A stretch of DNA of 64,000 nt from Actinomycetota bacterium (GTDB lineage: Bacteria; Actinomycetota; Acidimicrobiia; Acidimicrobiales; Ilumatobacteraceae): the NCBI GenBank assembly GCA_009702045.1, contig WLIV01000018.1, forward strand, positions 1 to 64,000. The letters are read 5' to 3'. Of this stretch, positions 1 through 64,000 are shown one piece after another. A program made the position numbers and the translations under genes. The notes under the pieces were generated by a model. It had not been told where the DNA came from. It made no database searches and was given only the letters and a program-made list of their open reading frames with translations. The number at the start of each line of letters is the position of its first letter. Position 1 is the stretch's first letter.

Positions 1-137
1 CGCTAGGGGGTGGCCCTCGCCCCGGGGCTGGGGCGCCCACCCCCCCCCGACACAGACGCCGAGGGTGGGGCACCGAGGGTGGGGCGCGGCGGGTGGACAG
101 AAGGGGCTGGGGCGACGTGGGGCGGTCGGCAGAACCG
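1..137. repeat. G-rich low-complexity intergenic stretch with a 13-bp direct repeat
   Basis: This non-coding segment lies beyond the 3' end of the leftward ABC permease. It is very rich in runs of G and C, including a run of nine C. The motif CCGAGGGTGGGGC occurs twice, at 59-71 and 73-85, with a period of 14. The G runs could form G-quadruplex-like structure on one strand. I see no gene here. The window edge cuts the region, so its true extent is unknown. Confidence 0.6.
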
Positions 138-977
138 CTAACTGCGGATGTCTTTGCGCTGGAACCAGAGCACCGAGATGGTGCCGAACACGACGAGGTA
201 CGCGACCTGGACGATGATGCCGGCGAGCATGTCCTGTGAATAGGTGTTGTCGGTGAACATCTTCGTCCACGCATCGGAGTAGTACGTCGGGAAGGCGTAG
301 CGGACGACACCCAGCTGAGTGATGCCGGCGAGGATCGCCGAGATGATGTACACCCCGACGGTGGCGCCGATCGCTCCGGCCGCTGTGTCGGTGAGCGTGG
401 AGAACAACGTGCCGAGTGCGAGCAAGGCACTGAACCCGAACGCGACGTAGGCCGTGCCGATCACCAGCCGTAGCAGCAGCGCGCCAGCGTCGAGGTGGAC
501 ACTCGAGCCGAGGGATGTGAGCGAGGTGCCGGGGATGGCGACATCGTGCCAGCCGAACAGCACGATCCCGGCGACCAGAGCCGCCACGGCGATCAGCAGT
601 GTCGCCATCCAGATCAGCACTCCGGCGACGAATGCCTTGGAGATCAGCAGACGGCCGCGGCCGACGGGGCGCATCAGCAAGTACCGCAGGTTGCCCCAGT
701 TGGCGTCGCTGGAGATCGGGTCGGCGGCGAGCGTGCCGGCGATGATCACCAATAGGAACCCACCCGTCACGCTGAGCACGGCGGCGGGCACGAGCAGGCC
801 GCTCTGAGTGGCGAGGCGGAACAGACCGTCGCCATGGTCGCCACGCTCGGGGCGATCCTTGCGTGCGTTGATTGCGACGGAGATGAGTACCGGTAGGGCG
901 ACCAGGATGAGTGCGATCACCAACGTGCGGGTGCGGGTGAAGGCCTTGGTGAACTCGGTACGGATGAGCGCGATCAC
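138..977 (-). CDS. ABC-2 type transporter permease
   Basis: This 279-residue membrane protein is the channel half of an ABC-2 type exporter. About six hydrophobic segments are visible: near residues 17-37, 62-85, 113-140, 165-190, 196-220 and 250-272. The N-terminus (LIRTEFTKAFTRTRT) is typical of ABC-2 permeases. The GTG start overlaps the stop of the upstream ATPase gene by four bases (GTGA), so the two are translationally coupled and form one transporter. The substrate cannot be read from sequence. Lipid or drug efflux are family-level possibilities only. Confidence 0.88.
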   Translation of the reverse strand: MIALIRTEFTKAFTRTRTLVIALILVALPVLISVAINARKDRPERGDHGDGLFRLATQSGLLVPAAVLSVTGGFLLVIIAGTLAADPISSDANWGNLRYLLMRPVGRGRLLISKAFVAGVLIWMATLLIAVAALVAGIVLFGWHDVAIPGTSLTSLGSSVHLDAGALLLRLVIGTAYVAFGFSALLALGTLFSTLTDTAAGAIGATVGVYIISAILAGITQLGVVRYAFPTYYSDAWTKMFTDNTYSQDMLAGIIVQVAYLVVFGTISVLWFQRKDIRS

Positions 978-1897
978 GATGCAACCTCGTTGCGGGAGAG
1001 CAGTTCGAGGAACGCGTCCTCCAACTGTTGGGTGGGCATGATCGTTTCCAGTCGGAGGCCGGCGGCGACGAGCGCTGCAGCGAGGTCGCTTCGGTGCCCA
1101 TCATCGGTGAGTTCGGCGAGCACGCCGTCGCCCTGCCGTCGCGCCTCGGTGACCGTGGCAAGGCCGCCGAGCACGGTGAGCGCACGTTCGGGGTCGTCGA
1201 CCTCGAGATAGACGGAACGGTTGGCGGTGGAGCCGATCGTCTCGCTGACCGTGCCGTCGGTGACGCGGCGCCCACGTTGCATCACGAGCAGGTGGCTGCA
1301 CACCTGCTCGACCTCGCTGAGGTGGTGGCTGGAGAACAGTACCGTGGCGCCGGACCCGGCGAGGTTCCCGATCATCTCGCGGATCTCGCGGATCTCACCC
1401 GGGTCGAGGCCGTTGGTCGGCTCATCGAGGACCAGCAGTTCCGGTTTGCACAACAGAGCACGAGCGAACCCGAGGCGCTGCTTCATCCCCTGCGAGTACG
1501 TCTTCACCTTGCGGTCGATGGCGTCGTCCAGGCCCGCCACGGACAACGCGAAGTCGAGATCGGCGTCGCGCATGTCGGCGCCACCGGCCTCCCACCACAG
1601 CCGCAGGTTGCGCATACCGGACAGGTGCGGCACGAAGCAGGCCTGCTCGACAATCGCCCCGACACGCAACAGCTGCGTGCATCCGGGAGTGACGGGTTCG
1701 CCGAACAGTCGCACGGAGCCCTGCGACGGCCGCTCGAGGCCCATCATCATCCGCAGCGTGGTGCTCTTGCCGGCGCCGTTCGGGCCGAGCACGCCGTAGA
1801 CCTGACCACGCTCGACGGTGAACGACAGGTCGTCGACCGCCGTCACGTCGCCAAAGTGTTTGGATAGGCCCTCGACTTGCACGATGGAGTCGCTCAC
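974..1897 (-). CDS. ABC transporter ATP-binding protein (ABC-2 exporter)
   Basis: The ATPase partner of the downstream permease, about 307 residues. It has a Walker A (GPNGAGKST, near residue 39), the signature YSQGMKQR, a Walker B with LLVLDEPTNGLDP, and the H-loop histidine in LFSSHHLSE. The C-terminal ~90 residues are the extension common to exporter ATPases of the CcmA type. Two GTG codons are adjacent, at 1900 and 1897. I prefer 1897 because a TAGTCT box lies six bases upstream, which fits a leaderless message. Confidence 0.92.
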   Translation of the reverse strand: MSDSIVQVEGLSKHFGDVTAVDDLSFTVERGQVYGVLGPNGAGKSTTLRMMMGLERPSQGSVRLFGEPVTPGCTQLLRVGAIVEQACFVPHLSGMRNLRLWWEAGGADMRDADLDFALSVAGLDDAIDRKVKTYSQGMKQRLGFARALLCKPELLVLDEPTNGLDPGEIREIREMIGNLAGSGATVLFSSHHLSEVEQVCSHLLVMQRGRRVTDGTVSETIGSTANRSVYLEVDDPERALTVLGGLATVTEARRQGDGVLAELTDDGHRSDLAAALVAAGLRLETIMPTQQLEDAFLELLSRNEVAS

Positions 1898-1903
1898 CAC
1901 CGG

Positions 1904-1909
1904 AGACTA
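1904..1909 (-). promoter_or_regulatory. -10 box of a leaderless promoter
   Basis: TAGTCT lies 6 nt before the GTG at 1897 of the ABC ATPase gene. It fits the TAnnnT-plus-short-gap pattern seen before many genes here. No ribosome binding site is visible. Confidence 0.45.
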
Positions 1910-2056
1910 GGTGCTTCCTTCGCGCAGCGTTGGTCGGGCTACGGGGCGTTCGTGTCCTTGAAATGACCTAGGTCCCTATCTGACGCGTCCGTCAAGTCGC
2001 AGACTCAGGGCCATCGACGTCGTGAGGGTGTCGTCGATGCTTCGCTTGGAGGGAAC

Positions 2057-3289
2057 ATGTCTGCAACGCTCAGCGCTGCACAGGTCGACCAGCTCATGGG
2101 TGGCCTGCAGATCATCGATGGCGACAGCCACTTCGCCGAACCGGCCGACCTGTGGACGTCGCGGGCTCCGGCCTCGATGAAAGACAAGATGCCGCAGATC
2201 AAGAAGATCGAGGGTGAGTCCGGCTTCTCCGATCATGGCTGGTTCATCGGCGACGACTACTGGACCGGCCTCGGCGGGCACACCATTGCCAAGGGCATGC
2301 AGAAGACGCACGGAACGCTGTGCCTGCCGTACGACCAGATCGACGACAGCGCATGGACCGTCGAGGGTCGCCTCAAGTTGATGGACGCGCAGAATGTCTA
2401 TGCCGCAGTCCTGTACCCCAACGCAATGGGCTTCGCCTCGAACATGATGCTCGCGATCCCAGATGTCGAATTCCGCGGCTTCGTGCAGCGCACGTACAAC
2501 GACGCGCTGGTCGACTACCAGACCCAGTCCGGTGGCCGCCTGCTGGGCCAGGCCGTGTTGCCCACGTGGGACATGGCCGAGACGGTGAAGGAGATGCACC
2601 GGATGCTCGACGCTGGCATCACCGGCTTCACGATCACCGACAAGCCGCACCTGCTCGGCCAGGGCGATCTCGACAGCGACTACTTCGCCCCGATGTGGGC
2701 GATCGCCAACGAGACCGGCGCCGTCATCAACTTCCACATCGGCTCGGGTGCCCCGCCTGATATCGGCAAGACCTCGCCGATGGCCGGCACCACCAGCGAC
2801 ATCTACTGGACGTCGTTCGGCCCGCAGCGCCGCATGGCCATCCTGGCCACGCAGTTCTACATGTCGAACGTGCGCATCATCACCAACCTGATCATGAGCA
2901 ACATGTTCGACCGCTACCCGAACGTGAAGGTCGTCTCCGCCGAGTCGGGTATCGGCTGGGTGCCGTTCATGCTGGAGGCCGCCGAGTACCAGCTCGACGA
3001 GATGGTCACCGACCCGGCTGAGCGCAGCCTGCAGAAGCACCGACCCACCGATTACTTCCGCAGCAACATCTACGTGATGAGCTGGTTCGAGAAGGCCTTC
3101 GTGCACACGCTCGACTACACCGGCGAGGACAACGTGATGTTGATGACCGACATCCCGCACCCAACCTGCCTGTACCCCAACACCCGTGAGTACTTCGCCG
3201 AGGTCACCAAGGATCTCAGCGAAGTGCAGCGTCGCAAGCTCGTGCAGGACAACGCCGCACGGGTCTACGGCGTCAAGCTCCCCAGCTGA
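2057..3289 (+). CDS. Amidohydrolase-2 family metal-dependent hydrolase
   Basis: A 410-residue protein of the amidohydrolase-2 (aminocarboxymuconate-semialdehyde decarboxylase-like) group. The N-terminal metal motif is the D-S-H of IIDGDSHFAEP. A central NFHIGSG supplies a second histidine, and MLMTDIPHP near the C-terminus supplies the conserved aspartate. The family covers decarboxylases and hydrolases of aromatic or cyclic acids; the substrate is not deducible. A clear GGAGGG binding site precedes the ATG. The 3' end overlaps the convergent signalling pseudogene by 17 bases. Confidence 0.85.
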   Translation: MSATLSAAQVDQLMGGLQIIDGDSHFAEPADLWTSRAPASMKDKMPQIKKIEGESGFSDHGWFIGDDYWTGLGGHTIAKGMQKTHGTLCLPYDQIDDSAWTVEGRLKLMDAQNVYAAVLYPNAMGFASNMMLAIPDVEFRGFVQRTYNDALVDYQTQSGGRLLGQAVLPTWDMAETVKEMHRMLDAGITGFTITDKPHLLGQGDLDSDYFAPMWAIANETGAVINFHIGSGAPPDIGKTSPMAGTTSDIYWTSFGPQRRMAILATQFYMSNVRIITNLIMSNMFDRYPNVKVVSAESGIGWVPFMLEAAEYQLDEMVTDPAERSLQKHRPTDYFRSNIYVMSWFEKAFVHTLDYTGEDNVMLMTDIPHPTCLYPNTREYFAEVTKDLSEVQRRKLVQDNAARVYGVKLPS

Positions 3290-5477
3290 CCCCCAGCTGG
3301 GATGCTCGGCAGGTTCCCCCAGACCGCCGAGAATGGGCCGACCTTGCTCGGGGCAGCTGTACGGGATACCCGTACAGGTAGCCCTGGGCGAGGTCGACGC
3401 CCAACTCACGCAGCATCGCGCCCTCGGCCGCGACCTGCCCGCCGCCACAGTCGCGGATCGCTCGCCGCGCCGCCGGGTAACTCTGGATCTCGAGGTGTTC
3501 GGTGACCTCGACCACGATCGGTCGGGCAGCGGTGCGCAACACATCGGCGGCGGTGCCGTCGATCAGCGTGGCGGGAGAAAAGTTGATGCTGAGGAACATG
3601 GCGGGGTCGAGTGCGGTCGCGCCGACGATGGCCGCTCGCGCACAGGCGGCCTCCAGTTCGGAGCCCAGGCCGACCGTGTGTGCCGCGGCGATCCGGGTGT
3701 CGGGCCGTACATCGTCGTCGAAGCGGGTGAGGGCTTCGTAACCGCGCACCTCGCCGGTGTGCAGATCGACGACCGGTTGGGACACAGGGTGAAACAGCCC
3801 GAGTTCGAGGATCTCGCGAACCTGAGTGCGAGTACCGGCGAAGTCGCCGAACTGCTGCACGCGGGCGCCGAACAGCATTCCTGCGAAGCCGCCGAGTTCT
3901 TCGAGCACTCGCAGTCGGCTATCGATCCACGCCGGTGCATCGCCGGATCTGGTGGTGACCGCGATCGCCCCGACCGCTGTGCCTTCCCAATGGATCGGGG
4001 CGTAGGCGCTGACGGTGAAGCCGGCCGCGACCATCGGCAGGCTGACTTCGGGGAAGAAGCCGGCGAGCCCGGCCTGATCGGTGAGGTCGTGCTTCACCGC
4101 GACGTAGGCGACCAGTGAGCCGTCGTCGTCGTGCACCGGGGTGATGGTGGTGTCGTCTTCGTAGATCTCGCCACTACGCCGACGGTTCACCAACACCCCA
4201 CGGAACGGCTGACCGCCGAGGAGACGGCCCCACATCGCCTGGTAGAACGAGCGGTCGTGCAGGCCGCTCTGGAACAGGCGCGGGTTCCGGCCGAGCATCG
4301 CGTCGAGCGAGTAGCCGGTGGTCTCGCATGCCCCCGGGTTGGCGTACACGATCGCCCGTGTGGCATCGGTGACGATCACCGAGTCGGCCGCCTGATCGAT
4401 GGCGGTCATCAGCAGCGACTGCTGCGCGAGTGACCGGGTGAGCTGCTGCATGGTGCGCAGCCGGGCAAGACCGATACCCACTTGTGTGGCCAGTTCTTCC
4501 AACACGTGCACCGCATCGACGTCGAAGGCATCGAGCTCTGCGGCATACACGCACAACGCACCGTCCAAGCGTCGATCGACGACGACCGGCACGCCGATCA
4601 AAGACCGGAATCCGCGAGCATGGGCTTGGGTGCGCCACGGCTCGAACGATGTGTCGGAGCGGAGGTCGTGCACGATGTGCGTCGACCCGGTGCGCAACAC
4701 GGTGCCCGCCGGGCCCTGGCCGGGTGGGTTGTCGCCCCACGACACACGCACATGGTCGAGGTAGTCGGAATGTTTCTGGCTGTGCGCCAGCGGGGGTGAC
4801 GGTATGGGCCGTGTCGTCCTCGGGTCGGCCGTACCAGGCGAACTGATAGCCGCCGTCGCTCGTGGCCGCCTCGCACATGTCGTGCAGCAACTCGTCCTCG
4901 TTGATCGCCCTCACGAGTGCGGCGTTGGCTGCGGAGAGTGTTCGCAGCGCGCGTCGAACGACGACTTCCGATTGGCAGTCGCGCAGGCGGAGTGTGTCTC
5001 CAAGCGGGTGAGGTCGTCGGGGTCGACGAGAGCCCACGCACGCGTGTCGATGAGTTGCTCGGGCAGCCATCCCAGCACTCGTTGCACCGAGGGGGACATC
5101 CAGAGGAAGTGTCCGCGTTCATCGGTCTCGTAGACCACGTCGTCGAGCAGCAATGGTTCGCCGCTCTCGACGACATCGATGTAGCGCTGCAACATCCCTG
5201 TGTGGCCATGCGCGGGGAACAGCTCCATCAGGGTGCGACCCAATAGCTCCTCGCGGGACACGCCGTTGTAGTCGCATGCGGCACGGTTGGCATCGACATA
5301 CCGAAGGTCGACGATCTGCCCTGTCGGGTCGTGCACGGGCACATACCAGACGCACGGGTCGATGAGACCTTCGAGCGTGATGCCGGTGAAACTGCCGGTG
5401 CCGAACACGTTCACTTCTGCTGCATCGTCAGGTCGGCCGCCGTCGCCAGCGCCTGCGGAGAATGAGCCCGTCTTCAT
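3273..5477 (-). pseudogene. Decayed PAS/GAF/EAL signalling protein
   Basis: Remnant of a multi-domain sensor with an EAL (cyclic-di-GMP phosphodiesterase) output. The pieces in order are: a PAS domain starting at 5477; the start of a second PAS (FLWMSPSVQRVLGW); a GAF domain; a third PAS (AIDQAADSVIVTDA); a second GAF-like part; and an EAL domain (VRGYEALTRF). The reading frame changes near 4975-5010 and changes back near 4770-4790, and frame one stops at 4911. Segments also look missing: the end of PAS1, the end of PAS2, and about 70-80 residues of EAL between the EVTEHLE motif and AAEGAMLRELGVDLAQGY. That EAL gap removes the catalytic aspartates and lysine. Assembly error could explain the frameshifts but not the deletions. 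Confidence 0.75.
3281..3301. terminator. Hairpin at convergent gene ends
   Basis: CCCAGCTG (3281-3288) and CAGCTGGG (3294-3301) form an 8-bp stem with a 5-nt loop. It overlaps the stop of the amidohydrolase gene and the end of the convergent pseudogene. There is no U-tract, so bidirectional termination is inference. Confidence 0.4.
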
Positions 5478-5590
5478 CTCTGAGTCGAAGTATAGGGAAC
5501 GCTCGGTTTCCTGTCATGGGCCGTTCGACCTGTGCAAAGCTGCTGTTACGGCGACCTGGCGGTGCCGTACCAGAGCGGAAGGAGACCGCA

Positions 5591-6091
5591 ATGAGCGATG
5601 CAATGGCCGAGATCCGGAACCAGTTGCAGGCGAAGGTCAGCGAGCCGATCCAGTACTACGGCTTCTACATGTCCAAGGGTTCGTTCACGAAGCTACCGGC
5701 GGGCGTCACCAGCGGAGTCGGCAAGATGTTGGGTGGGTTGTTGCGCAAGAAACAGGCCGGCGACCTCGGCGCCACGTCGACGGGTGCGGCGATGTTCGGC
5801 CTCGACAACCATCAGACCGCGCTCGTGCTGACCGCGACCTCGCTCTATGCCATCGACACCACGACGAGCATGACCACTCGCCAGATGAGCTTCGGCAATG
5901 TGTTGGGCGCCTGGCCGCGCGCCGAGCTCGCCATCAGCGGCACGGCCCGGCAACGGCCGGGTGATGTGATGCTGTTGAACCTCGACATCAAGCACGAGGC
6001 CACGGGTCAGGGCGGCCAGCTCGAGACGATGGCGTACACCAACCTCGGCGATCCGTCGTGGGACTGCTACCGGGCGCTCACCGGCGAGTAG
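5591..6091 (+). CDS. Conserved hypothetical protein, 166 aa
   Basis: I do not recognise this family. The start at 5591 is set by a GGAAGGAG binding site; an upstream in-frame ATG at 5462 lies inside the neighbouring divergent gene and lacks one. The soluble-looking protein has a central segment resembling a membrane-binding or PH-like fold (TALVLTATSLYAIDT, then a region ending GDVMLLNLDIKHE), but this is only an impression. A Gly/Lys-rich part near residues 30-52 (KMLGGLLRKKQAG) precedes it. The 3' end overlaps the convergent phosphotransferase gene by 25 bases. Confidence 0.7.
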   Translation: MSDAMAEIRNQLQAKVSEPIQYYGFYMSKGSFTKLPAGVTSGVGKMLGGLLRKKQAGDLGATSTGAAMFGLDNHQTALVLTATSLYAIDTTTSMTTRQMSFGNVLGAWPRAELAISGTARQRPGDVMLLNLDIKHEATGQGGQLETMAYTNLGDPSWDCYRALTGE

Positions 6092-7473
6092 TGCCGGTCG
6101 GCGAGCACGCCGCTCGCTGACCGCAGCAGTTCGTTCTGGCGCAGGATCTGGCGGTACACGGTGCTCAGTGCGAGTGCTGGATCGATGGTGCGCGTCGCCA
6201 CAGCGTTGGCGAGTGCGTCGCGCGCGGCTGCGACGTCGGTGTGCTGTGTCGCGAGCGCGGCGTCGATCTCGGCCAGCTCGGCGGCGTCGACCCAGGCGCG
6301 GTGACGGCTGGACTCAGCGAGGTACTTCAACACCCGGGCCAGACCCTTGATGCGCTGCTGCGCCAGCGAATCTTCGATCTTCGGGGTGATCACATCGCGC
6401 ATCTGGCCGAGGACAATGTCGAACAGCGCGTCGTCGTCGGTGGGTGCAGTGTCGGGGAACGGAACCGGCTGCGGCAGGTCGACACCCATCACGTCGGCGA
6501 GCGTCTCGGCGCACAGGCGGCGGTGCAGCTGGCCGAAGATCAGACGAGCACCGGGGTCGCCGCCGCCGCCCTCGCCATCGGTGCGGCTGCGCACGGAGAC
6601 ACCGTGGCCCATCACCATGATCTTGGCCTCTGCTAGCACGCGGTAGTACTTGATGCGGGCGGCATCGAGGGCATTGCCCGACTGTTCGGCGTAGACGGCG
6701 AAGAGTGAGTCGAGGTCGCCAAACGGATCTTGCAACGACCGCAGCTGCACCCAGGCGACATCGTCCATTGGGTCGCCGAGGTGGGCGAGCTCCCAGTCGA
6801 CGATGGCCGTGACTTTCCCGTCGGCATACATGAAGTTGCCCGGCCCGGTGTCGCCCTGAACGACGACGATCGGCCCGTCGACGGCGGGCACGTTCGCCCG
6901 CAGCCAGTCGATCGCCAGTTGCAGCACTGGGTCAACAGCGCCTCCGCGGGTTTCGATGATCGCGTCGAACTCGGCGATCTGTTCGTGCACGAGGTCGGCC
7001 AAGGTGACGGCGCTGTCGGTCGGGATCAGCCCGAGCGCCTGCGGGTCGAGGCGATGCAGTCCCGCAAGGTGGCCCATGAAGTCGGTGGCGACGGCGATGC
7101 GGTCGGCCTCGTCGCGCATTCTGGAGAAGCGGGCCTCGCCGGGGAGGCAGGTGAGCAGCAGTGCCTGTTCGGTGGGGTGCAGACCAACGAACGCGGCGAC
7201 AGGAAGGCCGCTGCCGTTCAGCGCCTCGTAGATCGCGGCCTCGCGGCGCACGGTCCACGGGTCGCCGGTGGAGGAGAGGTCGGTGGGATCCCAGCGGAAG
7301 AACAGACGCTGTGCGGCGCCCTGCACATCGAGGTCGATGAACCAGGCCTGCTTGCGGCCACCGCCCGCCATACGCCGGGCCGACGCAAGCGTGCCGCCGG
7401 CGACGGACTCGATCCACGACACGAGATGGGGAGGCAGGCCGACGCCCTGGTCCTGCGGTCCTTCGGTGGCCAT
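6067..7473 (-). CDS. Aminoglycoside-phosphotransferase-like (APH) family protein
   Basis: A 468-residue kinase-like protein. The catalytic loop reads VVQGDTGPGNFM, with the Asp of GD and the Asn of GN, followed by AIVDWELAHLGDP carrying the metal-binding Asp. An N-terminal lobe covers residues 1-110. About 150 extra residues after the kinase core are rich in helices. Actinobacterial APH proteins of this kind often sit with acyl-CoA dehydrogenases and act on unknown small molecules rather than antibiotics. The ATG at 7473 is preceded by GGGGAG. It is transcribed divergently from the 7541 gene with 67 bases between. Confidence 0.8.
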   Translation of the reverse strand: MATEGPQDQGVGLPPHLVSWIESVAGGTLASARRMAGGGRKQAWFIDLDVQGAAQRLFFRWDPTDLSSTGDPWTVRREAAIYEALNGSGLPVAAFVGLHPTEQALLLTCLPGEARFSRMRDEADRIAVATDFMGHLAGLHRLDPQALGLIPTDSAVTLADLVHEQIAEFDAIIETRGGAVDPVLQLAIDWLRANVPAVDGPIVVVQGDTGPGNFMYADGKVTAIVDWELAHLGDPMDDVAWVQLRSLQDPFGDLDSLFAVYAEQSGNALDAARIKYYRVLAEAKIMVMGHGVSVRSRTDGEGGGGDPGARLIFGQLHRRLCAETLADVMGVDLPQPVPFPDTAPTDDDALFDIVLGQMRDVITPKIEDSLAQQRIKGLARVLKYLAESSRHRAWVDAAELAEIDAALATQHTDVAAARDALANAVATRTIDPALALSTVYRQILRQNELLRSASGVLADRHYSPVSAR

Positions 7474-7540
7474 CGGCTCCCCTTCATGCTGGCGCGTGCG
7501 CGAGAAAACACTAACCTCATTTTGACTTGGGGGACTACTG

Positions 7541-8527
7541 ATGACCATGCAGCCGATCTCGATCCCGTTCGACGAGACCATTCACTTCACCGAGCGTGAC
7601 GATCAGATGCATGAGGTCGGTCCGCACAAGGACTGGACCGAGACCGTGTGGTTCTCGTTCAACGTGCCCGAGCGGTCGCTGGCGGGCTGGTTCTACACGC
7701 AGGTGCGGCCGAACATCGGCACGGCTGCCGGGGGCGCGTTCCTCTATGGCCCCGGCGACTGGATGCCGTGGGAGCTGCCCTACTGGGCGTACTTCGACCA
7801 TCAGGCCGTCCCGTCGCCACTCGACCTTCGCGACGTCTCGTTCATGAACGGCTTCTCGCTGAAGATGCTCGAGCCCGGTATGAAGTACCACCTCGGCTAC
7901 AAGTTCCGCGACCTCGATGAGTTCGTCGCCGATCTGCACTTCGAAGGCCTCACCCCGCCGGTGCCGCACGTGCGCGGCGCCCCGCCGTTCACTGGTTCGT
8001 CGCACTACGACCAGCATGGTCGGGTCACGGGTGATCTGTGGCTGAAGGGTGAGCGCATCCCCGTCGACTGTTTCGCCGTGCGCGATCGGTCGTGGGGTCG
8101 TCGGCCGGAACTCTTCGGCCCGGCCACCAAGCGACTCAGTTACGTCTTCGGTGCCACCAGCGCCGATGAAGCGTTCCTGGTGTTCACGTTGCCCGCCGGC
8201 GGCGACCAGGAGTCCGAGGAGGAGCACCTCTCCAGCGGGTACCTGCTGCGCGACGGTGCGCTGCGCCGCCTGGCCAGTGCCACCCGCCACAACACTCGCG
8301 ACGCGTCAACCGGTGGCATCTCCGCCATCGAGGTCGACATCACCGATACCGACGGCCGTACGGCGCACATCACCGGCGAAGCACGGGCGCGGATGATGCT
8401 GCCTCGCGCCAGTCTGTGCATCAACACGTTCCTGCGTTTCGACGTCGACGGTCGTGAAGGCTTCGGTGAAGACCAGGACGTGTGGCCCACGTCCCGTTTC
8501 CGCGACCGGCGACGCGCCACCCACTGA
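7541..8527 (+). CDS. Conserved protein, possible CrtC/AttH-like beta-barrel
   Basis: A 328-residue protein without membrane segments or signal peptide. It contains aromatic beta-rich stretches (TVWFSFNVPERSLAGWFY) and a conserved FAVRDRSWGRRPE motif. The RDRSWG motif occurs in a large family of actinobacterial and mycobacterial proteins that resemble the lipocalin-like CrtC/AttH fold; this is family memory, not a search result. No function is established. The divergent phosphotransferase-like gene next door suggests a shared pathway, possibly lipid- or steroid-related. The start follows a G-rich TTGGGGGAC tract. Confidence 0.7.
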   Translation: MTMQPISIPFDETIHFTERDDQMHEVGPHKDWTETVWFSFNVPERSLAGWFYTQVRPNIGTAAGGAFLYGPGDWMPWELPYWAYFDHQAVPSPLDLRDVSFMNGFSLKMLEPGMKYHLGYKFRDLDEFVADLHFEGLTPPVPHVRGAPPFTGSSHYDQHGRVTGDLWLKGERIPVDCFAVRDRSWGRRPELFGPATKRLSYVFGATSADEAFLVFTLPAGGDQESEEEHLSSGYLLRDGALRRLASATRHNTRDASTGGISAIEVDITDTDGRTAHITGEARARMMLPRASLCINTFLRFDVDGREGFGEDQDVWPTSRFRDRRRATH

Positions 8528-8542
8528 CGGCCAGTCGCACCG

Positions 8543-9121
8543 CTAGGGCGCCAGCGCCTCGAGCTCGAACATCGGAACGGTGCCGTGCTTGACCCACAAC
8601 CCGCCGCCGACCTGTTGGAACCAACGCCCGAACAGGGCGCGGTAGGTGGCACCGCTGCGGGCGAACACCTCCATGTCGGTGCGCTCCGAATCTACGACGT
8701 GCAGCAGGTCGGAAGCTGTCGGCAACTCCATGTACAACACGAACGCAGTCGCCGCAGCGAGGTTCGCCGCGGCGGACTCGAGGGCGTCGTCGTCCACGTA
8801 CTGCAGCACGCTGTGGCACACGACGAGGTCGTAGGTGCGCACCGGCCGCCATGTGGTGATGTCGCGCAGTTGGTGCCCCCACGTGGCGCAGGCGTGCTCG
8901 CTGATGTCGACCGACAGCGTGTGCACGGCCGGATGGTGAATGCGATACCAGTCGCGCCACATGCCGACGCCGGCGCCCACATCGAGCAGCGAACGGATCT
9001 CTACGCCCCACCAGGCCGAGAGTTCGTGTACCGCCGTCGCCAGATGGGCGATCTGCTCAGGAGTGTGCACACCCTGTTGGCCGTAGAAGCGTTGGTAGTA
9101 GTCGTGATCGAAGCGGCTCAT
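8543..9121 (-). CDS. SAM-dependent methyltransferase (class I fold)
   Basis: A 192-residue protein with the SAM-binding motif I LLDVGAGVGMW near residue 42, motif II around VHTLSVDISEHA, and a DLVVCHSVLQY segment matching motif IV. The substrate is unknown. It is the last gene of a leftward operon, with its ATG overlapping the stop of the AMMECR1-domain gene by four bases. It is therefore translationally linked to the AmmeMemoRadiSam genes, an association I do not know as standard. Confidence 0.85.
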   Translation of the reverse strand: MSRFDHDYYQRFYGQQGVHTPEQIAHLATAVHELSAWWGVEIRSLLDVGAGVGMWRDWYRIHHPAVHTLSVDISEHACATWGHQLRDITTWRPVRTYDLVVCHSVLQYVDDDALESAAANLAAATAFVLYMELPTASDLLHVVDSERTDMEVFARSGATYRALFGRWFQQVGGGLWVKHGTVPMFELEALAP

Positions 9122-9738
9122 CGGTCGGCGAGTCTGTCACGGCCCTCGTCCGTCGCATGCTGCGCGGTGTAACGCGAGATGCGGATGTGCGGCGGCCAGG
9201 TGCGAGGCGAGAGGTCGGCCTTGAGCCACAGGGCATCGAGGAACTGCAGCGGTTCGGTCAGTTCCTCCCACACGGACGGTAGGAACGTGGCCCGATGCTG
9301 CCCGGCTTCCACCACGATGCCGTCGATACCGGGCCGCAGCGCAGCGACGAGTTCGTCGAAGTCGTCAACTGCGAGCGGTGCCGGGGCGGTGAGCACCGAG
9401 ACGGACACTTCCAGGTCATCGAGTTCGTGCGGTTGCACTGGGTCGAAGCGCGGGTCTGCCAGGGCGGATGCGCGGGCGCGGTCGGCGACGGCCATCACCA
9501 AAGGCTGGGTGGCCGCCAACGTGCCGATGCATCCGCGGAGGTGACCGTGACGACGCAGGGTCACGAACACCGCGCGGGGTTCGCGCAGCGCAGCAGGGTG
9601 GTCGGCGATATCGGGCTGGTCGGTGGCACCACGCAGCACGGCCACCTCTACCGACTGCTCGGCCACCCGCACGAGGCGCTGCAGGTCGTCGTCGGACAAT
9701 GGCTGCTGTCCGTACGCGTTACAGCCCTGGCCGCCCAT
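9118..9738 (-). CDS. amrA: AMMECR1-domain protein (AmmeMemoRadiSam system protein A)
   Basis: A 206-residue protein with the AMMECR1 domain. The hallmark LRGCIG motif is in GHLRGCIGTLAATQPL, followed by DPRFDPVQPHELDDLEVSVSVLT. The conserved Cys in RGCIG is thought to be part of a ligand or active site, but the biochemical role is unknown. The ATG at 9738 shares one base with the stop of the Memo gene (TGATG). It belongs to the three-gene AmmeMemoRadiSam set, which is widely conserved but functionally uncharacterised. Confidence 0.9.
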   Translation of the reverse strand: MGGQGCNAYGQQPLSDDDLQRLVRVAEQSVEVAVLRGATDQPDIADHPAALREPRAVFVTLRRHGHLRGCIGTLAATQPLVMAVADRARASALADPRFDPVQPHELDDLEVSVSVLTAPAPLAVDDFDELVAALRPGIDGIVVEAGQHRATFLPSVWEELTEPLQFLDALWLKADLSPRTWPPHIRISRYTAQHATDEGRDRLADR

Positions 9739-10550
9739 CAGCGCACCAGGAAGCTTCCGTAGCCGACGACGCTCGCCGCGGGCCCGGCCGTATCGGCCGA
9801 GTTGCGCAGGTCGAGCAGGGTCACCGAGTTGTGGTGGCGGCGGGCGAGTTCGAGCGCTCCGCGGACGGGCACGACACCACACGCGTGTTCGCCGTCGAGT
9901 TCGTCCCAGCGCGCGGCGATGATCGTCGCCGCGGCTTCCGCGTCCATGCGCCGGGCGGTGGTCGGGTCGTGATAATGGCTGAGATCGGTAGAGACAACGA
10001 CCAGCGTTCCGTCCGCACCCCACACGGCTTCGAGCGCATCGGCAACCTCGGCGGCTTCTGCGCCGCCGGCGATCACCGGCACCAACGACCAGCGATCGCC
10101 CAGCACTCGCTGCAGGAACGGAAGGTGCACCTCGATGCTGTGCTCAAGACTGTGGGCCCGGTCGTCGACGTGAACCCCTGGATCGCGGGCCAACACCTCG
10201 TTGGCCACCCAATCCGTAGGAATCCGCCCGAGCGGTGTGTCGAACGCTCGTGCCGACGACAGGGCCAACCCGCGCACAGGCGACCGGTGAGCAGGACCGA
10301 CCACCACGACCCGGCTGATCGCCTGCTTCCACGGACGGAGTTGGGCGTAGGCGCTGGCGGCGACCGGACCCGAGTAGGTGTACCCGGCATGGGGGACGAT
10401 GAGCGCCACCGGGGGACCGTTGACGACAGCTTCGGACCAGGCCTCGGTGATCGCCGCTTCGTCGAGCAGGTGATCGACCAGTGCGCCCAGTTCGCTGCGG
10501 CCGGCCGGGTAGAACGTGCCGGCGACCGCGGCGCGACGCACGGCGATCAT
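9738..10550 (-). CDS. amrB: Memo-family protein (AmmeMemoRadiSam system protein B)
   Basis: A 270-residue Memo-like protein. It begins IAVRRAAVAGTFYPAG, carries the conserved VPHAGYTYSG (metal-binding His), then EHSIEVHLPFLQ, and later STDLSHYHD with further His/Asp ligands. The fold resembles class III non-heme iron dioxygenases, with a Cys usually retained (here in GEHACGVVPVRG). The ATG overlaps the end of the radical SAM gene by four bases. An upstream in-frame extension to 10649 was discarded because it lies inside the radical SAM gene. Confidence 0.92.
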   Translation of the reverse strand: MIAVRRAAVAGTFYPAGRSELGALVDHLLDEAAITEAWSEAVVNGPPVALIVPHAGYTYSGPVAASAYAQLRPWKQAISRVVVVGPAHRSPVRGLALSSARAFDTPLGRIPTDWVANEVLARDPGVHVDDRAHSLEHSIEVHLPFLQRVLGDRWSLVPVIAGGAEAAEVADALEAVWGADGTLVVVSTDLSHYHDPTTARRMDAEAAATIIAARWDELDGEHACGVVPVRGALELARRHHNSVTLLDLRNSADTAGPAASVVGYGSFLVR

Positions 10551-11665
10551 GACGACACCGCCGTGGGGGCGCCGAGCCGGACAGGTCGGCGGCGACGGCC
10601 CCACGAACCCTGCGGGCCGTCGAACACGCCACCGATCGCGGTGCCGCACGAGGGGCAGCGACCGTCGTCGGTGAGGCGGTAGGCGTCAATGCGGTACCAG
10701 TCGCGCTCGATCACTGCAGTGCCGCATCCGGGGCAGTGGGTGGTGCCACCAGCGGGATCGTGCACGTTGCCGGTGTACACGTGCTGCAGCCCGTTGGCCA
10801 TTGCCAATCTGCGAGCGCGGGTGAGTGTGGCCGGAGGTGTGGCGGCGACGTCGAGCATCTTGTAGTCGGGGTGGAAGGCGCTGAAGTGCAGCGGCACCCC
10901 CACCCCGAGGTGGTCGGCGATCCACCGGGTGAGCGCGTCGAGTTCGGCGTCTGTGTCGTTGAACCCGGGTATCAGCAGCGTGGTGATCTCGACCCACACG
11001 TGGTTGGCGACCAACCACTCGAGCGTGTCGAGCACCGGTGCGAGGTGACCCCCGCAGACCGAACGGTAGAACTCGTCGGTGAACGCCTTGAGGTCGACGT
11101 TCACTGCGTCCATGCGCGAGAACAACTGCTCGCGCGGGCCGGGTTCGACATAGCCGGCGCTCACGGCGACGGTGCGCACACCGACGTCGTGGCACGCGTC
11201 GGCGGTGTCTGCGGCGTATTCCAGGAAGACAACCGGGTCGTTGTAGGTGAACGCCACCGTCGCACACCCGTTGCTCATCGCGGCCGAGGCGATCGTGGCC
11301 GGTTCAGCCGCGTCGGCGAGCGTGTCGGTTTCGCGACTCTTGCTGATGTCCCAGTTCTGGCAGAAGCGGCAGGACAGGTTGCAGCCAGCCGTGCCGAACG
11401 ACAGCACGGCCGAGCCGGGGAGGAAATGGTGCAGCGGTTTCTTCTCGATCGGGTCGATGCAGAACCCGCTCGAGCGGCCATAGGTGGTGAGGACGATCTC
11501 GTCGTGCTGACGAGATCGCACGAAACACAGGCCGTGCTGTCCGTCGTGCAGTGAACACGCACGAGGACAGACATCGCAGCGGACGCGGCCGTCGTCGAGG
11601 AGGGTCCACCAGACGGTCGGCGAACCGGCCGCCACGCTCCCGACGCGCGCAGCTGAGTTCCTCAC
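10547..11665 (-). CDS. amrS: AmmeMemoRadiSam system radical SAM enzyme
   Basis: A radical SAM protein of about 372 residues. The iron-sulfur motif is CNLSCRFC inside AGCNLSCRFCQNWDIS. It is preceded by an N-terminal Cys cluster (RCDVCPRACSL and GLCFVR) typical of the AmrS / pyruvate-formate-lyase-activase-like group. Four more cysteines near the C-terminus (CPGCG and CPSCG) form a zinc-ribbon-like end. It is the first gene of the AmmeMemoRadiSam operon. The start is uncertain: a GTG at 11665 has a CATCGT box six bases upstream, while another GTG at 11635 and a TTG at 11701 are also in frame. Confidence 0.9.
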   Translation of the reverse strand: MRNSAARVGSVAAGSPTVWWTLLDDGRVRCDVCPRACSLHDGQHGLCFVRSRQHDEIVLTTYGRSSGFCIDPIEKKPLHHFLPGSAVLSFGTAGCNLSCRFCQNWDISKSRETDTLADAAEPATIASAAMSNGCATVAFTYNDPVVFLEYAADTADACHDVGVRTVAVSAGYVEPGPREQLFSRMDAVNVDLKAFTDEFYRSVCGGHLAPVLDTLEWLVANHVWVEITTLLIPGFNDTDAELDALTRWIADHLGVGVPLHFSAFHPDYKMLDVAATPPATLTRARRLAMANGLQHVYTGNVHDPAGGTTHCPGCGTAVIERDWYRIDAYRLTDDGRCPSCGTAIGGVFDGPQGSWGRRRRPVRLGAPTAVSS

Positions 11666-11671
11666 GTCTGC

Positions 11672-11677
11672 ACGATG
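11672..11677 (-). promoter_or_regulatory. Possible -10 box for the AmmeMemoRadiSam operon
   Basis: CATCGT lies 6 nt before the GTG at 11665. It is a weaker match than most of the boxes in this window, and the gene start itself is uncertain. Confidence 0.25.
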
Positions 11678-11729
11678 CGCCCCGGCTGCTCTGCCGCGCA
11701 ACAGTCCTTGGTCCCAGCCGCAGATGATC

Positions 11730-12959
11730 TCAGACGATGTACTCGAGCCACCAGGCGCGCAACTCCTCGGCGTGATGCCCGTACAGCACGACGAGGTGGT
11801 TGCCGAGTGGGTGATCGAGCACCGCGCTCACGGCCTGCGGGTCGACGCGAACGTCGAGTTGGGTGCGACAGCGCCCTTCGCGGGTGGTGGTGGGCAGCGC
11901 TTCGCTGTTCTCGCACCACAGATGTTCCAGCTCGTCGCCTCCGAGTCGCAGCACGGTCACCGGGCCGGGTGGCAGGTCGCCGACGATGCCCACCCCGAGG
12001 TTGCTCTCGAAATGGGTCTCCAAGCGGTAGCCATCAACCATGGAAAGTGGCACGGTGCAGTGCGCGAGTTCGATCACGCCCGTGGTGCGATCGATGTCGG
12101 AGGGGTTGGCCATCCAACTCGTCTGGCCGGTGAGCAACTTGGCTCACAGCATCGCGATCGTGCTGGCAACATCACCTTCGCAACCGGCGATGATGCCGCG
12201 ATCGTTCAGCGACGACAGGGCGAGGCAGCCCGAGGTATGTGCTTCGCTGATCAGATCGAAGCAACGCACGGCCACCGCGTCGAGGTGTCGTTCGCCGGCG
12301 ACCGCACGCAGCACCGGTTCGAAGCGGGCTGCGGTCTCGACATCGGCGGGGTGCGGGGAATGTGCCCCGGGTCGGGCGGCGAGGCGCACGGGGACCGCGA
12401 TCGGGGCCTCGATGTTGTCCTCGAACCGCTCCATGACATCGGGTAACGACACCTCGACGAGGGTTGGCCCCCACCGTCGGCGCAACGCTTCCGGTGCGGG
12501 TACGGATGCCACCAACCACTCACTCGGGGCACCGATCATCCCGACTCGGGCGCGGCGAAGACCGTGCCACACGGCGAGCGCGTGCACGGCCGTGTCGAAC
12601 TCGTGGTGGGCGTTGTCGGGCCCCAGCATCACGATGTGGCCGCGACCCCCGTCGCGCTGCACCCGTGCGAGCACTTCCAATGCGGCGGGCAGGGAGTTCT
12701 CCTCCGGATGAGTCAGCAACAGCAGTGGCTCGCCGGGCACCAGTGCCTGCCGCTCGTGCCACGCGTCCAGCACCTGCTGCTCAACCCCGCCGGTGATCAC
12801 GAGCACGGCGAACGGGGCCGTGGTCTTCGCAGCGCCGGCCCGCTCGACGATCTGCGTGCCGGGTACGCCGAAGACGGCCCGCAGGGACTGCAACACACGG
12901 CGGGTCACGTCGCCGCCATGGAGGGCGGCTGTCACCGGAAATACGCCGCAGGCAGCCAT
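11730..12959 (-). pseudogene. L-fucose-isomerase-like gene interrupted by an in-frame TGA
   Basis: Two open segments, 12959-12147 and 12143-11730, lie in the same frame and are separated only by a TGA at 12146-12144. Together they read as one protein of the L-fucose/L-arabinose-isomerase-like family. VRCFDLISEAHTSGCLALS and DRGIIAGCEGDV come before the stop; TSWMANPSDIDRTTGVIELA and HCTVP come after. The residue replaced would sit between IAML and AKLLTGQ; CGA or TGG changed to TGA are the simplest routes. The start is 12959 or the ATG at 12989. No SECIS-like element was evident. A recent nonsense mutation or sequencing error is likely. Confidence 0.75.
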
Positions 12960-13041
12960 ACCCCTATGTGGCCATTTGCAGCGGGTCATCGACAGGGTCG
13001 TCGGTCACCCTGGAAAGGGCCTCAGGCCCCACTGAGCGGCG

Positions 13042-13917
13042 TCAGCGCGACTTCAACGGCGCCATGACCTGCTCGACGAAGCGATGGATCGGTTCGAGCG
13101 ACCGGGGGTGTCCGAAGTCGAGTACGAAGTGCTGCACCCCGAGGTCGGCGCGCTTGGCGAGCGACTCGAGCAACTGTTCGCTCTCGGCGTCGGTCTCGGG
13201 CAGCGATTTCTCGACGGTGCTGCTGATCTCGATGGATGCCGGATCGCGACCCGCCTGCTCGGCAGCAGCGTGGACGATGCCTAGTCTGCGCGTCCAGTCA
13301 GCAGCGCCCATGAACCAACCGTTCCACATGTCCGCCAACCGACCGACCATCGGCAGACCGACCTTCTCGCCTGAGGCGCCGATGCAGATCCGTGGCGGCA
13401 CGGTGGGGCGCGGAGGTGCCGAGGCGCCGTCGATGCGGAAGTGGTTGCCCTCGAAGGATGGCTCGTCCTCGGTCCACATCAAGCGGCAGATGGTGATGAC
13501 CTCCTCCAACTGGGCGAAGCGCACGCCGGGCCGGGGGAACTCGTAGCCGTACGCGGCGTATTCGTCCTCGCGCCAGCCGGCGCCGATCCCGAGCACGAAG
13601 CGGTTGCCCGACAGCACCTGCAACGTGGCGGCCATCTTCGCGGTGAGCGCTGGCGGCCGGTAGCCGTGACCCAGCACGTGGTGGCACAACTCCACATTCG
13701 GATGGCGCGCCGCGAGCCAGGTGAGTGTGGTCCAGGCCTCGAGGAACGGGTCGGTCTTGGCATCGAAGCCGTAGAAGTGGTCAGCGACCCACAGCGAATC
13801 GAAGTGCGGCAGCGCGGTGGGCAGGATCTCGGTGTCCTGGTATTGGGCGATCGGTACGTAGTCGCTCCACTTGTTGCCGATCACCGGCGTCAGCCAACCG
13901 AACTTCAGCGCGCTCAT
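13042..13917 (-). CDS. LLM-class (luciferase-like) probable F420-dependent oxidoreductase
   Basis: A 291-residue TIM-barrel protein of the bacterial luciferase-like family. It shows FDSLWVADHFYGF near the N-terminus and RFVLGIGAGWREDEYAAYGYEFP in the centre, the latter strongly typical of actinobacterial F420-dependent LLM enzymes. The phosphate-binding part is PRICIGASGEKVG. The substrate is unknown. The ATG overlaps the upstream SRPBCC gene by four bases, so the two are co-translated. Confidence 0.88.
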   Translation of the reverse strand: MSALKFGWLTPVIGNKWSDYVPIAQYQDTEILPTALPHFDSLWVADHFYGFDAKTDPFLEAWTTLTWLAARHPNVELCHHVLGHGYRPPALTAKMAATLQVLSGNRFVLGIGAGWREDEYAAYGYEFPRPGVRFAQLEEVITICRLMWTEDEPSFEGNHFRIDGASAPPRPTVPPRICIGASGEKVGLPMVGRLADMWNGWFMGAADWTRRLGIVHAAAEQAGRDPASIEISSTVEKSLPETDAESEQLLESLAKRADLGVQHFVLDFGHPRSLEPIHRFVEQVMAPLKSR

Positions 13918-14372
13918 CGGGTCGCCTCCAGCACGGTCTTCAGCCGCTGGAGCGTGCGCTGCATCCCCTTGGTCATTGCCCTCGGGCGAGCCAACACGTA
14001 CCCGTAGACGAAGCCCTGCAGTCCCTTCGCCTCGTAGCTGAAACTCTCCGTCACCTGGGTGCCTGCGCCGGCTGCCACGAAGCTGTAGCGCCAGGTCGTG
14101 GACCCCTCAACAGAGAACTCGAAACATGCGCCCGGCTCGCAGGCGGTGACCGCCGAGGTGGTGGTCCACCGCTTGAGCGTGAACGTGCCGAGTGAGACGA
14201 TGTTGTCGCCTTCGAACTCGGCGCCAACCACCGGGGCGGTGGCGTCACCCTTCCAGCGACCAGCGATGCACTCGGGGCTCCACTCGCCCATACGGGTGAT
14301 GTCGGCGATGGCCGACCACACCTCCAGCGGAGGTCGGTCGATCACAATGGTGGCACTGCCGGTGGTGGTCAT
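13914..14372 (-). CDS. SRPBCC (START-like) family protein
   Basis: A 152-residue polyketide-cyclase/START-like ligand-binding protein. It begins TTTGSATIVIDRPPLEVWSA, the usual first strand and helix of the fold, and continues through DITRMGEWSPEC. No enzyme motif is evident. A TACAGT box eight bases before the ATG suggests a leaderless promoter that also serves the downstream oxidoreductase gene. Confidence 0.82.
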   Translation of the reverse strand: MTTTGSATIVIDRPPLEVWSAIADITRMGEWSPECIAGRWKGDATAPVVGAEFEGDNIVSLGTFTLKRWTTTSAVTACEPGACFEFSVEGSTTWRYSFVAAGAGTQVTESFSYEAKGLQGFVYGYVLARPRAMTKGMQRTLQRLKTVLEATR

Positions 14373-14380
14373 GAACCGTG

Positions 14381-14386
14381 ACTGTA
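14381..14386 (-). promoter_or_regulatory. -10 box of a leaderless promoter
   Basis: TACAGT lies 8 nt before the ATG of the SRPBCC gene at 14372; no ribosome binding site is visible. Confidence 0.45.
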
Positions 14387-14408
14387 CGCCGGGCGGAGGG
14401 CGCTGTGT

Positions 14409-14792
14409 TCAGACGGCGATGACCGGGACCAGGCCTGCGGCGGCGCGGGCGAGGCGCAGGTCGCTGGTGACCAACGTGGCGCCGAGGTCGGCGGCCAGTG
14501 CCACGTAGGTGGCGTCGTAGGCCGTCATGGTGTGGCGCCACTGCCAGATCTGTTCGGCATACGGCCATGTGTGCAGGTACTCGATCGGGGCGCGTCGGAA
14601 GCGCTGCACGAGGTCGTCGGCCTCGGCCTGCGTGAGCTTCCCCTGCTGCAGTTTCCGGCGGAGGAAGGCCAGCACCTCTGACACGAGGAGGTCGGGCGCG
14701 AAGAGATCGTCCTCGAGGTGCAGACCGAGTGCCGGACCGCGCTCGCCATGGGACACGGAGTCGATGAATGCCGAGGCATCGATGACCTTCAT
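14409..14792 (-). CDS. VapC-type PIN-domain toxin
   Basis: A 127-residue PIN-domain ribonuclease. The acidic residues of the fold are visible: the first Asp in MKVIDASAFID, a Glu in LLVSEVLAFL, the Asp in MTAYDATYVALA and the last in LVTSDLRLARA. Members of this family usually cleave tRNA or rRNA. The ATG overlaps the stop of the antitoxin gene by four bases, the classic toxin-antitoxin arrangement. Confidence 0.9.
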   Translation of the reverse strand: MKVIDASAFIDSVSHGERGPALGLHLEDDLFAPDLLVSEVLAFLRRKLQQGKLTQAEADDLVQRFRRAPIEYLHTWPYAEQIWQWRHTMTAYDATYVALAADLGATLVTSDLRLARAAAGLVPVIAV

Positions 14793-15019
14793 CGTCGGTT
14801 GCGTCCTTCGTCGATGGCTTCGTAGATCTCCTCGCGCGAGAAGTTGTGCTTGGGGAGCTCGGCGATTTCGTCGAGCCACTGGCGGCGGGTGGGGCGGCGC
14901 AGGTCGCGGCGGATGAGCTCCAGCACGTAGGCGCTGATCGTGGTGCCCTCCTGCGCGGCGCGGGCGCGCAGCTGCTCATGTAGGTCCTCGTCGAGGTTCT
15001 TCACCTGCACGTTGCTCAT
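14789..15019 (-). CDS. VapB/FitA-like antitoxin
   Basis: A 76-residue ribbon-helix-helix antitoxin. SNVQVKNLDEDLHEQLRARA forms the DNA-binding strand and first helix. The C-terminal tail (LPKHNFSREEIYEAIDEGRNRR) is the toxin-binding part. An alternative start nine codons upstream is disfavoured because a GATACT box lies six bases before the ATG at 15019. Autorepression of the operon by the VapBC complex is expected from the family. Confidence 0.88.
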   Translation of the reverse strand: MSNVQVKNLDEDLHEQLRARAAQEGTTISAYVLELIRRDLRRPTRRQWLDEIAELPKHNFSREEIYEAIDEGRNRR

Positions 15020-15025
15020 GGTCGG

Positions 15026-15031
15026 AGTATC
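15026..15031 (-). promoter_or_regulatory. -10 box of the vapBC-like operon
   Basis: GATACT lies 6 nt before the antitoxin ATG and fits a leaderless promoter. Confidence 0.45.
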
Positions 15032-15111
15032 GCATGCCTGCAGCATGCTGACAACATGCTCGCCCGTTTCACCAAGGGCGACGGTTGGATGTCGGCCGTG
15101 AGCAGCATCCC

Positions 15112-16746
15112 ATGAGCAGCATTTCGGTGTCCGAACTGGAATATGCGCCCCCCGGCGCCGACTCGCTGTTCTTCGACGTCAGCTTCGGCGTGTCCCCTGG
15201 AGAACATGCGGCGATCGTCGGCGCCAACGGTGTTGGCAAGAGCACCATCCTGCGCATCCTGTCCGGGGAACTCGCAGCCGACGAGGGTGAGTTCGCCCTT
15301 GGCGGCAACGTGCTGCGCATGACCCAGGACGTGGGCATGAGCCGCCCCGACGACACGTTGCGCGACATGCTCATTGAGGTCGCGCCGACCGCGTTGCGCG
15401 AGGCCGGCCGGGCGCTGGTGATCGCCGAGCGGGCGATGTTCGCCGGCGAATCGGACGGTATGGACTACGCCGAGACGCTGACCCACTGGGGCGACCTCGG
15501 TGGTTACGAGCTCGAGTCGCAGTGGGCCGCTGCCGCCCGTCGCAGTGTGAAGACTCCGGTGGAGGACTTCCACACGCGCCTCGTCAGCGAACTCTCCGGC
15601 GGTGAGCGCAAGCGCCTCGTGCTCGATCTGCTGTTCAACTCGAACGCCGACATTCTGTTGCTCGACGAGCCCGACAACTACCTCGACATTCCCACCCGCG
15701 TCTGGCTGGAGGATCAGATCAAGTCGTGCAAGAGCACGATCCTGATGGTCAGCCACGACCGCACCTTGCTCGAACGCGTGGCGACCAAGATCGTCGTCAT
15801 CGAAGGTGCCGGCGGCTGGGTGCACGGCGGTTCGTATGTCACCTTCCCCGAGGCGCGGGCCCGTCGTCAGGAACTGCTGGGCGATGCACTGAAGCGCTGG
15901 ACCGATGAAGAGCGCCGCCTGTTCGCGCACATGAAGGTGATGAAGACCCGCGCTGCGCAGAACTTCAAGAACGCCACCAAGGCGAACGCCGCCGAAACGC
16001 GCTGGGAGAAGTTCGTCGCCATCGGACCGCCGCCGCCGCCCGTCCCCGATCAGAACATCTACGTCAACCTGCGCGGCGCCGACTCGGCCCGCCGGGTGTT
16101 GCTCCTGAACGAGGTGTCCGTCAGCGATCTGTTCATGCCGTTCTCCGACGAGGTGCACTTCGGTGAGCGTGTGGGGCTGATCGGTCCGAACGGCACCGGC
16201 AAGAGCCATCTGTTGGGCGCATTCGCGGGTACCAAGCAACCAAGCCACGGCACTGTCGGTTTCGGCCCGCGTACATCGGTGGGCACGTTCACGCAGATCA
16301 ACGATCGCCCCGACTTCCTCGGTCGGCAGTGCTTCGAGATCGTGCGCGACCGTGTGTTCGACGACGAGAAGTCGATGAAGGCGTTGGCTCGCTATGGCCT
16401 GGCTGCGAATGCGAAACAGGACTTCGACACGTTGTCGGGCGGCCAGAAGGCCCGGCTGGAGATCCTGTGCCTCGAGTTGGAGGGGCACAACGTGCTGTTG
16501 CTCGACGAGCCCACCGACAACCTCGACATCGAGTCGTCTGAGGCGCTGGAACGCGCACTCGACGGATTCCAAGGAACGGTGGTGGCTGTCAGCCACGACC
16601 GCACGTTCCTCGCCAAGTTCGACCGGTTCCTGATGATCAACGACGACGGCGAGGTGTACTCGCTCCCCGACTACGACATCGCGATGACGGCACTCGCAGA
16701 GCCAGCCAAGGTGGCGTCGGTGCGGTTGGCGAAGAAGCTGTCCTGA
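15112..16746 (+). CDS. ABC-F family ATPase
   Basis: A 544-residue protein with two ABC ATPase domains and no membrane segments, as in the ABC-F translation factors (EttA/Uup/antibiotic-resistance group). The first domain has GANGVGKST, signature ELSGGERKR and LLLDEPDNYLD. The second has GPNGTGKSH, TLSGGQKARLE and LLLDEPTDNLD. The linker between them (about residues 250-330) is charged and helical, as expected of the P-site tRNA interaction motif. The ATG at 15112 is chosen over one nine codons upstream because the next residues begin the first beta strand. Confidence 0.9.
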   Translation: MSSISVSELEYAPPGADSLFFDVSFGVSPGEHAAIVGANGVGKSTILRILSGELAADEGEFALGGNVLRMTQDVGMSRPDDTLRDMLIEVAPTALREAGRALVIAERAMFAGESDGMDYAETLTHWGDLGGYELESQWAAAARRSVKTPVEDFHTRLVSELSGGERKRLVLDLLFNSNADILLLDEPDNYLDIPTRVWLEDQIKSCKSTILMVSHDRTLLERVATKIVVIEGAGGWVHGGSYVTFPEARARRQELLGDALKRWTDEERRLFAHMKVMKTRAAQNFKNATKANAAETRWEKFVAIGPPPPPVPDQNIYVNLRGADSARRVLLLNEVSVSDLFMPFSDEVHFGERVGLIGPNGTGKSHLLGAFAGTKQPSHGTVGFGPRTSVGTFTQINDRPDFLGRQCFEIVRDRVFDDEKSMKALARYGLAANAKQDFDTLSGGQKARLEILCLELEGHNVLLLDEPTDNLDIESSEALERALDGFQGTVVAVSHDRTFLAKFDRFLMINDDGEVYSLPDYDIAMTALAEPAKVASVRLAKKLS

Positions 16747-16750
16747 CCGA

Positions 16751-17269
16751 TCAGCGCCTCGAGTAACGGACGGCGATCTCGTCGACCAGGTCGCGCTGGG
16801 CGCCGACCTCAGGCCCGGCCATCGGACGACACTCGGCGACGAGCGCAAGCGCAGCATCTCGCTCCATACCCAGTTCGATGAGCAGGCAGGTAGCGATCGT
16901 GCCGGCGCGGCCAATACCCGCGCCGCAGTGCATCAGCAGGTGTTCGCCACGTCCGAGCCGCGCATGCAGGTCGTCGAGCAGCAGGCGCGCTCGCGGGACG
17001 GACGGCGCATGGAGATCGTGGATCGGGAACCACACCGCTGCGCCTTCATCGTTGCGCTGCAGCCACTGCACGTACTCGGGGTAACGCTCGTCCAGTTCGT
17101 GCTCCTCCACGAGACAGACCACCGTGGAGGCGTCGCAGCGCGCCATGGCTGCTGCATGGTCGGGACCAATCGCGTGTTTGCCACACAGCGACAACGCGCC
17201 GACACACCCGGGCGGGAGCGGGATCGTGTCGAGACCACCATCGCGTCCACGGGGTCCGAGCCACTTCAT
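16751..17269 (-). CDS. Dual-specificity / protein tyrosine phosphatase-like protein
   Basis: A 172-residue phosphatase with the HCxxGxxRxG(T/S) loop, here HCGAGIGRAGT, containing the nucleophilic Cys and phosphate-binding Arg. A possible general-acid region is WFPIHDLHAPS. The start is placed at the ATG at 17269 because TACCGT lies eight bases upstream; a GTG eight codons earlier is possible. It converges on the ABC-F gene with four bases between. Confidence 0.82.
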   Translation of the reverse strand: MKWLGPRGRDGGLDTIPLPPGCVGALSLCGKHAIGPDHAAAMARCDASTVVCLVEEHELDERYPEYVQWLQRNDEGAAVWFPIHDLHAPSVPRARLLLDDLHARLGRGEHLLMHCGAGIGRAGTIATCLLIELGMERDAALALVAECRPMAGPEVGAQRDLVDEIAVRYSRR

Positions 17270-17277
17270 GGTGGGGC

Positions 17278-17283
17278 ACGGTA
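17278..17283 (-). promoter_or_regulatory. -10 box of a leaderless promoter
   Basis: TACCGT lies 8 nt before the ATG of the phosphatase gene at 17269. Confidence 0.4.
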
Positions 17284-17363
17284 TCGGGTGCACGGTTCAG
17301 GGCTCCTCGTCAGCGCGTTAACGTTCTACCAAGGGGAGTTTCCGAGAGGGGCTCAGCGGACAG

Positions 17364-17750
17364 ATGGCCGGACACATCGGTGGTATCGACATAACAACTG
17401 TGTCGCTTGTCGCTCTCTGTGTCGCGCCTGTCGTGACGATGGTGTTCGTGGCGTCACGCGTGAGACGGCATCGCTCGCCGCCATCGAGGCCACTGGCGGC
17501 CGACTGGCCGCACACCAGCGGCACCGTGCTGAGTGCCACGGTTCAGGTGAACCGCCATGGCGCCGGACGGAAGCAGACGCCGATCGTGCTGTACGCCTAC
17601 CAGGTCGACGGCCGCTTCTTCCAGGGCAGCCGGGTGAGGTTGCGCGGCGTCGCCGAGGCATCGGGCGCGCTCGCTCGCTACCCGGCGGGAGCCTGTGTCA
17701 CCGTGTATTACGACCCAGCGAATCCTGCGCTGTGTGCACTCGAACGCTGA
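17364..17750 (+). CDS. DUF3592-like small membrane protein
   Basis: A 128-residue protein with one N-terminal transmembrane segment (about residues 9-31) and a soluble beta-rich domain. That domain ends YYDPANPALCALER, the YxPxNPxxxxL pattern usual in DUF3592 proteins. The role is unknown. A GAGAGGGG tract precedes the ATG by about nine bases. Confidence 0.72.
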   Translation: MAGHIGGIDITTVSLVALCVAPVVTMVFVASRVRRHRSPPSRPLAADWPHTSGTVLSATVQVNRHGAGRKQTPIVLYAYQVDGRFFQGSRVRLRGVAEASGALARYPAGACVTVYYDPANPALCALER

Positions 17751-17762
17751 CGCGCTGGCGCC

Positions 17763-20700
17763 CTACAACGTCGCGGCCACCGGTTGCCCGATGAAGTCGG
17801 CGACCCGGCGTGACAGCTCCTCACGGTAGGCGGCCGCTCGTTCGAGCTTGAGGTGTTCGTAGCCGCGCACGCGGTCGGGCAGTGCGGCGATGGCGATCGC
17901 CTCGGTGAGGTTCGCCTCGGTGACGTGGGCAAGCAGCGCGTCGACCGCTGCGATGTACTCGGGCACCATTGCCTGCTCGACACGGCGTACGTGCGCCCAA
18001 CCAAACACATCGAACGGTGTGCCGCGCAGCCGGCGCATTGCACGCAGCAGGAGGAACGCCGGTCGCGACCAGCCGCCGAAGGACACCTTCTGCTTCCACC
18101 CGACTGCTCGCAGAGCCGGTGGATGGAGCATCCAGGTCACCTTCGTGCGCCGACCTCCGACGCTCTCAGCCTGCGCCCGAGCGGACGGCAACAGCATCAA
18201 CCGGGCAACCTCGTACTCGTCCTTGTACGCCATCAGCTTGTGCAGGTGGCGGGCAACGGCGGCGGTGAGGTCGTCGTGCCCAGCAGCAGCGACCCGTTCG
18301 ACGACCGCCGTGAACCGGGCGGCGTACCGCTGCGACTGATACGCGGCGAGGTCGGCGGTGAGCATCGGTACCAACGGTTCGTCGGGATCGGGGGCGACAA
18401 TGCCTGCGGAGTGTTCGGTGGCGTGCGGGTCGGCCACCCAGGCGCGACCCCACGTGAAGGCGGCGATGTTCTTCTTCACTGCAGTGCCATTCAGCGTGAT
18501 CGCTCGTTCGAGATACTCCACACCGACGGGCAACAGGCAGGCCTGTGCTGCGACGCCGAGCATGAACACGTTGATCGTGTTGTCGTCGCCGAGCAACCCG
18601 CGCACGATGCGCTGTGCATCGACGTCGGTGACTCGTTGCACGCCGGTGGAAATGCGCTCGGCCACCTCAGCGGCAGGGAACGGTCGCTCGGGGTTCACCA
18701 CCATGCCGCCGGTGGGAACCGCAGCAGTGTTGACAATGGCTGCCGTGTGCTCGGCCGACATCGTGCGCACGGTGGCGTCGTTCCCGCCGACGAGCTGGTC
18801 GAAGGCCAGCAACACGTCGACCGATGAGGCGTTGGCCTTGTTGGACGGCAATGGAGCGTCAGCCGAGATGCGCACGTCGCTCACGACCGGCCCGGCCTTC
18901 TGCGACATACCGGTCTGGTCGAGGCCCCGCACGTGGAGACCCTGCAGCATCGCCGCAGTACCGAGGATCTGGGAGACTGTCACCACACCGGTGCCGCCGA
19001 TTCCGGCGAGACGGATGGTGACGCCGTGGCCGATCTCGGCCAACGCTGGCGTCGGCACCGTGGGCGGTACCAGATCGCGGGCTTGCGTGACATCGGCGCC
19101 GCCGATGCTGACCTTCATGAAGGCCGGGCAGTCACCCTCGGCGCAGGTGAAGTCGAGGTTGCATGAGTCTTGGTCGATACGTGTCTTGCGACCGAACGGT
19201 GTGTCGACGGGCTGCACCGACAGGCAGTTGCTCTTGTCAGCGCAGTCGCCGCATCCTTCGCACACCCGCTCGTTGATCACCATGCGGAACGCGGGAGACT
19301 TGATCTTGCCGCGCTTACGGTCGCGACGTTTCTCGGCCGCGCAGCGCTGATCGTGGATCAGGATTGTGCAGCCCGACTCCCACGACAGTGCTTCCTGCGC
19401 CTCGTCCAGACGAGTGCGTCCCCACACCTTCACGCCAGCCGGTACATCGGCCATGCGGTAACGGGAAAGTTCGTCGGTCGTGACGATGATGCGTGTGGCG
19501 CCCTCGGCGAGCAGAACCTTGCACAACGTGAGCACGTCGAGTTGACCGAACGGATGCTGGCCGCCGGTCATCGACACGGCGCCGTTGTAGAGAATCTTGT
19601 AGGTGATGTTCGCACCGTTGGCGATCGCCGCCCGAATGGCAGTCATGCCACTGTGGAACAGGGTGCCGTCGCCCATGTTCTGGATGAGGTGGTCATCGTC
19701 CAGGAATGGGGCCATGCCGAACCACTGGGCACCCTCGTTGCCCATCGAGGTGACACCGACGATGTTGCCAGTGGGACCCGGTTCCATCAACAGCACGAGG
19801 CTGTGGCAACCGATTCCCGCGCCGACAAGGCTGCCCTCGGGAGCCTTGGTGCTGCGGTTGTGCGGGCAGCCCGAGCAGTAGTACGGCGTGCGGTTCACCG
19901 ACAGCGGAATCAGCTGGCGCGGTGTCGGGGGCTCAGGGGTCATCCGCTGTCCCAGACGCTCCGTGAGCATGCGACGCAGGATGGGGGCGATGGTGTCGGT
20001 CTCCATTGCACCGGCAGCGGGGAACAGCGGCGTGTCGTCGGGAGCACGCTTGCCGTACACGACCGGAGCGCCGGTTCGTCCGTAGAGCGCGTCCTTGACC
20101 AGCCACTCGAGGTTCTGGCCCTTCTCCTCGATGACGATCACCGTCTGTAGACCATCCGCGAACTCGCGTACCTGACGCGGGTCGAGCGGTACCGGCATGC
20201 CGAGATGAAACAGACGGATACCGGCATCGCGTAGCGCTGCGTCCGAGTCGAACCCCAACGTCCGGAGCGCTTCGAGCATCTCGTGATACGTGTGCCCGGG
20301 GGCAACGATTCCCAACCAGTCGCTCGGGCCGCGCACGTCGACCCGGTTGAGGTGATTCAGCGCGCCGTACTCGCGGACCAGCTCGATTCGTAGCTCGAGG
20401 AACTCGCGCTCGATCTCGCGGCTGTACGGGGCAAGCAACTTGCCGTTCGGCACCGGCACCCATGGCCGTCCGTCCACCAGGTGCACCGGCAGCTGCGGGG
20501 CGAAGTCGTCACCGTGCAAGCTCACCGAGCCGGTCCCATCGGCGACGGACTCGACCAATTTGATCCCCACCCAGACACCGCACGAGCGCGAGATCGCGAT
20601 GGCGTGGCGGCCGAGGTCGATGGCCTCCTGCACATCACCGGGGTAGATGATCGGCATGTTGAGGTCGATGAGCGTCGCGCCGCTGGAACCGGGCAGGGTG

Positions 20701-21167
20701 CTGCTCTTGGCGGTGGGGTCATCACCCACCAGGGCAATCGCACCGCCCTTGTGCGATGTGCCAGTGAACACTGCGTGGCGCAGCGCGTCGCTGGCGCGGT
20801 CGAGGCCCGGGGTCTTGCCGTACCAGATACCGAGGATGCCGTCGTAGCGACATGAGGGCAATGTGGAGGCGATCTGCGAACCCATCACCGATGTGGCGGC
20901 GAGTTCCTCGTTCATACCCTGCTGGAACAGCAGGTGCAGACCCTCAGCGGTAGCCAGCTTCGCTACGGCCACGACGTCGCGGTCGTAGCCGGCCAGCGGG
21001 CTACCGGGGTAGCCGCTGATGTACGCAGCCGTGTTCAGTCCGGCGCGGCGATCAGCCCGCAACTGCTCATAGGGCAGTCGGGCAAGCGCCTGCGACCCGC
21101 TGAGGAAGGCACGCCCCTCGTCGAGTCGGTAGCGGTCGGACAACTCGTATTCGTCGATCACGGCCAT
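17763..21167 (-). CDS. Indolepyruvate ferredoxin oxidoreductase, fused subunits
   Basis: A very long 1134-residue thiamine-pyrophosphate enzyme that oxidatively decarboxylates aryl-pyruvates or related 2-oxoacids to acyl-CoA. In order: an N-terminal pyrimidine/alpha domain (YISGYPGSPLAGYDRDV); a TPP-binding domain near 480-560 (NMGDGTLFHSGMTAIRAA); a Cys-rich segment near 640-690 (VCEGCGDCADKSNC, then CAEGDCPAF) resembling [4Fe-4S] sites; and the gamma domain (GIGGTGVVTVSQILGTAA). Such fused forms are common in Actinobacteria and Proteobacteria. The gene stands alone on the minus strand, converging on the DUF3592-like gene. Confidence 0.9.
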   Translation of the reverse strand: MAVIDEYELSDRYRLDEGRAFLSGSQALARLPYEQLRADRRAGLNTAAYISGYPGSPLAGYDRDVVAVAKLATAEGLHLLFQQGMNEELAATSVMGSQIASTLPSCRYDGILGIWYGKTPGLDRASDALRHAVFTGTSHKGGAIALVGDDPTAKSSTLPGSSGATLIDLNMPIIYPGDVQEAIDLGRHAIAISRSCGVWVGIKLVESVADGTGSVSLHGDDFAPQLPVHLVDGRPWVPVPNGKLLAPYSREIEREFLELRIELVREYGALNHLNRVDVRGPSDWLGIVAPGHTYHEMLEALRTLGFDSDAALRDAGIRLFHLGMPVPLDPRQVREFADGLQTVIVIEEKGQNLEWLVKDALYGRTGAPVVYGKRAPDDTPLFPAAGAMETDTIAPILRRMLTERLGQRMTPEPPTPRQLIPLSVNRTPYYCSGCPHNRSTKAPEGSLVGAGIGCHSLVLLMEPGPTGNIVGVTSMGNEGAQWFGMAPFLDDDHLIQNMGDGTLFHSGMTAIRAAIANGANITYKILYNGAVSMTGGQHPFGQLDVLTLCKVLLAEGATRIIVTTDELSRYRMADVPAGVKVWGRTRLDEAQEALSWESGCTILIHDQRCAAEKRRDRKRGKIKSPAFRMVINERVCEGCGDCADKSNCLSVQPVDTPFGRKTRIDQDSCNLDFTCAEGDCPAFMKVSIGGADVTQARDLVPPTVPTPALAEIGHGVTIRLAGIGGTGVVTVSQILGTAAMLQGLHVRGLDQTGMSQKAGPVVSDVRISADAPLPSNKANASSVDVLLAFDQLVGGNDATVRTMSAEHTAAIVNTAAVPTGGMVVNPERPFPAAEVAERISTGVQRVTDVDAQRIVRGLLGDDNTINVFMLGVAAQACLLPVGVEYLERAITLNGTAVKKNIAAFTWGRAWVADPHATEHSAGIVAPDPDEPLVPMLTADLAAYQSQRYAARFTAVVERVAAAGHDDLTAAVARHLHKLMAYKDEYEVARLMLLPSARAQAESVGGRRTKVTWMLHPPALRAVGWKQKVSFGGWSRPAFLLLRAMRRLRGTPFDVFGWAHVRRVEQAMVPEYIAAVDALLAHVTEANLTEAIAIAALPDRVRGYEHLKLERAAAYREELSRRVADFIGQPVAATL

Positions 21168-21233
21168 AGGCGCTCATGTTGCCACCTTCCGAGCGATGCC
21201 GGGCGCGGGGCACAATGTCGTGGTGATGTCGCC

Positions 21234-21716
21234 ATGACCCCCGCAACCCTCGCCCTCGCAGCAGCGGGCGTAGCGTTCCGGGTACACGAGTTCCATCACG
21301 ATCCTGGTGAGCGCAACTACGGCCAGGCCGCAGCGGCCGCGCTGGGCGTCGAGCCCGACCGAGTGTTCAAGACCCTGCTTGCCGACGTCACCGTCGATGG
21401 CCGGGTCGAGCAGGTGGTTGGCATCGTGCCGGTCAGCGGGCAGTTGTCGTTGCGCGAACTGGCGGCGGCGATGGGTGGGAAGCGGGCAGAGATGTGTGCG
21501 CCGGAACTCGCCGAACGTCTCACCGGCTATGTGGTCGGCGGCATCAGCCCGTTCGGGCAGAAGAAGCGCCTGCGCACGGCGATCGACGAGACGTGCGTTC
21601 TGTTCGACACGATCTTCGTCAGCGGCGGCAAACGAGGGCTCGACCTCGAGATCGCGCCCGACTCGCTGGTGCGGGTGCTGAATGCCGTGGTCGCGTCGAT
21701 TGCTACGAGCGGTTGA
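21234..21716 (+). CDS. ybaK: YbaK/EbsC-type Cys-tRNA(Pro) deacylase
   Basis: A 160-residue editing hydrolase that removes Cys from mischarged tRNA(Pro). Family features include VFKTLLADVTVDG (catalytic Lys region), GKRAEMCAPELAERLTGYVVGGISPFGQKK and the C-terminal GGKRGLDLEIAPDSL. The ATG at 21234 follows no strong binding site, but 100 upstream codons in frame lie opposite the neighbouring gene and are not protein-like. The end overlaps the convergent ABC permease by 14 bases. Confidence 0.9.
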   Translation: MTPATLALAAAGVAFRVHEFHHDPGERNYGQAAAAALGVEPDRVFKTLLADVTVDGRVEQVVGIVPVSGQLSLRELAAAMGGKRAEMCAPELAERLTGYVVGGISPFGQKKRLRTAIDETCVLFDTIFVSGGKRGLDLEIAPDSLVRVLNAVVASIATSG

Positions 21717-22515
21717 CGCGGCCTCGCAGCGCGGCGAACGCCATGCTGAACGACAGTGCGCCGACACCAGCGATGGCGAGTAGACCCTTGCCGATCTCGC
21801 CCCATTCCCAACCCGTCTGCAGCATGCTGCGCATCCCGCTGAGCAGGTAGGTGGTGGGATTGAACTTCACTGCCGTGGCCAGCCAACCGGTCATCGCCTG
21901 TTCCGGGAGATAGGCGGTGGTGAGGAATGCGAACGGGAAGAACAACAAGAACGCGTTGTTGACGGCCGTGGGGTTGCCCGTGCGCAGCGCGATGGCGTAG
22001 GGGAAGCCGGTGAATGCGAGCCCCCATACGCCGGCGAACAACACGAACATCACGATGCCGACGATGCCGGTGGCGACGTGGATGCCGAGGATCAGACCGA
22101 GGGTGAGCACCGGGAGTACGAGGCACACGATCAGCACGAAGTCGGCGGTCATCAACCCCAACAACAGGGTGCCGCGCCGCACTGGAGTGAGCAGCAGTCG
22201 GTCGAGGTACCCGTCCTGGATATCGATGACCAGCGAGCCGGCGCGGCTGACACCGGTGACAGCGAAGATCACGGCGACCGGCAACTGGAACGCCTTGTAG
22301 TCGAACCCGGGTGGGAAGCTGCCCGACCCTTCGACGAACTTTTGCAGGGCACCGATGTTCACCACGAAGAAGAACAGCGGGATGGCCAGCGCCGGACCGA
22401 AGGCTTCGGGGTCGCGCCATGTGAGGCGCAGCGCGCGCAGGCTGACCGTGCGCCAGTCGGTGAAGAAGCCGGCGGCACGAGGGTGCACGCGCTCGCCGTG
22501 GGTGACGGTGCTCAT
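21703..22515 (-). CDS. ABC-2 type transporter permease
   Basis: A 270-residue ABC-2 membrane protein. The hydrophobic segments include LAIPLFFFVVNIGALQ, a long pair around FVLIVCLVLPVLTLGLI and VGIVMFVLFAGVWGLAF, AFLLFFPFAFLTTAYLP and the C-terminal ALSFSMAFAALRG. It carries the family motif SFPPGFDYKAF and is of the drug/daunorubicin-resistance exporter type. The ATG overlaps the ATPase stop by four bases. The longer in-frame extension to 22941 lies inside the ATPase gene and was rejected. Confidence 0.88.
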   Translation of the reverse strand: MSTVTHGERVHPRAAGFFTDWRTVSLRALRLTWRDPEAFGPALAIPLFFFVVNIGALQKFVEGSGSFPPGFDYKAFQLPVAVIFAVTGVSRAGSLVIDIQDGYLDRLLLTPVRRGTLLLGLMTADFVLIVCLVLPVLTLGLILGIHVATGIVGIVMFVLFAGVWGLAFTGFPYAIALRTGNPTAVNNAFLLFFPFAFLTTAYLPEQAMTGWLATAVKFNPTTYLLSGMRSMLQTGWEWGEIGKGLLAIAGVGALSFSMAFAALRGRVNRS

Positions 22516-23495
22516 GCTGCGTCCTCCTGTAGTCGGCCGCCGGTGATGTGCAAGAACACGTCGTCGAGTGTCGGCGTGCGCAACGTCAGCCCCTCGACGG
22601 TGACACCGGCTTCGGCGAGTGCGACCGCCACCGGGCTGATCGCTGCGGCACCGCGGTCGACCGACATCACCACTTCGTCGCCGGCGATCTCCACACGATC
22701 GACCTCGGCGAGACGTTCCACCACTGCAACGACACCAGCGGCCTGGCCGGCCGTGACCTTGGCGACGATGACGTCGCTGCCGATCGCCCGCTTCAGGTCG
22801 GTCGGCGTCCCTTCTGCCACGAGCTTGCCGAGGGCGATGATGCCCACCCGATCGGCCAGCGCGTCGGCCTCCTCCAAGTACTGGGTGGTGAGGAAGATCG
22901 TTATACCCAGGTGCTCGTTGAGATAGCGCACCTCGGCCCACACTGCTGCGCGGCTGGTGGGGTCGAGGCCTGTGGTGGGCTCGTCGAGGAACAACACTTC
23001 GGGCTGGTGCACCAGCGCTGCGGCCAGATCGAGGCGTCGCTTCATACCGCCCGAGTAGGTGTTGATGCGGCGGTCGATCGCGTCGCCGATGGACACGAGT
23101 TCCAGCAACTCTTTCACCCGTCGTAACCGTTCGGTACGCGACAGCCCGTAGAGGCGACCCTGGAGATCAAGCAGTTCGCGTCCGGTCTGCTTGCCGTCGA
23201 GCGCAGCCTCCTGCAGCGCGACGCCGATGCGTAACCGCACCCGATCGGCGTCGGTCGCCACGTCGTGCCCAGCCACCTGTGCAGTGCCGGAAGTGGGCGT
23301 GAGCAGCGTGGTGAGCATGCGCACCATGGTGCTCTTGCCAGCGCCGTTCGGGCCCAGGAAACCGTAGATCTCACCCGCCTGTACCTCGAGGTCGACGCCG
23401 GCAACCGCGTCGTTGTCGCCGAACCGGCGGACCAGTGCGCTGGCCCGGATGGCTGGTTGACGGTCAGGCGTCGCTCGCTGCATGAGGCCCGACAT
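22512..23495 (-). CDS. ABC transporter ATP-binding protein (drug-exporter type)
   Basis: About 327 residues. It shows Walker [10 protein letters not shown], the signature [12 protein letters not shown], Walker [13 protein letters not shown] and the [11 protein letters not shown] switch, the DrrA/CcmA-like pattern. It pairs with the downstream permease through a four-base overlap. The ATG at 23495 is chosen, with a second in-frame ATG at 23483. The export substrate is unknown. Confidence 0.9.
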
Positions 23496-23514
23496 TACCG
23501 GGGGAGACTCACCC

Positions 23515-24426
23515 TCAATGGCCAGCTTCGCGTCGCCGCAGGATTGCTTCGATACGCGCGATACGTGTGCGCGCTGGTGGGTGGCTGGCGGCGAGGCGTT
23601 GACGCCACGAGATCGGTCGGTCGTCGCCGAACTCGGTGATGACCCGCCGGAGCGCTGTTGCCAGCGGTTTGCCGAACCCCATCTGCACCACTCGCCGGTC
23701 GGCCTGCAGCTCACTGTCCTTGCCCACGAGGTTGGCGAGCGCGTTGCTGAGCAAGAGCGCGCTGAGGAACACCCAGGAGATGGCCGTCAACAGGTGGGCC
23801 ACAGAGCGACCGAGGATGGTGAGGGCGGACGAGTCCTTGCCGAAGCTGCTGGTGGCGGCGGACGCGACGTTCTGCAGGAAGAACCCGATACGTGCCAGCA
23901 GCAGCACCGGAATGCTGAGCCACTGACCGAAGGTGTGCGCCACGGTGTGCAGGCCGAGGTGGTGGCTGAGCTCGTGCGCCAGTACCCCGCTGAGCTCGTC
24001 GCGCGGCAGCGTGTCGATCGCGTACGAGGTGACGACGAGCAAGTGTCCTCCGCAGGCGAACGCATTCAGTTCGTTGGAGGGCAGCACCATCAACACGTAG
24101 CGGTGCCCGGGAAGATCGTTGATCTGCAATACCGGCCGCCAGGCCGGAGCCAGCACAGCATGCTCGTCGCGCGTTGGGCGCCGGGCCCCGAGTAACGGCG
24201 CCAGCAGCCACACCTGCACGGTGCGAAGAAACAACACGACGACCGCCGCCAGGTAGCCGCCGGCGAACCAGAGCAGCGGGACGTCCCAGAGAAAGCGGAA
24301 CGGCAGCCACCAGATCGTGATCGCCAGTACCCACACGGGGGCGACCGCAACCACCGGCGCCAGTGCAGTGATGGCGGACGACTCCAGGTTGCGTCTGACG
24401 GCTCGCCGCTGGCGCGTGGTGTCCAC
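23515..24426 (-). CDS. M48-family membrane metalloprotease (HtpX-like)
   Basis: A 303-residue zinc protease. The zinc motif is HELSH in GVLAHELSHHLG, with the third ligand probably the Glu in DSELQADRRVV. Two transmembrane segments lie at about residues 20-42 and 48-70, and two more at about 170-190 and 212-232. HtpX-type enzymes degrade damaged membrane proteins. The GTG start at 24426 has TATCGT six bases upstream. The ABC exporter lies just downstream, but a 19-base gap and the lack of overlap leave operon membership open. Confidence 0.87.
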   Translation of the reverse strand: MDTTRQRRAVRRNLESSAITALAPVVAVAPVWVLAITIWWLPFRFLWDVPLLWFAGGYLAAVVVLFLRTVQVWLLAPLLGARRPTRDEHAVLAPAWRPVLQINDLPGHRYVLMVLPSNELNAFACGGHLLVVTSYAIDTLPRDELSGVLAHELSHHLGLHTVAHTFGQWLSIPVLLLARIGFFLQNVASAATSSFGKDSSALTILGRSVAHLLTAISWVFLSALLLSNALANLVGKDSELQADRRVVQMGFGKPLATALRRVITEFGDDRPISWRQRLAASHPPARTRIARIEAILRRREAGH

Positions 24427-24432
24427 ATGCCC

Positions 24433-24438
24433 ACGATA
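24433..24438 (-). promoter_or_regulatory. -10 box of a leaderless promoter
   Basis: TATCGT lies 6 nt before the GTG of the M48 protease gene. Confidence 0.45.
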
Positions 24439-24517
24439 CGAGATGGGTAGCCTGCTGACGCGCCGAGAGCTGGTAGGCGCGACTGGAAAGCGACACGAAC
24501 GAGGAAGGGGAGGCCCT

Positions 24518-26284
24518 GTGGCGTCGACAACCCACCAGACGCGCCGCCCCGGTGGCAGCGATGTGTCCGTTGAAGCATTGCTCGAGCAGGCTGTTCAGAT
24601 CGAGGCCACCGACATGGGTCGCGCCCGGTCGCTCGTGCAGCAGGCGCGTGTGCTGGCTCGCTCCACACAGCACCAGCTCGGTGAGGCAGAAGCGCTGTAC
24701 CGCCTGGCCGAGCTGTCCTATGCCTCCGGTCTGAACGACGAGGCGTTCGTGGTCGCGCTCGAGTCGCGCGACCTGGCGGCGCAGTGTGGCGCAGTGAAGA
24801 CCCAGGTGTCGGCGCTGAACCTGATCGCCGCTGTGCAGCACCACGCGGGCAACTACTTCGAAGCGTTGGCGTCTGCATTCGCGGCGCTCGAGTTGTATCG
24901 ATCCACCGGCGAACTGACCAGCGAAGGCAGGTTGCTCAACTCCATCGCGGTCATTCAACACAGCTTGCGCGACACCGATCGGGCGATCGTCACCTACGAA
25001 GCAGCGCTGATGTCCAACAAGGGTCAGCACCGTCCCGACCTTGACGCGATCACGTTGGCGAACCTGGCCAAGGTGCGGGCCGATCGTCACGAAGACCTGC
25101 TCGCAGTCAGCCTCGGCGAGTCAGCGCTCGTGTTGGCCAATGTGCATGCCCCGGAGTTCGTTCCCGAGATCCTTGCTCGTCTGGCGATGGCCTATGTGTC
25201 GTTGGTTGCGCTCGATCGAGCACAGGCGTGCCTCGACGACGCCGACGGCGTGATGCTCGACCGCATGGAGCGCAAGGTGCCGTTGTCGCCCGGCAGTGTC
25301 GTCACCGTTCGTGTCGCGCGTGGCGAGCTCTACGTTGCACAGCACGTGCGTGATCAGGCGTTGCGCGAGTGGGGCGAGGCGCTCGACCTGGCGACGAAGT
25401 CGAATATGTCTGAGGTTGCGCTTTCCTTGCGCGAGAAGCTCGCGGAGCTGAACAAGGAGATGGGCCGGTTTGATCAGGCGCTCGCGCACCAAGAGGCGCG
25501 TTACGCGCTGAACGCGGAGATGTTCAACCTCGGCAGCGACCTGCGAATCCGCACGTTGCAGATCCAGCACGACAGTGAGCAGTCGCGTCAGCAGTCCGAG
25601 ATCCTGCGGCTGCGTACGACCGAAGTGGAGAACCTGGTGGCGCAGCGCACCGACGAGGCCGAGGCGTTCCAGCTTGAGGCCTTGCTCCGAGTGGCGGTCA
25701 TGGCCGAGTTCCGCAGTCCCGACACGGTCGACCATCCCGTGCGCGTCGGCGACCTGGCTGCCGATCTGGTTCGGGAGCTGGGCTGCGACCCCGAGTATGT
25801 CGAGCGCATGCGTCTGGCTGCTCGCCTGCACGACATCGGCAAGATCGCGGTGCCTGATGCGATCCTGTTGAAGCCGGGGCCGCTCACCGCCGATGAGTTC
25901 GAGGTGGTGAAGACCCACACCACGTACGGTGCCGAGATCCTCGCCGGCAGCACGTCGCCGACGGTACAGCTCGCCGCCGAGCTGGCGCTCACACATCACG
26001 AGCGATGGGACGGCAACGGCTATCCGGGCAATCTGGTCGGCGAGGGCATCCCGTTCAGCGGGCGCGTCGTCGCCATTGCCGATGTGTTCGACGCCCTGAT
26101 CAGCGCTCGCGTCTACAAGCGAGCGTGGACAGCGGTGGAGGCGTTACACCACATCGTCGAGGGCAAGGGCACTCAGTTCGAGCCACGGGTAGTCGACGCG
26201 CTGCTCGTGGTCATGGCGCGTCGCCACCCGTCGTTGGCGTCAGTGCTCGTACAGCGTCCCGCGGGCGAGCCACTGCGTCGGTAA
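24518..26284 (+). CDS. TPR-repeat protein with HD-GYP cyclic-di-GMP phosphodiesterase domain
   Basis: A 588-residue soluble protein. Residues ~20-390 are helical repeats of TPR type (for example EAEALYRLAELSYASGLNDE and ALNLIAAVQHHAGNYFEAL). A coiled coil follows at about 395-435 (QHDSEQSRQQSEILRLRTTE). The C-terminal HD-GYP domain has the metal motif RLHDIGKIAVPD, the HHERWDGNGYP signature and IADVFDALIS. HD-GYP enzymes hydrolyse cyclic-di-GMP; the TPR part probably senses a partner protein. The GTG at 24518 is set by a strong purine-rich binding site (GAGGAAGGGGAGG). An in-frame ATG at 24443 is the alternative. Confidence 0.88.
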   Translation: MASTTHQTRRPGGSDVSVEALLEQAVQIEATDMGRARSLVQQARVLARSTQHQLGEAEALYRLAELSYASGLNDEAFVVALESRDLAAQCGAVKTQVSALNLIAAVQHHAGNYFEALASAFAALELYRSTGELTSEGRLLNSIAVIQHSLRDTDRAIVTYEAALMSNKGQHRPDLDAITLANLAKVRADRHEDLLAVSLGESALVLANVHAPEFVPEILARLAMAYVSLVALDRAQACLDDADGVMLDRMERKVPLSPGSVVTVRVARGELYVAQHVRDQALREWGEALDLATKSNMSEVALSLREKLAELNKEMGRFDQALAHQEARYALNAEMFNLGSDLRIRTLQIQHDSEQSRQQSEILRLRTTEVENLVAQRTDEAEAFQLEALLRVAVMAEFRSPDTVDHPVRVGDLAADLVRELGCDPEYVERMRLAARLHDIGKIAVPDAILLKPGPLTADEFEVVKTHTTYGAEILAGSTSPTVQLAAELALTHHERWDGNGYPGNLVGEGIPFSGRVVAIADVFDALISARVYKRAWTAVEALHHIVEGKGTQFEPRVVDALLVVMARRHPSLASVLVQRPAGEPLRR

Positions 26285-26407
26285 CCCACCGGCGCACTGA
26301 CGAGACCGCGCCGAGCACTCCCACCACATAGAACGTCGGAGGCATACACGTCGCTGCCCTCGCGCGTCACCGGCGGCGCGCAGCAACTGCTCCTGAGGAG
26401 TGGCACA

Positions 26408-26413
26408 TACACT
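26408..26413 (+). promoter_or_regulatory. -10 box of a leaderless promoter
   Basis: TACACT lies 6 nt before the ferredoxin ATG at 26420. Confidence 0.5.
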
Positions 26414-26419
26414 CCGGCC

Positions 26420-26731
26420 ATGACCGCATCCCGGGACGAGCGCATCGCCGATCGAGCCCGCCACCCGAAGTGGAAGAACTCGCCGCTGCGCATCGAGATG
26501 CTCGAGTGCATCAACTGCGACAAGTGCATCGCCTATTGCCCGCCGCAGTTTGGGGCGATCTTCAAGCACGGCATCGATGTGGTCATCGTTCCCGAACTGT
26601 GCAGTGGTTGCGACAAGTGTCTGCCGGTGTGCCCGGTTGACTGCATCCTGCCGTTCCCGGAGTGGGCGACGAAGGGTTCGCCGGTGGAGTGGTGGCGCGA
26701 GCCGGGTGGCGCGGACGATCCATACACGTGA
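26420..26731 (+). CDS. Ferredoxin with two [4Fe-4S] motifs
   Basis: A 103-residue electron carrier. The two Cys clusters are CINCDKCIAYCPP and CSGCDKCLPVCPVDC. Short charged extensions surround them, and the C-terminus is Trp-rich (PEWATKGSPVEWWREPG). It could serve the indolepyruvate oxidoreductase elsewhere in the window, but that link is inference only. The downstream esterase gene starts within 25 bases. Confidence 0.9.
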   Translation: MTASRDERIADRARHPKWKNSPLRIEMLECINCDKCIAYCPPQFGAIFKHGIDVVIVPELCSGCDKCLPVCPVDCILPFPEWATKGSPVEWWREPGGADDPYT

Positions 26732-26742
26732 GAGGTGGCTGA

Positions 26743-26748
26743 CATACT
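26743..26748 (+). promoter_or_regulatory. -10 box supporting the esterase start
   Basis: CATACT lies 7 nt before the ATG at 26756. It favours that start over the GTG at 26735. Confidence 0.4.
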
Positions 26749-26755
26749 GCATGTC

Positions 26756-27511
26756 ATGTCTGCACTCATTCCTGGGGCTGAGCCCTGGTCGCATCGTGGT
26801 ACGTCGGCGCATGGGGCGCTCGTGTTGCATGGTTTCACCGGCAATCCGGGCAGCATGCGCGGAGTTGCCGAAGCGCTTGCCGCAGCTGGATACCACGTGG
26901 AGATGCCGCTGCTGCCGGGACACGGCACCATCGTGGACGACATGGTCCCCACCCGCTGGGCGGACTGGGCGGGCGGCGCCGAGGCGGCATATGCCACGTT
27001 GGCGGCGCGCGTACAGAAGGTGCTCATCGTGGGTCTCAGCATGGGTGGCGCGCTCGCGCTTCGTCTTGGTGCGGACCACCCGGAGGTTGCCGGTCTGGTC
27101 TGCATCAACCCGGCAACTGTGCCGCAGCCCCAGGAAGTGCTCGACATGGTGCAGGGGATGATCGACGGTGGAACGGAACTCATGGCGGCGATCGGGAGTG
27201 ACATCGCCGACCCCGAAGCGCTCGAGTCGGCGTACGACGCCACTCCACTGGCGGCGCTGTTGTCGATGATGGTCGACGGGCTCACTCCGTTGGCTCCGGC
27301 CTACCCCGGCATGCGTCAGCCGTTGTTGTTGTTGAACTCACCTCAGGACCACGTGGTGGAACCGGCTGCTGCTGAGTTCCTCGCCTCCACGTACGGTGGG
27401 CCGATCGAACGCGTCAGCCTAGACCGCAGTTACCACGTGGCCACTCAGGACTACGACAAGGAACTGATCTTCGAGTCCACTGTCGCCTTCGCCCAGCGCG
27501 TGTTGGTCTGA
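26756..27511 (+). CDS. Alpha/beta hydrolase, carboxylesterase Est30-like
   Basis: A 251-residue esterase/lipase. The oxyanion motif is VLHGFTGNPGSMRG, and the nucleophile elbow is GLSMGGALAL with the catalytic Ser. The acid is the Asp in SPQDHVV, and the His lies in DRSYHVATQDYD. The pattern matches carboxylesterases of the Est30 group and monoacylglycerol-lipase-like enzymes. Eight bases separate it from lgt, so the two may be co-transcribed. Confidence 0.87.
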   Translation: MSALIPGAEPWSHRGTSAHGALVLHGFTGNPGSMRGVAEALAAAGYHVEMPLLPGHGTIVDDMVPTRWADWAGGAEAAYATLAARVQKVLIVGLSMGGALALRLGADHPEVAGLVCINPATVPQPQEVLDMVQGMIDGGTELMAAIGSDIADPEALESAYDATPLAALLSMMVDGLTPLAPAYPGMRQPLLLLNSPQDHVVEPAAAEFLASTYGGPIERVSLDRSYHVATQDYDKELIFESTVAFAQRVLV

Positions 27512-27518
27512 GGACGCA

Positions 27519-28367
27519 ATGATCGTCTCTATCCCCAGCCCTTCGTCGGGCGCGATTCATCTGTTCGGCCTGCCGATCCATGCCTACGGTCTCATGATTG
27601 CACTCGGCGTGGTGGCCGGAACATGGCTCTCCGGTCGCCGTCTCGAGCAGGCTGAGGTCGGAACTCGCGACGACATGAGTTCGATCGCAGTGGGGGCTGT
27701 GCTCGCTGGCGTGCTCGGCGCTCGGCTGTATTACATCGTGACCGACAAGAGCCAGCCGTGGAAGGAGCCGAGCCGCTGGCTCAAGATCTGGAACGGCGGT
27801 CTCGGAATCCCCGGCGGTTTGTTGGCGGGCATCCTCGTGGCGTTGTGGGCGGCTCATCGCAGGGGTATCTCGCCTGCCGGTTTGTTCACCGCTGCTGCTC
27901 CCGCGCTCCCGCTCGCCCAAGCCATTGGGCGGTTGGGAAACTGGTGGAACCAGGAGCTGTTCGGGCGCCCGACGACGCTTCCGTGGGCGCTGGAGATCGA
28001 TGCCGCGCACCTTCCCACGGGCTACGCGGTCGGCACCACGTTCCATCCGACGTTCCTGTACGAGATGCTGTGGAACCTTGCGTTGTGTGGGGTGCTGTTG
28101 CTCATCGACAAGCGAATGACGCTGCGTCCCGGTCGCCTTTTGGCGGTCTATGTCGTCGGGTACGCAACCGGGAGGTTCTGGATCGAGGGTCTGCGCATCG
28201 ACCCGGCGAACTCGGGTGGCGGGTGGCGGCTCAACCAGTGGACCGCGCTGATCGCCGGCCTTGGGGCGGTTGTCTATCTGCTGGTCGACTGGCGGCGTCA
28301 TCGCAACGACGCTCCCGTCGACACGGATGAGCCGATCGCCGACGACTACGTTTCCGAGGATGAGTGA
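27519..28367 (+). CDS. lgt: Prolipoprotein diacylglyceryl transferase
   Basis: A 282-residue membrane enzyme that moves a diacylglyceryl group from phosphatidylglycerol to the lipobox Cys of prelipoproteins. It has several transmembrane segments and the Lgt signature QAIGRLGNWWNQELFGRPT with the catalytic Arg and Asn. HPTFLYEMLWN and GRFWIEGLRIDP are also conserved. Its end overlaps the enoyl-CoA hydratase gene by eight bases. Confidence 0.95.
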   Translation: MIVSIPSPSSGAIHLFGLPIHAYGLMIALGVVAGTWLSGRRLEQAEVGTRDDMSSIAVGAVLAGVLGARLYYIVTDKSQPWKEPSRWLKIWNGGLGIPGGLLAGILVALWAAHRRGISPAGLFTAAAPALPLAQAIGRLGNWWNQELFGRPTTLPWALEIDAAHLPTGYAVGTTFHPTFLYEMLWNLALCGVLLLIDKRMTLRPGRLLAVYVVGYATGRFWIEGLRIDPANSGGGWRLNQWTALIAGLGAVVYLLVDWRRHRNDAPVDTDEPIADDYVSEDE

Positions 28368-29172
28368 CGACGTCGTCCTGTACGAAGTGCGCGAGCCCGG
28401 TGTGGCTCTGCTCACGCTCAACCGCCCCGACCGGCTGAACGCCTGGAACCAGGAACTCGGTGATCGCTACTTCGCTTTGCTTGATCAGGCTGCTGCCGAT
28501 CCGGCGGTGAAGGTGATCGTGGTCACTGGCGCCGGTCGTGGGTTCTGTGCGGGGGCAGATATGAACACGTTGCAGCAGCTGGGCGCATCCGGCGGAGGCA
28601 GCGGTGGTAGCGGGGCGGAGGCCGCCGCTGGCACCCGTCCGCAGTACGCGACGACGTTGGTTCCCAAGCCGGTGATCGCAGCGATCAACGGTCCGTGTGC
28701 AGGGATGGGCCTGTCGCAAGCGCTGATGTGCGATATGCGTTTCGCCGCTGCCGGAGCCAAGCTGACCACGTCGTTCGGTCAGCGCGGCCTGATCGCCGAG
28801 TGGGGTCTTGCGTGGGTGCTGCCGCGGTTGATGGGAACTGCCCGAGCGTTCGACCTGCTCTTCTCTGGTCGCGTGGTGCTGGCAGAGGAGGCTGTGGAGC
28901 TTGGGCTGGTCAATGCCGTGGTTCCAGCCGATCAGTTGCTCGACCACGTGCTGGCATATGCGACGAACCTTGCACTCACCGTGTCGCCCACCTCGATGGC
29001 GGTGATGAAACGTCAGGTCTATGCCGACTGGACGAAAGACCTCATCACTGCTCACGACGATGCGGTGCAGTTGATGAAGCAGTCGATGAAGCGTCCCGAC
29101 TTCGTCGAGGGCGTCAGCAGCTATCTCGAGAAGCGCCCACCCAACTTCGCTCCTATCGATCCCAACGCCTGA
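28360..29172 (+). CDS. Enoyl-CoA hydratase/isomerase family protein
   Basis: A 270-residue crotonase-fold protein. It has LTLNRPDRLNAWN near the N-terminus, the oxyanion-hole segment GRGFCAGADMNTL, and AINGPCAGMGLSQALMCDMRFAA with TSFGQRGLIAEWG. Unusually, residues ~76-90 are a Gly/Ser/Ala-rich insert (GASGGGSGGSGAEAAAG) in the loop after the first oxyanion-hole segment. The ATG overlaps the lgt stop codon region, showing coupling. The likely role is fatty-acid or CoA-thioester catabolism; substrate unknown. Confidence 0.9.
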   Translation: MSDDVVLYEVREPGVALLTLNRPDRLNAWNQELGDRYFALLDQAAADPAVKVIVVTGAGRGFCAGADMNTLQQLGASGGGSGGSGAEAAAGTRPQYATTLVPKPVIAAINGPCAGMGLSQALMCDMRFAAAGAKLTTSFGQRGLIAEWGLAWVLPRLMGTARAFDLLFSGRVVLAEEAVELGLVNAVVPADQLLDHVLAYATNLALTVSPTSMAVMKRQVYADWTKDLITAHDDAVQLMKQSMKRPDFVEGVSSYLEKRPPNFAPIDPNA

Positions 29173-29177
29173 GTCGC

Positions 29178-29194
29178 GGCCGGCCAGCCCGGCC
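29178..29194 (+). terminator. GC hairpin after the enoyl-CoA hydratase gene
   Basis: GGCCGG and CCGGCC flank a 5-nt loop, starting five bases after the stop codon. No U-tract follows, so termination is only possible. Confidence 0.3.
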
Positions 29195-29229
29195 CCACCA
29201 TGGAGGGTGCCTCGTCCGCTTCCGCTGGC

Positions 29230-29372
29230 CGAATCTCCACGTGACGAAATGCAGGGGCAGGTGGGGTGCTGGCGGGCCGCGGCTCCCGCACCCCCGCCCG
29301 CCCGCACCCCCGCTCGCCCGCACCCCCCTTCCTTCCCTCCCTCCCTCACCTGTTTCGTCACGTGGAGATTCG
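29230..29372. repeat. Perfect 20-bp inverted repeat around a C-rich spacer
   Basis: CGAATCTCCACGTGACGAAA at 29230-29249 is exactly reverse-complemented at 29353-29372. The spacer is 103 bases and very rich in C (repeated CCCGCACCCCC-like units, then CCTTCCCTCC runs). The arms contain the palindromic core CACGTG. This occupies most of the 301-base gap between the enoyl-CoA hydratase gene and the next gene, where no coding region is convincing. It could be a mobile-repeat relic, a protein-binding pair of sites, or a long stem-loop. Confidence 0.75.
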
Positions 29373-29473
29373 CCGAGCGATGGCGCGAGCAATGGGTGGG
29401 CCGGTCGGTCGGGCGCCGGTCGGGGCCGCTGGTCGGGCGGACCGCGTCACACCCCTCCGGTAGTCGTGTCGCC

Positions 29474-30055
29474 ATGGATTCTCAACAGTTCACTCCGGTG
29501 CGACGACCCACCGAACGGTCGTGTCTGTGGTGCCAGAAGGTCTTTGCACTCCGAATCGGCCCGGGCCGCAAGCGGATCTACTGCTCCGACAGTTGTCGTC
29601 AGCGGGCGTACGAACGCCGGCGTGGTCTCGGAGTGTTCCCCCCGCCAGAACGGCTGATCACCCAGCCGGGTGGCCCATTGGCCCATCTCCCGAACCGCTT
29701 CCGGCGTTACGAGGCCGGCGGCATGTTCATCAACGCGTCCGCCAAGGTGCATGCCCTGCGCCCCGCCGGGTATGCAGAACCCGGCGAGAAACGCGCCACA
29801 TTGTGCGGTCTGAAGCGTCGACCGATCGCCCGCCCGTTCGCCGACGGCGACCCCGCCCACTATTGCCAGACCTGCGTCAAGATCGCCTGGTTGCGTCCTC
29901 CCGCTCGGCGCACCATGCCGTCCAGCGATCTGGCCGCCTACCGGGCGCAACTCGATTCGGTCGGTATCCGTCTGTCGCAGGAGGGAATCACCTCGCCATA
30001 CATCCGCCCCGACATCAGTGCCCGACTGCTGTTCGAGTTACTCGCTGCCGCCTGA
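29474..30055 (+). CDS. Hypothetical Cys-rich protein, possible zinc-binding
   Basis: I do not recognise this 193-residue protein. Near the N-terminus RSCLWCQKVFAL and RIYCSDSCRQRAYERR supply four Cys in a CxxC...CxxxC arrangement followed by basic residues. That resembles a zinc ribbon or a DNA-binding knuckle. A second pair (TLCGLKRR and HYCQTCVKIAW) lies in the middle, in a segment that reads much like DUF3039-type actinobacterial metal sites, though I am unsure. The C-terminus is helical. The start at 29474 is chosen because the in-frame region upstream is the low-complexity inverted repeat. Confidence 0.65.
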   Translation: MDSQQFTPVRRPTERSCLWCQKVFALRIGPGRKRIYCSDSCRQRAYERRRGLGVFPPPERLITQPGGPLAHLPNRFRRYEAGGMFINASAKVHALRPAGYAEPGEKRATLCGLKRRPIARPFADGDPAHYCQTCVKIAWLRPPARRTMPSSDLAAYRAQLDSVGIRLSQEGITSPYIRPDISARLLFELLAAA

Positions 30056-30069
30056 AAGCAGCCCGGCCG

Positions 30070-30075
30070 TAGGAT
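30070..30075 (+). promoter_or_regulatory. -10 box of the gatCAB operon
   Basis: TAGGAT lies 8 nt before the GTG start of gatC; there is no binding site between. Confidence 0.5.
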
Positions 30076-30083
30076 CTCACCTC

Positions 30084-30386
30084 GTGTCCGACCGCATCAC
30101 CGCCGCCGACGTCGCCAAGGTGGCGCGGCTCGCCCGGCTCGACCTCTCCCCACAGGAGATCGAGCGGATGACCGCCCAACTTGACGGCATGCTCGAGCAC
30201 TTCGCCGATGTCGATGCTCTCGACCTCGCCGATGTGGCTCCCATGACCCAGCCGTTTCCGCTCGTGAACGTGTTTCGCGCCGATGTGGTGCAGCCCGGTC
30301 TTGATCGTGACGAAGTGCTTGCGGCAGCACCCGCAGCGCAGGACGGCCGCTTCCGTGTGCCGCCGACCGGCGGGGTGGAGGGATGA
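30084..30386 (+). CDS. gatC: Asp/Glu-tRNA amidotransferase subunit C
   Basis: A 100-residue subunit that stabilises the GatCAB complex, which converts Glu-tRNA(Gln) and Asp-tRNA(Asn) to the amide forms. Typical features are VAKVARLARLDLSPQEIERM, LDGMLEHFADVDALDLADVAPMTQ and the C-terminal DGRFRVPPTGG. The GTG start at 30084 is favoured by the -10 box and by the length of the family. The stop overlaps the gatA start. Confidence 0.93.
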   Translation: MSDRITAADVAKVARLARLDLSPQEIERMTAQLDGMLEHFADVDALDLADVAPMTQPFPLVNVFRADVVQPGLDRDEVLAAAPAAQDGRFRVPPTGGVEG

Positions 30387-31819
30387 TGGCTGCTCCTGCC
30401 ATGGTGACTGCTGCTTCCATCGCTGCCGCCGTGCGCGCCGGCACCACGAAAGCTGCCGACCTCGTCGAACAGCACCTCGCGACCATCGCTGCTCGCGAAC
30501 CCGAGATCCATGCCTTCAACCTGGTGCTCGCGGACGAAGCCCGTGCCCAGGCTGCGCGTATCGATGCGCTCGCAGCCGAAGGGAACGACCCCGGTCCACT
30601 CGCCGGCGTCACGGTTGCCTTGAAGGACAACATGTGCACGCGGGGTATCCCCACGACATGTTCGTCGAAGATCCTCGCTGGCTGGAAGCCGCCGTACGAC
30701 GCAACGGTGGTGCGTACGTTGCAGGCCGCAGGCGCGATCGTGGTCGGCAAGACCAACCTCGATGAGTTCGCGATGGGCTCCAGCACCGAGAACTCGGCGT
30801 TCGGCCCGACCCGGAACCCACACGACATCAGCCGAGTTCCCGGTGGGAGTAGCGGCGGCAGTGCAGCGGCCGTTGCCGCCGGTTTCAGCCACCTCAGCCT
30901 TGGCAGCGACACCGGTGGCAGCATCCGCCAGCCGGCAGCGCTGTGCGGCGTCGTCGGGGTGAAGCCCACGTATGGCTACGTCAGCCGATACGGCCTCGTC
31001 GCCTTCGCCAGCAGCCTCGACCAGATCGGGCCGTTCGCCAATTCTGTTGAGGACGCTGCGCTGGTGCTCGACGTCATCGGTGGCCACGACCCGCACGACA
31101 GCACCAGCATCCCGCAGCCGCACCCCAGCCTCGTCGGAGCCATCCAGCAGGGTGTCGAAGGATTACGTGTCGGTCGCATCAGCGACCTTCCGGCGGGGGC
31201 CGACCCTGACGTGCAAGCACGCCTCGATCTGGCCTTCGAGACGTTGCAGGCCGCCGGTGCCACCATCGTCGACGTGGAGGTGCCCGCGTTCAGCTTCGGG
31301 CTCACCGCCTACTACCTCATCGCTCCAGCCGAGGCGAGTAGCAACCTTGCCCGCTACGACGGCGTCCGCTACGGCTTGCGCGTCGAAGCGGCCGACACCG
31401 ACTCGATGTATGGCGCCACCCGCACCGCCGGCTTCGGCGACGAGGTCAAGCGGCGCATCATGCTCGGCACCTACGCACTCAGCGCTGGCTACTACGACGC
31501 GTACTACGGAAAGGCGCTGAAGGTGCGGCGATTGATCCACGACGACTTCGAGCGGGCCTATCAGCAGGCCGACGTGTTGCTGACGCCCACATCGCCCAGC
31601 GTGGCCTTCAAGTTCGGAGCGAAGGGCGACAATCCGTTCGCGATGTACCTGTGCGACACGTACACGATCCCCACCAACCTCGCCGGTCACCCGGCGATGA
31701 GCGTGCCGTTCGGCACCGGCACCGAGGGATTGCCCGTGGGTGTCCAAGTCCTCGCGGGGACCCTGCAGGAACCCACCATGTTCCGAGTCGCTGCCGCGTT
31801 GGAACGGAGCATGAAGTGA
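30383..31819 (+). CDS. gatA: Asp/Glu-tRNA amidotransferase subunit A
   Basis: A 478-residue amidase that releases ammonia from glutamine. The Ser-cisSer-Lys catalytic set is visible: the Lys in VALKDNMC, and serines in GGSSGGSAAAVAAG and GSDTGGSIRQPAALCG. It also has GLKPTYG-like VGVKPTYGYVSRYG. The ATG overlaps the gatC stop by four bases and the gene is followed by gatB with another four-base overlap. Confidence 0.96.
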   Translation: MMAAPAMVTAASIAAAVRAGTTKAADLVEQHLATIAAREPEIHAFNLVLADEARAQAARIDALAAEGNDPGPLAGVTVALKDNMCTRGIPTTCSSKILAGWKPPYDATVVRTLQAAGAIVVGKTNLDEFAMGSSTENSAFGPTRNPHDISRVPGGSSGGSAAAVAAGFSHLSLGSDTGGSIRQPAALCGVVGVKPTYGYVSRYGLVAFASSLDQIGPFANSVEDAALVLDVIGGHDPHDSTSIPQPHPSLVGAIQQGVEGLRVGRISDLPAGADPDVQARLDLAFETLQAAGATIVDVEVPAFSFGLTAYYLIAPAEASSNLARYDGVRYGLRVEAADTDSMYGATRTAGFGDEVKRRIMLGTYALSAGYYDAYYGKALKVRRLIHDDFERAYQQADVLLTPTSPSVAFKFGAKGDNPFAMYLCDTYTIPTNLAGHPAMSVPFGTGTEGLPVGVQVLAGTLQEPTMFRVAAALERSMK

Positions 31820-33255
31820 GCGAGTACGACGGACTGCCCGGTGACTGGGAACTCGTCGTGGGCCTCGAAGTGCACGTCGAGTTGGCCACCGCCACCAAGC
31901 TGTTCTCCGCCAGCCCGAACCGCTTCGGTGATGAACCGAACACCAACATCGATCCGGTCACGCTCGGTCTGCCGGGGGCGCTACCCGTTCTGAACGAGCA
32001 CGCCGTCGAGTTGGCGATGCGCGTCGGGCTGGCGCTGAACTGCACCGTGCAGCCCAGCACGTTCCACCGCAAGAACTACTTCTACCCCGATATGCCCAAG
32101 GCGTATCAGGTCACCCAGTACGACCAACCGCTGAACGTCGACGGACATCTCGATCTTCCCAACGGTGTGCGCATCGGTATCGAGCGCGCCCACATGGAGG
32201 AGGACGCCGGCAAGAGCACCCACGTGGGTGGCACCGGTGGTCGCGTCCATGGCGCGAACCACTCGCTGATCGACCTCAACCGCGCCGGTGTGCCACTGGT
32301 GGAGATCGTCAGCCGCCCCGACATTCGCAGCGCCGACGACGCCCGCGCCTACGTCAGCGAACTGCGCGCCATTCTCGTGGTCATCGGCGCGAGTGACGCC
32401 AAGATGGAAGAGGGCAGCATGCGCGTCGACGCCAATGTCAGCGTGCGTAAGCCAGGCACGCCGTTGGGCACACGCTGCGAGATCAAGAACGTGAACAGCG
32501 TGAGGTCGGTCGGCCGGGCCATCGAGTACGAAGCCCGTCGGCAGATCGACCTGATCGAGAGCGGCGACGCTGTACGCCAGCAGACCCGCCACTGGGACGA
32601 GACCGACGGCCGCACGCACACACTGCGGACCAAGGAGGATGCGGACGACTACCGCTACTTCCTCGAACCCGACCTCGTACCGCTGGCTCCTTCGGCCGAA
32701 TGGATTGAGCGCGTGCGTGCGGCGCTTCCGATGCTGCCTGCCGCTCGCCGTACCCGGCTCTCCGCCGCCACCGGTCAGGCGGCCGACAGTGAAGCGGTCG
32801 GCTCGGTCGTCGAACGCGGTCAGGACGACTATGTGTTGACCGTCGCTGCAGCGGGCGGCGACGCCGCCCGCGCGCTCGTGCACGTGAAGGAAGCCTTCGC
32901 TGATCAGTCGGCCACACCGCAGGTACCAGCGGCCGATCTTGCCCAGCTCACCACGTTGGAGCTCGGGGGCAAGCTCACCGCCACACAAGCCAAGGCCGTC
33001 CTCGCGGAGATCGTCGCCCACAACGGCGGCGACGCGAACGTCATCGCCGCCGCCAAGGGTTTCGAAGCGATGGACACCTCGTCGTTGGAGGCGCTCGTCG
33101 ACGATGCGATCGCCGCTGATCCTGATGCCTGGCAGAAGTTCTGCAACGGTGACGGTAAGGCGATGGGCGCCCTTGTCGGTCTGGTGATGAAGTCCAGCAA
33201 GGGCAAGGCCGACGGCAAGCTCGTGACGGCGCTGCTCAACCAGAAGAAGCGCTGA
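31816..33255 (+). CDS. gatB: Asp/Glu-tRNA amidotransferase subunit B
   Basis: A 479-residue kinase/transamidase subunit. It starts GTG with WELVVGLEVHVELATATKLFS, followed by HRKNYFYPDMPKAYQVTQYD and MEEDAGKS. The C-terminal tRNA-binding YqeY-like domain ends GKADGKLVTALLNQK. The 3' end overlaps the convergent histidine kinase gene by 20 bases. Confidence 0.96.
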   Translation: MSEYDGLPGDWELVVGLEVHVELATATKLFSASPNRFGDEPNTNIDPVTLGLPGALPVLNEHAVELAMRVGLALNCTVQPSTFHRKNYFYPDMPKAYQVTQYDQPLNVDGHLDLPNGVRIGIERAHMEEDAGKSTHVGGTGGRVHGANHSLIDLNRAGVPLVEIVSRPDIRSADDARAYVSELRAILVVIGASDAKMEEGSMRVDANVSVRKPGTPLGTRCEIKNVNSVRSVGRAIEYEARRQIDLIESGDAVRQQTRHWDETDGRTHTLRTKEDADDYRYFLEPDLVPLAPSAEWIERVRAALPMLPAARRTRLSAATGQAADSEAVGSVVERGQDDYVLTVAAAGGDAARALVHVKEAFADQSATPQVPAADLAQLTTLELGGKLTATQAKAVLAEIVAHNGGDANVIAAAKGFEAMDTSSLEALVDDAIAADPDAWQKFCNGDGKAMGALVGLVMKSSKGKADGKLVTALLNQKKR

Positions 33256-34615
33256 CCACCGGCCCGGGAAGGGCGATGGTGAACCGACATCCGGCGCCCG
33301 GCGCCGTGTGCAACGCGATGCGTCCGCCGTGCGCCTCGACAATCGACGTTGTGATCGCCAGACCCAGACCGCTTCCACCGCTGTGACGTGATCGCGAGGG
33401 GTCGCCTCGGTAGAAGCGTTCGAATGCGCGGGCCGCCATCTCGTCGTCCATGCCAGCGCCGTGATCGATGACCTCGATCACTACGCCACCCGTTTCGGTA
33501 CGACCAATGATGTCGATCGGCGCGGCCACGGGTGTGTGCACGAGCGCGTTGTGCACCAGTGCCGCAACGACCTGATGCAGACGTTGTCGGTCCGCGGTGG
33601 CGAGCAATGAATGCTCGGCGGCCAACGTGATCTGCCGGTCTGGCTGCACCACGCGGGCATCGGCCACGACGTCGGCGAGTACGTCTGCGATGTCAAGCGG
33701 TTCGAAGTGCAGCTGCAATCCGCGGTCGAGGTTCGTGAGTAGCAGCAGGTCGTTGACGATCGAGCCCATACGCTCGGCCTCGCCGCTGACGCGACGCATC
33801 GCGTCGTCCAGCCGACCGCTGTCGTGTAGACCACCCTGCCGGTACAGGTCTGCATACCCGCGAATGCTGGTGAGTGGCGTGCGTAGTTCGTGCGAGGCAT
33901 CAGCGACGAACTGCCGCAGTCGCTCGTCGGCCTGGTCGCGTTCGTCGAGCATTGAGTTGAACGCGTTGGCGAGATGGGCGGCTTCGGTGCCAGCCGGGTA
34001 ACTGGCCATTCTTGCGTCGGTCTCACCGGAGGTGATCGCGTCCGCGGTGGCGGTCATCTCCCGGATAGGCCTCACGCCGAGCCGCATCACCCAGGCAGCG
34101 ATCAACAGGATGATCGCCACCACTGCGAGCGCGCCGACCCCGGTGGCGATCAGCAGGCGTTGGTAGGCCGCGTCGGTGCTCTCCAGCGAGAGGGCAATGA
34201 TCTCGAAACCGTCGCTCTGCCGGCGAGTGGCGATCAGGACGCGCCACCGCTCAGAGGTTCCCACGCCGTCCACGGTGAAGGGTTCCGAGGAGCCCGGTCG
34301 AACGTGGACGCGTGCGACTGCGACGGTGACCTCCGGTGTGCCGGTGGTGCTCTGCCCTTGTACGAATGTGACGAGTGTGTCGTCGGCGCCGAGGTGCCCG
34401 ATGTAGAGCTTGCTGAGCGACGCGCCGTCATCGGGGGCGACAGGGCCGACGCGGTTCTCCAGGATGCCCCTCGCCAGCGGCAGCGACCGCTGTAGGTCGC
34501 GGTCGACCTGCTCGGTGAGATAACGGTGCTGGGTGGTGGCGACGAGGTAGCCGGTGACCGCGAACGCGACAGCGATCGCGCCCAGCCCAAGTGACAGGCG
34601 TGTACGCAGCTTCAT
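33236..34615 (-). CDS. Two-component sensor histidine kinase
   Basis: A 459-residue membrane kinase. TM1 is at about residues 7-28, followed by an extracytoplasmic sensor region to ~160, TM2 at ~162-184 and a HAMP linker (VRPIREMTATADAI). Then come HisKA with the phosphorylated His (DASHELRTPLTSIRGYADL) and HATPase_c with HNALVHTP, DHGAGM and GGSGLGLAI. The ATG overlaps the response regulator stop by four bases. The signal is unknown. An extension to 34750 lies inside the regulator gene and was rejected. Confidence 0.93.
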   Translation of the reverse strand: MKLRTRLSLGLGAIAVAFAVTGYLVATTQHRYLTEQVDRDLQRSLPLARGILENRVGPVAPDDGASLSKLYIGHLGADDTLVTFVQGQSTTGTPEVTVAVARVHVRPGSSEPFTVDGVGTSERWRVLIATRRQSDGFEIIALSLESTDAAYQRLLIATGVGALAVVAIILLIAAWVMRLGVRPIREMTATADAITSGETDARMASYPAGTEAAHLANAFNSMLDERDQADERLRQFVADASHELRTPLTSIRGYADLYRQGGLHDSGRLDDAMRRVSGEAERMGSIVNDLLLLTNLDRGLQLHFEPLDIADVLADVVADARVVQPDRQITLAAEHSLLATADRQRLHQVVAALVHNALVHTPVAAPIDIIGRTETGGVVIEVIDHGAGMDDEMAARAFERFYRGDPSRSRHSGGSGLGLAITTSIVEAHGGRIALHTAPGAGCRFTIALPGPVVSASSG

Positions 34616-35319
34616 GGCTCGACCCGCAGCGTGTAGCCCACACCGCGCACCGTGTGCAGCAGTTTCGGTTGGACCGTGTCGACCTTGCGGCGCAGGTAGC
34701 TCATATACGTCTCCACGACCGATGCATCGCCCCCGAAGTCGTAGTTCCACACATGATCGAGGATCTGTGCCCGGCTGAGCACCCGCCCACTATTCAACAA
34801 CAGGTACCGCAACAGCTTGTACTCGGTGGGCGACAACGTGATTGGCTGCCCGGCCCGGGTGACACGGTGAGCCTGTTGATCCATCTCCAGGTCGGCCAAC
34901 GACAGCACGCCACCGTCCTCGACGGTGCCAGCGTGGCGCAGCGCCAACCGCACACGGGCGACGAGTTCGGCGATCGCGAACGGTTTGACGATGTAGTCGT
35001 CGCCGCCCATCGTCAAACCGTGCACCCGGTCGTCGACTGCGTCTCGGGCGGTGAGGAACAGCACCGGCACCTTCACGCCGTCGCTGCGCAGACGGCGCAG
35101 CACCTCGAACCCATCGAGACCCGGCATCATCACATCGAGGACGATCGCCTGCGGATTGAACGTGCGCACCATGGCGAGCGCCTGATGCCCGTCAGCAGCC
35201 TTGGCCGTGTCGATTCCGTTGAGTTGTAGCGCCGACTCGACGAGGAACGAGATGTTGTCCTCGTCATCGACGACGAGCACACGTGGTTTCGATGCAGCCG
35301 ACGGTGACATGGAGTTCAT
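34612..35319 (-). CDS. OmpR-family response regulator
   Basis: A 235-residue DNA-binding regulator. The receiver domain has VVDDED, the phospho-acceptor Asp62 in IVLDVMMPG, and KPF. The winged helix carries LSPTEYKLLRYLLLNSGRVLSRAQILDHVW and ends HTVRGVGYTLR. It is paired with the downstream kinase. The glycosyltransferase gene ends six bases upstream, so the three probably form one operon. Confidence 0.94.
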   Translation of the reverse strand: MNSMSPSAASKPRVLVVDDEDNISFLVESALQLNGIDTAKAADGHQALAMVRTFNPQAIVLDVMMPGLDGFEVLRRLRSDGVKVPVLFLTARDAVDDRVHGLTMGGDDYIVKPFAIAELVARVRLALRHAGTVEDGGVLSLADLEMDQQAHRVTRAGQPITLSPTEYKLLRYLLLNSGRVLSRAQILDHVWNYDFGGDASVVETYMSYLRRKVDTVQPKLLHTVRGVGYTLRVEP

Positions 35320-35325
35320 TGTGAC

Positions 35326-36201
35326 TCAGCGCGCCGGCCGGCACACCCAATTGCGCACACGTCTGAAGCCAGCGACGATGCTGATCGCACCGACACCGGC
35401 GGACAACCCAGGCCGAGTCGCTGGCCCGAGATCGGTCGTACCTCGTCCACGGACGAAGTCGTTGGCCAGGCGGGCGACGCCCTTGAGGTCGTCACGTGCC
35501 GTCTTGGCGACCTCCACGCGGCTGTCTGGGTCGTCGATCCACGTCACTGGCACTTCATGCACCCGCAGGCCGTTGCGCTCTGCCAGCAGGAGCAACTCGG
35601 TGTCGAAGAACCACTCGTTGTCGCGCACCAGCGGCAGCAGTCGGTCTGCCACGTCGCGACGGATCGCCTTGAACCCGCACTGTGCATCCTTGAAGCCGTT
35701 GCCGAACACTGTGCGCAGGATGGCGTTGTAGGTGCGGGAGATGAACTCGCGCCGGGGTCCGCGGGCCACGAGGGAGCCCGGGACAAGGCGCGAGCCGATG
35801 GCCACATCGCTGTGGCCGCTGACGAGGGGAGCGATCAGCGGCAGCAACGCGTCGAGGCCAGTCGAGAGATCGACGTCCATATAGGCGACGATCGAGGCAT
35901 CGTTGTCCGTCCATGCGGTGCGCAGCGCACGGCCGCGCCCCTTCTTGTCGAGGTGGATGGCCCGCACGCCGTCGAGTGTGAGCGCCAGCGTGGAGGCGAT
36001 CACCCACGTCGTGTCCGTCGAGGCGTTGTCGGCGATCGTGATCCGCCACGTGAAGGGGAAGTGGTTGCAGAGATACCCGCGCAGTGTGGACACACTGTCC
36101 GCCAATGCGCTCGCCTCGTTGTACACGGGGATGACGATGTCCACGAGCGGTCCGGTGCCAGGCACCTGCGTGGTCTCGGGTCGAAGGTCCATGAGCGTCA
36201 T
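35326..36201 (-). CDS. Family 2 glycosyltransferase (dolichyl-phosphate-glucosyltransferase-like)
   Basis: A 291-residue GT-A fold enzyme. The nucleotide-binding start is VDIVIPVYNEASALADS. MDVDLSTGLDALLPLI is the DxD region, and GSRLVPGSL, DAQCGFKAIRRD and EWFFDTELLLLAER complete a pattern usual in polyprenyl-phosphate sugar transferases. It probably loads a sugar onto a lipid carrier at the cytoplasmic face. The ATG at 36201 was chosen, with a second ATG three codons later. Confidence 0.87.
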   Translation of the reverse strand: MTLMDLRPETTQVPGTGPLVDIVIPVYNEASALADSVSTLRGYLCNHFPFTWRITIADNASTDTTWVIASTLALTLDGVRAIHLDKKGRGRALRTAWTDNDASIVAYMDVDLSTGLDALLPLIAPLVSGHSDVAIGSRLVPGSLVARGPRREFISRTYNAILRTVFGNGFKDAQCGFKAIRRDVADRLLPLVRDNEWFFDTELLLLAERNGLRVHEVPVTWIDDPDSRVEVAKTARDDLKGVARLANDFVRGRGTTDLGPATRPGLSAGVGAISIVAGFRRVRNWVCRPAR

Positions 36202-36285
36202 GAACAGATGGTGCGCCGCACCCCTTTGGGGGACGTGTGAGCTTGCTGGGAAGTTGCTGTGAAGCCCAGCTGGGCGGGCCGCCGG

Positions 36286-36291
36286 TAGTGT
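36286..36291 (+). promoter_or_regulatory. -10 box before the MFS gene
   Basis: TAGTGT lies 8 nt before the ATG at 36300. It supports that start over the in-frame codon at 36237. Confidence 0.45.
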
Positions 36292-36299
36292 CACCCCCG

Positions 36300-37496
36300 A
36301 TGGCCTCCGCGTCGCTCGCTCCGTTCCGGTCGCGGCCGTTCGCGCTGATCTGGATCGGCGCACTGGTGTCCAACATCGGGACGTGGATGGAGGCGGTCGC
36401 CCTCGGTTACTACGTCGCGGACACCACCGGGAAGGCGAGTTGGTCGGCCATCGTTGCTGCCGCCGCCTTCCTGCCCAGCGCCGTGCTCGGTCCGATCGGG
36501 TCGGCAATGGCGGACCGCCTGCGTCGACGGCGCGTGCTCGTCATCGGAAGCCTCTGCTCGGCAGTGATCGCTGCGGTACTTGCGGTGTGGGTGGGTGGCG
36601 GCACCGCGACCCCAGGGGGGATCGCAATCGTCAGCTTCCTGGGCGGGTGTTCCTCGGCGTTCACGTTCCCCTCGTTCCAGACCGCGCTGCCGGGGCTCGT
36701 GCCGCGTGACCAACTCGTCGCTGCAGTGGGGTTGTCGAACGCGCAGTGGAACATCGGCCGCGTGGTCGGCCCAGCGATCGCTGCCGGAGCAATCGCGATC
36801 GGTGGAATCGGTGCCGCACTGTGGTGCAACGCTGCCAGCTTCTTGGCGGTGGTCGTGGCCGTCTCGATGGTGTCGCTGCGCCAAGCGCCGGGGGAGAAGC
36901 GGCCGGTGTTCGGTGCGCTCGCCGACGGGTGGCGGTTCGCCAGGGCCACGCCGGCGATGCGCTCGATGCTGGTGCTGATGGTCGCCACGATCGCAGTGGC
37001 GTCGCCGTTCATCGCCTTCGTGCCGCAGATGGCGACCAACGTCTTCGGTGGTGGGTCGGCCGCCACCGCATTGCTGGTGGGTGCCCAAGGTGTCGGGGCG
37101 GTGGTCGCGGCGTTCACGCTGGGCACGGTCAGTAAGCGGTTCGGCCTGCCGCGAGTGATGCTCGGCGCGATCCTCGCGATGTGCCCGATGCTCGTGTTGT
37201 ACGGGGCAGCTCCTGGGCTGTGGGCGGCGGTTCCGGCGCTGGCGTTCGTCGGGCTGACGTACGGGTATGCGTTCACCTGCTTCTCCGGTACGGCCCAGCA
37301 GCTGGCGCCCGACCATCTGCGCGGTCGGGTGCTGGCGGTCAACGCGTTCGTGCTCGGTCTGCTGTATCCGCTGAGCTCCCTCCTGCAGGGCCGCCTGGCG
37401 GACACGATCGGCCTGCGCTGGGTGACCGGCGGTTCGGGTGTCCTCCTCGCGCTCCTCATGCTCATACTCATCAGGCTCCGCAGTAGGCTCGCCCCC
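36300..37496 (+). CDS. MFS transporter without its own stop codon
   Basis: About 399 residues of a major facilitator superfamily exporter (enterobactin-exporter/DUF894-like). It has around 12 hydrophobic segments, from [19 protein letters not shown] near the N-terminus to [18 protein letters not shown] at the end. Motif-A-like residues are in [14 protein letters not shown]. The frame has no stop at the usual end: it reads IRLRSRLAP and then straight into the ATG of ilvD, giving a continuous open frame to 39224. Whether the transporter is made as a fusion is unknown. The substrate is not deducible. Confidence 0.82.
37484..37489 (+). promoter_or_regulatory. -10 box inside the MFS 3' end, before ilvD
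   Basis: TAGGCT lies 7 nt before the ilvD ATG, with no binding site, as for other leaderless genes here. It suggests ilvD is made from its own message despite being in frame with the transporter. Confidence 0.45.
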
Positions 37497-39224
37497 ATGT
37501 CTGCAACCCCTGATGCCACGCCCGTTGCCGCTGGCACGCCTGTCGACGTCAAGCCGCGCAGCCGCGATGTCACTGATGGCTTCCAAAAGGCACCCGCTCG
37601 CGCCATGTTGCGCGCCGTCGGCATGACCGACGACGACTGGGAGAAGCCGCAGGTTGCCATCGCTTCGTCGTGGAACGAAGTCACACCGTGCAACATGACG
37701 TTGCGCAAGCTCGCTGAACACGCCAAGGTCGGTGTGCGCGCGGCTGGTGGCTTCCCGATGGAGTTCGGCACCATCACCGTTAGCGACGGCATCAGCATGG
37801 GTCACGAGGGCATGCGTGCCTCGCTGGTCAGCCGTGAGGTCATCACCGACTCTGTCGAGTGCGTGATGCACGCCGAACGTCTGGATGGCTTCGTTGGCCT
37901 CGCCGGTTGCGACAAGAGCATCCCCGGCATGCTGATGGCTGCCGCCCGTCTCGACCTTCCCAGCGTGTTCGTCTACAACGGCAGCACGATGCCGGGCCAT
38001 CACAACGGTGAGGCCACCGACATCACCAGTGTGTTCGAGGCTGTCGGTGCGTGCGCCCGTGGCACGATCACCGAGGAGGAGCTCGGCGAGATCGAGCGTT
38101 CGGCGTGCCCCGGGGAAGGCGCCTGCGGAGGCATGTTCACCGCCAACACGATGAGTTCGATTGCTGAAGCCATCGGTATGTCGTTGCCCGGCACTGCGTC
38201 GCCGCCGGCGATCGACAGTCGCCGTGAGGGCGATGCGCGCATGGCCGGTGAAGCAGTCGTCAACTTGCTGCGCCTCGGGATCACGCCGCGCATGATCATG
38301 ACCAAGAAGGCGTTCGAGAACGCCATCGCGGTCACCTCGGCCCTCGGTGGCAGCACCAACGCGGTGCTGCACCTGCTGGCCATCGCCAACGAGGCCGGGG
38401 TCGAGCTCAGCCTCGACGACTTCAACCGGATCGCCATGAAGGTGCCGCACATCGCCGACATGAAGCCGGGCGGCAAGTTCCACATGAGCGACCTCGATCG
38501 CGTCGGTGGCGTGCCCGTGGTGCTCAAGCACTTGCTCGATGCCGGTCTCCTGCACGGTGACTGCCTCACGGTCACTGGCAAGACCATGGCCGAGAACCTG
38601 GCCGAGATCGATCCACCGGCTCCCGACGGCGTGGTGGTGCACCCGCTGAGTGCGCCGATCAATGCCGAAGGCGGCATTGTCGTGCTCACCGGTTCGCTGG
38701 CGCCCAAGGGCGCCGTCGTCAAAGTGGCCGGTCTCAGCGCCGCGCAGAAGAAGTTCCTCGGCACGGCCCGCGTGTTCGACGACGAGGACGGTGCCATGGC
38801 GGCGATCCTCTCGGGCAGTATCGAACCCGGCACTGTGTTGGTCATCCGCTACGAAGGCCCCAAGGGCGGCCCCGGTATGCGCGAGATGCTGGCGATCACC
38901 GGGGCACTGAAGGGCGCCGGCCGGGGAGCCGACTGCGCGCTCATTACCGACGGGCGCTTCAGCGGCGGCACGTGGGGTTTCTGCATCGGGCACGTGGCCC
39001 CGGAGGCCGCCGACGGTGGGCCGATCGCGTTCGTCCATGACGGCGACCAGATCTCCGTCGATGTGCACCAGTTCAGCCTCGACCTGTTGGTCGATGACCG
39101 CGAAGTCGCTCGTCGCCGTGCCAGTTGGCAGCCGAACCCGCCGCGCTACACCTCCGGTGTGCTCGGCAAATACGCCAAGCTTGTGCAAGGTGCCGAGACC
39201 GGCGCCATCACCAATACGCTGTAG
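37497..39224 (+). CDS. ilvD: Dihydroxy-acid dehydratase
   Basis: A 575-residue iron-sulfur dehydratase for the third step of valine and isoleucine synthesis. The cluster cysteines are in [17 protein letters not shown] and [16 protein letters not shown]. The C-terminal domain has [21 protein letters not shown], whose serine acts in catalysis. The family length is 550-620, so the start at 37497 alone makes a full enzyme. The pathway partners ilvBNC lie about 4 kb downstream on the same strand. See the MFS entry for the in-frame join. Confidence 0.95.
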
Positions 39225-39249
39225 AAACTCTCCAAGTAGGAAGATCACC

Positions 39250-39573
39250 ATGTCCCAGCCCAAGCTCACCCCGCTGCAGGAAGCCGAAGCGCGCCGTCAG
39301 GCCGCCGCCGCCACGAAGGCCTCCAAGCCTGCCCGCAACTTCTCCGAGGAGGAGAAGGCCAAGCGCAAGGAGCGCGTCGAGAAGGCCAAGGATGCCCTCG
39401 CCCGTTCGGTCGGCGCCAAGGGCGACCACGTCGTCGTCGGTCGTGCGGCGCTGAAGAAGTACCTGCAGAACCTCAACGAGGCCAAGCAGCCCGACGATGC
39501 TCAGTTCGAGACGCTGATCGAGGCCCCGTTCAAGGCCCCGGAGAAGAAGCGCACGAACGACCGTCGGTTCTGA
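39250..39573 (+). CDS. Small Lys/Ala-rich hypothetical protein
   Basis: A 107-residue, highly charged protein, with an Ala/Lys/Glu-rich helix in residues 10-60 (EEEKAKRKERVEKAKDALARS). The more ordered part is KGDHVVVGRAALKKYLQNL, and the C-terminus is basic (PEKKRTNDRRF). It has no membrane segment or recognisable domain. A clear AGGAAG binding site precedes the ATG, 25 bases after ilvD, suggesting co-transcription. Nucleic-acid binding is a guess. Confidence 0.7.
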   Translation: MSQPKLTPLQEAEARRQAAAATKASKPARNFSEEEKAKRKERVEKAKDALARSVGAKGDHVVVGRAALKKYLQNLNEAKQPDDAQFETLIEAPFKAPEKKRTNDRRF

Positions 39574-39579
39574 CGAGTT

Positions 39580-39614
39580 CGGCTGGGCGCGCCGTGTGAA
39601 GGCGTGTTCAGCCG
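39580..39614. terminator. Bidirectional hairpin between convergent genes
   Basis: CGGCTG/CAGCCG (39580-39585, 39609-39614) and CGCGCC/GGCGTG (39588-39593, 39601-39606) make a two-step stem with a 2x2 internal loop and 7-nt loop. It spans the stop of the leftward membrane-protein gene. Confidence 0.5.
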
Positions 39615-39976
39615 GTGCGGCGTTCGCGCACCCATTCGGCGAGCAGTCGCCAGCCGACCAACGCCAAGAGCAGGAACACCGAGCCGACAATCACGAACGC
39701 GAGTGCGGTGCTGCGTTGCCACGCGAAGCGGCGCAGCAGTAGCCCCGCCGCGGCGGTGACCACCCAGATCGTGGCGCCGGTGGGAAAGGCCGGCAACGGG
39801 CCGCGCCACGCGCGAGTGACGATCCAGGCGAGGATCAGGCCGACAAGGAACGGCAGCATCACACCGACCGCTGCGGCGGCCCCCGCATCTTCGTGGTGGC
39901 TGGAGCGCCCGATCAGCACGAACGCGACGACTGCGAGCCCATCGGCGCCCGCTGCCCACAGCGTCGAGCGCTTCAT
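39608..39976 (-). CDS. DUF3054-like small membrane protein
   Basis: A 122-residue protein with four hydrophobic segments, roughly residues 7-22, 34-55, 66-82 and 92-112. Such four-helix actinobacterial proteins commonly match DUF3054; the function is unknown. The ATG at 39976 overlaps the flavin reductase stop by four bases, so it is second in a two-gene operon. Confidence 0.7.
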   Translation of the reverse strand: MKRSTLWAAGADGLAVVAFVLIGRSSHHEDAGAAAAVGVMLPFLVGLILAWIVTRAWRGPLPAFPTGATIWVVTAAAGLLLRRFAWQRSTALAFVIVGSVFLLLALVGWRLLAEWVRERRTG

Positions 39977-40473
39977 GCCTGCAACCGGAAGTCGCCGAGT
40001 TTGCCGCGGAAGAACAGCAACGGGTTGGGGTCGTGCTCGGGGGCCGCATGCTCGAGTTCCAACACCCGGCCGAGTACGAAGACATGGTCGCCGGCTTCGA
40101 CGACGTGCTCGATACGGCAGTCGATCCAGGCGATCGCGCCGTCCAGCACCGGTGAGCCGGTGATCGCCGAGGGCTGCCAGTCGACACCCTCGAAGGGCTG
40201 CTCGATGCTGGACTTCGCGAAACGCCAGCACAACTCGCCTTGATCGGCACCGAGGACATTCACGCAGAACGAGCCGGTGTCATCGATGTCGGCCCACCTG
40301 TCCGAGTCGACCGTCGGTAGGAAGCCGACGAGCGGTGGGTCGAGCGACACGGACGTGAACGAACCGATGGTGAGACCCACGGGTGTGCCATCAGCCTTGG
40401 TGGCGGTGACGACGGTGACACCGGTGGGGAAATGTCCCAGTACTTGGCGGAACTTCGCAGGGTCGATCGACAT
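39973..40473 (-). CDS. Flavin reductase-like FMN-binding protein
   Basis: A 166-residue protein with the split-barrel flavin reductase fold. It starts FRQVLGHFPTGVTVVTAT, continues GLTIGSFTSVSLDPPLVGFLP and has SFCVNVLGADQGELCWRFA. Such enzymes supply reduced flavin to a monooxygenase or reduce flavin with NAD(P)H; the partner is not obvious here. TACCAT lies seven bases before the ATG. Confidence 0.9.
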   Translation of the reverse strand: MSIDPAKFRQVLGHFPTGVTVVTATKADGTPVGLTIGSFTSVSLDPPLVGFLPTVDSDRWADIDDTGSFCVNVLGADQGELCWRFAKSSIEQPFEGVDWQPSAITGSPVLDGAIAWIDCRIEHVVEAGDHVFVLGRVLELEHAAPEHDPNPLLFFRGKLGDFRLQA

Positions 40474-40480
40474 GTCTGTG

Positions 40481-40486
40481 ATGGTA
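40481..40486 (-). promoter_or_regulatory. -10 box of a leaderless promoter
   Basis: TACCAT lies 7 nt before the ATG of the flavin reductase gene at 40473. Confidence 0.45.
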
Positions 40487-40508
40487 GATGGTCGGCTGCG
40501 CTTGACGC

Positions 40509-41063
40509 ATGTGCGAACCTGGCCCGGTGGGGGATGCCGACAACGCCGACAAGACCGAACTGCGGCGGCGAATGCGCCAAGTGCGCGACATGGTGGGTGA
40601 TCACTTGATGCGCAGCGTCCAGTTGTGGGCCGCTGTGGCGGCGCTGCCCGAGTACCGAGCGGCCACCACGGTGATGGCGTTCGTCGGCTGCAAGGGCGAA
40701 CCGGACACCGACCCGTTGTTCGCCCGCCTGGCGGCCGAAGGCAAACGGCTCGTGCTGCCCCGTGTGCAGGACGGCGAGATCGTTGTGTGCAGCGGCGACG
40801 ACCTGCGCACCAACAGCCGCTTCGGTGTGAGTGAACCCACCGGACCGGCGCTGCCCGTCGAGATCGTTGACTTCGTCATCGTCCCCGGGCTGGCCTTCAC
40901 CAACGACGGTGCTCGCCTCGGCTACGGCGGTGGCTTCTACGACCGGTTCCTGGCCCGTCTCCCCGGTGTGCCCAACGCTGCGGTGTGTTTCACCGAACAA
41001 CTTGTCGACACCCTGCCCGTCGAGCCCCACGACGTGCGCGTGCAACGCGTCGTCAGCGCGTAG
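40509..41063 (+). CDS. 5-formyltetrahydrofolate cyclo-ligase
   Basis: A 184-residue enzyme that converts 5-formyl-THF to methenyl-THF with ATP. It has the N-terminal KTELRRRMRQVR helix, AFVGCKGEPDTDPLF, and the signature FVIVPGLAFTNDGARLGYGGGFYDRFL with the ATP-binding loop. A GTG at 40527 would remove six poorly conserved residues and is an alternative start. A strong hairpin follows the gene. Confidence 0.9.
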   Translation: MCEPGPVGDADNADKTELRRRMRQVRDMVGDHLMRSVQLWAAVAALPEYRAATTVMAFVGCKGEPDTDPLFARLAAEGKRLVLPRVQDGEIVVCSGDDLRTNSRFGVSEPTGPALPVEIVDFVIVPGLAFTNDGARLGYGGGFYDRFLARLPGVPNAAVCFTEQLVDTLPVEPHDVRVQRVVSA

Positions 41064-41079
41064 CCGCCCCCAAAACGAC

Positions 41080-41124
41080 AAGTCGGCGTTCAGCCGGGCC
41101 GTGGGCACAGCTGAACGCCGACTT
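41080..41124. terminator. Strong bidirectional terminator hairpin
   Basis: A 15-bp perfect stem (41080-41094 with 41110-41124) and a 15-nt loop sit between the convergent cyclo-ligase and inositol-phosphate-synthase genes. The stem extends by four more pairs around a bulged base. No long U-run is present. Confidence 0.65.
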
Positions 41125-41135
41125 TGTCAGGAAAC

Positions 41136-42461
41136 TCAGACGTCGTAGTACTCGCGGCCGAGGTGCGTGATCTGCTCTTCGCCCATCATCCAGCGCAGCG
41201 TGTTCTTCATCTTGGCCAACTGCACGAACAGGTCGTGCTCGGGGGTCAGACCGGGGGCCGTCATCGGCGCCTTGTAGTAGAAGCTCAGCCACTCCTGGAT
41301 GCCGTACAGGCCGGCGCGCTGGGCGAGGTCGCTGAACAGGATCAGGTCGAGGGCCAACGGGGCGGCGAGGATGCTGTCGCGGCAGAGGAAGTCGATCTTC
41401 AGCTGCATCGGGTAGCCGAGCCAACCGAAGATGTCGATGTTGTCCCAGCCCTCCTTGTTGTCGCCGCGCGGCGGGTAGTAGTTGATGCGCACCTTGTGGT
41501 ACACGTTGCCGTACAGGCCGGGGAAGGTCTCCGGGTTGAGGATGTCCTCGAGCACACCGAGCTTCGACTCTTCCTTCGTCTTGAAGTTGTCCGGATCGTC
41601 GAGCACTTCACCATCTCGGTTGCCGAGGATGTTCGTGCTGTACCAGCCCGCAAGGCCGAGCATGCGTGCACGCAGCATCGGGCCGATGACGGTCTTGACG
41701 AGCGTCTGACCGGTCTTGAAGTCCTTACCGCTGATCGGCACCTTGTGCTGGATGGCGAGTTCGCGCAGCACCGGAATGTCGACGGTGAGGTTCGGGGCGC
41801 CGTTGGCGAAGGGCACACCTTCGAGGATCGCCGCGTAGGCGTACAACATCGACGGGGCGATGGTGGGGTCGTTGGCGTCGATCGCGGCGTTGAACGCCTC
41901 GATGGTCTGGTGCGCCGGGCCTTCCTCGATGAAGATCTCGGTGCTGGCGGCCCACAGCATGACGACGCGGTCGACCTGCTTCTCTTCGCGGAAGCGGTTG
42001 ATGTCTTCGCGGATCGCGTTGAGCATCGTGCGCTTGTCGACGGTGCCGAGCGTGTTGTCGGCGTCGATGCGCTTGGCGTACGAGCGGTCGAAGGCAGCCT
42101 TCATCGGGCGCACGTCGCGGAGCGCTTCGCTGATCGCCTCGATGTGCTTGCCACCTTCGAGCACACCGGCGCGGGTGGCGGCGACGTAGGCATCGTCCGG
42201 GAACGGATCCCAGGCACCCCACACGATGTCGTCCAGGCTGGCCAGCGGAGCGAAGTCCTTGATCATCGGGCTGTTGTGGTCGGTGCGCTTGCCGAGGCGG
42301 ATGGTGTCCATCTGGGTGAGGCTGCCCACGGGCAGCGACGCACCGCGCTTGACGAGTTCAACACCGGCAATGAGGGTGGACGCCACGGCGCCCAGGCCGA
42401 CCGTGAGTACGCCGAGGCGACCGTTGGCGGGGGCGACTGTAGGAGACGGAGGTGTGGTCAT
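41136..42461 (-). CDS. Inositol-3-phosphate synthase
   Basis: A 441-residue NAD-dependent cyclase that makes myo-inositol 3-phosphate from glucose 6-phosphate. In Actinobacteria it supplies phosphatidylinositol and mycothiol. The start has GRLGVLTVGLGAVASTLIAGV (Rossmann loop); DNTLGTVDKRTM, SGKDFKTGQTLVKTVIGPM and the YNHLGNND-like TNILGNRDGEVLDD follow. The start at 42461 is favoured by TACCGT nine bases upstream; a codon seven residues earlier is possible. It is divergent from a LysR regulator. Confidence 0.92.
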   Translation of the reverse strand: MTTPPSPTVAPANGRLGVLTVGLGAVASTLIAGVELVKRGASLPVGSLTQMDTIRLGKRTDHNSPMIKDFAPLASLDDIVWGAWDPFPDDAYVAATRAGVLEGGKHIEAISEALRDVRPMKAAFDRSYAKRIDADNTLGTVDKRTMLNAIREDINRFREEKQVDRVVMLWAASTEIFIEEGPAHQTIEAFNAAIDANDPTIAPSMLYAYAAILEGVPFANGAPNLTVDIPVLRELAIQHKVPISGKDFKTGQTLVKTVIGPMLRARMLGLAGWYSTNILGNRDGEVLDDPDNFKTKEESKLGVLEDILNPETFPGLYGNVYHKVRINYYPPRGDNKEGWDNIDIFGWLGYPMQLKIDFLCRDSILAAPLALDLILFSDLAQRAGLYGIQEWLSFYYKAPMTAPGLTPEHDLFVQLAKMKNTLRWMMGEEQITHLGREYYDV

Positions 42462-42470
42462 AGAGGTGCG

Positions 42471-42476
42471 ACGGTA
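42471..42476 (-). promoter_or_regulatory. -10 box of the inositol-phosphate synthase gene
   Basis: TACCGT lies 9 nt before the ATG at 42461, within a 63-nt divergent promoter region. Confidence 0.4.
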
Positions 42477-42511
42477 AAGCAATACGGCGAGGATGCGGAC
42501 ATCTATTCAGT

Positions 42512-42517
42512 AATACT
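42512..42517 (+). promoter_or_regulatory. -10 box of the LysR gene
   Basis: AATACT (overlapping TAATAC) lies 7 nt before the ATG at 42525. The surrounding region is unusually AT-rich for this genome. Confidence 0.45.
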
Positions 42518-42524
42518 TCACAAT

Positions 42525-43394
42525 ATGGACGACACGCTGCCAACGCTCTCCACGGCACAACTGAGCTACTTGGTGGCCATCACCCGCCATCGCACCTGGG
42601 CGGAAGCGGCGTCGTCGTTACATGTCACGCCCTCGGCGTTGTCGCAGGGCATCGCCGAGTTGGAACGGCGTCTCGGGGTGCCACTGTTCGCCACCGACGG
42701 CCGCCGCCGGGTTCCCCATGACTACACGGCCACCATGGCCGAGTGTGCCGAGCGGGTCCTGGCCGATCTCGACCAGGTGACACGTTGGTTGCGGGCGGTG
42801 GGCAGCGGACAGGTGGGCAAGTTGCGGGTGGGCATGATCGACATCGCCGCGGTGCACCACTGCCCCGACGCCGTACGCGAATTCCGTCGCGCCCACCCCA
42901 AACTCGACGTCGGATTCACCGTCGCACCCACCGGCGAACTGCTCGACCGTCTCGAACGGAACCAACTCGATGTCGCCGTGTGCGTCGACCCGGAGGGTGT
43001 CGGCCCGTTCGATGCCACACCGCTACTCAGCGATGCCCTTGCGGTGTACGCGCCGCCCGGGGTGACGGCCGTGGGCCCACCTTCACAGTGGGGGCCATGG
43101 CTGTTGTTCCCCGCGGAATCGCGAACCCGCACGGCGATCAATCGGCGACTGCGGGCCATCGGCGCCCCACTCGTGGTGGAGATGGAGTCGCACCAGCCAG
43201 AGGTGCTGGTGGAGATGGTGCGCTTGGGCCTCGGCTGGACCGTGCTGCCCACGGCCCAGGCCGAGCACGGCGCTCACGGTCTGGCGCGGGCGATGGCCGA
43301 ACCGCTGCTCACTCGCACGATCAGTGCCGTCACCCGCCGGGGCGGCGCGTTGCATCCCGCCGTCGCGCCCTTCATCGCCGCGTTGAGTGCGTGA
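42525..43394 (+). CDS. LysR-family transcriptional regulator
   Basis: A 289-residue regulator. The N-terminal helix-turn-helix is LSTAQLSYLVAITRHRTWAEAASSLHVTPSALSQGIAELERRLG-like (residues 7-52). An effector domain with two alpha/beta lobes follows (GKLRVGMIDIAAVHHCPDAV). It is divergent from the inositol-phosphate synthase gene and probably controls it, as LysR proteins often regulate the adjacent divergent gene; that is inference. The 467 codons open upstream in frame are antisense to the synthase and were excluded. Confidence 0.9.
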   Translation: MDDTLPTLSTAQLSYLVAITRHRTWAEAASSLHVTPSALSQGIAELERRLGVPLFATDGRRRVPHDYTATMAECAERVLADLDQVTRWLRAVGSGQVGKLRVGMIDIAAVHHCPDAVREFRRAHPKLDVGFTVAPTGELLDRLERNQLDVAVCVDPEGVGPFDATPLLSDALAVYAPPGVTAVGPPSQWGPWLLFPAESRTRTAINRRLRAIGAPLVVEMESHQPEVLVEMVRLGLGWTVLPTAQAEHGAHGLARAMAEPLLTRTISAVTRRGGALHPAVAPFIAALSA

Positions 43395-43424
43395 AGCCGT
43401 TGTGCCCCGAATTCCAGCAGGAAG

Positions 43425-43454
43425 TTGCGAAACGGGCGCCGGTGGTGACAGACT
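43425..43454 (+). promoter_or_regulatory. Promoter of the ilv leader
   Basis: TTGCGA (43425-43430) and CAGACT (43449-43454) are separated by 18 bases. The start codon of the leader peptide follows seven bases after the second box, consistent with a leaderless transcript. Confidence 0.5.
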
Positions 43455-43461
43455 CATCTTC

Positions 43462-43506
43462 ATGCGTACCCGCCTCACCTCCGCCCTGGTAGTAGTCATC
43501 GTGTAG
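43462..43506 (+). CDS. ilvB leader peptide (attenuation), 14 aa
   Basis: The reading frame encodes [14 protein letters not shown] followed by a stop. Six of the last seven residues are Leu, Val or Ile, the products of the pathway encoded downstream. A terminator hairpin starts 29 bases after the stop. This matches transcription attenuation of branched-chain amino acid operons: ribosome stalling at Leu/Val/Ile codons would prevent termination. Confidence 0.8.
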
Positions 43507-43532
43507 ACGTACGCCCACATATGCGTGCGTCC
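43507..43532 (+). promoter_or_regulatory. Hairpin between the leader peptide and the terminator
   Basis: GACGTACGC and GCGTGCGTC can pair with one wobble around a short loop. The arm reaches back to the leader stop codon, so a ribosome at or near the stop could influence it. It may be the pause or antiterminator element. Confidence 0.4.
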
Positions 43533-43535
43533 TTG

Positions 43536-43564
43536 CCTCCCACACGGGAGGTTGTTTCGTTTTT
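43536..43564 (+). terminator. ilvB attenuator (rho-independent terminator)
   Basis: CCTCCC (43536-43541), a 4-nt loop, and GGGAGG (43546-43551) are followed by the T-rich run TTGTTTCGTTTTT. This is the only classic hairpin-plus-U-tract seen in the window. Confidence 0.8.
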
Positions 43565-43574
43565 CGGGCCAGTT

Positions 43575-43600
43575 TCAGCAGCAAGTCTCAGCAGCAAGTC
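43575..43600 (+). repeat. Perfect tandem 13-bp repeat in the ilvB 5' leader
   Basis: TCAGCAGCAAGTC occurs twice back to back, at 43575-43587 and 43588-43600, between the attenuator and the ilvB ribosome binding site. It is probably a small duplication. Confidence 0.7.
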
Positions 43601-43613
43601 CTCAAGGAGAGTC

Positions 43614-45362
43614 ATGAAGATCACCGGGGCGCAAGCCCTCATCCGATCGCTAGAGATGGAGAACGTCGAGACCATCTTTGGTCTGCCCGGCGGCTGCATC
43701 CTGCCGGCGTACGACCCGTTGCTCGATTCCCCCATCCGCCACATTCTCGTGCGCCATGAGCAGGGCGCCGGCCACATGGCCGAGGGCTACGCCCACGTCA
43801 CCGGTCGCCCCGGTGTCGTGTTGGTCACCAGTGGCCCGGCGGCCACGAACATGGTCACACCGCTGATGGACGCGTTCATGGACTCGATCCCGATGGTCTG
43901 CATCACCGGCCAGGTGGGCACCATGGCCATCGGCACCGACGCGTTCCAGGAGTGCGACACCGTCGGTATCACCCGTAGCTGCACCAAGCACAACGAACTG
44001 GTGATGTCCGCGCAGGACATCCCGATGGCGATCCGCCAGGCGTTCCACATCGCCACCACCGGCCGTCCCGGCCCGACGCTGGTCGACATCCCCAAGGATT
44101 GTCTGACCAACATGATGGACTGGCACTGGCCGACCGACGAAGAGGTCGCTGAGAGCCTGCCCGGCTACCGCCCCACCACCAAGGGCCATTCGCGCATGAT
44201 CAAGGAAGCAGCAAAGCTGATCCTGGCCAGCGAGCGGCCGTTGCTGTACATCGGCGGCGGTGTGCTGAAGGCTCGTGCGGCGGAAGCCGTGCGCGAACTC
44301 GCCGAACTCACCAACATTCACGTGGTCACCACGCTGATGGCCCGCGGCGCGTTCCCTGACGATCACGCACTGTGCCTCGGTATGCCCGGTATGCACGGCA
44401 ACGCCACGGCGATCACGGCGATGCAGCATTCCGATCTGCTGATCAACATCGGCGCTCGCTTCGACGACCGCATCACCGGCAAGCTGTCGGAGTTCGCCAA
44501 GGAAGCCAAGGTCATCCACGTCGATATCGACCCGGCCGAGCAGGGCAAGGTGCGCAAGCCTGACGTCCCGATCGTCGGCGACGCGAAGTACGTCACCGAG
44601 GAGCTGATCAAGGCGATCCGCGACCTGCTGCAGACCGGGAGCGCCCAGGCCGACACGGGTGCGTGGAAGAGCCGCGTCAGCGGATGGCGCGAGCAGTTCC
44701 CGCTCAGCTATGCGCCCAGCGAACCCGGCGAAGCGTTGAAGCCGCAGTTCTGCCTCGAGGCGCTGCGCGACAGCGCACCGGAAGGCACGATCCTTGTTTC
44801 CGGGGTGGGTCAACATCAGATGTGGAGCAGCCAGTACTGGACGTTCAACGAGCCCTACACCTGGGTCAACTCGGGTGGTCTGGGCACGATGGGCTTCAGC
44901 GTTCCGGCTGCAATCGGCGCCAAGGTCGGCCGCCCCGATCGCACCGTGTGGGCCGTCGATGGCGACGGCTGCTTCCAGATGACCGCACAGGAACTGGTCA
45001 CGGCTGCCGTCGAGCGGATCCCGATCAAGGTCGCAATCCTCAACAACAGCTATCTCGGCATGGTGCGTCAGTGGCAGGAGATGTTCTATGAGGAGCGCTA
45101 CAGCGAGGTCTACCTGTCGCCCGAGGTGCCCAACTTCGTGATGTGGGCGGAAGCGATGGGCTGTGTCGGCATCCGTGTCGACAGCCCTGAAGAAGTGCAG
45201 TCGGCGATCGACAAGGCGAACAGCATCAACGACCGTCCGGTGGTCATCGATTTCCGGGTCGACGCCCGTGAGAAGGTGTTCCCGATGGTGCCCGCCGGCT
45301 ACGGCAACGACGACATGCTGCTGCCCGAGTGGCAGGAACCGAACCGCGGAGGTTTGAAGTGA
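43614..45362 (+). CDS. ilvB: Acetolactate synthase large subunit
   Basis: A 582-residue thiamine-pyrophosphate enzyme, the first common step of branched-chain amino acid synthesis. The catalytic Glu is in [14 protein letters not shown]. The TPP/Mg motif starts [14 protein letters not shown] and ends [13 protein letters not shown]. The FAD region is in the middle ([15 protein letters not shown]). AAGGAGA precedes the ATG at 43614. It is the first gene of ilvBNC, under the attenuator. Confidence 0.96.
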
Positions 45363-45907
45363 GCGAAATTCGCAACCACCACATCCTGTCGGTGCTCGTC
45401 CAGAACCGGCCCGGCGTGCTCGCCCGCGTGGCCAGTCTGTTCGCCCGGCGCGGGTTCAACATCTTCAGCCTGGCGGTCGCTCCGGCCGAGGACGAGGGCT
45501 TCAGCCGCATCACTATCGTCGTCGACGTGGACTCCGCTCCGCTCGAGCAGGTCGTGAAGCAACTGTTCAAGCTGATCGAAGTCGTCAAAATCAGCGAGCT
45601 CGACCCGCGTCGCAGTGTCGAGCGCGAACTGCTGCTGGCCACTGTGCGCACCTCCGCCGAACAGCGCGGTCAGGTGGTGGAACTCACCAACATCTTCGAG
45701 GGGAAGATCCTCGCCGTGGGAGCAGAAGCGATCACGGTCTCGCTCGATGGTCATCCGGACAAGCTGGACGACTTTGAGGAATTGCTGGCGGGCTATGGCA
45801 TCGTTGAGCTTCAGCGCACCGGACGGGTGGCGCTACCCAAGCTCGATCGCGAGGCCCGCTTGCGGGCTGTGAGTAACAAGAAAACCGACAACGGAAAGGC
45901 TGGCTGA
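45359..45907 (+). CDS. ilvN: Acetolactate synthase small (regulatory) subunit
   Basis: A 182-residue subunit. It begins with an ACT domain ([29 protein letters not shown]) that binds valine for feedback inhibition, followed by the C-terminal domain ([25 protein letters not shown]). The GTG start overlaps the ilvB stop by four bases. Confidence 0.95.
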
Positions 45908-45911
45908 ACAC

Positions 45912-46940
45912 ATGGCCGCGAAGATGTACTACGAGGCGGACGCCGATCCGTCGATCATCCGGAGCCGCAAGGTGGCCATCATCGGCTACGGCTCGCAGGG
46001 CCACGCCCACGCGCTCAACCTCAAGGAGTCGGGCGTCCAAGTCGTCGTCGGCTTGCGCGAGGGCAGCAAGTCGGCCGCTAAGGCCGAGGCCGCAGGCCTC
46101 AAGGTGATGGACATCGCTGCTGCCGCCAAGTGGGCGAACGTGATCATGCTCACGATGCCCGATACAGAGCAGAAGGCGACCTACGAAGAGTTCGTCAAGC
46201 CGCACATGCGCAAGGGCAAGGCCCTCGCGTTCGCACACGGCTTCAACATCCGCTTCAAGCGCATTCGTCCGCCGAAGAGCGTCGACGTGATCATGATCGC
46301 CCCCAAGGGCCCGGGTCACCTCGTGCGTCGCACCTACACCGAGGGCGGCGGCGTGCCGGCGCTCATCGCTGTCCACCAGGACGCCACGGGTGGAGCTCAT
46401 GCGCTGGCGCTCAGCTACGCCGACGCCATCGGCGGCGCCCGCGCTGGTGTCATCGAGACCACCTTCGCAGAAGAGACCGAGACCGACCTGTTCGGTGAGC
46501 AGGTCGTGCTCTGCGGCGGCCTCACCTCGCTGGTGCGCGCTGGCTTCGAGACGCTGGTCGAGGCTGGCTATCAGCCCGAGATGGCGTACTTCGAGTGCCT
46601 GCACGAAGTGAAGCTGATCGTCGACCTGATGTACGAGGAAGGGATCGCCGGGATGCGTTACAGCATCTCCGATACCGCCGAGTACGGCGACGTCACCCGC
46701 GGGTCGCGCATCGTGACGCCGAAGACCAAGCTGGAGATGAAGAAGATCCTCAAGGAGATCCAGTCCGGCAAGTTCGCCAAGGAATGGGTCGCCGAGAGCG
46801 AAGCTGGTCGCCCCAACTTCACCGCGCTGCAGGAGGCCGGTAAGGCCCACCAGATCGAGGAAGTCGGCGCGCAACTGCGTTCGATGATGCCGTTCCTCGG
46901 CGCCGGGAAGACCAAGGTCGCCGACGTCAGCGGCGGCTGA
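45912..46940 (+). CDS. ilvC: Ketol-acid reductoisomerase
   Basis: A 342-residue class I enzyme for the second step of valine and isoleucine synthesis. The NAD(P)H loop is [19 protein letters not shown]. The metal-binding acids are in [12 protein letters not shown] and the C-terminal knotted domain ([22 protein letters not shown]). Four bases after ilvN, completing the ilvBNC operon. Confidence 0.97.
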
Positions 46941-46967
46941 CCCCGGATTCTGGGAAGTATTCGTTTC

Positions 46968-47033
46968 GCGACGGCTTCTGGGCAGTGCTGGTTTCGGTTT
47001 CCGAGTCTGCGACTGCCCAGAGGCCATCGTCGC
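46968..47033 (+). terminator. Large imperfect hairpin after ilvC
   Basis: Left arm 46968-46986 pairs with right arm 47012-47033, including the perfect core TCTGGGCAGT/ACTGCCCAGA and GCGACG/CGTCGC ends, around a 25-nt loop. It lies 28 bases past the ilvC stop and ends 18 bases before the Hint gene. It probably terminates ilvBNC, though no U-run follows. Confidence 0.5.
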
Positions 47034-47051
47034 GTTGTGGGACAGTAGGGA

Positions 47052-47570
47052 ATGAACCTGCACATTGACCCGCAACCGGCGAATCTGGCCGGGGGTTTCA
47101 TCTGCGGCGATACCAAGGTGGCGCTGATGGATGGCCACCAGACCTCGATCGCCGACATCGTCGAGCACTTGCACCGTGGGGTGCACCACGCGATCTACGC
47201 GATCCACGAGGACGGCGGCGTGCACATGGCCCGACTGCTGAACGCGAGGCGCATGTCGCATGACATGGAGGTCTTGGCGGTGACACTCGACGACGGTGCC
47301 GTGATCCACTGCACTCCCACTCAGTCGTTGCTCGGCGCAGATGGTTCGTGGGTGGAGGTCCGCGCCTTGAAGGCCAGCGACGCACTGCTCACCGTCGTCG
47401 ACCCGCACCTGTGGAAGAGCGGTCGGCTCGACCCTGATCTGCATGCACATACCGAGGCGCAGCGCACGGTGGTCTCGGTGCTGAAATCACCCGACCGTGC
47501 CGTGTACTCCTTCGATGTCGATCAGTCGAACAACCTCGCGCACCCGAGTGGCGTCTTTCTCCACGATTAA
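47052..47570 (+). CDS. Stand-alone Hint (intein-like) domain protein
   Basis: A 172-residue protein that reads as an intein lacking exteins. After 17 residues comes C18 in FICGDTKVALMDGHQTSI, the intein block A pattern. TLDDGAVIHCTPTQSLLG (about 78-95) matches block B, but with Gln91 where the TxxH His is expected. GSWVEVRALKASDALL is the usual continuation. The end, VYSFDVDQSNNLAHPSGVFLHD, matches blocks F and G, with a final His-Asp where His-Asn is usual and then the stop codon. No homing endonuclease insert is present. Splicing is unlikely; N-terminal self-cleavage or another role is possible. Confidence 0.8.
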   Translation: MNLHIDPQPANLAGGFICGDTKVALMDGHQTSIADIVEHLHRGVHHAIYAIHEDGGVHMARLLNARRMSHDMEVLAVTLDDGAVIHCTPTQSLLGADGSWVEVRALKASDALLTVVDPHLWKSGRLDPDLHAHTEAQRTVVSVLKSPDRAVYSFDVDQSNNLAHPSGVFLHD

Positions 47571-47577
47571 ATCCGAC

Positions 47578-47606
47578 TTGATAGGTCGGGATTGACGGGC
47601 TAGCGT
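47578..47606 (+). promoter_or_regulatory. Promoter of the metY-like gene
   Basis: TTGATA (47578-47583) and TAGCGT (47601-47606) are spaced by 17 bases, with the ATG nine bases further on. It is the best -35/-10 pair in the window and overlaps the end of the Hint region's downstream spacer. Confidence 0.6.
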
Positions 47607-47615
47607 TGCATCCTT

Positions 47616-48926
<1,311 letters not shown>

Positions 48927-48932
48927 TCACGT

Positions 48933-48965
48933 CGCCACGGCTCACGCATCGCGTGAGCCGTGGCG
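48933..48965. terminator. 15-bp perfect bidirectional hairpin
   Basis: Arms 48933-48947 and 48951-48965 are perfect reverse complements with a 3-nt loop. It lies just after the metY stop, and the leftward channel gene's last codons and stop fall inside the stem. Confidence 0.65.
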
Positions 48966-49991
48966 CACCAGTTTCGTGAGACGCTCCAACGCCGGTGCTG
49001 TGCCGAGCACCACCAGCACGTCGCCGACGTGCAATCCCTCGGAGGCCTCGTGCCAGCGCACGAGGCCTTCGTCGCGCTTGAGCCCAAGGATGTGCACATC
49101 GTCGGCCTGCTCCATCACGGCCCGCAGACCTTGGCCGACGGCGATCGACTCGGCACCGACCTCCATCTCCTCCACGCGCATGTCTGTGCCGGGGATGGGC
49201 AGCACGCCGAGCACTTCGGCGTCGAGCGCGGTGGCCGCGAGGCTGGCACCAATGCTCTCGTAGACGGGGACAGCGTGCGATGCCCCAGCGCGCATGAGGC
49301 GTTCGCGCCACGACACGTCGGTGACACGCGAGACGATTCGGAGGTCTGGCGCGAGCGAGCGGGCCGTCAGCGCGACGACAGCATTCGACGGATCGTCGAG
49401 GCTGGTGATCAGCGCCGCCGCGCGCGAGACACCAGCCATGCGGAGCACCGTCGCATCGCGCGCATCACCGTGCAAGAACACGGCGCCGATGTTGGTGACG
49501 ATCTCTTCGGACGCATTGTTCTCGTCGATGACTACGCAGGCGCGCCCACTCCGAATGGCGGCCGTCGTGGCCGAGCGGCCCACCCGTCCGAACCCGGCAA
49601 CTACCACGTGCTGGTGCATCTGCGACCTCACCTTCGACCTCCTGGTCTCCCTGATGGCGGACCGCACCTCGACCGACAGAAACAATGCGGTGAGTGATGC
49701 GGCCGAATATACGAACACGGCGAAACCCGCGAGGATCACGCACATCGTCCAGATGCGCCCAGCGGTGCCGAGCGTGTGCACTTCTTGGAACCCGACCTGG
49801 CCGACGGTGATGAACGCCATGTAGAGCCCGTCAATCCAGCTCCATCCGCCGATGAGGACGTAGCCGGAGGAGGCAATGATGAGCAAGGTCACCGCAGCGA
49901 TCGACGGACCGCGCAGAAAGCGGGCGACAAGGCGCACGACGGAGATCTGCGGGAGCGACGCCGAAGAGGCCGCCGACGTGGTGTCCACCAT
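48942..49991 (-). CDS. Potassium-channel-like protein with TrkA-N/TrkA-C domains
   Basis: A 349-residue two-helix channel. TM1 is at about residues 33-50, the pore loop follows, TM2 is at about 82-105. A Rossmann RCK domain (VVVAGFGRVGRSATTAAI) binds nucleotide, and a TrkA-C domain (GQGLRAVMEQADDVHILGLKR) ends the protein. The filter region reads TVGQVGFQEV instead of the classic TVGYGD, so ion selectivity is uncertain. The start at 49991 is supported by CATACT seven bases upstream; a codon seven residues earlier is in frame. Confidence 0.88.
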   Translation of the reverse strand: MVDTTSAASSASLPQISVVRLVARFLRGPSIAAVTLLIIASSGYVLIGGWSWIDGLYMAFITVGQVGFQEVHTLGTAGRIWTMCVILAGFAVFVYSAASLTALFLSVEVRSAIRETRRSKVRSQMHQHVVVAGFGRVGRSATTAAIRSGRACVVIDENNASEEIVTNIGAVFLHGDARDATVLRMAGVSRAAALITSLDDPSNAVVALTARSLAPDLRIVSRVTDVSWRERLMRAGASHAVPVYESIGASLAATALDAEVLGVLPIPGTDMRVEEMEVGAESIAVGQGLRAVMEQADDVHILGLKRDEGLVRWHEASEGLHVGDVLVVLGTAPALERLTKLVRHGSRDA

Positions 49992-49998
49992 GAACACG

Positions 49999-50004
49999 AG
50001 TATG
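49999..50004 (-). promoter_or_regulatory. -10 box of a leaderless promoter
   Basis: CATACT lies 7 nt before the ATG of the channel gene at 49991. Confidence 0.45.
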
Positions 50005-50103
50005 GCCGACATCGACGCTGATTTCCGGGCCGAATGCCCCTACGAGGATGGTGGGTGCTGTCGTACCTTGACTTCAGTCGTTCGTTGTCGAAGGGGGGCT
50101 TTC

Positions 50104-53025
50104 ATGCGTGGCTGGTGGCGTCCTGCGGGTGAGTGGCTGGGTCGGCGCACAATGGCCACATTGGCGGCCGTGGCGGTCATCACTGCGGTGTTCGCGGTCG
50201 GGCTGAACAAGCTCGACTTCGCGACGGGACAGGACAGCTACATCGACCCGCACTCGAAGGTCGCCAACGACAACCGCGCGTATCAGACGTTGTTCGGTGG
50301 TGAAACGGTGATCTCGCTGTTCACCGTGCCCGCCGGCTCGACACTCGTCGATTTGTTCACCACGAACAACGTGCAGCAGATGAACGACATGGAGTCGACC
50401 TTGTTGGCCGCCAAGGGTGTGGTGACCTCGGTGGTGTCGCCCGTGGCACTGCTGCAGTGGACGAACGATCTCATCACCAAGGGTGTGGCGAGCGGCATCC
50501 TCGCCAGAGCGATCGAGCGTGAGCCCGACTCCCCGTCGAAGCTGTTGCGTCAGGATGACGCGCTGCTCACGACGTTGCGCCTCGGCGCAGCCGGTGACCA
50601 GAAGTTGGACAACCCCGAGTGGGTGAAGTTCCTGCTGTTCGACAACACCGGGTTCTCGGTCAATGGGAACAACACCGTGATGGCCCCCGCCGACGATCAG
50701 TTGCAGGTGCGCAAGGCGCTGCGCGCGTTCATTCCCGACGCGCGCCACGCGATCTTCGGCACGGTGCTGGTGGGCAACGCGCCGCTCGACGATCTGGCCA
50801 GGGGTCAAGACGCAGTGAAGCGCGCGCTCCAGGGCCGCACGTGGGACAACGCGACGGTGATGATCACCGGTACACCGACGTTCCTCACCGACATCAACGA
50901 CTATCTGCAGGGCGGCATGCTCACGCTCGGCGCCATTGCGGTGCTGGTGATGATCGTCATCCTGGTCGTGGCCTTCAAGGTGCGCTGGCGACTCCTGCCG
51001 CTCGCCGGTATGGCGGTCGGTGTGGCCTGGGGATTCGGGGCGTTCGGGTTCACCGGCACGAAGTTGTCGCTGGTGACGATCGCCGGGCTGCCAATCCTGA
51101 TCGGCCTCGGCATCGAGTTTGCCATCCAGATGCAGAACCGCATCGAGGAAGAGCGGATGCTCGACCATGCGACCGGACCGGTTGGTGAAACCGCGCGCCA
51201 TCTCGGGCCGCCGATGTTGGTGGCGACAATCGCTGCCGCCATCGCATTCTTGACGGTGAAGATCTCGCGAGTGCCGATGGTGCAGGACTTCGGTGTGCTG
51301 CTGTCGTTGGGCATCGTGGCGCTGCTGGTCGCCGGTGTCGTGCTACCGGCCACGTTGATTGGCGCGCGTGAGCGGCGCTCGCCCACCACCAAGGCCCCCA
51401 CCGAGGGGTGGGTGGAAGCCGTCGTGCATCGCCTCGGCTCGCTGCCGAAGTTCACTGTGCTTCCCTTGGTGCTCATTGCGGTCGCAATCCCGGTCATCGG
51501 GTTGTCCGTCGAGGGTGGCTCGAAGATCGAGAGCGATCCGGTGAACTGGGCCAATCAGTCGAGTACTGCTATCAAGAACATCCGCACTCTCGAAGGTGAG
51601 ACCGGCTTCTCCTCCACGCTCGGCGTCCTGGTGGAGTCCGGTGCTGCGACCACATCGAATGGTGTGTTCACCGACCAGATGGGGGCGTTCCAGTTCGAGT
51701 TGGTGCAGGCCGCCTTGAGTTCGAACAAGGAACTCGCCGAGGCCAGCAGCCTGGCCACCACCGTCGGTTGGTTGATCGAAGTGCCGAACACCACGTCGTT
51801 GCCGCCTACGGGTCTCGACATGCTGGAGGCGTTCAAGGTGGCGCCGACATCGCTGCAGCAACTGATGGTGGCCGACAACGGCAACGCCGCGCAGGTGCTG
51901 TTCCAGGTGGGGCCGTCGTCGCTGGAAGTGCGTTCGACAGTGCTCGACAAGGTGAACGCCACGATCGCCGACCCGGGCGATCAGGCGCTCTTGCCGAAGG
52001 ACGCAACGGCGACGACGGGCGGACTCGCGGTCGTCGGCGTTGGGCTGCTGGACAACATCACCGCCAACCGTGCGCAGCTCACCATCGTCGCGTTGCTGCT
52101 GGTGGCTGCGTTCTTGATCCTGCGTTATCGCGACCTTGTACGCGGTCTGCTGACGATGGTGCCGGTGTGTCTGGCCGTGGGTACCTCTGCAGTGCTGGTG
52201 CGCACACTCGGCATCACCCTCAGCCCGCTCACCACCGTGGGCGGCCCACTTGTCGTGGCCACGTGCGCGGAGTTCTCGGTGTTGTTGATCGACCGGTACG
52301 CAGAGGAACGCGGGCGCGGGCTCGACCCCACGGAGAGCACGAATGTGGCCGCGGCACGAACCGGGCGAGCGTTCTTCACCTCGGCGCTGACGACGCTCGG
52401 CGGGTTCGCCGTGTTGATGTTCTCCAGCCTGCCGCTGCTCAGCGACTTCGGCATGGTGGTCACGATCAACATTGCTGTCGCCCTGCTGGCCGCACTCGTG
52501 GTGGTGCCGCCGCTGGTGAAGGCGGCCGATGAACGCCACCTGCTGGTGATGGGCGCAGGAACCCCCGTGGGCAAGAACCACCGCCGGGCCGTGATGGCCG
52601 GTGTTGCCGGTGTCGCCGCGTTGGCTGGGGGTCTGGTGATGGTCGCCGATGCGGTGCACCAGAAGACGGTGTCGGTCGCTGCCGCGCGCACCACCGACCG
52701 CGTCGAGGTGCCAGCCACGATTCCGGCCAGCACCACCGCCGCCCCGACCACATCGTTGGCGCCGGACGCCACGCTTCCGGCCGGGCCGGCCGAGCGGCCA
52801 ACGGGACTGATCGCTGGCGTGTTCTACGACGCGCTCGTCGCAGTGGGCGTTGACTCCGGTATCGCCCGGTGTGCTGCCGATGATCTGTTGGCCACGACGC
52901 CCGAAGCGGATCTGATGGCGATGGGTATCGCCGACAACCCGCGACCTGCTGCGGTGAACGCGATGCTGGCCACCTCCGCGACCCGCTGCGGTGTCACTCC
53001 GGAACAGTTGGCGAAACTGGCCTGA
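50104..53025 (+). CDS. RND/MMPL transporter, HAE3 type
   Basis: A 973-residue membrane exporter. It has two repeats, each with an N-terminal transmembrane segment, a large external domain and a bundle of helices. The first bundle starts near GGMLTLGAIAVLVMIVILVV and contains LPILIGLGIEFAIQMQNRIEEE; the second has AQLTIVALLLVAAFLILRYRD and CAEFSVLLIDRYAEE. Related proteins export lipids, hopanoids or hydrophobic compounds. The C-terminal ~100 residues are a Thr/Ala/Pro-rich linker followed by a helical domain (GVDSGIARCAADDLLATTPEADL). A G-rich AAGGGGGG site precedes the ATG. Confidence 0.88.
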   Translation: MRGWWRPAGEWLGRRTMATLAAVAVITAVFAVGLNKLDFATGQDSYIDPHSKVANDNRAYQTLFGGETVISLFTVPAGSTLVDLFTTNNVQQMNDMESTLLAAKGVVTSVVSPVALLQWTNDLITKGVASGILARAIEREPDSPSKLLRQDDALLTTLRLGAAGDQKLDNPEWVKFLLFDNTGFSVNGNNTVMAPADDQLQVRKALRAFIPDARHAIFGTVLVGNAPLDDLARGQDAVKRALQGRTWDNATVMITGTPTFLTDINDYLQGGMLTLGAIAVLVMIVILVVAFKVRWRLLPLAGMAVGVAWGFGAFGFTGTKLSLVTIAGLPILIGLGIEFAIQMQNRIEEERMLDHATGPVGETARHLGPPMLVATIAAAIAFLTVKISRVPMVQDFGVLLSLGIVALLVAGVVLPATLIGARERRSPTTKAPTEGWVEAVVHRLGSLPKFTVLPLVLIAVAIPVIGLSVEGGSKIESDPVNWANQSSTAIKNIRTLEGETGFSSTLGVLVESGAATTSNGVFTDQMGAFQFELVQAALSSNKELAEASSLATTVGWLIEVPNTTSLPPTGLDMLEAFKVAPTSLQQLMVADNGNAAQVLFQVGPSSLEVRSTVLDKVNATIADPGDQALLPKDATATTGGLAVVGVGLLDNITANRAQLTIVALLLVAAFLILRYRDLVRGLLTMVPVCLAVGTSAVLVRTLGITLSPLTTVGGPLVVATCAEFSVLLIDRYAEERGRGLDPTESTNVAAARTGRAFFTSALTTLGGFAVLMFSSLPLLSDFGMVVTINIAVALLAALVVVPPLVKAADERHLLVMGAGTPVGKNHRRAVMAGVAGVAALAGGLVMVADAVHQKTVSVAAARTTDRVEVPATIPASTTAAPTTSLAPDATLPAGPAERPTGLIAGVFYDALVAVGVDSGIARCAADDLLATTPEADLMAMGIADNPRPAAVNAMLATSATRCGVTPEQLAKLA

Positions 53026-53044
53026 CCGGTCTACTGGTCGGGCC
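53019..53044. terminator. Hairpin spanning two convergent stop codons
   Basis: GGCCTGACC (53019-53027) pairs with GGTCGGGCC (53036-53044) with one wobble and an 8-nt loop. The stop codons of the exporter and of the PAC2 gene both lie within it. Confidence 0.5.
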
Positions 53045-53894
53045 GCTGCTCGCGCAGGAACTTCTCGAACTCAGCCGCGAGGTCGTCGCCGGTGGGGATC
53101 GCAGCCTCCAACCGCCGGTCGTACTCGCGCTCGAGCATTTCCACATAGCGGCCCGCCTGGGGATCCTCGGCCACTGCCTCATCGTGCAGGCTGCGCCAGC
53201 GCAACGCGTCCTCGGTGAGCGCGCCGTGGCCGGTAGGTACGCCGAGCACATGCTCGAGATGGCGTAACAGTGCTGCCGACGCCTGCGGGTGTTTGGCGTT
53301 GCCCAGGTAATGCGGTACGCCGACTCGCAGGGAGACTGCGGGAAGGCCGGCGTGGTCGAGACGTTCCTGCAGCACACCGACGAGGCCGGTGACGCCTTGG
53401 TAGCGCGGACGGCTGAGGCCCAGCGCTCGTACCAGGCCGTCGTTGGTGCTGCTACCGACCACCTGTGCCGGCCGCGTATGTGGCGCGGCCTCCGGTGCGG
53501 CGCCGAGTGTGACGATCACCTCGCAGCCCAGCTCCTGCGCGACCGTGACGATCGCATCGGCGAATGTGGCGTAGCGCAGGTGCGGCTCGACGCCTGCCAG
53601 CAGCACCAGATCGTGGGCCATTCCCGGGAAACGAGCGATGCGGAACTCGTTGCAGGGCCAGCGGATACAGCGCTCGTCGTTGTCGTCGAACTCGACCTGC
53701 GGGCGTTCCTGGGTGAAGTCGAAGAACGGGTCGGGATCGATGTATGCCGCGACCGGAGCGATTCGACCTTCGGCCAATGTGTCGACGGCGTCCGTCGCCA
53801 CCTCGGCGATGTCGAACAAGCCGCGCAACGCCAGCACCATGATCGGCTGGTGCAACGGAGCGATGCCGTCGAATGCCGTGGTGAGGACTGTCAC
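53031..53894 (-). CDS. PAC2-family protein (proteasome-assembly-chaperone-like)
   Basis: A 287-residue protein of the PAC2 family, widespread in Actinobacteria. Key regions are IMVLALRGLFDIAEVATDAVDTL, DFTQERPQVEFDD, LVLLAGVEPHLRYATFADAIV and GLVGVLQERL. The role is unclear: a link with the actinobacterial proteasome is inferred from eukaryotic homologues. It follows serC by ten bases with a GAAGGA binding site, so the two are probably one operon. Confidence 0.87.
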   Translation of the reverse strand: MTVLTTAFDGIAPLHQPIMVLALRGLFDIAEVATDAVDTLAEGRIAPVAAYIDPDPFFDFTQERPQVEFDDNDERCIRWPCNEFRIARFPGMAHDLVLLAGVEPHLRYATFADAIVTVAQELGCEVIVTLGAAPEAAPHTRPAQVVGSSTNDGLVRALGLSRPRYQGVTGLVGVLQERLDHAGLPAVSLRVGVPHYLGNAKHPQASAALLRHLEHVLGVPTGHGALTEDALRWRSLHDEAVAEDPQAGRYVEMLEREYDRRLEAAIPTGDDLAAEFEKFLREQRPDQ

Positions 53895-53904
53895 GCGTTG
53901 TCCT

Positions 53905-56361
<2,457 letters not shown>

Positions 56362-56367
56362 CCGATC

Positions 56368-56373
56368 TAGCGT
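56368..56373 (+). promoter_or_regulatory. -10 box of a leaderless promoter
   Basis: TAGCGT lies 6 nt before the ATG of the PatB-like gene at 56380. Confidence 0.45.
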
Positions 56374-56379
56374 CGGGGC

Positions 56380-57543
56380 ATGAGCAGCGACCCGTACGGC
56401 CTCGAATCGATTTCGATCCAATGGCTGCGGGCCAAGCCTGGTCAGAAATGGGCGCGTTATCCGGGTGATGTCTCTGCGTGGGTGGCCGACATGGACTTCC
56501 CTCCGCCGCCGGTAGTGCTCACGGCATTGCGCAACACGACGGGAAGCGGCGACTTCGGGTATCCGGATTGGCGGCGCTCGGCGGGCGGCTCACCCGCCGA
56601 GCAGGCGTTCATCGCCCGCTGTGCTCGGCGCTACGGCTGGCAGATCGGGCTGGGCGAGTTGATGGAACTCAACGATGTCGTGCAGGGCATCCAGATCGTG
56701 CTGCACACGTCCACTGCGCCGGGCGATCGCATCGTGGTGCACACCCCGATCTACCCGCCGTTCCTCAGCAGCGTGGAGGACAGCGGCCGCGAGGTTGTGC
56801 GCGTGCCAGCACAGCCGTCGACAGCGTCACCATCCGGCTGGACGTTCGACCATGGCGCGCTCGATGCTGAGCTCACCGCCCGACCGGCCACGGCACTGCT
56901 TTTGTGTCATCCGCACAACCCCACCGGCCACGTGTTCTCCGAGGTTGAGCTGCGCGAGCTGGCCGCACTCGCCGAACGCCACGACTTGTTGATCATCAGC
57001 GACGAGATCCACGCCGACCTCACCTACGCGCCGCTCCAGCATCAGCCGATGGCCCTGTTCGCGCCCGAACGCACGGTCAGCATCCATGCCGCGTCGAAGG
57101 CCTTCAACCTTGCCGGTCTGCGCTATGCGGTTGCCCACTTCGGGTCGGCCGACGCGCTCCGCCGGGTGAAGGCGTTGCCCGGTCACCTCTGGGGAGCGCC
57201 GAACCTGCACGGAGTCGCGGCGACGACCGCTGCCTGGAACGACGGCGACGAATGGCTGGCCGCAGTGCTGGTTCACCTCGATCGCCAGCGGCAGCTACTC
57301 GCCGACCTGCTGCGCGAAGCCTTCCCGACAATCGGCTATCACATGCCAGCCGCGACCTACCTGGCGTGGCTCGACTGTCGTGCGCTGGGCTGGGGTGACG
57401 ACCCCTCTCGGGTGTTCGCCGAGCGCGGTGTCCGCCTGAGCGAAGGTCCCAACTTCGGCGTCGAGGGTCGTGGCTTCACCCGCCTCAACTTCGCCACGTC
57501 GTCGACCATCCTGCGCGACATCGTCACCCGCATGGCGGGCTGA
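56380..57543 (+). CDS. PatB/MalY-type PLP aminotransferase or cystathionine beta-lyase
   Basis: A 387-residue PLP enzyme. It begins DPYGLESISIQWLRAKPGQKW with VSAWVADMDFPPPP, the MalY/PatB signature. HPHNPTGHVFSEVEL, ISDEIHADLTYAPLQHQPM and the PLP-Lys in SIHAASKAFNLAGLRYA follow. These enzymes often cleave cystathionine or cysteine conjugates. The adjacency to metY-, serC- and aspC-like genes fits sulfur amino acid metabolism but does not prove it. Confidence 0.87.
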   Translation: MSSDPYGLESISIQWLRAKPGQKWARYPGDVSAWVADMDFPPPPVVLTALRNTTGSGDFGYPDWRRSAGGSPAEQAFIARCARRYGWQIGLGELMELNDVVQGIQIVLHTSTAPGDRIVVHTPIYPPFLSSVEDSGREVVRVPAQPSTASPSGWTFDHGALDAELTARPATALLLCHPHNPTGHVFSEVELRELAALAERHDLLIISDEIHADLTYAPLQHQPMALFAPERTVSIHAASKAFNLAGLRYAVAHFGSADALRRVKALPGHLWGAPNLHGVAATTAAWNDGDEWLAAVLVHLDRQRQLLADLLREAFPTIGYHMPAATYLAWLDCRALGWGDDPSRVFAERGVRLSEGPNFGVEGRGFTRLNFATSSTILRDIVTRMAG

Positions 57544-57572
57544 GCCAGCGCGCAGTTAGGCGAAGCGCTGGC
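57544..57572. terminator. Hairpin between convergent genes
   Basis: GCCAGCGC (57544-57551) and GCGCTGGC (57565-57572) are perfect reverse complements around a 13-nt loop, covering the leftward gene's stop. Confidence 0.5.
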
Positions 57573-58617
57573 CGGTGGGAGTGGCGAGGAAGTCGGCCAG
57601 GCGAATGTGCTCCTGAGTGATGAACCCGCGCTGGGGGAGCGAGCCGTTGTGCACCATCTCGATGACCGCGGCCACCGAGCCGGCGGTCGTCCAGGCGATG
57701 GCGGTGCGGCTGATGCCGTCGACGTCCTGGGGGGTGTAGGCCTTCACGAACTCCAGCCTTCGCAGTTGCCCGTTGATCGAACCCTCGGACGACACGTGCA
57801 TGTACACCACATCGTCACTCACCGGCGGCTTGGCATGCGTCAGCAACTCGCCGGCGAGGCTTCGGCGCTCACGCATCAGCAGCTCGTGGAAGAAGAAGTT
57901 CATCAGGTCCATGTGGCCCGGGTAGCGGATCGTTTTGTAGTCGATGTTCGCCACACGCCCGGCGTAGGTGTCGCACATACTGCCGAGACCGCCGGACGTC
58001 GTGAACGCTTCGAGTTGCACGCCGTTGACGTACAGCGTCTCGCGCCACTCCATCGCCGAAACCCATTTGCGCACGCCTTCCTCGATGACCTCGCAGTCGT
58101 TGAGGTACTCGTTCACCACACCCTCCGGCGACCAGTTGAACGCGTAGCCCAGTAGACCCGTCGGGTGTTGCGGCAGCGCTCCCACCCGCATGCGCACGGA
58201 GCGACACACGTCGAACGACTCCACCTGCGAGGCGGCGACGATGGCCACGAACCCCGGTGCGAGGCCACACTGTGGGGCCATGACGCCTGCCGAGGTGCGG
58301 CTGAGTTCGGCGATGGTACTGGTGGTGCCGACGTCCTCAGTGAGGTCGAAGTAGTGGATGCCCATTTCGTGGGCCACAGTGGCGACGCCCTGGTTCAACG
58401 TGTACGGCAGACACGACAGCACGGCGTCCACCTGCGCCAACTCCGCACGCAGCACACCGGGGTCAGAGATGTCGACCGTGTGGACCGGGAAGCCGCCGTC
58501 GTCGCGTGGCAGGCGTTGGTCGATGCCGGTGACCTGGAAGCCGGCGTGACGCAGGAACGTGGCGGCCAATTGGCCGACCTTGCCGAGACCGAGCACGGCG
58601 ACCTTTTCGAAGCTCAT
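57556..58617 (-). CDS. Saccharopine-dehydrogenase-like / lysine 6-dehydrogenase-like oxidoreductase
   Basis: A 353-residue NAD(P)-dependent enzyme. The Rossmann start is VAVLGLGKVGQLAATFLRHAGFQV. Continuing motifs are VDAVLSCLPYTLNQGVATVA, YFDLTEDVGTT and APQCGLAPGFVAIVAA. The large substrate domain includes ETLYVNGVQLEAFTTSGGLGSMCDTYAG. A role in lysine or polyamine metabolism is likely from the family but not shown. TACGCT lies six bases before the ATG. Confidence 0.86.
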   Translation of the reverse strand: MSFEKVAVLGLGKVGQLAATFLRHAGFQVTGIDQRLPRDDGGFPVHTVDISDPGVLRAELAQVDAVLSCLPYTLNQGVATVAHEMGIHYFDLTEDVGTTSTIAELSRTSAGVMAPQCGLAPGFVAIVAASQVESFDVCRSVRMRVGALPQHPTGLLGYAFNWSPEGVVNEYLNDCEVIEEGVRKWVSAMEWRETLYVNGVQLEAFTTSGGLGSMCDTYAGRVANIDYKTIRYPGHMDLMNFFFHELLMRERRSLAGELLTHAKPPVSDDVVYMHVSSEGSINGQLRRLEFVKAYTPQDVDGISRTAIAWTTAGSVAAVIEMVHNGSLPQRGFITQEHIRLADFLATPTGQRFA

Positions 58618-58623
58618 AGGCGC

Positions 58624-58629
58624 AGCGTA
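58624..58629 (-). promoter_or_regulatory. -10 box of a leaderless promoter
   Basis: TACGCT lies 6 nt before the ATG at 58617. Confidence 0.45.
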
Positions 58630-58640
58630 CGCCGCTCAGA

Positions 58641-59390
58641 TCAGGGCCAGTAGAGGCCTTGGTGTAGTGCTAGGCCACTGATCACCACGAGCGTCAGACA
58701 CTCGGCCACTTGTTCCGCGGCGCCGAGTACATCACCGCTGATGCCACCGATCTTGCGCCGCGCCAGCAGACCTGTTGCCGCTGCCGCCGCGAGCGCGGCG
58801 CCGGCCAGTGGGCCGACCCACCAGCCCGTGGCCAACGCCGTGACCGCCAGTCCACTCACCACACCGATCGTGGCGCGCAGCGGTGTGGTGCTGCGGCCGT
58901 AGTCGGCGCCGAGGCCGGTGTTCGTGGCGAGTCGCATGCTGCCGGCGAGACCCACTGCAGCGACGCGGCCCATCGTGTGGGCGGCGACCGCCGCGGCGAA
59001 CATCGCTGCCGGGCCGGGCAGCGAACCGAGGGCGACGATACGGACGACGATCGATGCGCACATCGCCGCGACGCCGTACGTGCCGTGGCGACTGTCCTTG
59101 AGGATTTCCAAGCGACGCTCGACCGTCCACCCACCGCCGAACGCGTCGGCGATATCGCCCAGGCCATCCTCGTGGAACGCGCCGGTGAGCAACAGTCCGA
59201 CAGTGACGGCGACGGCTGCCGCGACGAGTGGCGGGGTCAGTTCCCACATGCCGGCGGCAACACCACCGACGGTCACTCCGATCAATCCGCCGGCGAGCGG
59301 GAACCAGGCAACCGTGCGGCTGAGCGATGGCTCGCGCCGCAACCGGATGGGCACACGGGTGAGGAACTGCAGCGCAGCGAGCAGTGGCAC
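58641..59390 (-). CDS. cobS: Adenosylcobinamide-GDP ribazoletransferase
   Basis: A 249-residue membrane enzyme that joins adenosylcobinamide-GDP to alpha-ribazole, the last step of the nucleotide loop. The metal-binding motif is LTGAFHEDGLGDIADAFGGG; VERRLEILKDSRHGTYG is also conserved. About six hydrophobic helices are present. The start is a GTG at 59390, or possibly a TTG six bases upstream; it begins 10 bases after cobT ends. It closes the cobO-cobU-cobT-cobS operon. Confidence 0.9.
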   Translation of the reverse strand: MPLLAALQFLTRVPIRLRREPSLSRTVAWFPLAGGLIGVTVGGVAAGMWELTPPLVAAAVAVTVGLLLTGAFHEDGLGDIADAFGGGWTVERRLEILKDSRHGTYGVAAMCASIVVRIVALGSLPGPAAMFAAAVAAHTMGRVAAVGLAGSMRLATNTGLGADYGRSTTPLRATIGVVSGLAVTALATGWWVGPLAGAALAAAAATGLLARRKIGGISGDVLGAAEQVAECLTLVVISGLALHQGLYWP

Positions 59391-59400
59391 GACCAAACCC

Positions 59401-60393
59401 TCAGCCGAACCACTCGGTGAACGTGGGGACGTGGGTGATGCCGGCGCACGCCATGCGCACCAGCGGTACGGCCGCCATCGCGCCGCTGGCTTCACCGAGG
59501 CGCATGCCGAGGTCGAGCAGCGGCTGCTTGGCGAGGTGCTCCACCAGGCGACGGTGTCCGGGCTCGGCCGAACAATGGCCGACCTGACAGTGGTCGAGCG
59601 CACCGGGCACGGCGACCGCAAGTGGCAGCACCGCCGCCGTGACGACGTAGCCATCGAGCAAGACCGGTATCCCGCGCAGCCTGGCAGCGACAACGGCAGC
59701 GGCGATCGCCACCAGTTCGGCGCCACCAACTTCGCGAAGCACCTCGAGCGGATCGGTAACTCCAGCGATGCGGGTGACCGCAGCAATGACGGCGGCGCGC
59801 TTGCGGGCGAGACCGTCGTCGTCCACACCGGTACCGCGGCCCACCCAGTCGGCGGGGTCGCCACCGAGCAGCGCGGCGGTGACCGCGGCTGCGGCCGTGG
59901 TGTTACCGATCCCCATCTCGCCCAGCACCAGCAGGTCGGCGTCGAGTGACTCCACCGCGGCTCTGCCAGCGGCGACGCACTGATCGAACCGTTCGGTCGA
60001 CAGCGCTGGTTCGACCCTCACGTCGCCGGTGGGGCGACCGACCCCCACATCGATCGCCTGCACGGATGCACCGACGATGTCGGCGAACGCGGTGACGGTG
60101 CTGCGGTGTGCCTCAAACGCAGCCAACATCGCGCCGGTGACCTCGATCGGGTAGGCGCTCACGCCTGCTGCGGCCACACCGTGGTCGCCGGCGAAGATCA
60201 GCGCGGCCGGCCGATGCACGGCAGGCAGCGAGGTTCCCCGCCACTCGGCCACCCAGGCGGCGAGTTCGTCGAGCCGGGCCAGCGCGCCAGCCGGGCGGAG
60301 GATGTCGGCGGCACGGGCGCGAACGGCATCGCCGGCGACGAGATCAGCCGCGGGCAGTGCGGCCAGCGACGCGCGCAACCAGTCGCTGCTCAC
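59401..60393 (-). CDS. cobT: Nicotinate-nucleotide--dimethylbenzimidazole phosphoribosyltransferase
   Basis: A 330-residue enzyme that makes alpha-ribazole phosphate. Signature parts are ALIFAGDHGVAAAGVSAYPIEVT, the LGEMGIGNTTAAAAVTAALLGG motif, WVGRGTGVDDDG and GALDHCQVGHCSAEPGH. The GTG start overlaps the cobU stop by four bases. Confidence 0.95.
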   Translation of the reverse strand: MSSDWLRASLAALPAADLVAGDAVRARAADILRPAGALARLDELAAWVAEWRGTSLPAVHRPAALIFAGDHGVAAAGVSAYPIEVTGAMLAAFEAHRSTVTAFADIVGASVQAIDVGVGRPTGDVRVEPALSTERFDQCVAAGRAAVESLDADLLVLGEMGIGNTTAAAAVTAALLGGDPADWVGRGTGVDDDGLARKRAAVIAAVTRIAGVTDPLEVLREVGGAELVAIAAAVVAARLRGIPVLLDGYVVTAAVLPLAVAVPGALDHCQVGHCSAEPGHRRLVEHLAKQPLLDLGMRLGEASGAMAAVPLVRMACAGITHVPTFTEWFG

Positions 60394-60932
60394 CGTAAGA
60401 GGTCCCACGGGTTCTCCAGGCGCAGCGCGCGTCCTGCCACCATCAGCAGGGTGCGATCGGCGATACCAGCCACGGTCTGGTTGAGCCGGCCGAGTTCGTC
60501 GCGATAGCTGCGACCCAGCGACGTGTCGGGGTGGATTCCCAGACCGACCTCGTTGCTCACGATGACTGTGGGCACTTCGGTGTGCCCAGCACGCGCACGC
60601 AGAGCGCTGACGAACTGTTCGACGCGCACCGAGCGCAGTGCGTCCTCGGGTTCGTGCACCAACAGGTTGGCCAACCACAGGGTGAGGCAGTCGACGATCA
60701 GCAGGTGATCAAAGGGGACTGCCGCGATCGCAGCGCCCAGATCGAGCGGAGCCTCCACCGTGAGCCAATGCTCGGGTCGCTCATCGCGGTGTCGGGTGAT
60801 GCGCTCGCGCAGATCATCGTCGAACCCTTCTGCGGTGGCGACGAAGGTGACCGCTCCACCGTGGTGTTCACCCATCTGCACGGCGAGCGTGCTCTTGCCA
60901 CTCCGCGCGCCCCCGACGAGGAACGTGAGCAT
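60390..60932 (-). CDS. cobU: Bifunctional adenosylcobinamide kinase / guanylyltransferase
   Basis: A 180-residue enzyme that phosphorylates adenosylcobinamide and transfers GMP to it. The P-loop is FLVGGARSGKSTLAVQ. The conserved HRDERPEHWLTVEAPLDL, VDCLTLWLANLL and SNEVGLGIHPDTSLGRSYRDELGRLNQ segments are all present. The ATG shares one base with the cobO stop. Confidence 0.95.
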   Translation of the reverse strand: MLTFLVGGARSGKSTLAVQMGEHHGGAVTFVATAEGFDDDLRERITRHRDERPEHWLTVEAPLDLGAAIAAVPFDHLLIVDCLTLWLANLLVHEPEDALRSVRVEQFVSALRARAGHTEVPTVIVSNEVGLGIHPDTSLGRSYRDELGRLNQTVAGIADRTLLMVAGRALRLENPWDLLR

Positions 60933-61534
60933 CAGTAGTCGATTCCGCGTTTGGCGTTGATCTTGCGCTGAAATGCATGCTTGACCTCGAGCATCTCGGT
61001 GACCGTGTCGGCAACGTCGATGATCGCTTCTGGAGCGTCCCGGCCAGTGATGACGAGGTTGACGTGACGTGGGCGGCTGGTGATCGCGTGGACGACCTCC
61101 TCTGTGGGCACCCAGCCCCATGTGCACAGATAGGTGAGTTCGTCGAGGATCACGAGCTGGTGCTCGCCGGCGGCGATGATCTCCGCAGCGAGGGCCCAGC
61201 CCTCGCGAGCAAGCGCGATGTCGTGGCTTTGATCGGCAGAATCCCAGGTGAATCCGCTACCGAGGGAATGCCAGGTGACGCCGAGTTGGCGGCCGATCTT
61301 CTCCTCGCCGACCTTCCACCCGCTGCCCTTGATGAACTGCACGACGGCGACATTCCAGTCGCGGGCGACGGCGCGGATCATCACGCCGAAGGCAGCCGAA
61401 CTCTTGCCCTTTCCGTTGCCGGTGTTGACCAGCACGAGCGAATCGGCGTTGGTGAGGCCGGCGGGAACAGGGTCGTCCTCGAGCGGGAACGTGCCGGGTT
61501 CATGGGCAATGGGGATTTCGGGCTGCTCATCCAT
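60932..61534 (-). CDS. cobO: Cob(I)alamin adenosyltransferase (CobO/BtuR type)
   Basis: A 200-residue enzyme that adds the upper adenosyl ligand. The P-loop is VNTGNGKGKSSAAFG; the rest of the family pattern includes VVQFIKGSGWKVGEE, ILDELTYLCTWGWV and LVITGRDAPEAIIDVADTVTEM. It is first in the leftward cob operon, divergent from btuF. Confidence 0.95.
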   Translation of the reverse strand: MDEQPEIPIAHEPGTFPLEDDPVPAGLTNADSLVLVNTGNGKGKSSAAFGVMIRAVARDWNVAVVQFIKGSGWKVGEEKIGRQLGVTWHSLGSGFTWDSADQSHDIALAREGWALAAEIIAAGEHQLVILDELTYLCTWGWVPTEEVVHAITSRPRHVNLVITGRDAPEAIIDVADTVTEMLEVKHAFQRKINAKRGIDY

Positions 61535-61544
61535 GGGTGGCGCG

Positions 61545-61550
61545 AGCTTA
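61545..61550 (-). promoter_or_regulatory. -10 box of the cob operon
   Basis: TAAGCT lies 10 nt before the cobO ATG. No riboswitch is seen on this strand. Confidence 0.35.
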
Positions 61551-61599
61551 GGCAGCGAGTGGTACGGTTACGCCGTTCGTTCACCTCGATGGCCACCTC

Positions 61600-61770
61600 G
61601 GTGCCCACTGAGATGAACGGATGCACGGTGTTCAGCGAAGTCCGGTGAGATCCCGGCACTGTCCCGCAACGGTAGTTCGTGAGGCCCTCCAAGGCACACG
61701 ACGAGTCCGGTCGCCTGAAGCCGAGCGCGCAACTCACCCTCGAGGCAAGGGCGGTTCGCGACGGGGGTGC
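61600..61770 (+). ncRNA. Cobalamin riboswitch aptamer
   Basis: The leader contains AAGTCCGGTGAGATCCCGGC followed by ACTGTCCCGCAACGGTA, the conserved core and B12-box-like sequence of cobalamin riboswitches, and later GAGTCCGGTCGCCTG, the matching 3' element. It lies directly upstream of the cobalamin-uptake genes. The outer boundaries are approximate because the closing stem was not resolved by eye. Binding of adenosyl- or other cobalamin would repress btuFCD. Confidence 0.9.
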
Positions 61771-61789
61771 CCGTCGGATCCCAGCTTGT

Positions 61790-61829
61790 CCTCCCGAACC
61801 GGAGGCATGAGCCTCCGGAGAAACGGAGG
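61790..61829 (+). promoter_or_regulatory. Riboswitch expression platform around the btuF ribosome binding site
   Basis: CCTCC (61790-61794), GGAGGC (61801-61806), GCCTCC (61811-61816) and GGAGG (61825-61829, the btuF binding site) can pair in exclusive ways. The strongest is CCGGAGGC/GCCTCCGG (61799-61806 with 61811-61818), which leaves the binding site free. If 61790-61794 takes 61801-61805, then 61811-61816 is free to cover the binding site. This fits translational control. Confidence 0.6.
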
Positions 61830-61834
61830 ATCCG

Positions 61835-62737
61835 ATGAAACGGTTCACTTCCATCGCTGCACTCGCGGCGATCCTGCTCACCAGCGCGGCGTGCGGCGAC
61901 GCCTCGACGTCCGGCTCCACGACCAGCGCAGTCCCGGCGGTCACCGACACCGTTGTTCCGCCGCTGCACGCAATCATCAGCCTGTCGCCGACGGCCACGG
62001 AGATGCTGTTCGCGATCGGCGCCGGCGACCAGGTCATCGCCATCGACGATCAGTCGAACTTCCCGGCCGAGGCGCTGGCCAAGCCGCACGACCTGTCGGG
62101 TTTCGAACCCAACGTGGAAGCGATCGCTGCGCTGCACCCCGATCTGGTGGTCATCGCCGATGACTCCAAGGACCTCACCGGTCAGCTCGGCAAGTTGGGC
62201 ATCGCGGTGTGGGTTGGGACCGCGCCGACCTCGTTCGACGACGTCTACACCCAGATCCAGCAGCTCGGCCTCAACACTGGGCACGTCAACGAAGCCGATG
62301 CCCTCGTGACGACGATGAAGACCGACATCCAAACGGCCGTCGACTCGGCTCCCAAGTGGGCCACACCGCCGAGCTTTTACCACGAGCTCGACAACACGTT
62401 CTACAGCGTCACCGGCAACACCTTCATCGGTCAGGTCTACGGCCTGTTCGGCTTGAAGAACCTCGCCGACGGCGTGGAGGCGGGGAACGATTACCCGCAG
62501 CTCAACGCCGAGTACCTGGTGACCTCAAACCCCGACCTGATCTTCCTCGCGGATACGAAGTGCTGCGGCGAGTCGGCCGGCACGGTCGCTGCTCGTCCGG
62601 GCTGGGATGGGATCACCGCGGTACAGCGCGGCGCGATCGTGGTGATCGACGACGACATTGCCTCCCGCTGGGGACCACGTCTGGTCGGCTTCGTCCAGGC
62701 TGTCGCTTCGGCGCTGGCGAAGGTTCCGACCACCTGA
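61835..62737 (+). CDS. btuF: Cobalamin ABC transporter substrate-binding protein
   Basis: A 300-residue class III binding protein. It has a lipoprotein-like signal (KRFTSIAALAAILLTSAAC), so it is probably anchored outside the membrane and processed by Lgt, though the -3 residue is a Ser and not the usual Leu. Then a Thr/Ser linker and the fold: IISLSPTATEMLFAIGAGDQVIAID, FEPNVEAIAALHPDLVVIADDS and the C-terminal AEYLVTSNPDLIFLADTKCCGES. The riboswitch shows the ligand is a corrinoid. Confidence 0.92.
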   Translation: MKRFTSIAALAAILLTSAACGDASTSGSTTSAVPAVTDTVVPPLHAIISLSPTATEMLFAIGAGDQVIAIDDQSNFPAEALAKPHDLSGFEPNVEAIAALHPDLVVIADDSKDLTGQLGKLGIAVWVGTAPTSFDDVYTQIQQLGLNTGHVNEADALVTTMKTDIQTAVDSAPKWATPPSFYHELDNTFYSVTGNTFIGQVYGLFGLKNLADGVEAGNDYPQLNAEYLVTSNPDLIFLADTKCCGESAGTVAARPGWDGITAVQRGAIVVIDDDIASRWGPRLVGFVQAVASALAKVPTT

Positions 62738-63708
62738 TGGCCACACATCACCTCTCGCGCAAGTGGTGGCTCCCAGCATCCCTCGTGGTGCTGGTGGCTG
62801 CCGTCGCGCTCGGGGCGATGATCGGCCCGGCCGGTGGCATCTCGTCGGCCAACTGGCAGATCGTGTGGAACATCCGCCTGCCGCGTGTGGCGCTCGCCGG
62901 TGTGGTGGGGTCGATGTTGTCGCTCGCCGGCGCGAGCTACCAGGGCGTGTTCCGCAACCCGCTCGTCGACCCGTACCTGTTGGGTGCGGCTGCCGGTGCT
63001 GGGCTGGGGGCGTCGCTGGTGTTCGTCTATGCGCGCAGCGGTACGTCCGGCTGGCCCGTCGACCCGTTACCGCTTGCTGCCTTCCTCGGTGCACTGGCAG
63101 CGGTGTTCGTCACCTACACAGTGGGCGCGTCGTTCGGTGGAAGCAGTCTCAGCCTCGTGTTGGCCGGTGTGGCGGTCGCCGCGCTGGCCACCGCGGTGCA
63201 GCAGTTCCTGCTGCTGAGGCACAGCGATGTGATCAAGGAGGTCTACTCCTGGATCAGCGGCCGGGTGAACACTGCGACGTGGAGCGACGTGAAACTCGTA
63301 TTGCCCTACGTGGTGATCTCCGGGGCGGTGCTACTGGTGCACCGCCGCCACCTCGATGTGCTGCGTGTGGGCGATGAGGAAGCGTCCACCTTGGGGTCGG
63401 AGGTACGCCGGATCCGGCTCGTCGTCGTGATCGCGGCGACGTTGGGGACGGCAGCGGTCGTCAGCGTCAGCGGGCTGATCGGCTTCGTCGGCATCATGGT
63501 GCCGCACCTCGTCCGTCTGGTCGCTGGATCGTCGTACCGATTGGTGTTGCCGCTCAGCATCGTCGTCGGTGCCGCGTTCCTGATCCTTGCCGACATCCCC
63601 GGTCGCGTACTCCAGCACGGCGGCGAGACACCGATCGGGGTGGTCACTGCGCTGGTGGGTGCCCCCATGTTCATCTTCGTGTTGCGTTCGAGGAGGACTG
63701 CCGTATGA
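62737..63708 (+). CDS. btuC: Cobalamin ABC transporter permease
   Basis: A 323-residue FecCD-family permease with about ten transmembrane segments. Family motifs are IRLPRVALAGVVGSMLSLAGASYQGVFRNPLVDPYLLGAAAG-like text near 45-90 and GLIGFVGIMVPHLVRL near 240. The ATG shares one base with the btuF stop. Confidence 0.93.
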   Translation: MATHHLSRKWWLPASLVVLVAAVALGAMIGPAGGISSANWQIVWNIRLPRVALAGVVGSMLSLAGASYQGVFRNPLVDPYLLGAAAGAGLGASLVFVYARSGTSGWPVDPLPLAAFLGALAAVFVTYTVGASFGGSSLSLVLAGVAVAALATAVQQFLLLRHSDVIKEVYSWISGRVNTATWSDVKLVLPYVVISGAVLLVHRRHLDVLRVGDEEASTLGSEVRRIRLVVVIAATLGTAAVVSVSGLIGFVGIMVPHLVRLVAGSSYRLVLPLSIVVGAAFLILADIPGRVLQHGGETPIGVVTALVGAPMFIFVLRSRRTAV

Positions 63709-64000
63709 GCTCGCTCGGATTCGAATGTGTGAACGTTCGCTACGGAACCCAGGAGGCGCTGTACGCATTCACCGACCAAGTGAAGCCGGGCGAGTGGCTG
63801 TGCCTCATCGGCCCCAATGGTGCTGGCAAGTCGAGCGCGCTGCGGGCCGTGGCCGGCATCGTGCCGCACCGCGGCATCATCACTGTCGATGGCGCGCCGC
63901 TCTTCGAACGCTCGCCGCGCCGTCGGGCTGCACTCGTCGCGTACGTGCCGCAGACGCCGTTGATGCCGGACGACATGACCGGTGGTGAGTACGTGCTACT
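63705..64000 (+). CDS. btuD: Cobalamin ABC transporter ATP-binding protein (partial)
   Basis: The first 98 codons of an ABC ATPase, truncated by the window edge. The start ATG overlaps the btuC stop by four bases. It reads MSSLGFECVNVRYGTQEALY, has the Walker A loop [16 protein letters not shown], and the Q-loop region ALVAYVPQTPLMPDDM. The signature and Walker B lie beyond the window. Confidence 0.9.
   Translation, partial: MSSLGFECVNVRYGTQEALYAFTDQVKPGEWLCLIGPNGAGKSSALRAVAGIVPHRGIITVDGAPLFERSPRRRAALVAYVPQTPLMPDDMTGGEYVL

Follow-up and report, generated by a model that had tools for sequence, protein, structure and literature searches.

Inteins are usually pictured as parasites, which either splice or are lost together with their host genes. 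Their fold has, of course, been put to other uses. The well-known domesticated intein-like fold is the Hog domain of Hedgehog, which is autocatalytic via an N-terminal Cys.

Splicing classes are told apart by a few key residues. Class 1 inteins start with a nucleophile at position 1, those of class 2 rely on a Cys at position +1, and those of class 3 on a "WCT" triad (PMC7765530, PMC7664689, PMC3196547), formed by Trp B:12, Cys F:4, and Thr G:5 (PMC3196547). A small subset of inteins does without the block-B His, and a few of these splice (PMC6333167).

Some relatives of inteins stand outside this scheme. The class 3 type intein of Arthrobacter FB24 Arth_1007 has no real host gene, only exteins of 52 and 14 residues; it lacks the block-B His, failed to splice, and was judged to be a decayed pseudogene (PMC3196547). 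The yeast genes HO and WHO are standalone and intein-related, without exteins; HO does not splice, and both keep an endonuclease domain and a zinc finger (PMC7282813). Bacterial intein-like (BIL) domains are autocleaving parts of larger proteins (PMC7765530). In the accessible portions of the literature on solo, orphan, free, exapted, or co-opted inteins (including PMC8987985, PMC9466650, and PMC6805012), no gene was found that resembles the one described here.

A solo Hint gene between ilvC and metY

The window is a stretch of 64,000 nucleotides from an Actinomycetota bacterium of the family Ilumatobacteraceae (contig WLIV01000018.1, positions 1 to 64,000). The features of interest in it are the following.

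45912..46940, + strand: ilvC, the upstream neighbor (Pfam KARI_N and KARI_C)
46967..47034, + strand: strong hairpin between ilvC and the solo Hint gene (folding of the intergenic bases)
47052..47570, + strand: solo pseudo-Hint gene, 172 amino acids (reading frame, fold, purifying selection, eight copies spread over seven of the 15 genomes of the genus)
47616..48926, + strand: metY-type Cys/Met metabolism PLP enzyme, the downstream neighbor (Pfam Cys_Met_Meta_PP)

Thus, ilvC, the solo gene, and metY lie in this order on the same strand. The first-pass annotation of this DNA had placed a frame of 172 residues here, behind an ilvC hairpin, and the coordinates, the strand, the hairpin, and the domains of both neighbors all agree with it. 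The frame runs for 172 codons from an ATG at 47052 to a TAA at 47568-47570. The codons leading to the start are CAG TAG GGA ATG; the in-frame TAG two codons 5' of the ATG means that the frame has no earlier in-frame start, and it rules out the view that the frame is a piece of a longer protein. An antisense or chance frame is likewise ruled out, by codon-position bias and by the ratios of nonsynonymous to synonymous change given below.

The hairpin in the 111 bases that separate ilvC from the solo gene is long and very stable (−53.9 kcal/mol, z −4.36; not equaled in 200 shuffles) and lacks a T-tract. Neither a T-tract terminator nor a sigma-70-type promoter was found in this interval.

Fold and profile matches

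A search with Hint profiles, proposed in the first-pass annotation as a check, did return matches, each below its curated threshold. Pfam Intein_splicing (PF14890) covers residues 24-171 at E 1.5e-6 and 28.5 bits, under the curated cut-off of 35.8 bits for membership; five of the eight family members described below reach E 1 or better against it. NCBIfam RtcB_rel_intein2 covers residues 15-114 at E 3.7e-12 and 45.9 bits, far below its whole-protein cut-off, and NCBIfam intein_Nterm gives E 3.6e-4 and 21.5 bits, under its cut-off of 24.5.

An AlphaFold2 model built on an alignment of eight sequences has a mean pLDDT of 85 and a pTM of 0.82, with residues 11-20 averaging 68. The best 50 of 254 Foldseek matches in the PDB (E up to 10) are all intein, BIL, or Hedgehog domains, with E about 1e-8 to mini-inteins. 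Structural alignment (VIA) to the Mtu RecA intein 3ifj gives Z 19.6 and an rmsd of 1.8 over 138 residues, the alignment ending with D172 on residue 440. The BIL domain 2lwy (Z 16.7) and the Hedgehog Hog/Hint domain (Z 16.3-16.7) share the same fold. By its computed fold, then, the window protein belongs to the Hint superfamily over the whole domain. With a stop at the intein terminus, it is also what had been proposed for it: a free Hint protein in a gene of its own, with no C-extein.

Within the window genome (99.45% complete), the protein matches only itself, and Pfam Intein_splicing, at E up to 0.001, picks out no other gene. Several inteins were seen in other genomes of the genus (L016-L045), in genes read as DnaB, SufB, a UvrD-type helicase, and UDP-glucose dehydrogenase. 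PHROGs and PADLOC hold no family for the two solo members scanned. A polymorphic-toxin Hint is ruled out, the PT-HINT profile matching one of eight members at E 0.079. Among the matches listed from BFVD, A0A2Z3EFP0 (172 amino acids) and A0A1S5RCV4 (143 amino acids, Lactobacillus phage P1) match the solo model nearly end to end; these may be independent stand-alone Hint proteins, or fragments.

Residues needed for splicing

The protein can be divided by alignment with host-embedded inteins into these parts.

47052..47096, + strand: leader of 15 residues in the place of the N-extein (alignment; P9, G14, and G15 invariant in 8/8 copies)
47088..47096, + strand: A13-G14-G15, the same three residues that end the GyrB N-extein at the EGDSAGG/C junction (GG in 8/8, A in 4/8)
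47097..47099, + strand: Phe16, at the position of intein Cys1 (sequence alignment; F in 6/8, L in 2/8; Gly15 instead by the structural aligner)
47103..47105, + strand: Cys18, at intein position 3 (sequence alignment; Ala in 4/8 copies)
47313..47324, + strand: block B, TPTQ, residues 88-91 (Thr/Ser retained; His replaced by Gln91 in 8/8)
47391..47447, + strand: loop, about residues 114-132, the endonuclease site in related inteins (alignments; a low-confidence stretch of the model)
47505..47567, + strand: blocks F and G, YSFDVDQSNNLAHPSGVFLHD (penultimate His retained; terminal Asn replaced by Asp172 in 8/8; Asp at F:4 replaced by Ser153)
47568..47570, + strand: stop codon where the +1 residue of a C-extein would be (8/8 copies)

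At the amino end, AGG-F-ICGDT of the solo protein is set against AGG-C-FSGDT of GyrB inteins, and the aligned start of a phage terminase-type intein reads G-C-VTGDT. The structural aligner makes residue 15 of the model equivalent to intein residue 1. Under either alignment, position 1 has no nucleophile. The N-terminal Cys block of the first-pass annotation is therefore misplaced, its Cys falling at position 3, and the proposal built on it, that self-cleavage would free the N-terminal 17 residues, is not supported. The same annotation had the rest of the active site right: the Gln in block B, the final Asp, and the immediate stop are invariant across all eight homologs. Position F:4 (residue 153), an Asp in inteins, reads S, S, T, T, E, E, E, and E across the copies, and the penultimate His (H171) is kept in every one.

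No class of intein fits these residues. Class 1 would have a nucleophile (Cys, Ser, or Thr) where six copies have Phe and two have Leu. It would also pair the block-B Thr with a His, and follow the penultimate His with a terminal Asn and a C-extein nucleophile; the block-B Gln and the Asp followed by a stop are further departures from it. Class 2, which has no nucleophile at position 1, would have a Cys at +1, which is a stop codon in all eight. Class 3 is ruled out by the absence of WCT: B:12 is L, V, or F, F:4 is S, T, or E, and G:5 (residue 170) is L. Some inteins lack the block-B His; thus, Q91 by itself is not decisive for a loss of splicing. Nevertheless, we know of no splicing class able to run on this set of residues as a whole, and the family, judged by its alignment, no longer has the residues that splicing requires; it is apparently inactive.

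The same comparison separates the solo protein from the other relatives. Unlike BIL domains, it has neither a downstream flank nor a nucleophile at position 1. Unlike the Hog domain, it has Phe or Leu where the N-terminal Cys nucleophile would be. Unlike HO and WHO, it has only a short loop at the place of the endonuclease, and at 172 amino acids is too small to house one.

Distribution and genomic context

A search of 15 genomes of the genus with the family alignment gave eight copies in seven genomes. The other eight genomes gave no match, four of them being less than 90% complete. Identity of the seven further copies to the window protein is 97, 74, 68, 53, 50, 49, and 42%, and all eight end in ...LHD followed by a stop. 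Searching 221 genomes from 27 genera of the family added no solo copy. No further solo form turned up in samples of the order (397 genomes), class (395), and phylum (396); the remaining intein or Hint matches there lie in frames of at least 280 amino acids, the shortest of which, at 280, starts at a contig end. Matches in G036 (E 0.005) and G090 (E 0.002) were set aside as incomplete matches inside longer frames, of which one has an internal stop. A scan of viral contigs found one relative with the family alignment, a phage terminase-type intein, and none with one subfamily-II protein.

The copies fall into two subfamilies, I (G000, G009, G014, and G007) and II (G002, G006, and G013), which occupy different parts of the genus GyrB tree, where several forks are weak. 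In subfamily I, the gene precedes metY. It immediately follows ilvC in G000 and G007, and an acyltransferase-like gene lies upstream of it in G009 (by Pfam) and G014 (by reading); in G014, one convergent gene separates it from metY. In G007 (L004, reverse complement), the 3' end of ilvC (GGTCGCCGACGT...GGCTGA) is duplicated at about 856 and 929, 73 bases apart and just 5' of the solo gene, possibly as a scar of insertion or recombination.

Subfamily II is found near the tmRNA gene, at a distance of 64 bases in both G006 and G013, and of about 2 kb in G002.

L097, 2298-2688; L098, 217-607; L100, 9393-9781: tmRNA genes near the subfamily-II copies

Genes downstream of these copies are DUF1330-like and EthD-like, the DUF1330 match in G002 being just under the cut-off. 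In G006, a recombinase gene lies on the far side of the tmRNA. The second, divergent copy in G013 adjoins a pyridoxamine-oxidase-like gene. Its contig (L010 / L099) starts inside sequence encoding the tmRNA tag (ANEQFALAA), while the whole tmRNA gene is on another G013 contig; perhaps this is a partial duplication. The 1.5 kb upstream of metY holds no trace of the solo gene in G006, G002, G008, G010, or G012, and in G006 the gap between ilvC and metY is 192 bases.

In relatives, then, the gene lies before metY in subfamily I and elsewhere in subfamily II. The different location of subfamily II rules out that the gene is functionally tied to ilvC or metY. No neighbor is common to both subfamilies, and therefore the context names no function.

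Relation to GyrB inteins

The sequences closest to the solo proteins are GyrB inteins (L073, L074, and L075, together with L095 from the Bernardetia sp. plasmid NZ_CP147018.1). These have the same blocks and the same AGG before position 1. Unlike the solo protein, they sit within gyrB and have Cys1, the block-B His, the terminal Asn, and a C-extein. At 349-435 amino acids against 172, three of these four inteins are long enough for an endonuclease.

With its leader removed, the solo-family profile scored the four GyrB inteins at 74.9-83.9 bits against 55.4 bits or less for 11 other inteins, in a comparison set of 14 hand-picked inteins and a fifteenth (L095), which was thus not drawn at random. 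Of the four GyrB inteins, three had been found by searching with the solo family, and therefore this set is not neutral. Hosts (GyrB, RtcB, NrdJ, terminase, DnaB, SufB, and UvrD) were named by reading the exteins, only the Bernardetia gyrB being annotated. For each of the eight solo proteins, the top blastp match among the 15 was a GyrB intein. In the phylum sample, GyrB inteins in genomes were matched at E down to 1.5e-20.

The window protein had a single match among 72,556 plasmid records, the intein in the annotated Bernardetia gyrB, at E 5e-14 and beginning at residue 13; a subfamily-II query returned the same single record at E 6e-5. The 50,697 phage records gave one match, an intein within a long frame, at E 2e-5.

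Residues 13-15 of the window protein (AGG, with GG in all eight copies) are identical to the end of the GyrB N-extein, which reads EGDSAGG before the Cys. The genus itself has no intein at this site: 13 GyrB loci in 13 genomes read EGDSAGG-SALNA, with no GyrB match in G004 and G008. A divergent second GyrB homolog in G012 reads EGDSAGG-TAVDA.

A phylogenetic tree gathers the eight solo proteins into a clade with support of 100/99. Inteins of GyrB, RtcB, and terminase, together with one from NrdJ, share a weakly supported fork (85/40) with this clade, which has no resolved sister. Here, an origin from a GyrB intein is supported by similarity and by the apparent AGG scar, rather than by the tree. 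These comparisons also support the proposed descent of the solo gene from an intein that has lost its former host gene.

Purifying selection and newly fixed positions

None of the eight copies has an internal stop. Five pairs, chosen out of the 28, gave pN/pS of 0.085 (window/L002), 0.039 (L006/L007), 0.29 (L003/L004), 0.22 (L005/L006), and 0.27 (window/L003), with Fisher p < 1e-11 for each. The gene is maintained by purifying selection and is not decaying. Selection of this kind on an autonomous, intein-derived frame is the mark of an intein gene kept, and exapted, by its host, and it is seen in all five pairs. Between the two subfamilies, pN/pS is 0.53-0.73 at dS 0.75-1.6, and L010 against its own subfamily gives 0.58-0.59; these higher values may reflect saturation, or constraint that is relaxed or shifted.

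Fifteen positions are fixed in all eight solo proteins and different in all four GyrB inteins, among them D81, H86, Q91, W100, H164, and D172. H131 also counts among the fifteen, but lies in the loop, where the alignment means little.

How the gene may have arisen

The gene is preserved by selection although its product is apparently unable to splice. It therefore probably has a new job. The account that we hold to be probable, with moderate confidence, is that this is an escaped and exapted GyrB-type intein, a catalytically silent pseudo-Hint kept as an autonomous protein in one uncultured actinobacterial genus. Here, an intein inserted after ...EGDSAGG would have ended up outside gyrB together with the last few N-extein residues, acquired a start codon of its own and a stop where the C-extein had been, and lost its endonuclease. 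Catalysis would have been lost as Cys1 became Phe, the block-B His became Gln, the block-F Asp became Ser, Thr, or Glu, and the terminal Asn became Asp. The protein would then act without splicing or cleaving itself. Its leader may remain uncleaved and permanently in the N-extein groove, and the former active site, with the fixed C-terminal His-Asp, may offer a stable surface or pocket to a partner or ligand. The most likely exapted role is that of a small binding or regulatory module, a putative assignment that we infer and that would agree with the regulatory protein suggested in the first-pass annotation. Against the escape of a GyrB-type intein, and tempering confidence in it, stand the failure of the tree to single out GyrB inteins as sister, the NCBIfam match to an RtcB-type intein, the eight of 15 genomes without the gene, and the pN/pS between subfamilies.

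The active site might, of course, have been rebuilt rather than silenced, into a new catalytic site or a site for a ligand or metal, making the protein an enzyme or a sensor. Newly fixed H86, Q91, H164, and D172, which differ in every GyrB intein compared, together with retained C87 and H171, all constant in the eight copies, would suit such a site. The fixed H131, however, is in a loop of little alignment value, and no neighbor points to a pathway; this reading is unlikely, if worth keeping in mind. An active Hint protein cutting at the N-terminal Cys to release the first 17 residues is a far more doubtful proposition. In its favor, the predicted fold is intact, block B retains its Thr/Ser, and the penultimate His is still present. 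In an engineered intein, moreover, large residues at −1 can make up for the absence of the block-B His (PMC6333167). The Cys in question, however, is at position 3 and is Ala in half of the copies, position 1 is Phe or Leu, and block B has Gln throughout.

Equally improbable is a non-functional relic on its way out, in the manner of Arth_1007, which likewise lacks the block-B His (PMC3196547). Lost catalytic residues and the many genomes without a match would be expected of such a relic; frames free of internal stops, an unvarying C-terminus, and pN/pS of 0.039-0.29 in close pairs would not. The first-pass annotation had offered a relic of an intein that lost its host. As a statement of origin, this stands; it does not fit the present state, because close pairs are under strong purifying selection. 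It is also improbable, to nearly the same degree, that the gene is cargo of mobile elements with no function for the host. The tmRNA neighborhood in three genomes, the recombinase gene beyond it in G006, and a gene read as a transposase that adjoins the second G013 copy all suggest mobility. Each subfamily, however, keeps its own neighbors (metY, or DUF1330 and EthD) and its own part of the genus GyrB tree, some of whose forks are weak, and the plasmid and phage records yielded one match each, both inteins in long frames.

A probable exapted Hint domain in bacteria

An escaped and exapted GyrB-type intein would resemble the two nearest cases found in the literature without being either. Like Arth_1007, the solo family has no real host gene, but it has eight copies under purifying selection and no C-extein. 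Like HO and WHO, it stands alone without exteins. In being under selection, lacking an endonuclease, and stopping right at the intein terminus, it departs from both. We regard it as an exapted Hint domain, to be placed beside those already known.

In this set of bacterial genes, the intein has apparently outlived both its host gene and its catalysis, and is still under selection. Bacteria would thus have their own counterpart to the domesticated Hedgehog and HO. The question of what a Hint fold can do when it does not splice becomes testable with a small protein. Should the active site prove to have been rebuilt, a selfish splicing element would have turned into a host gene with an entirely new function, and a Hint protein would be acting on something other than itself.
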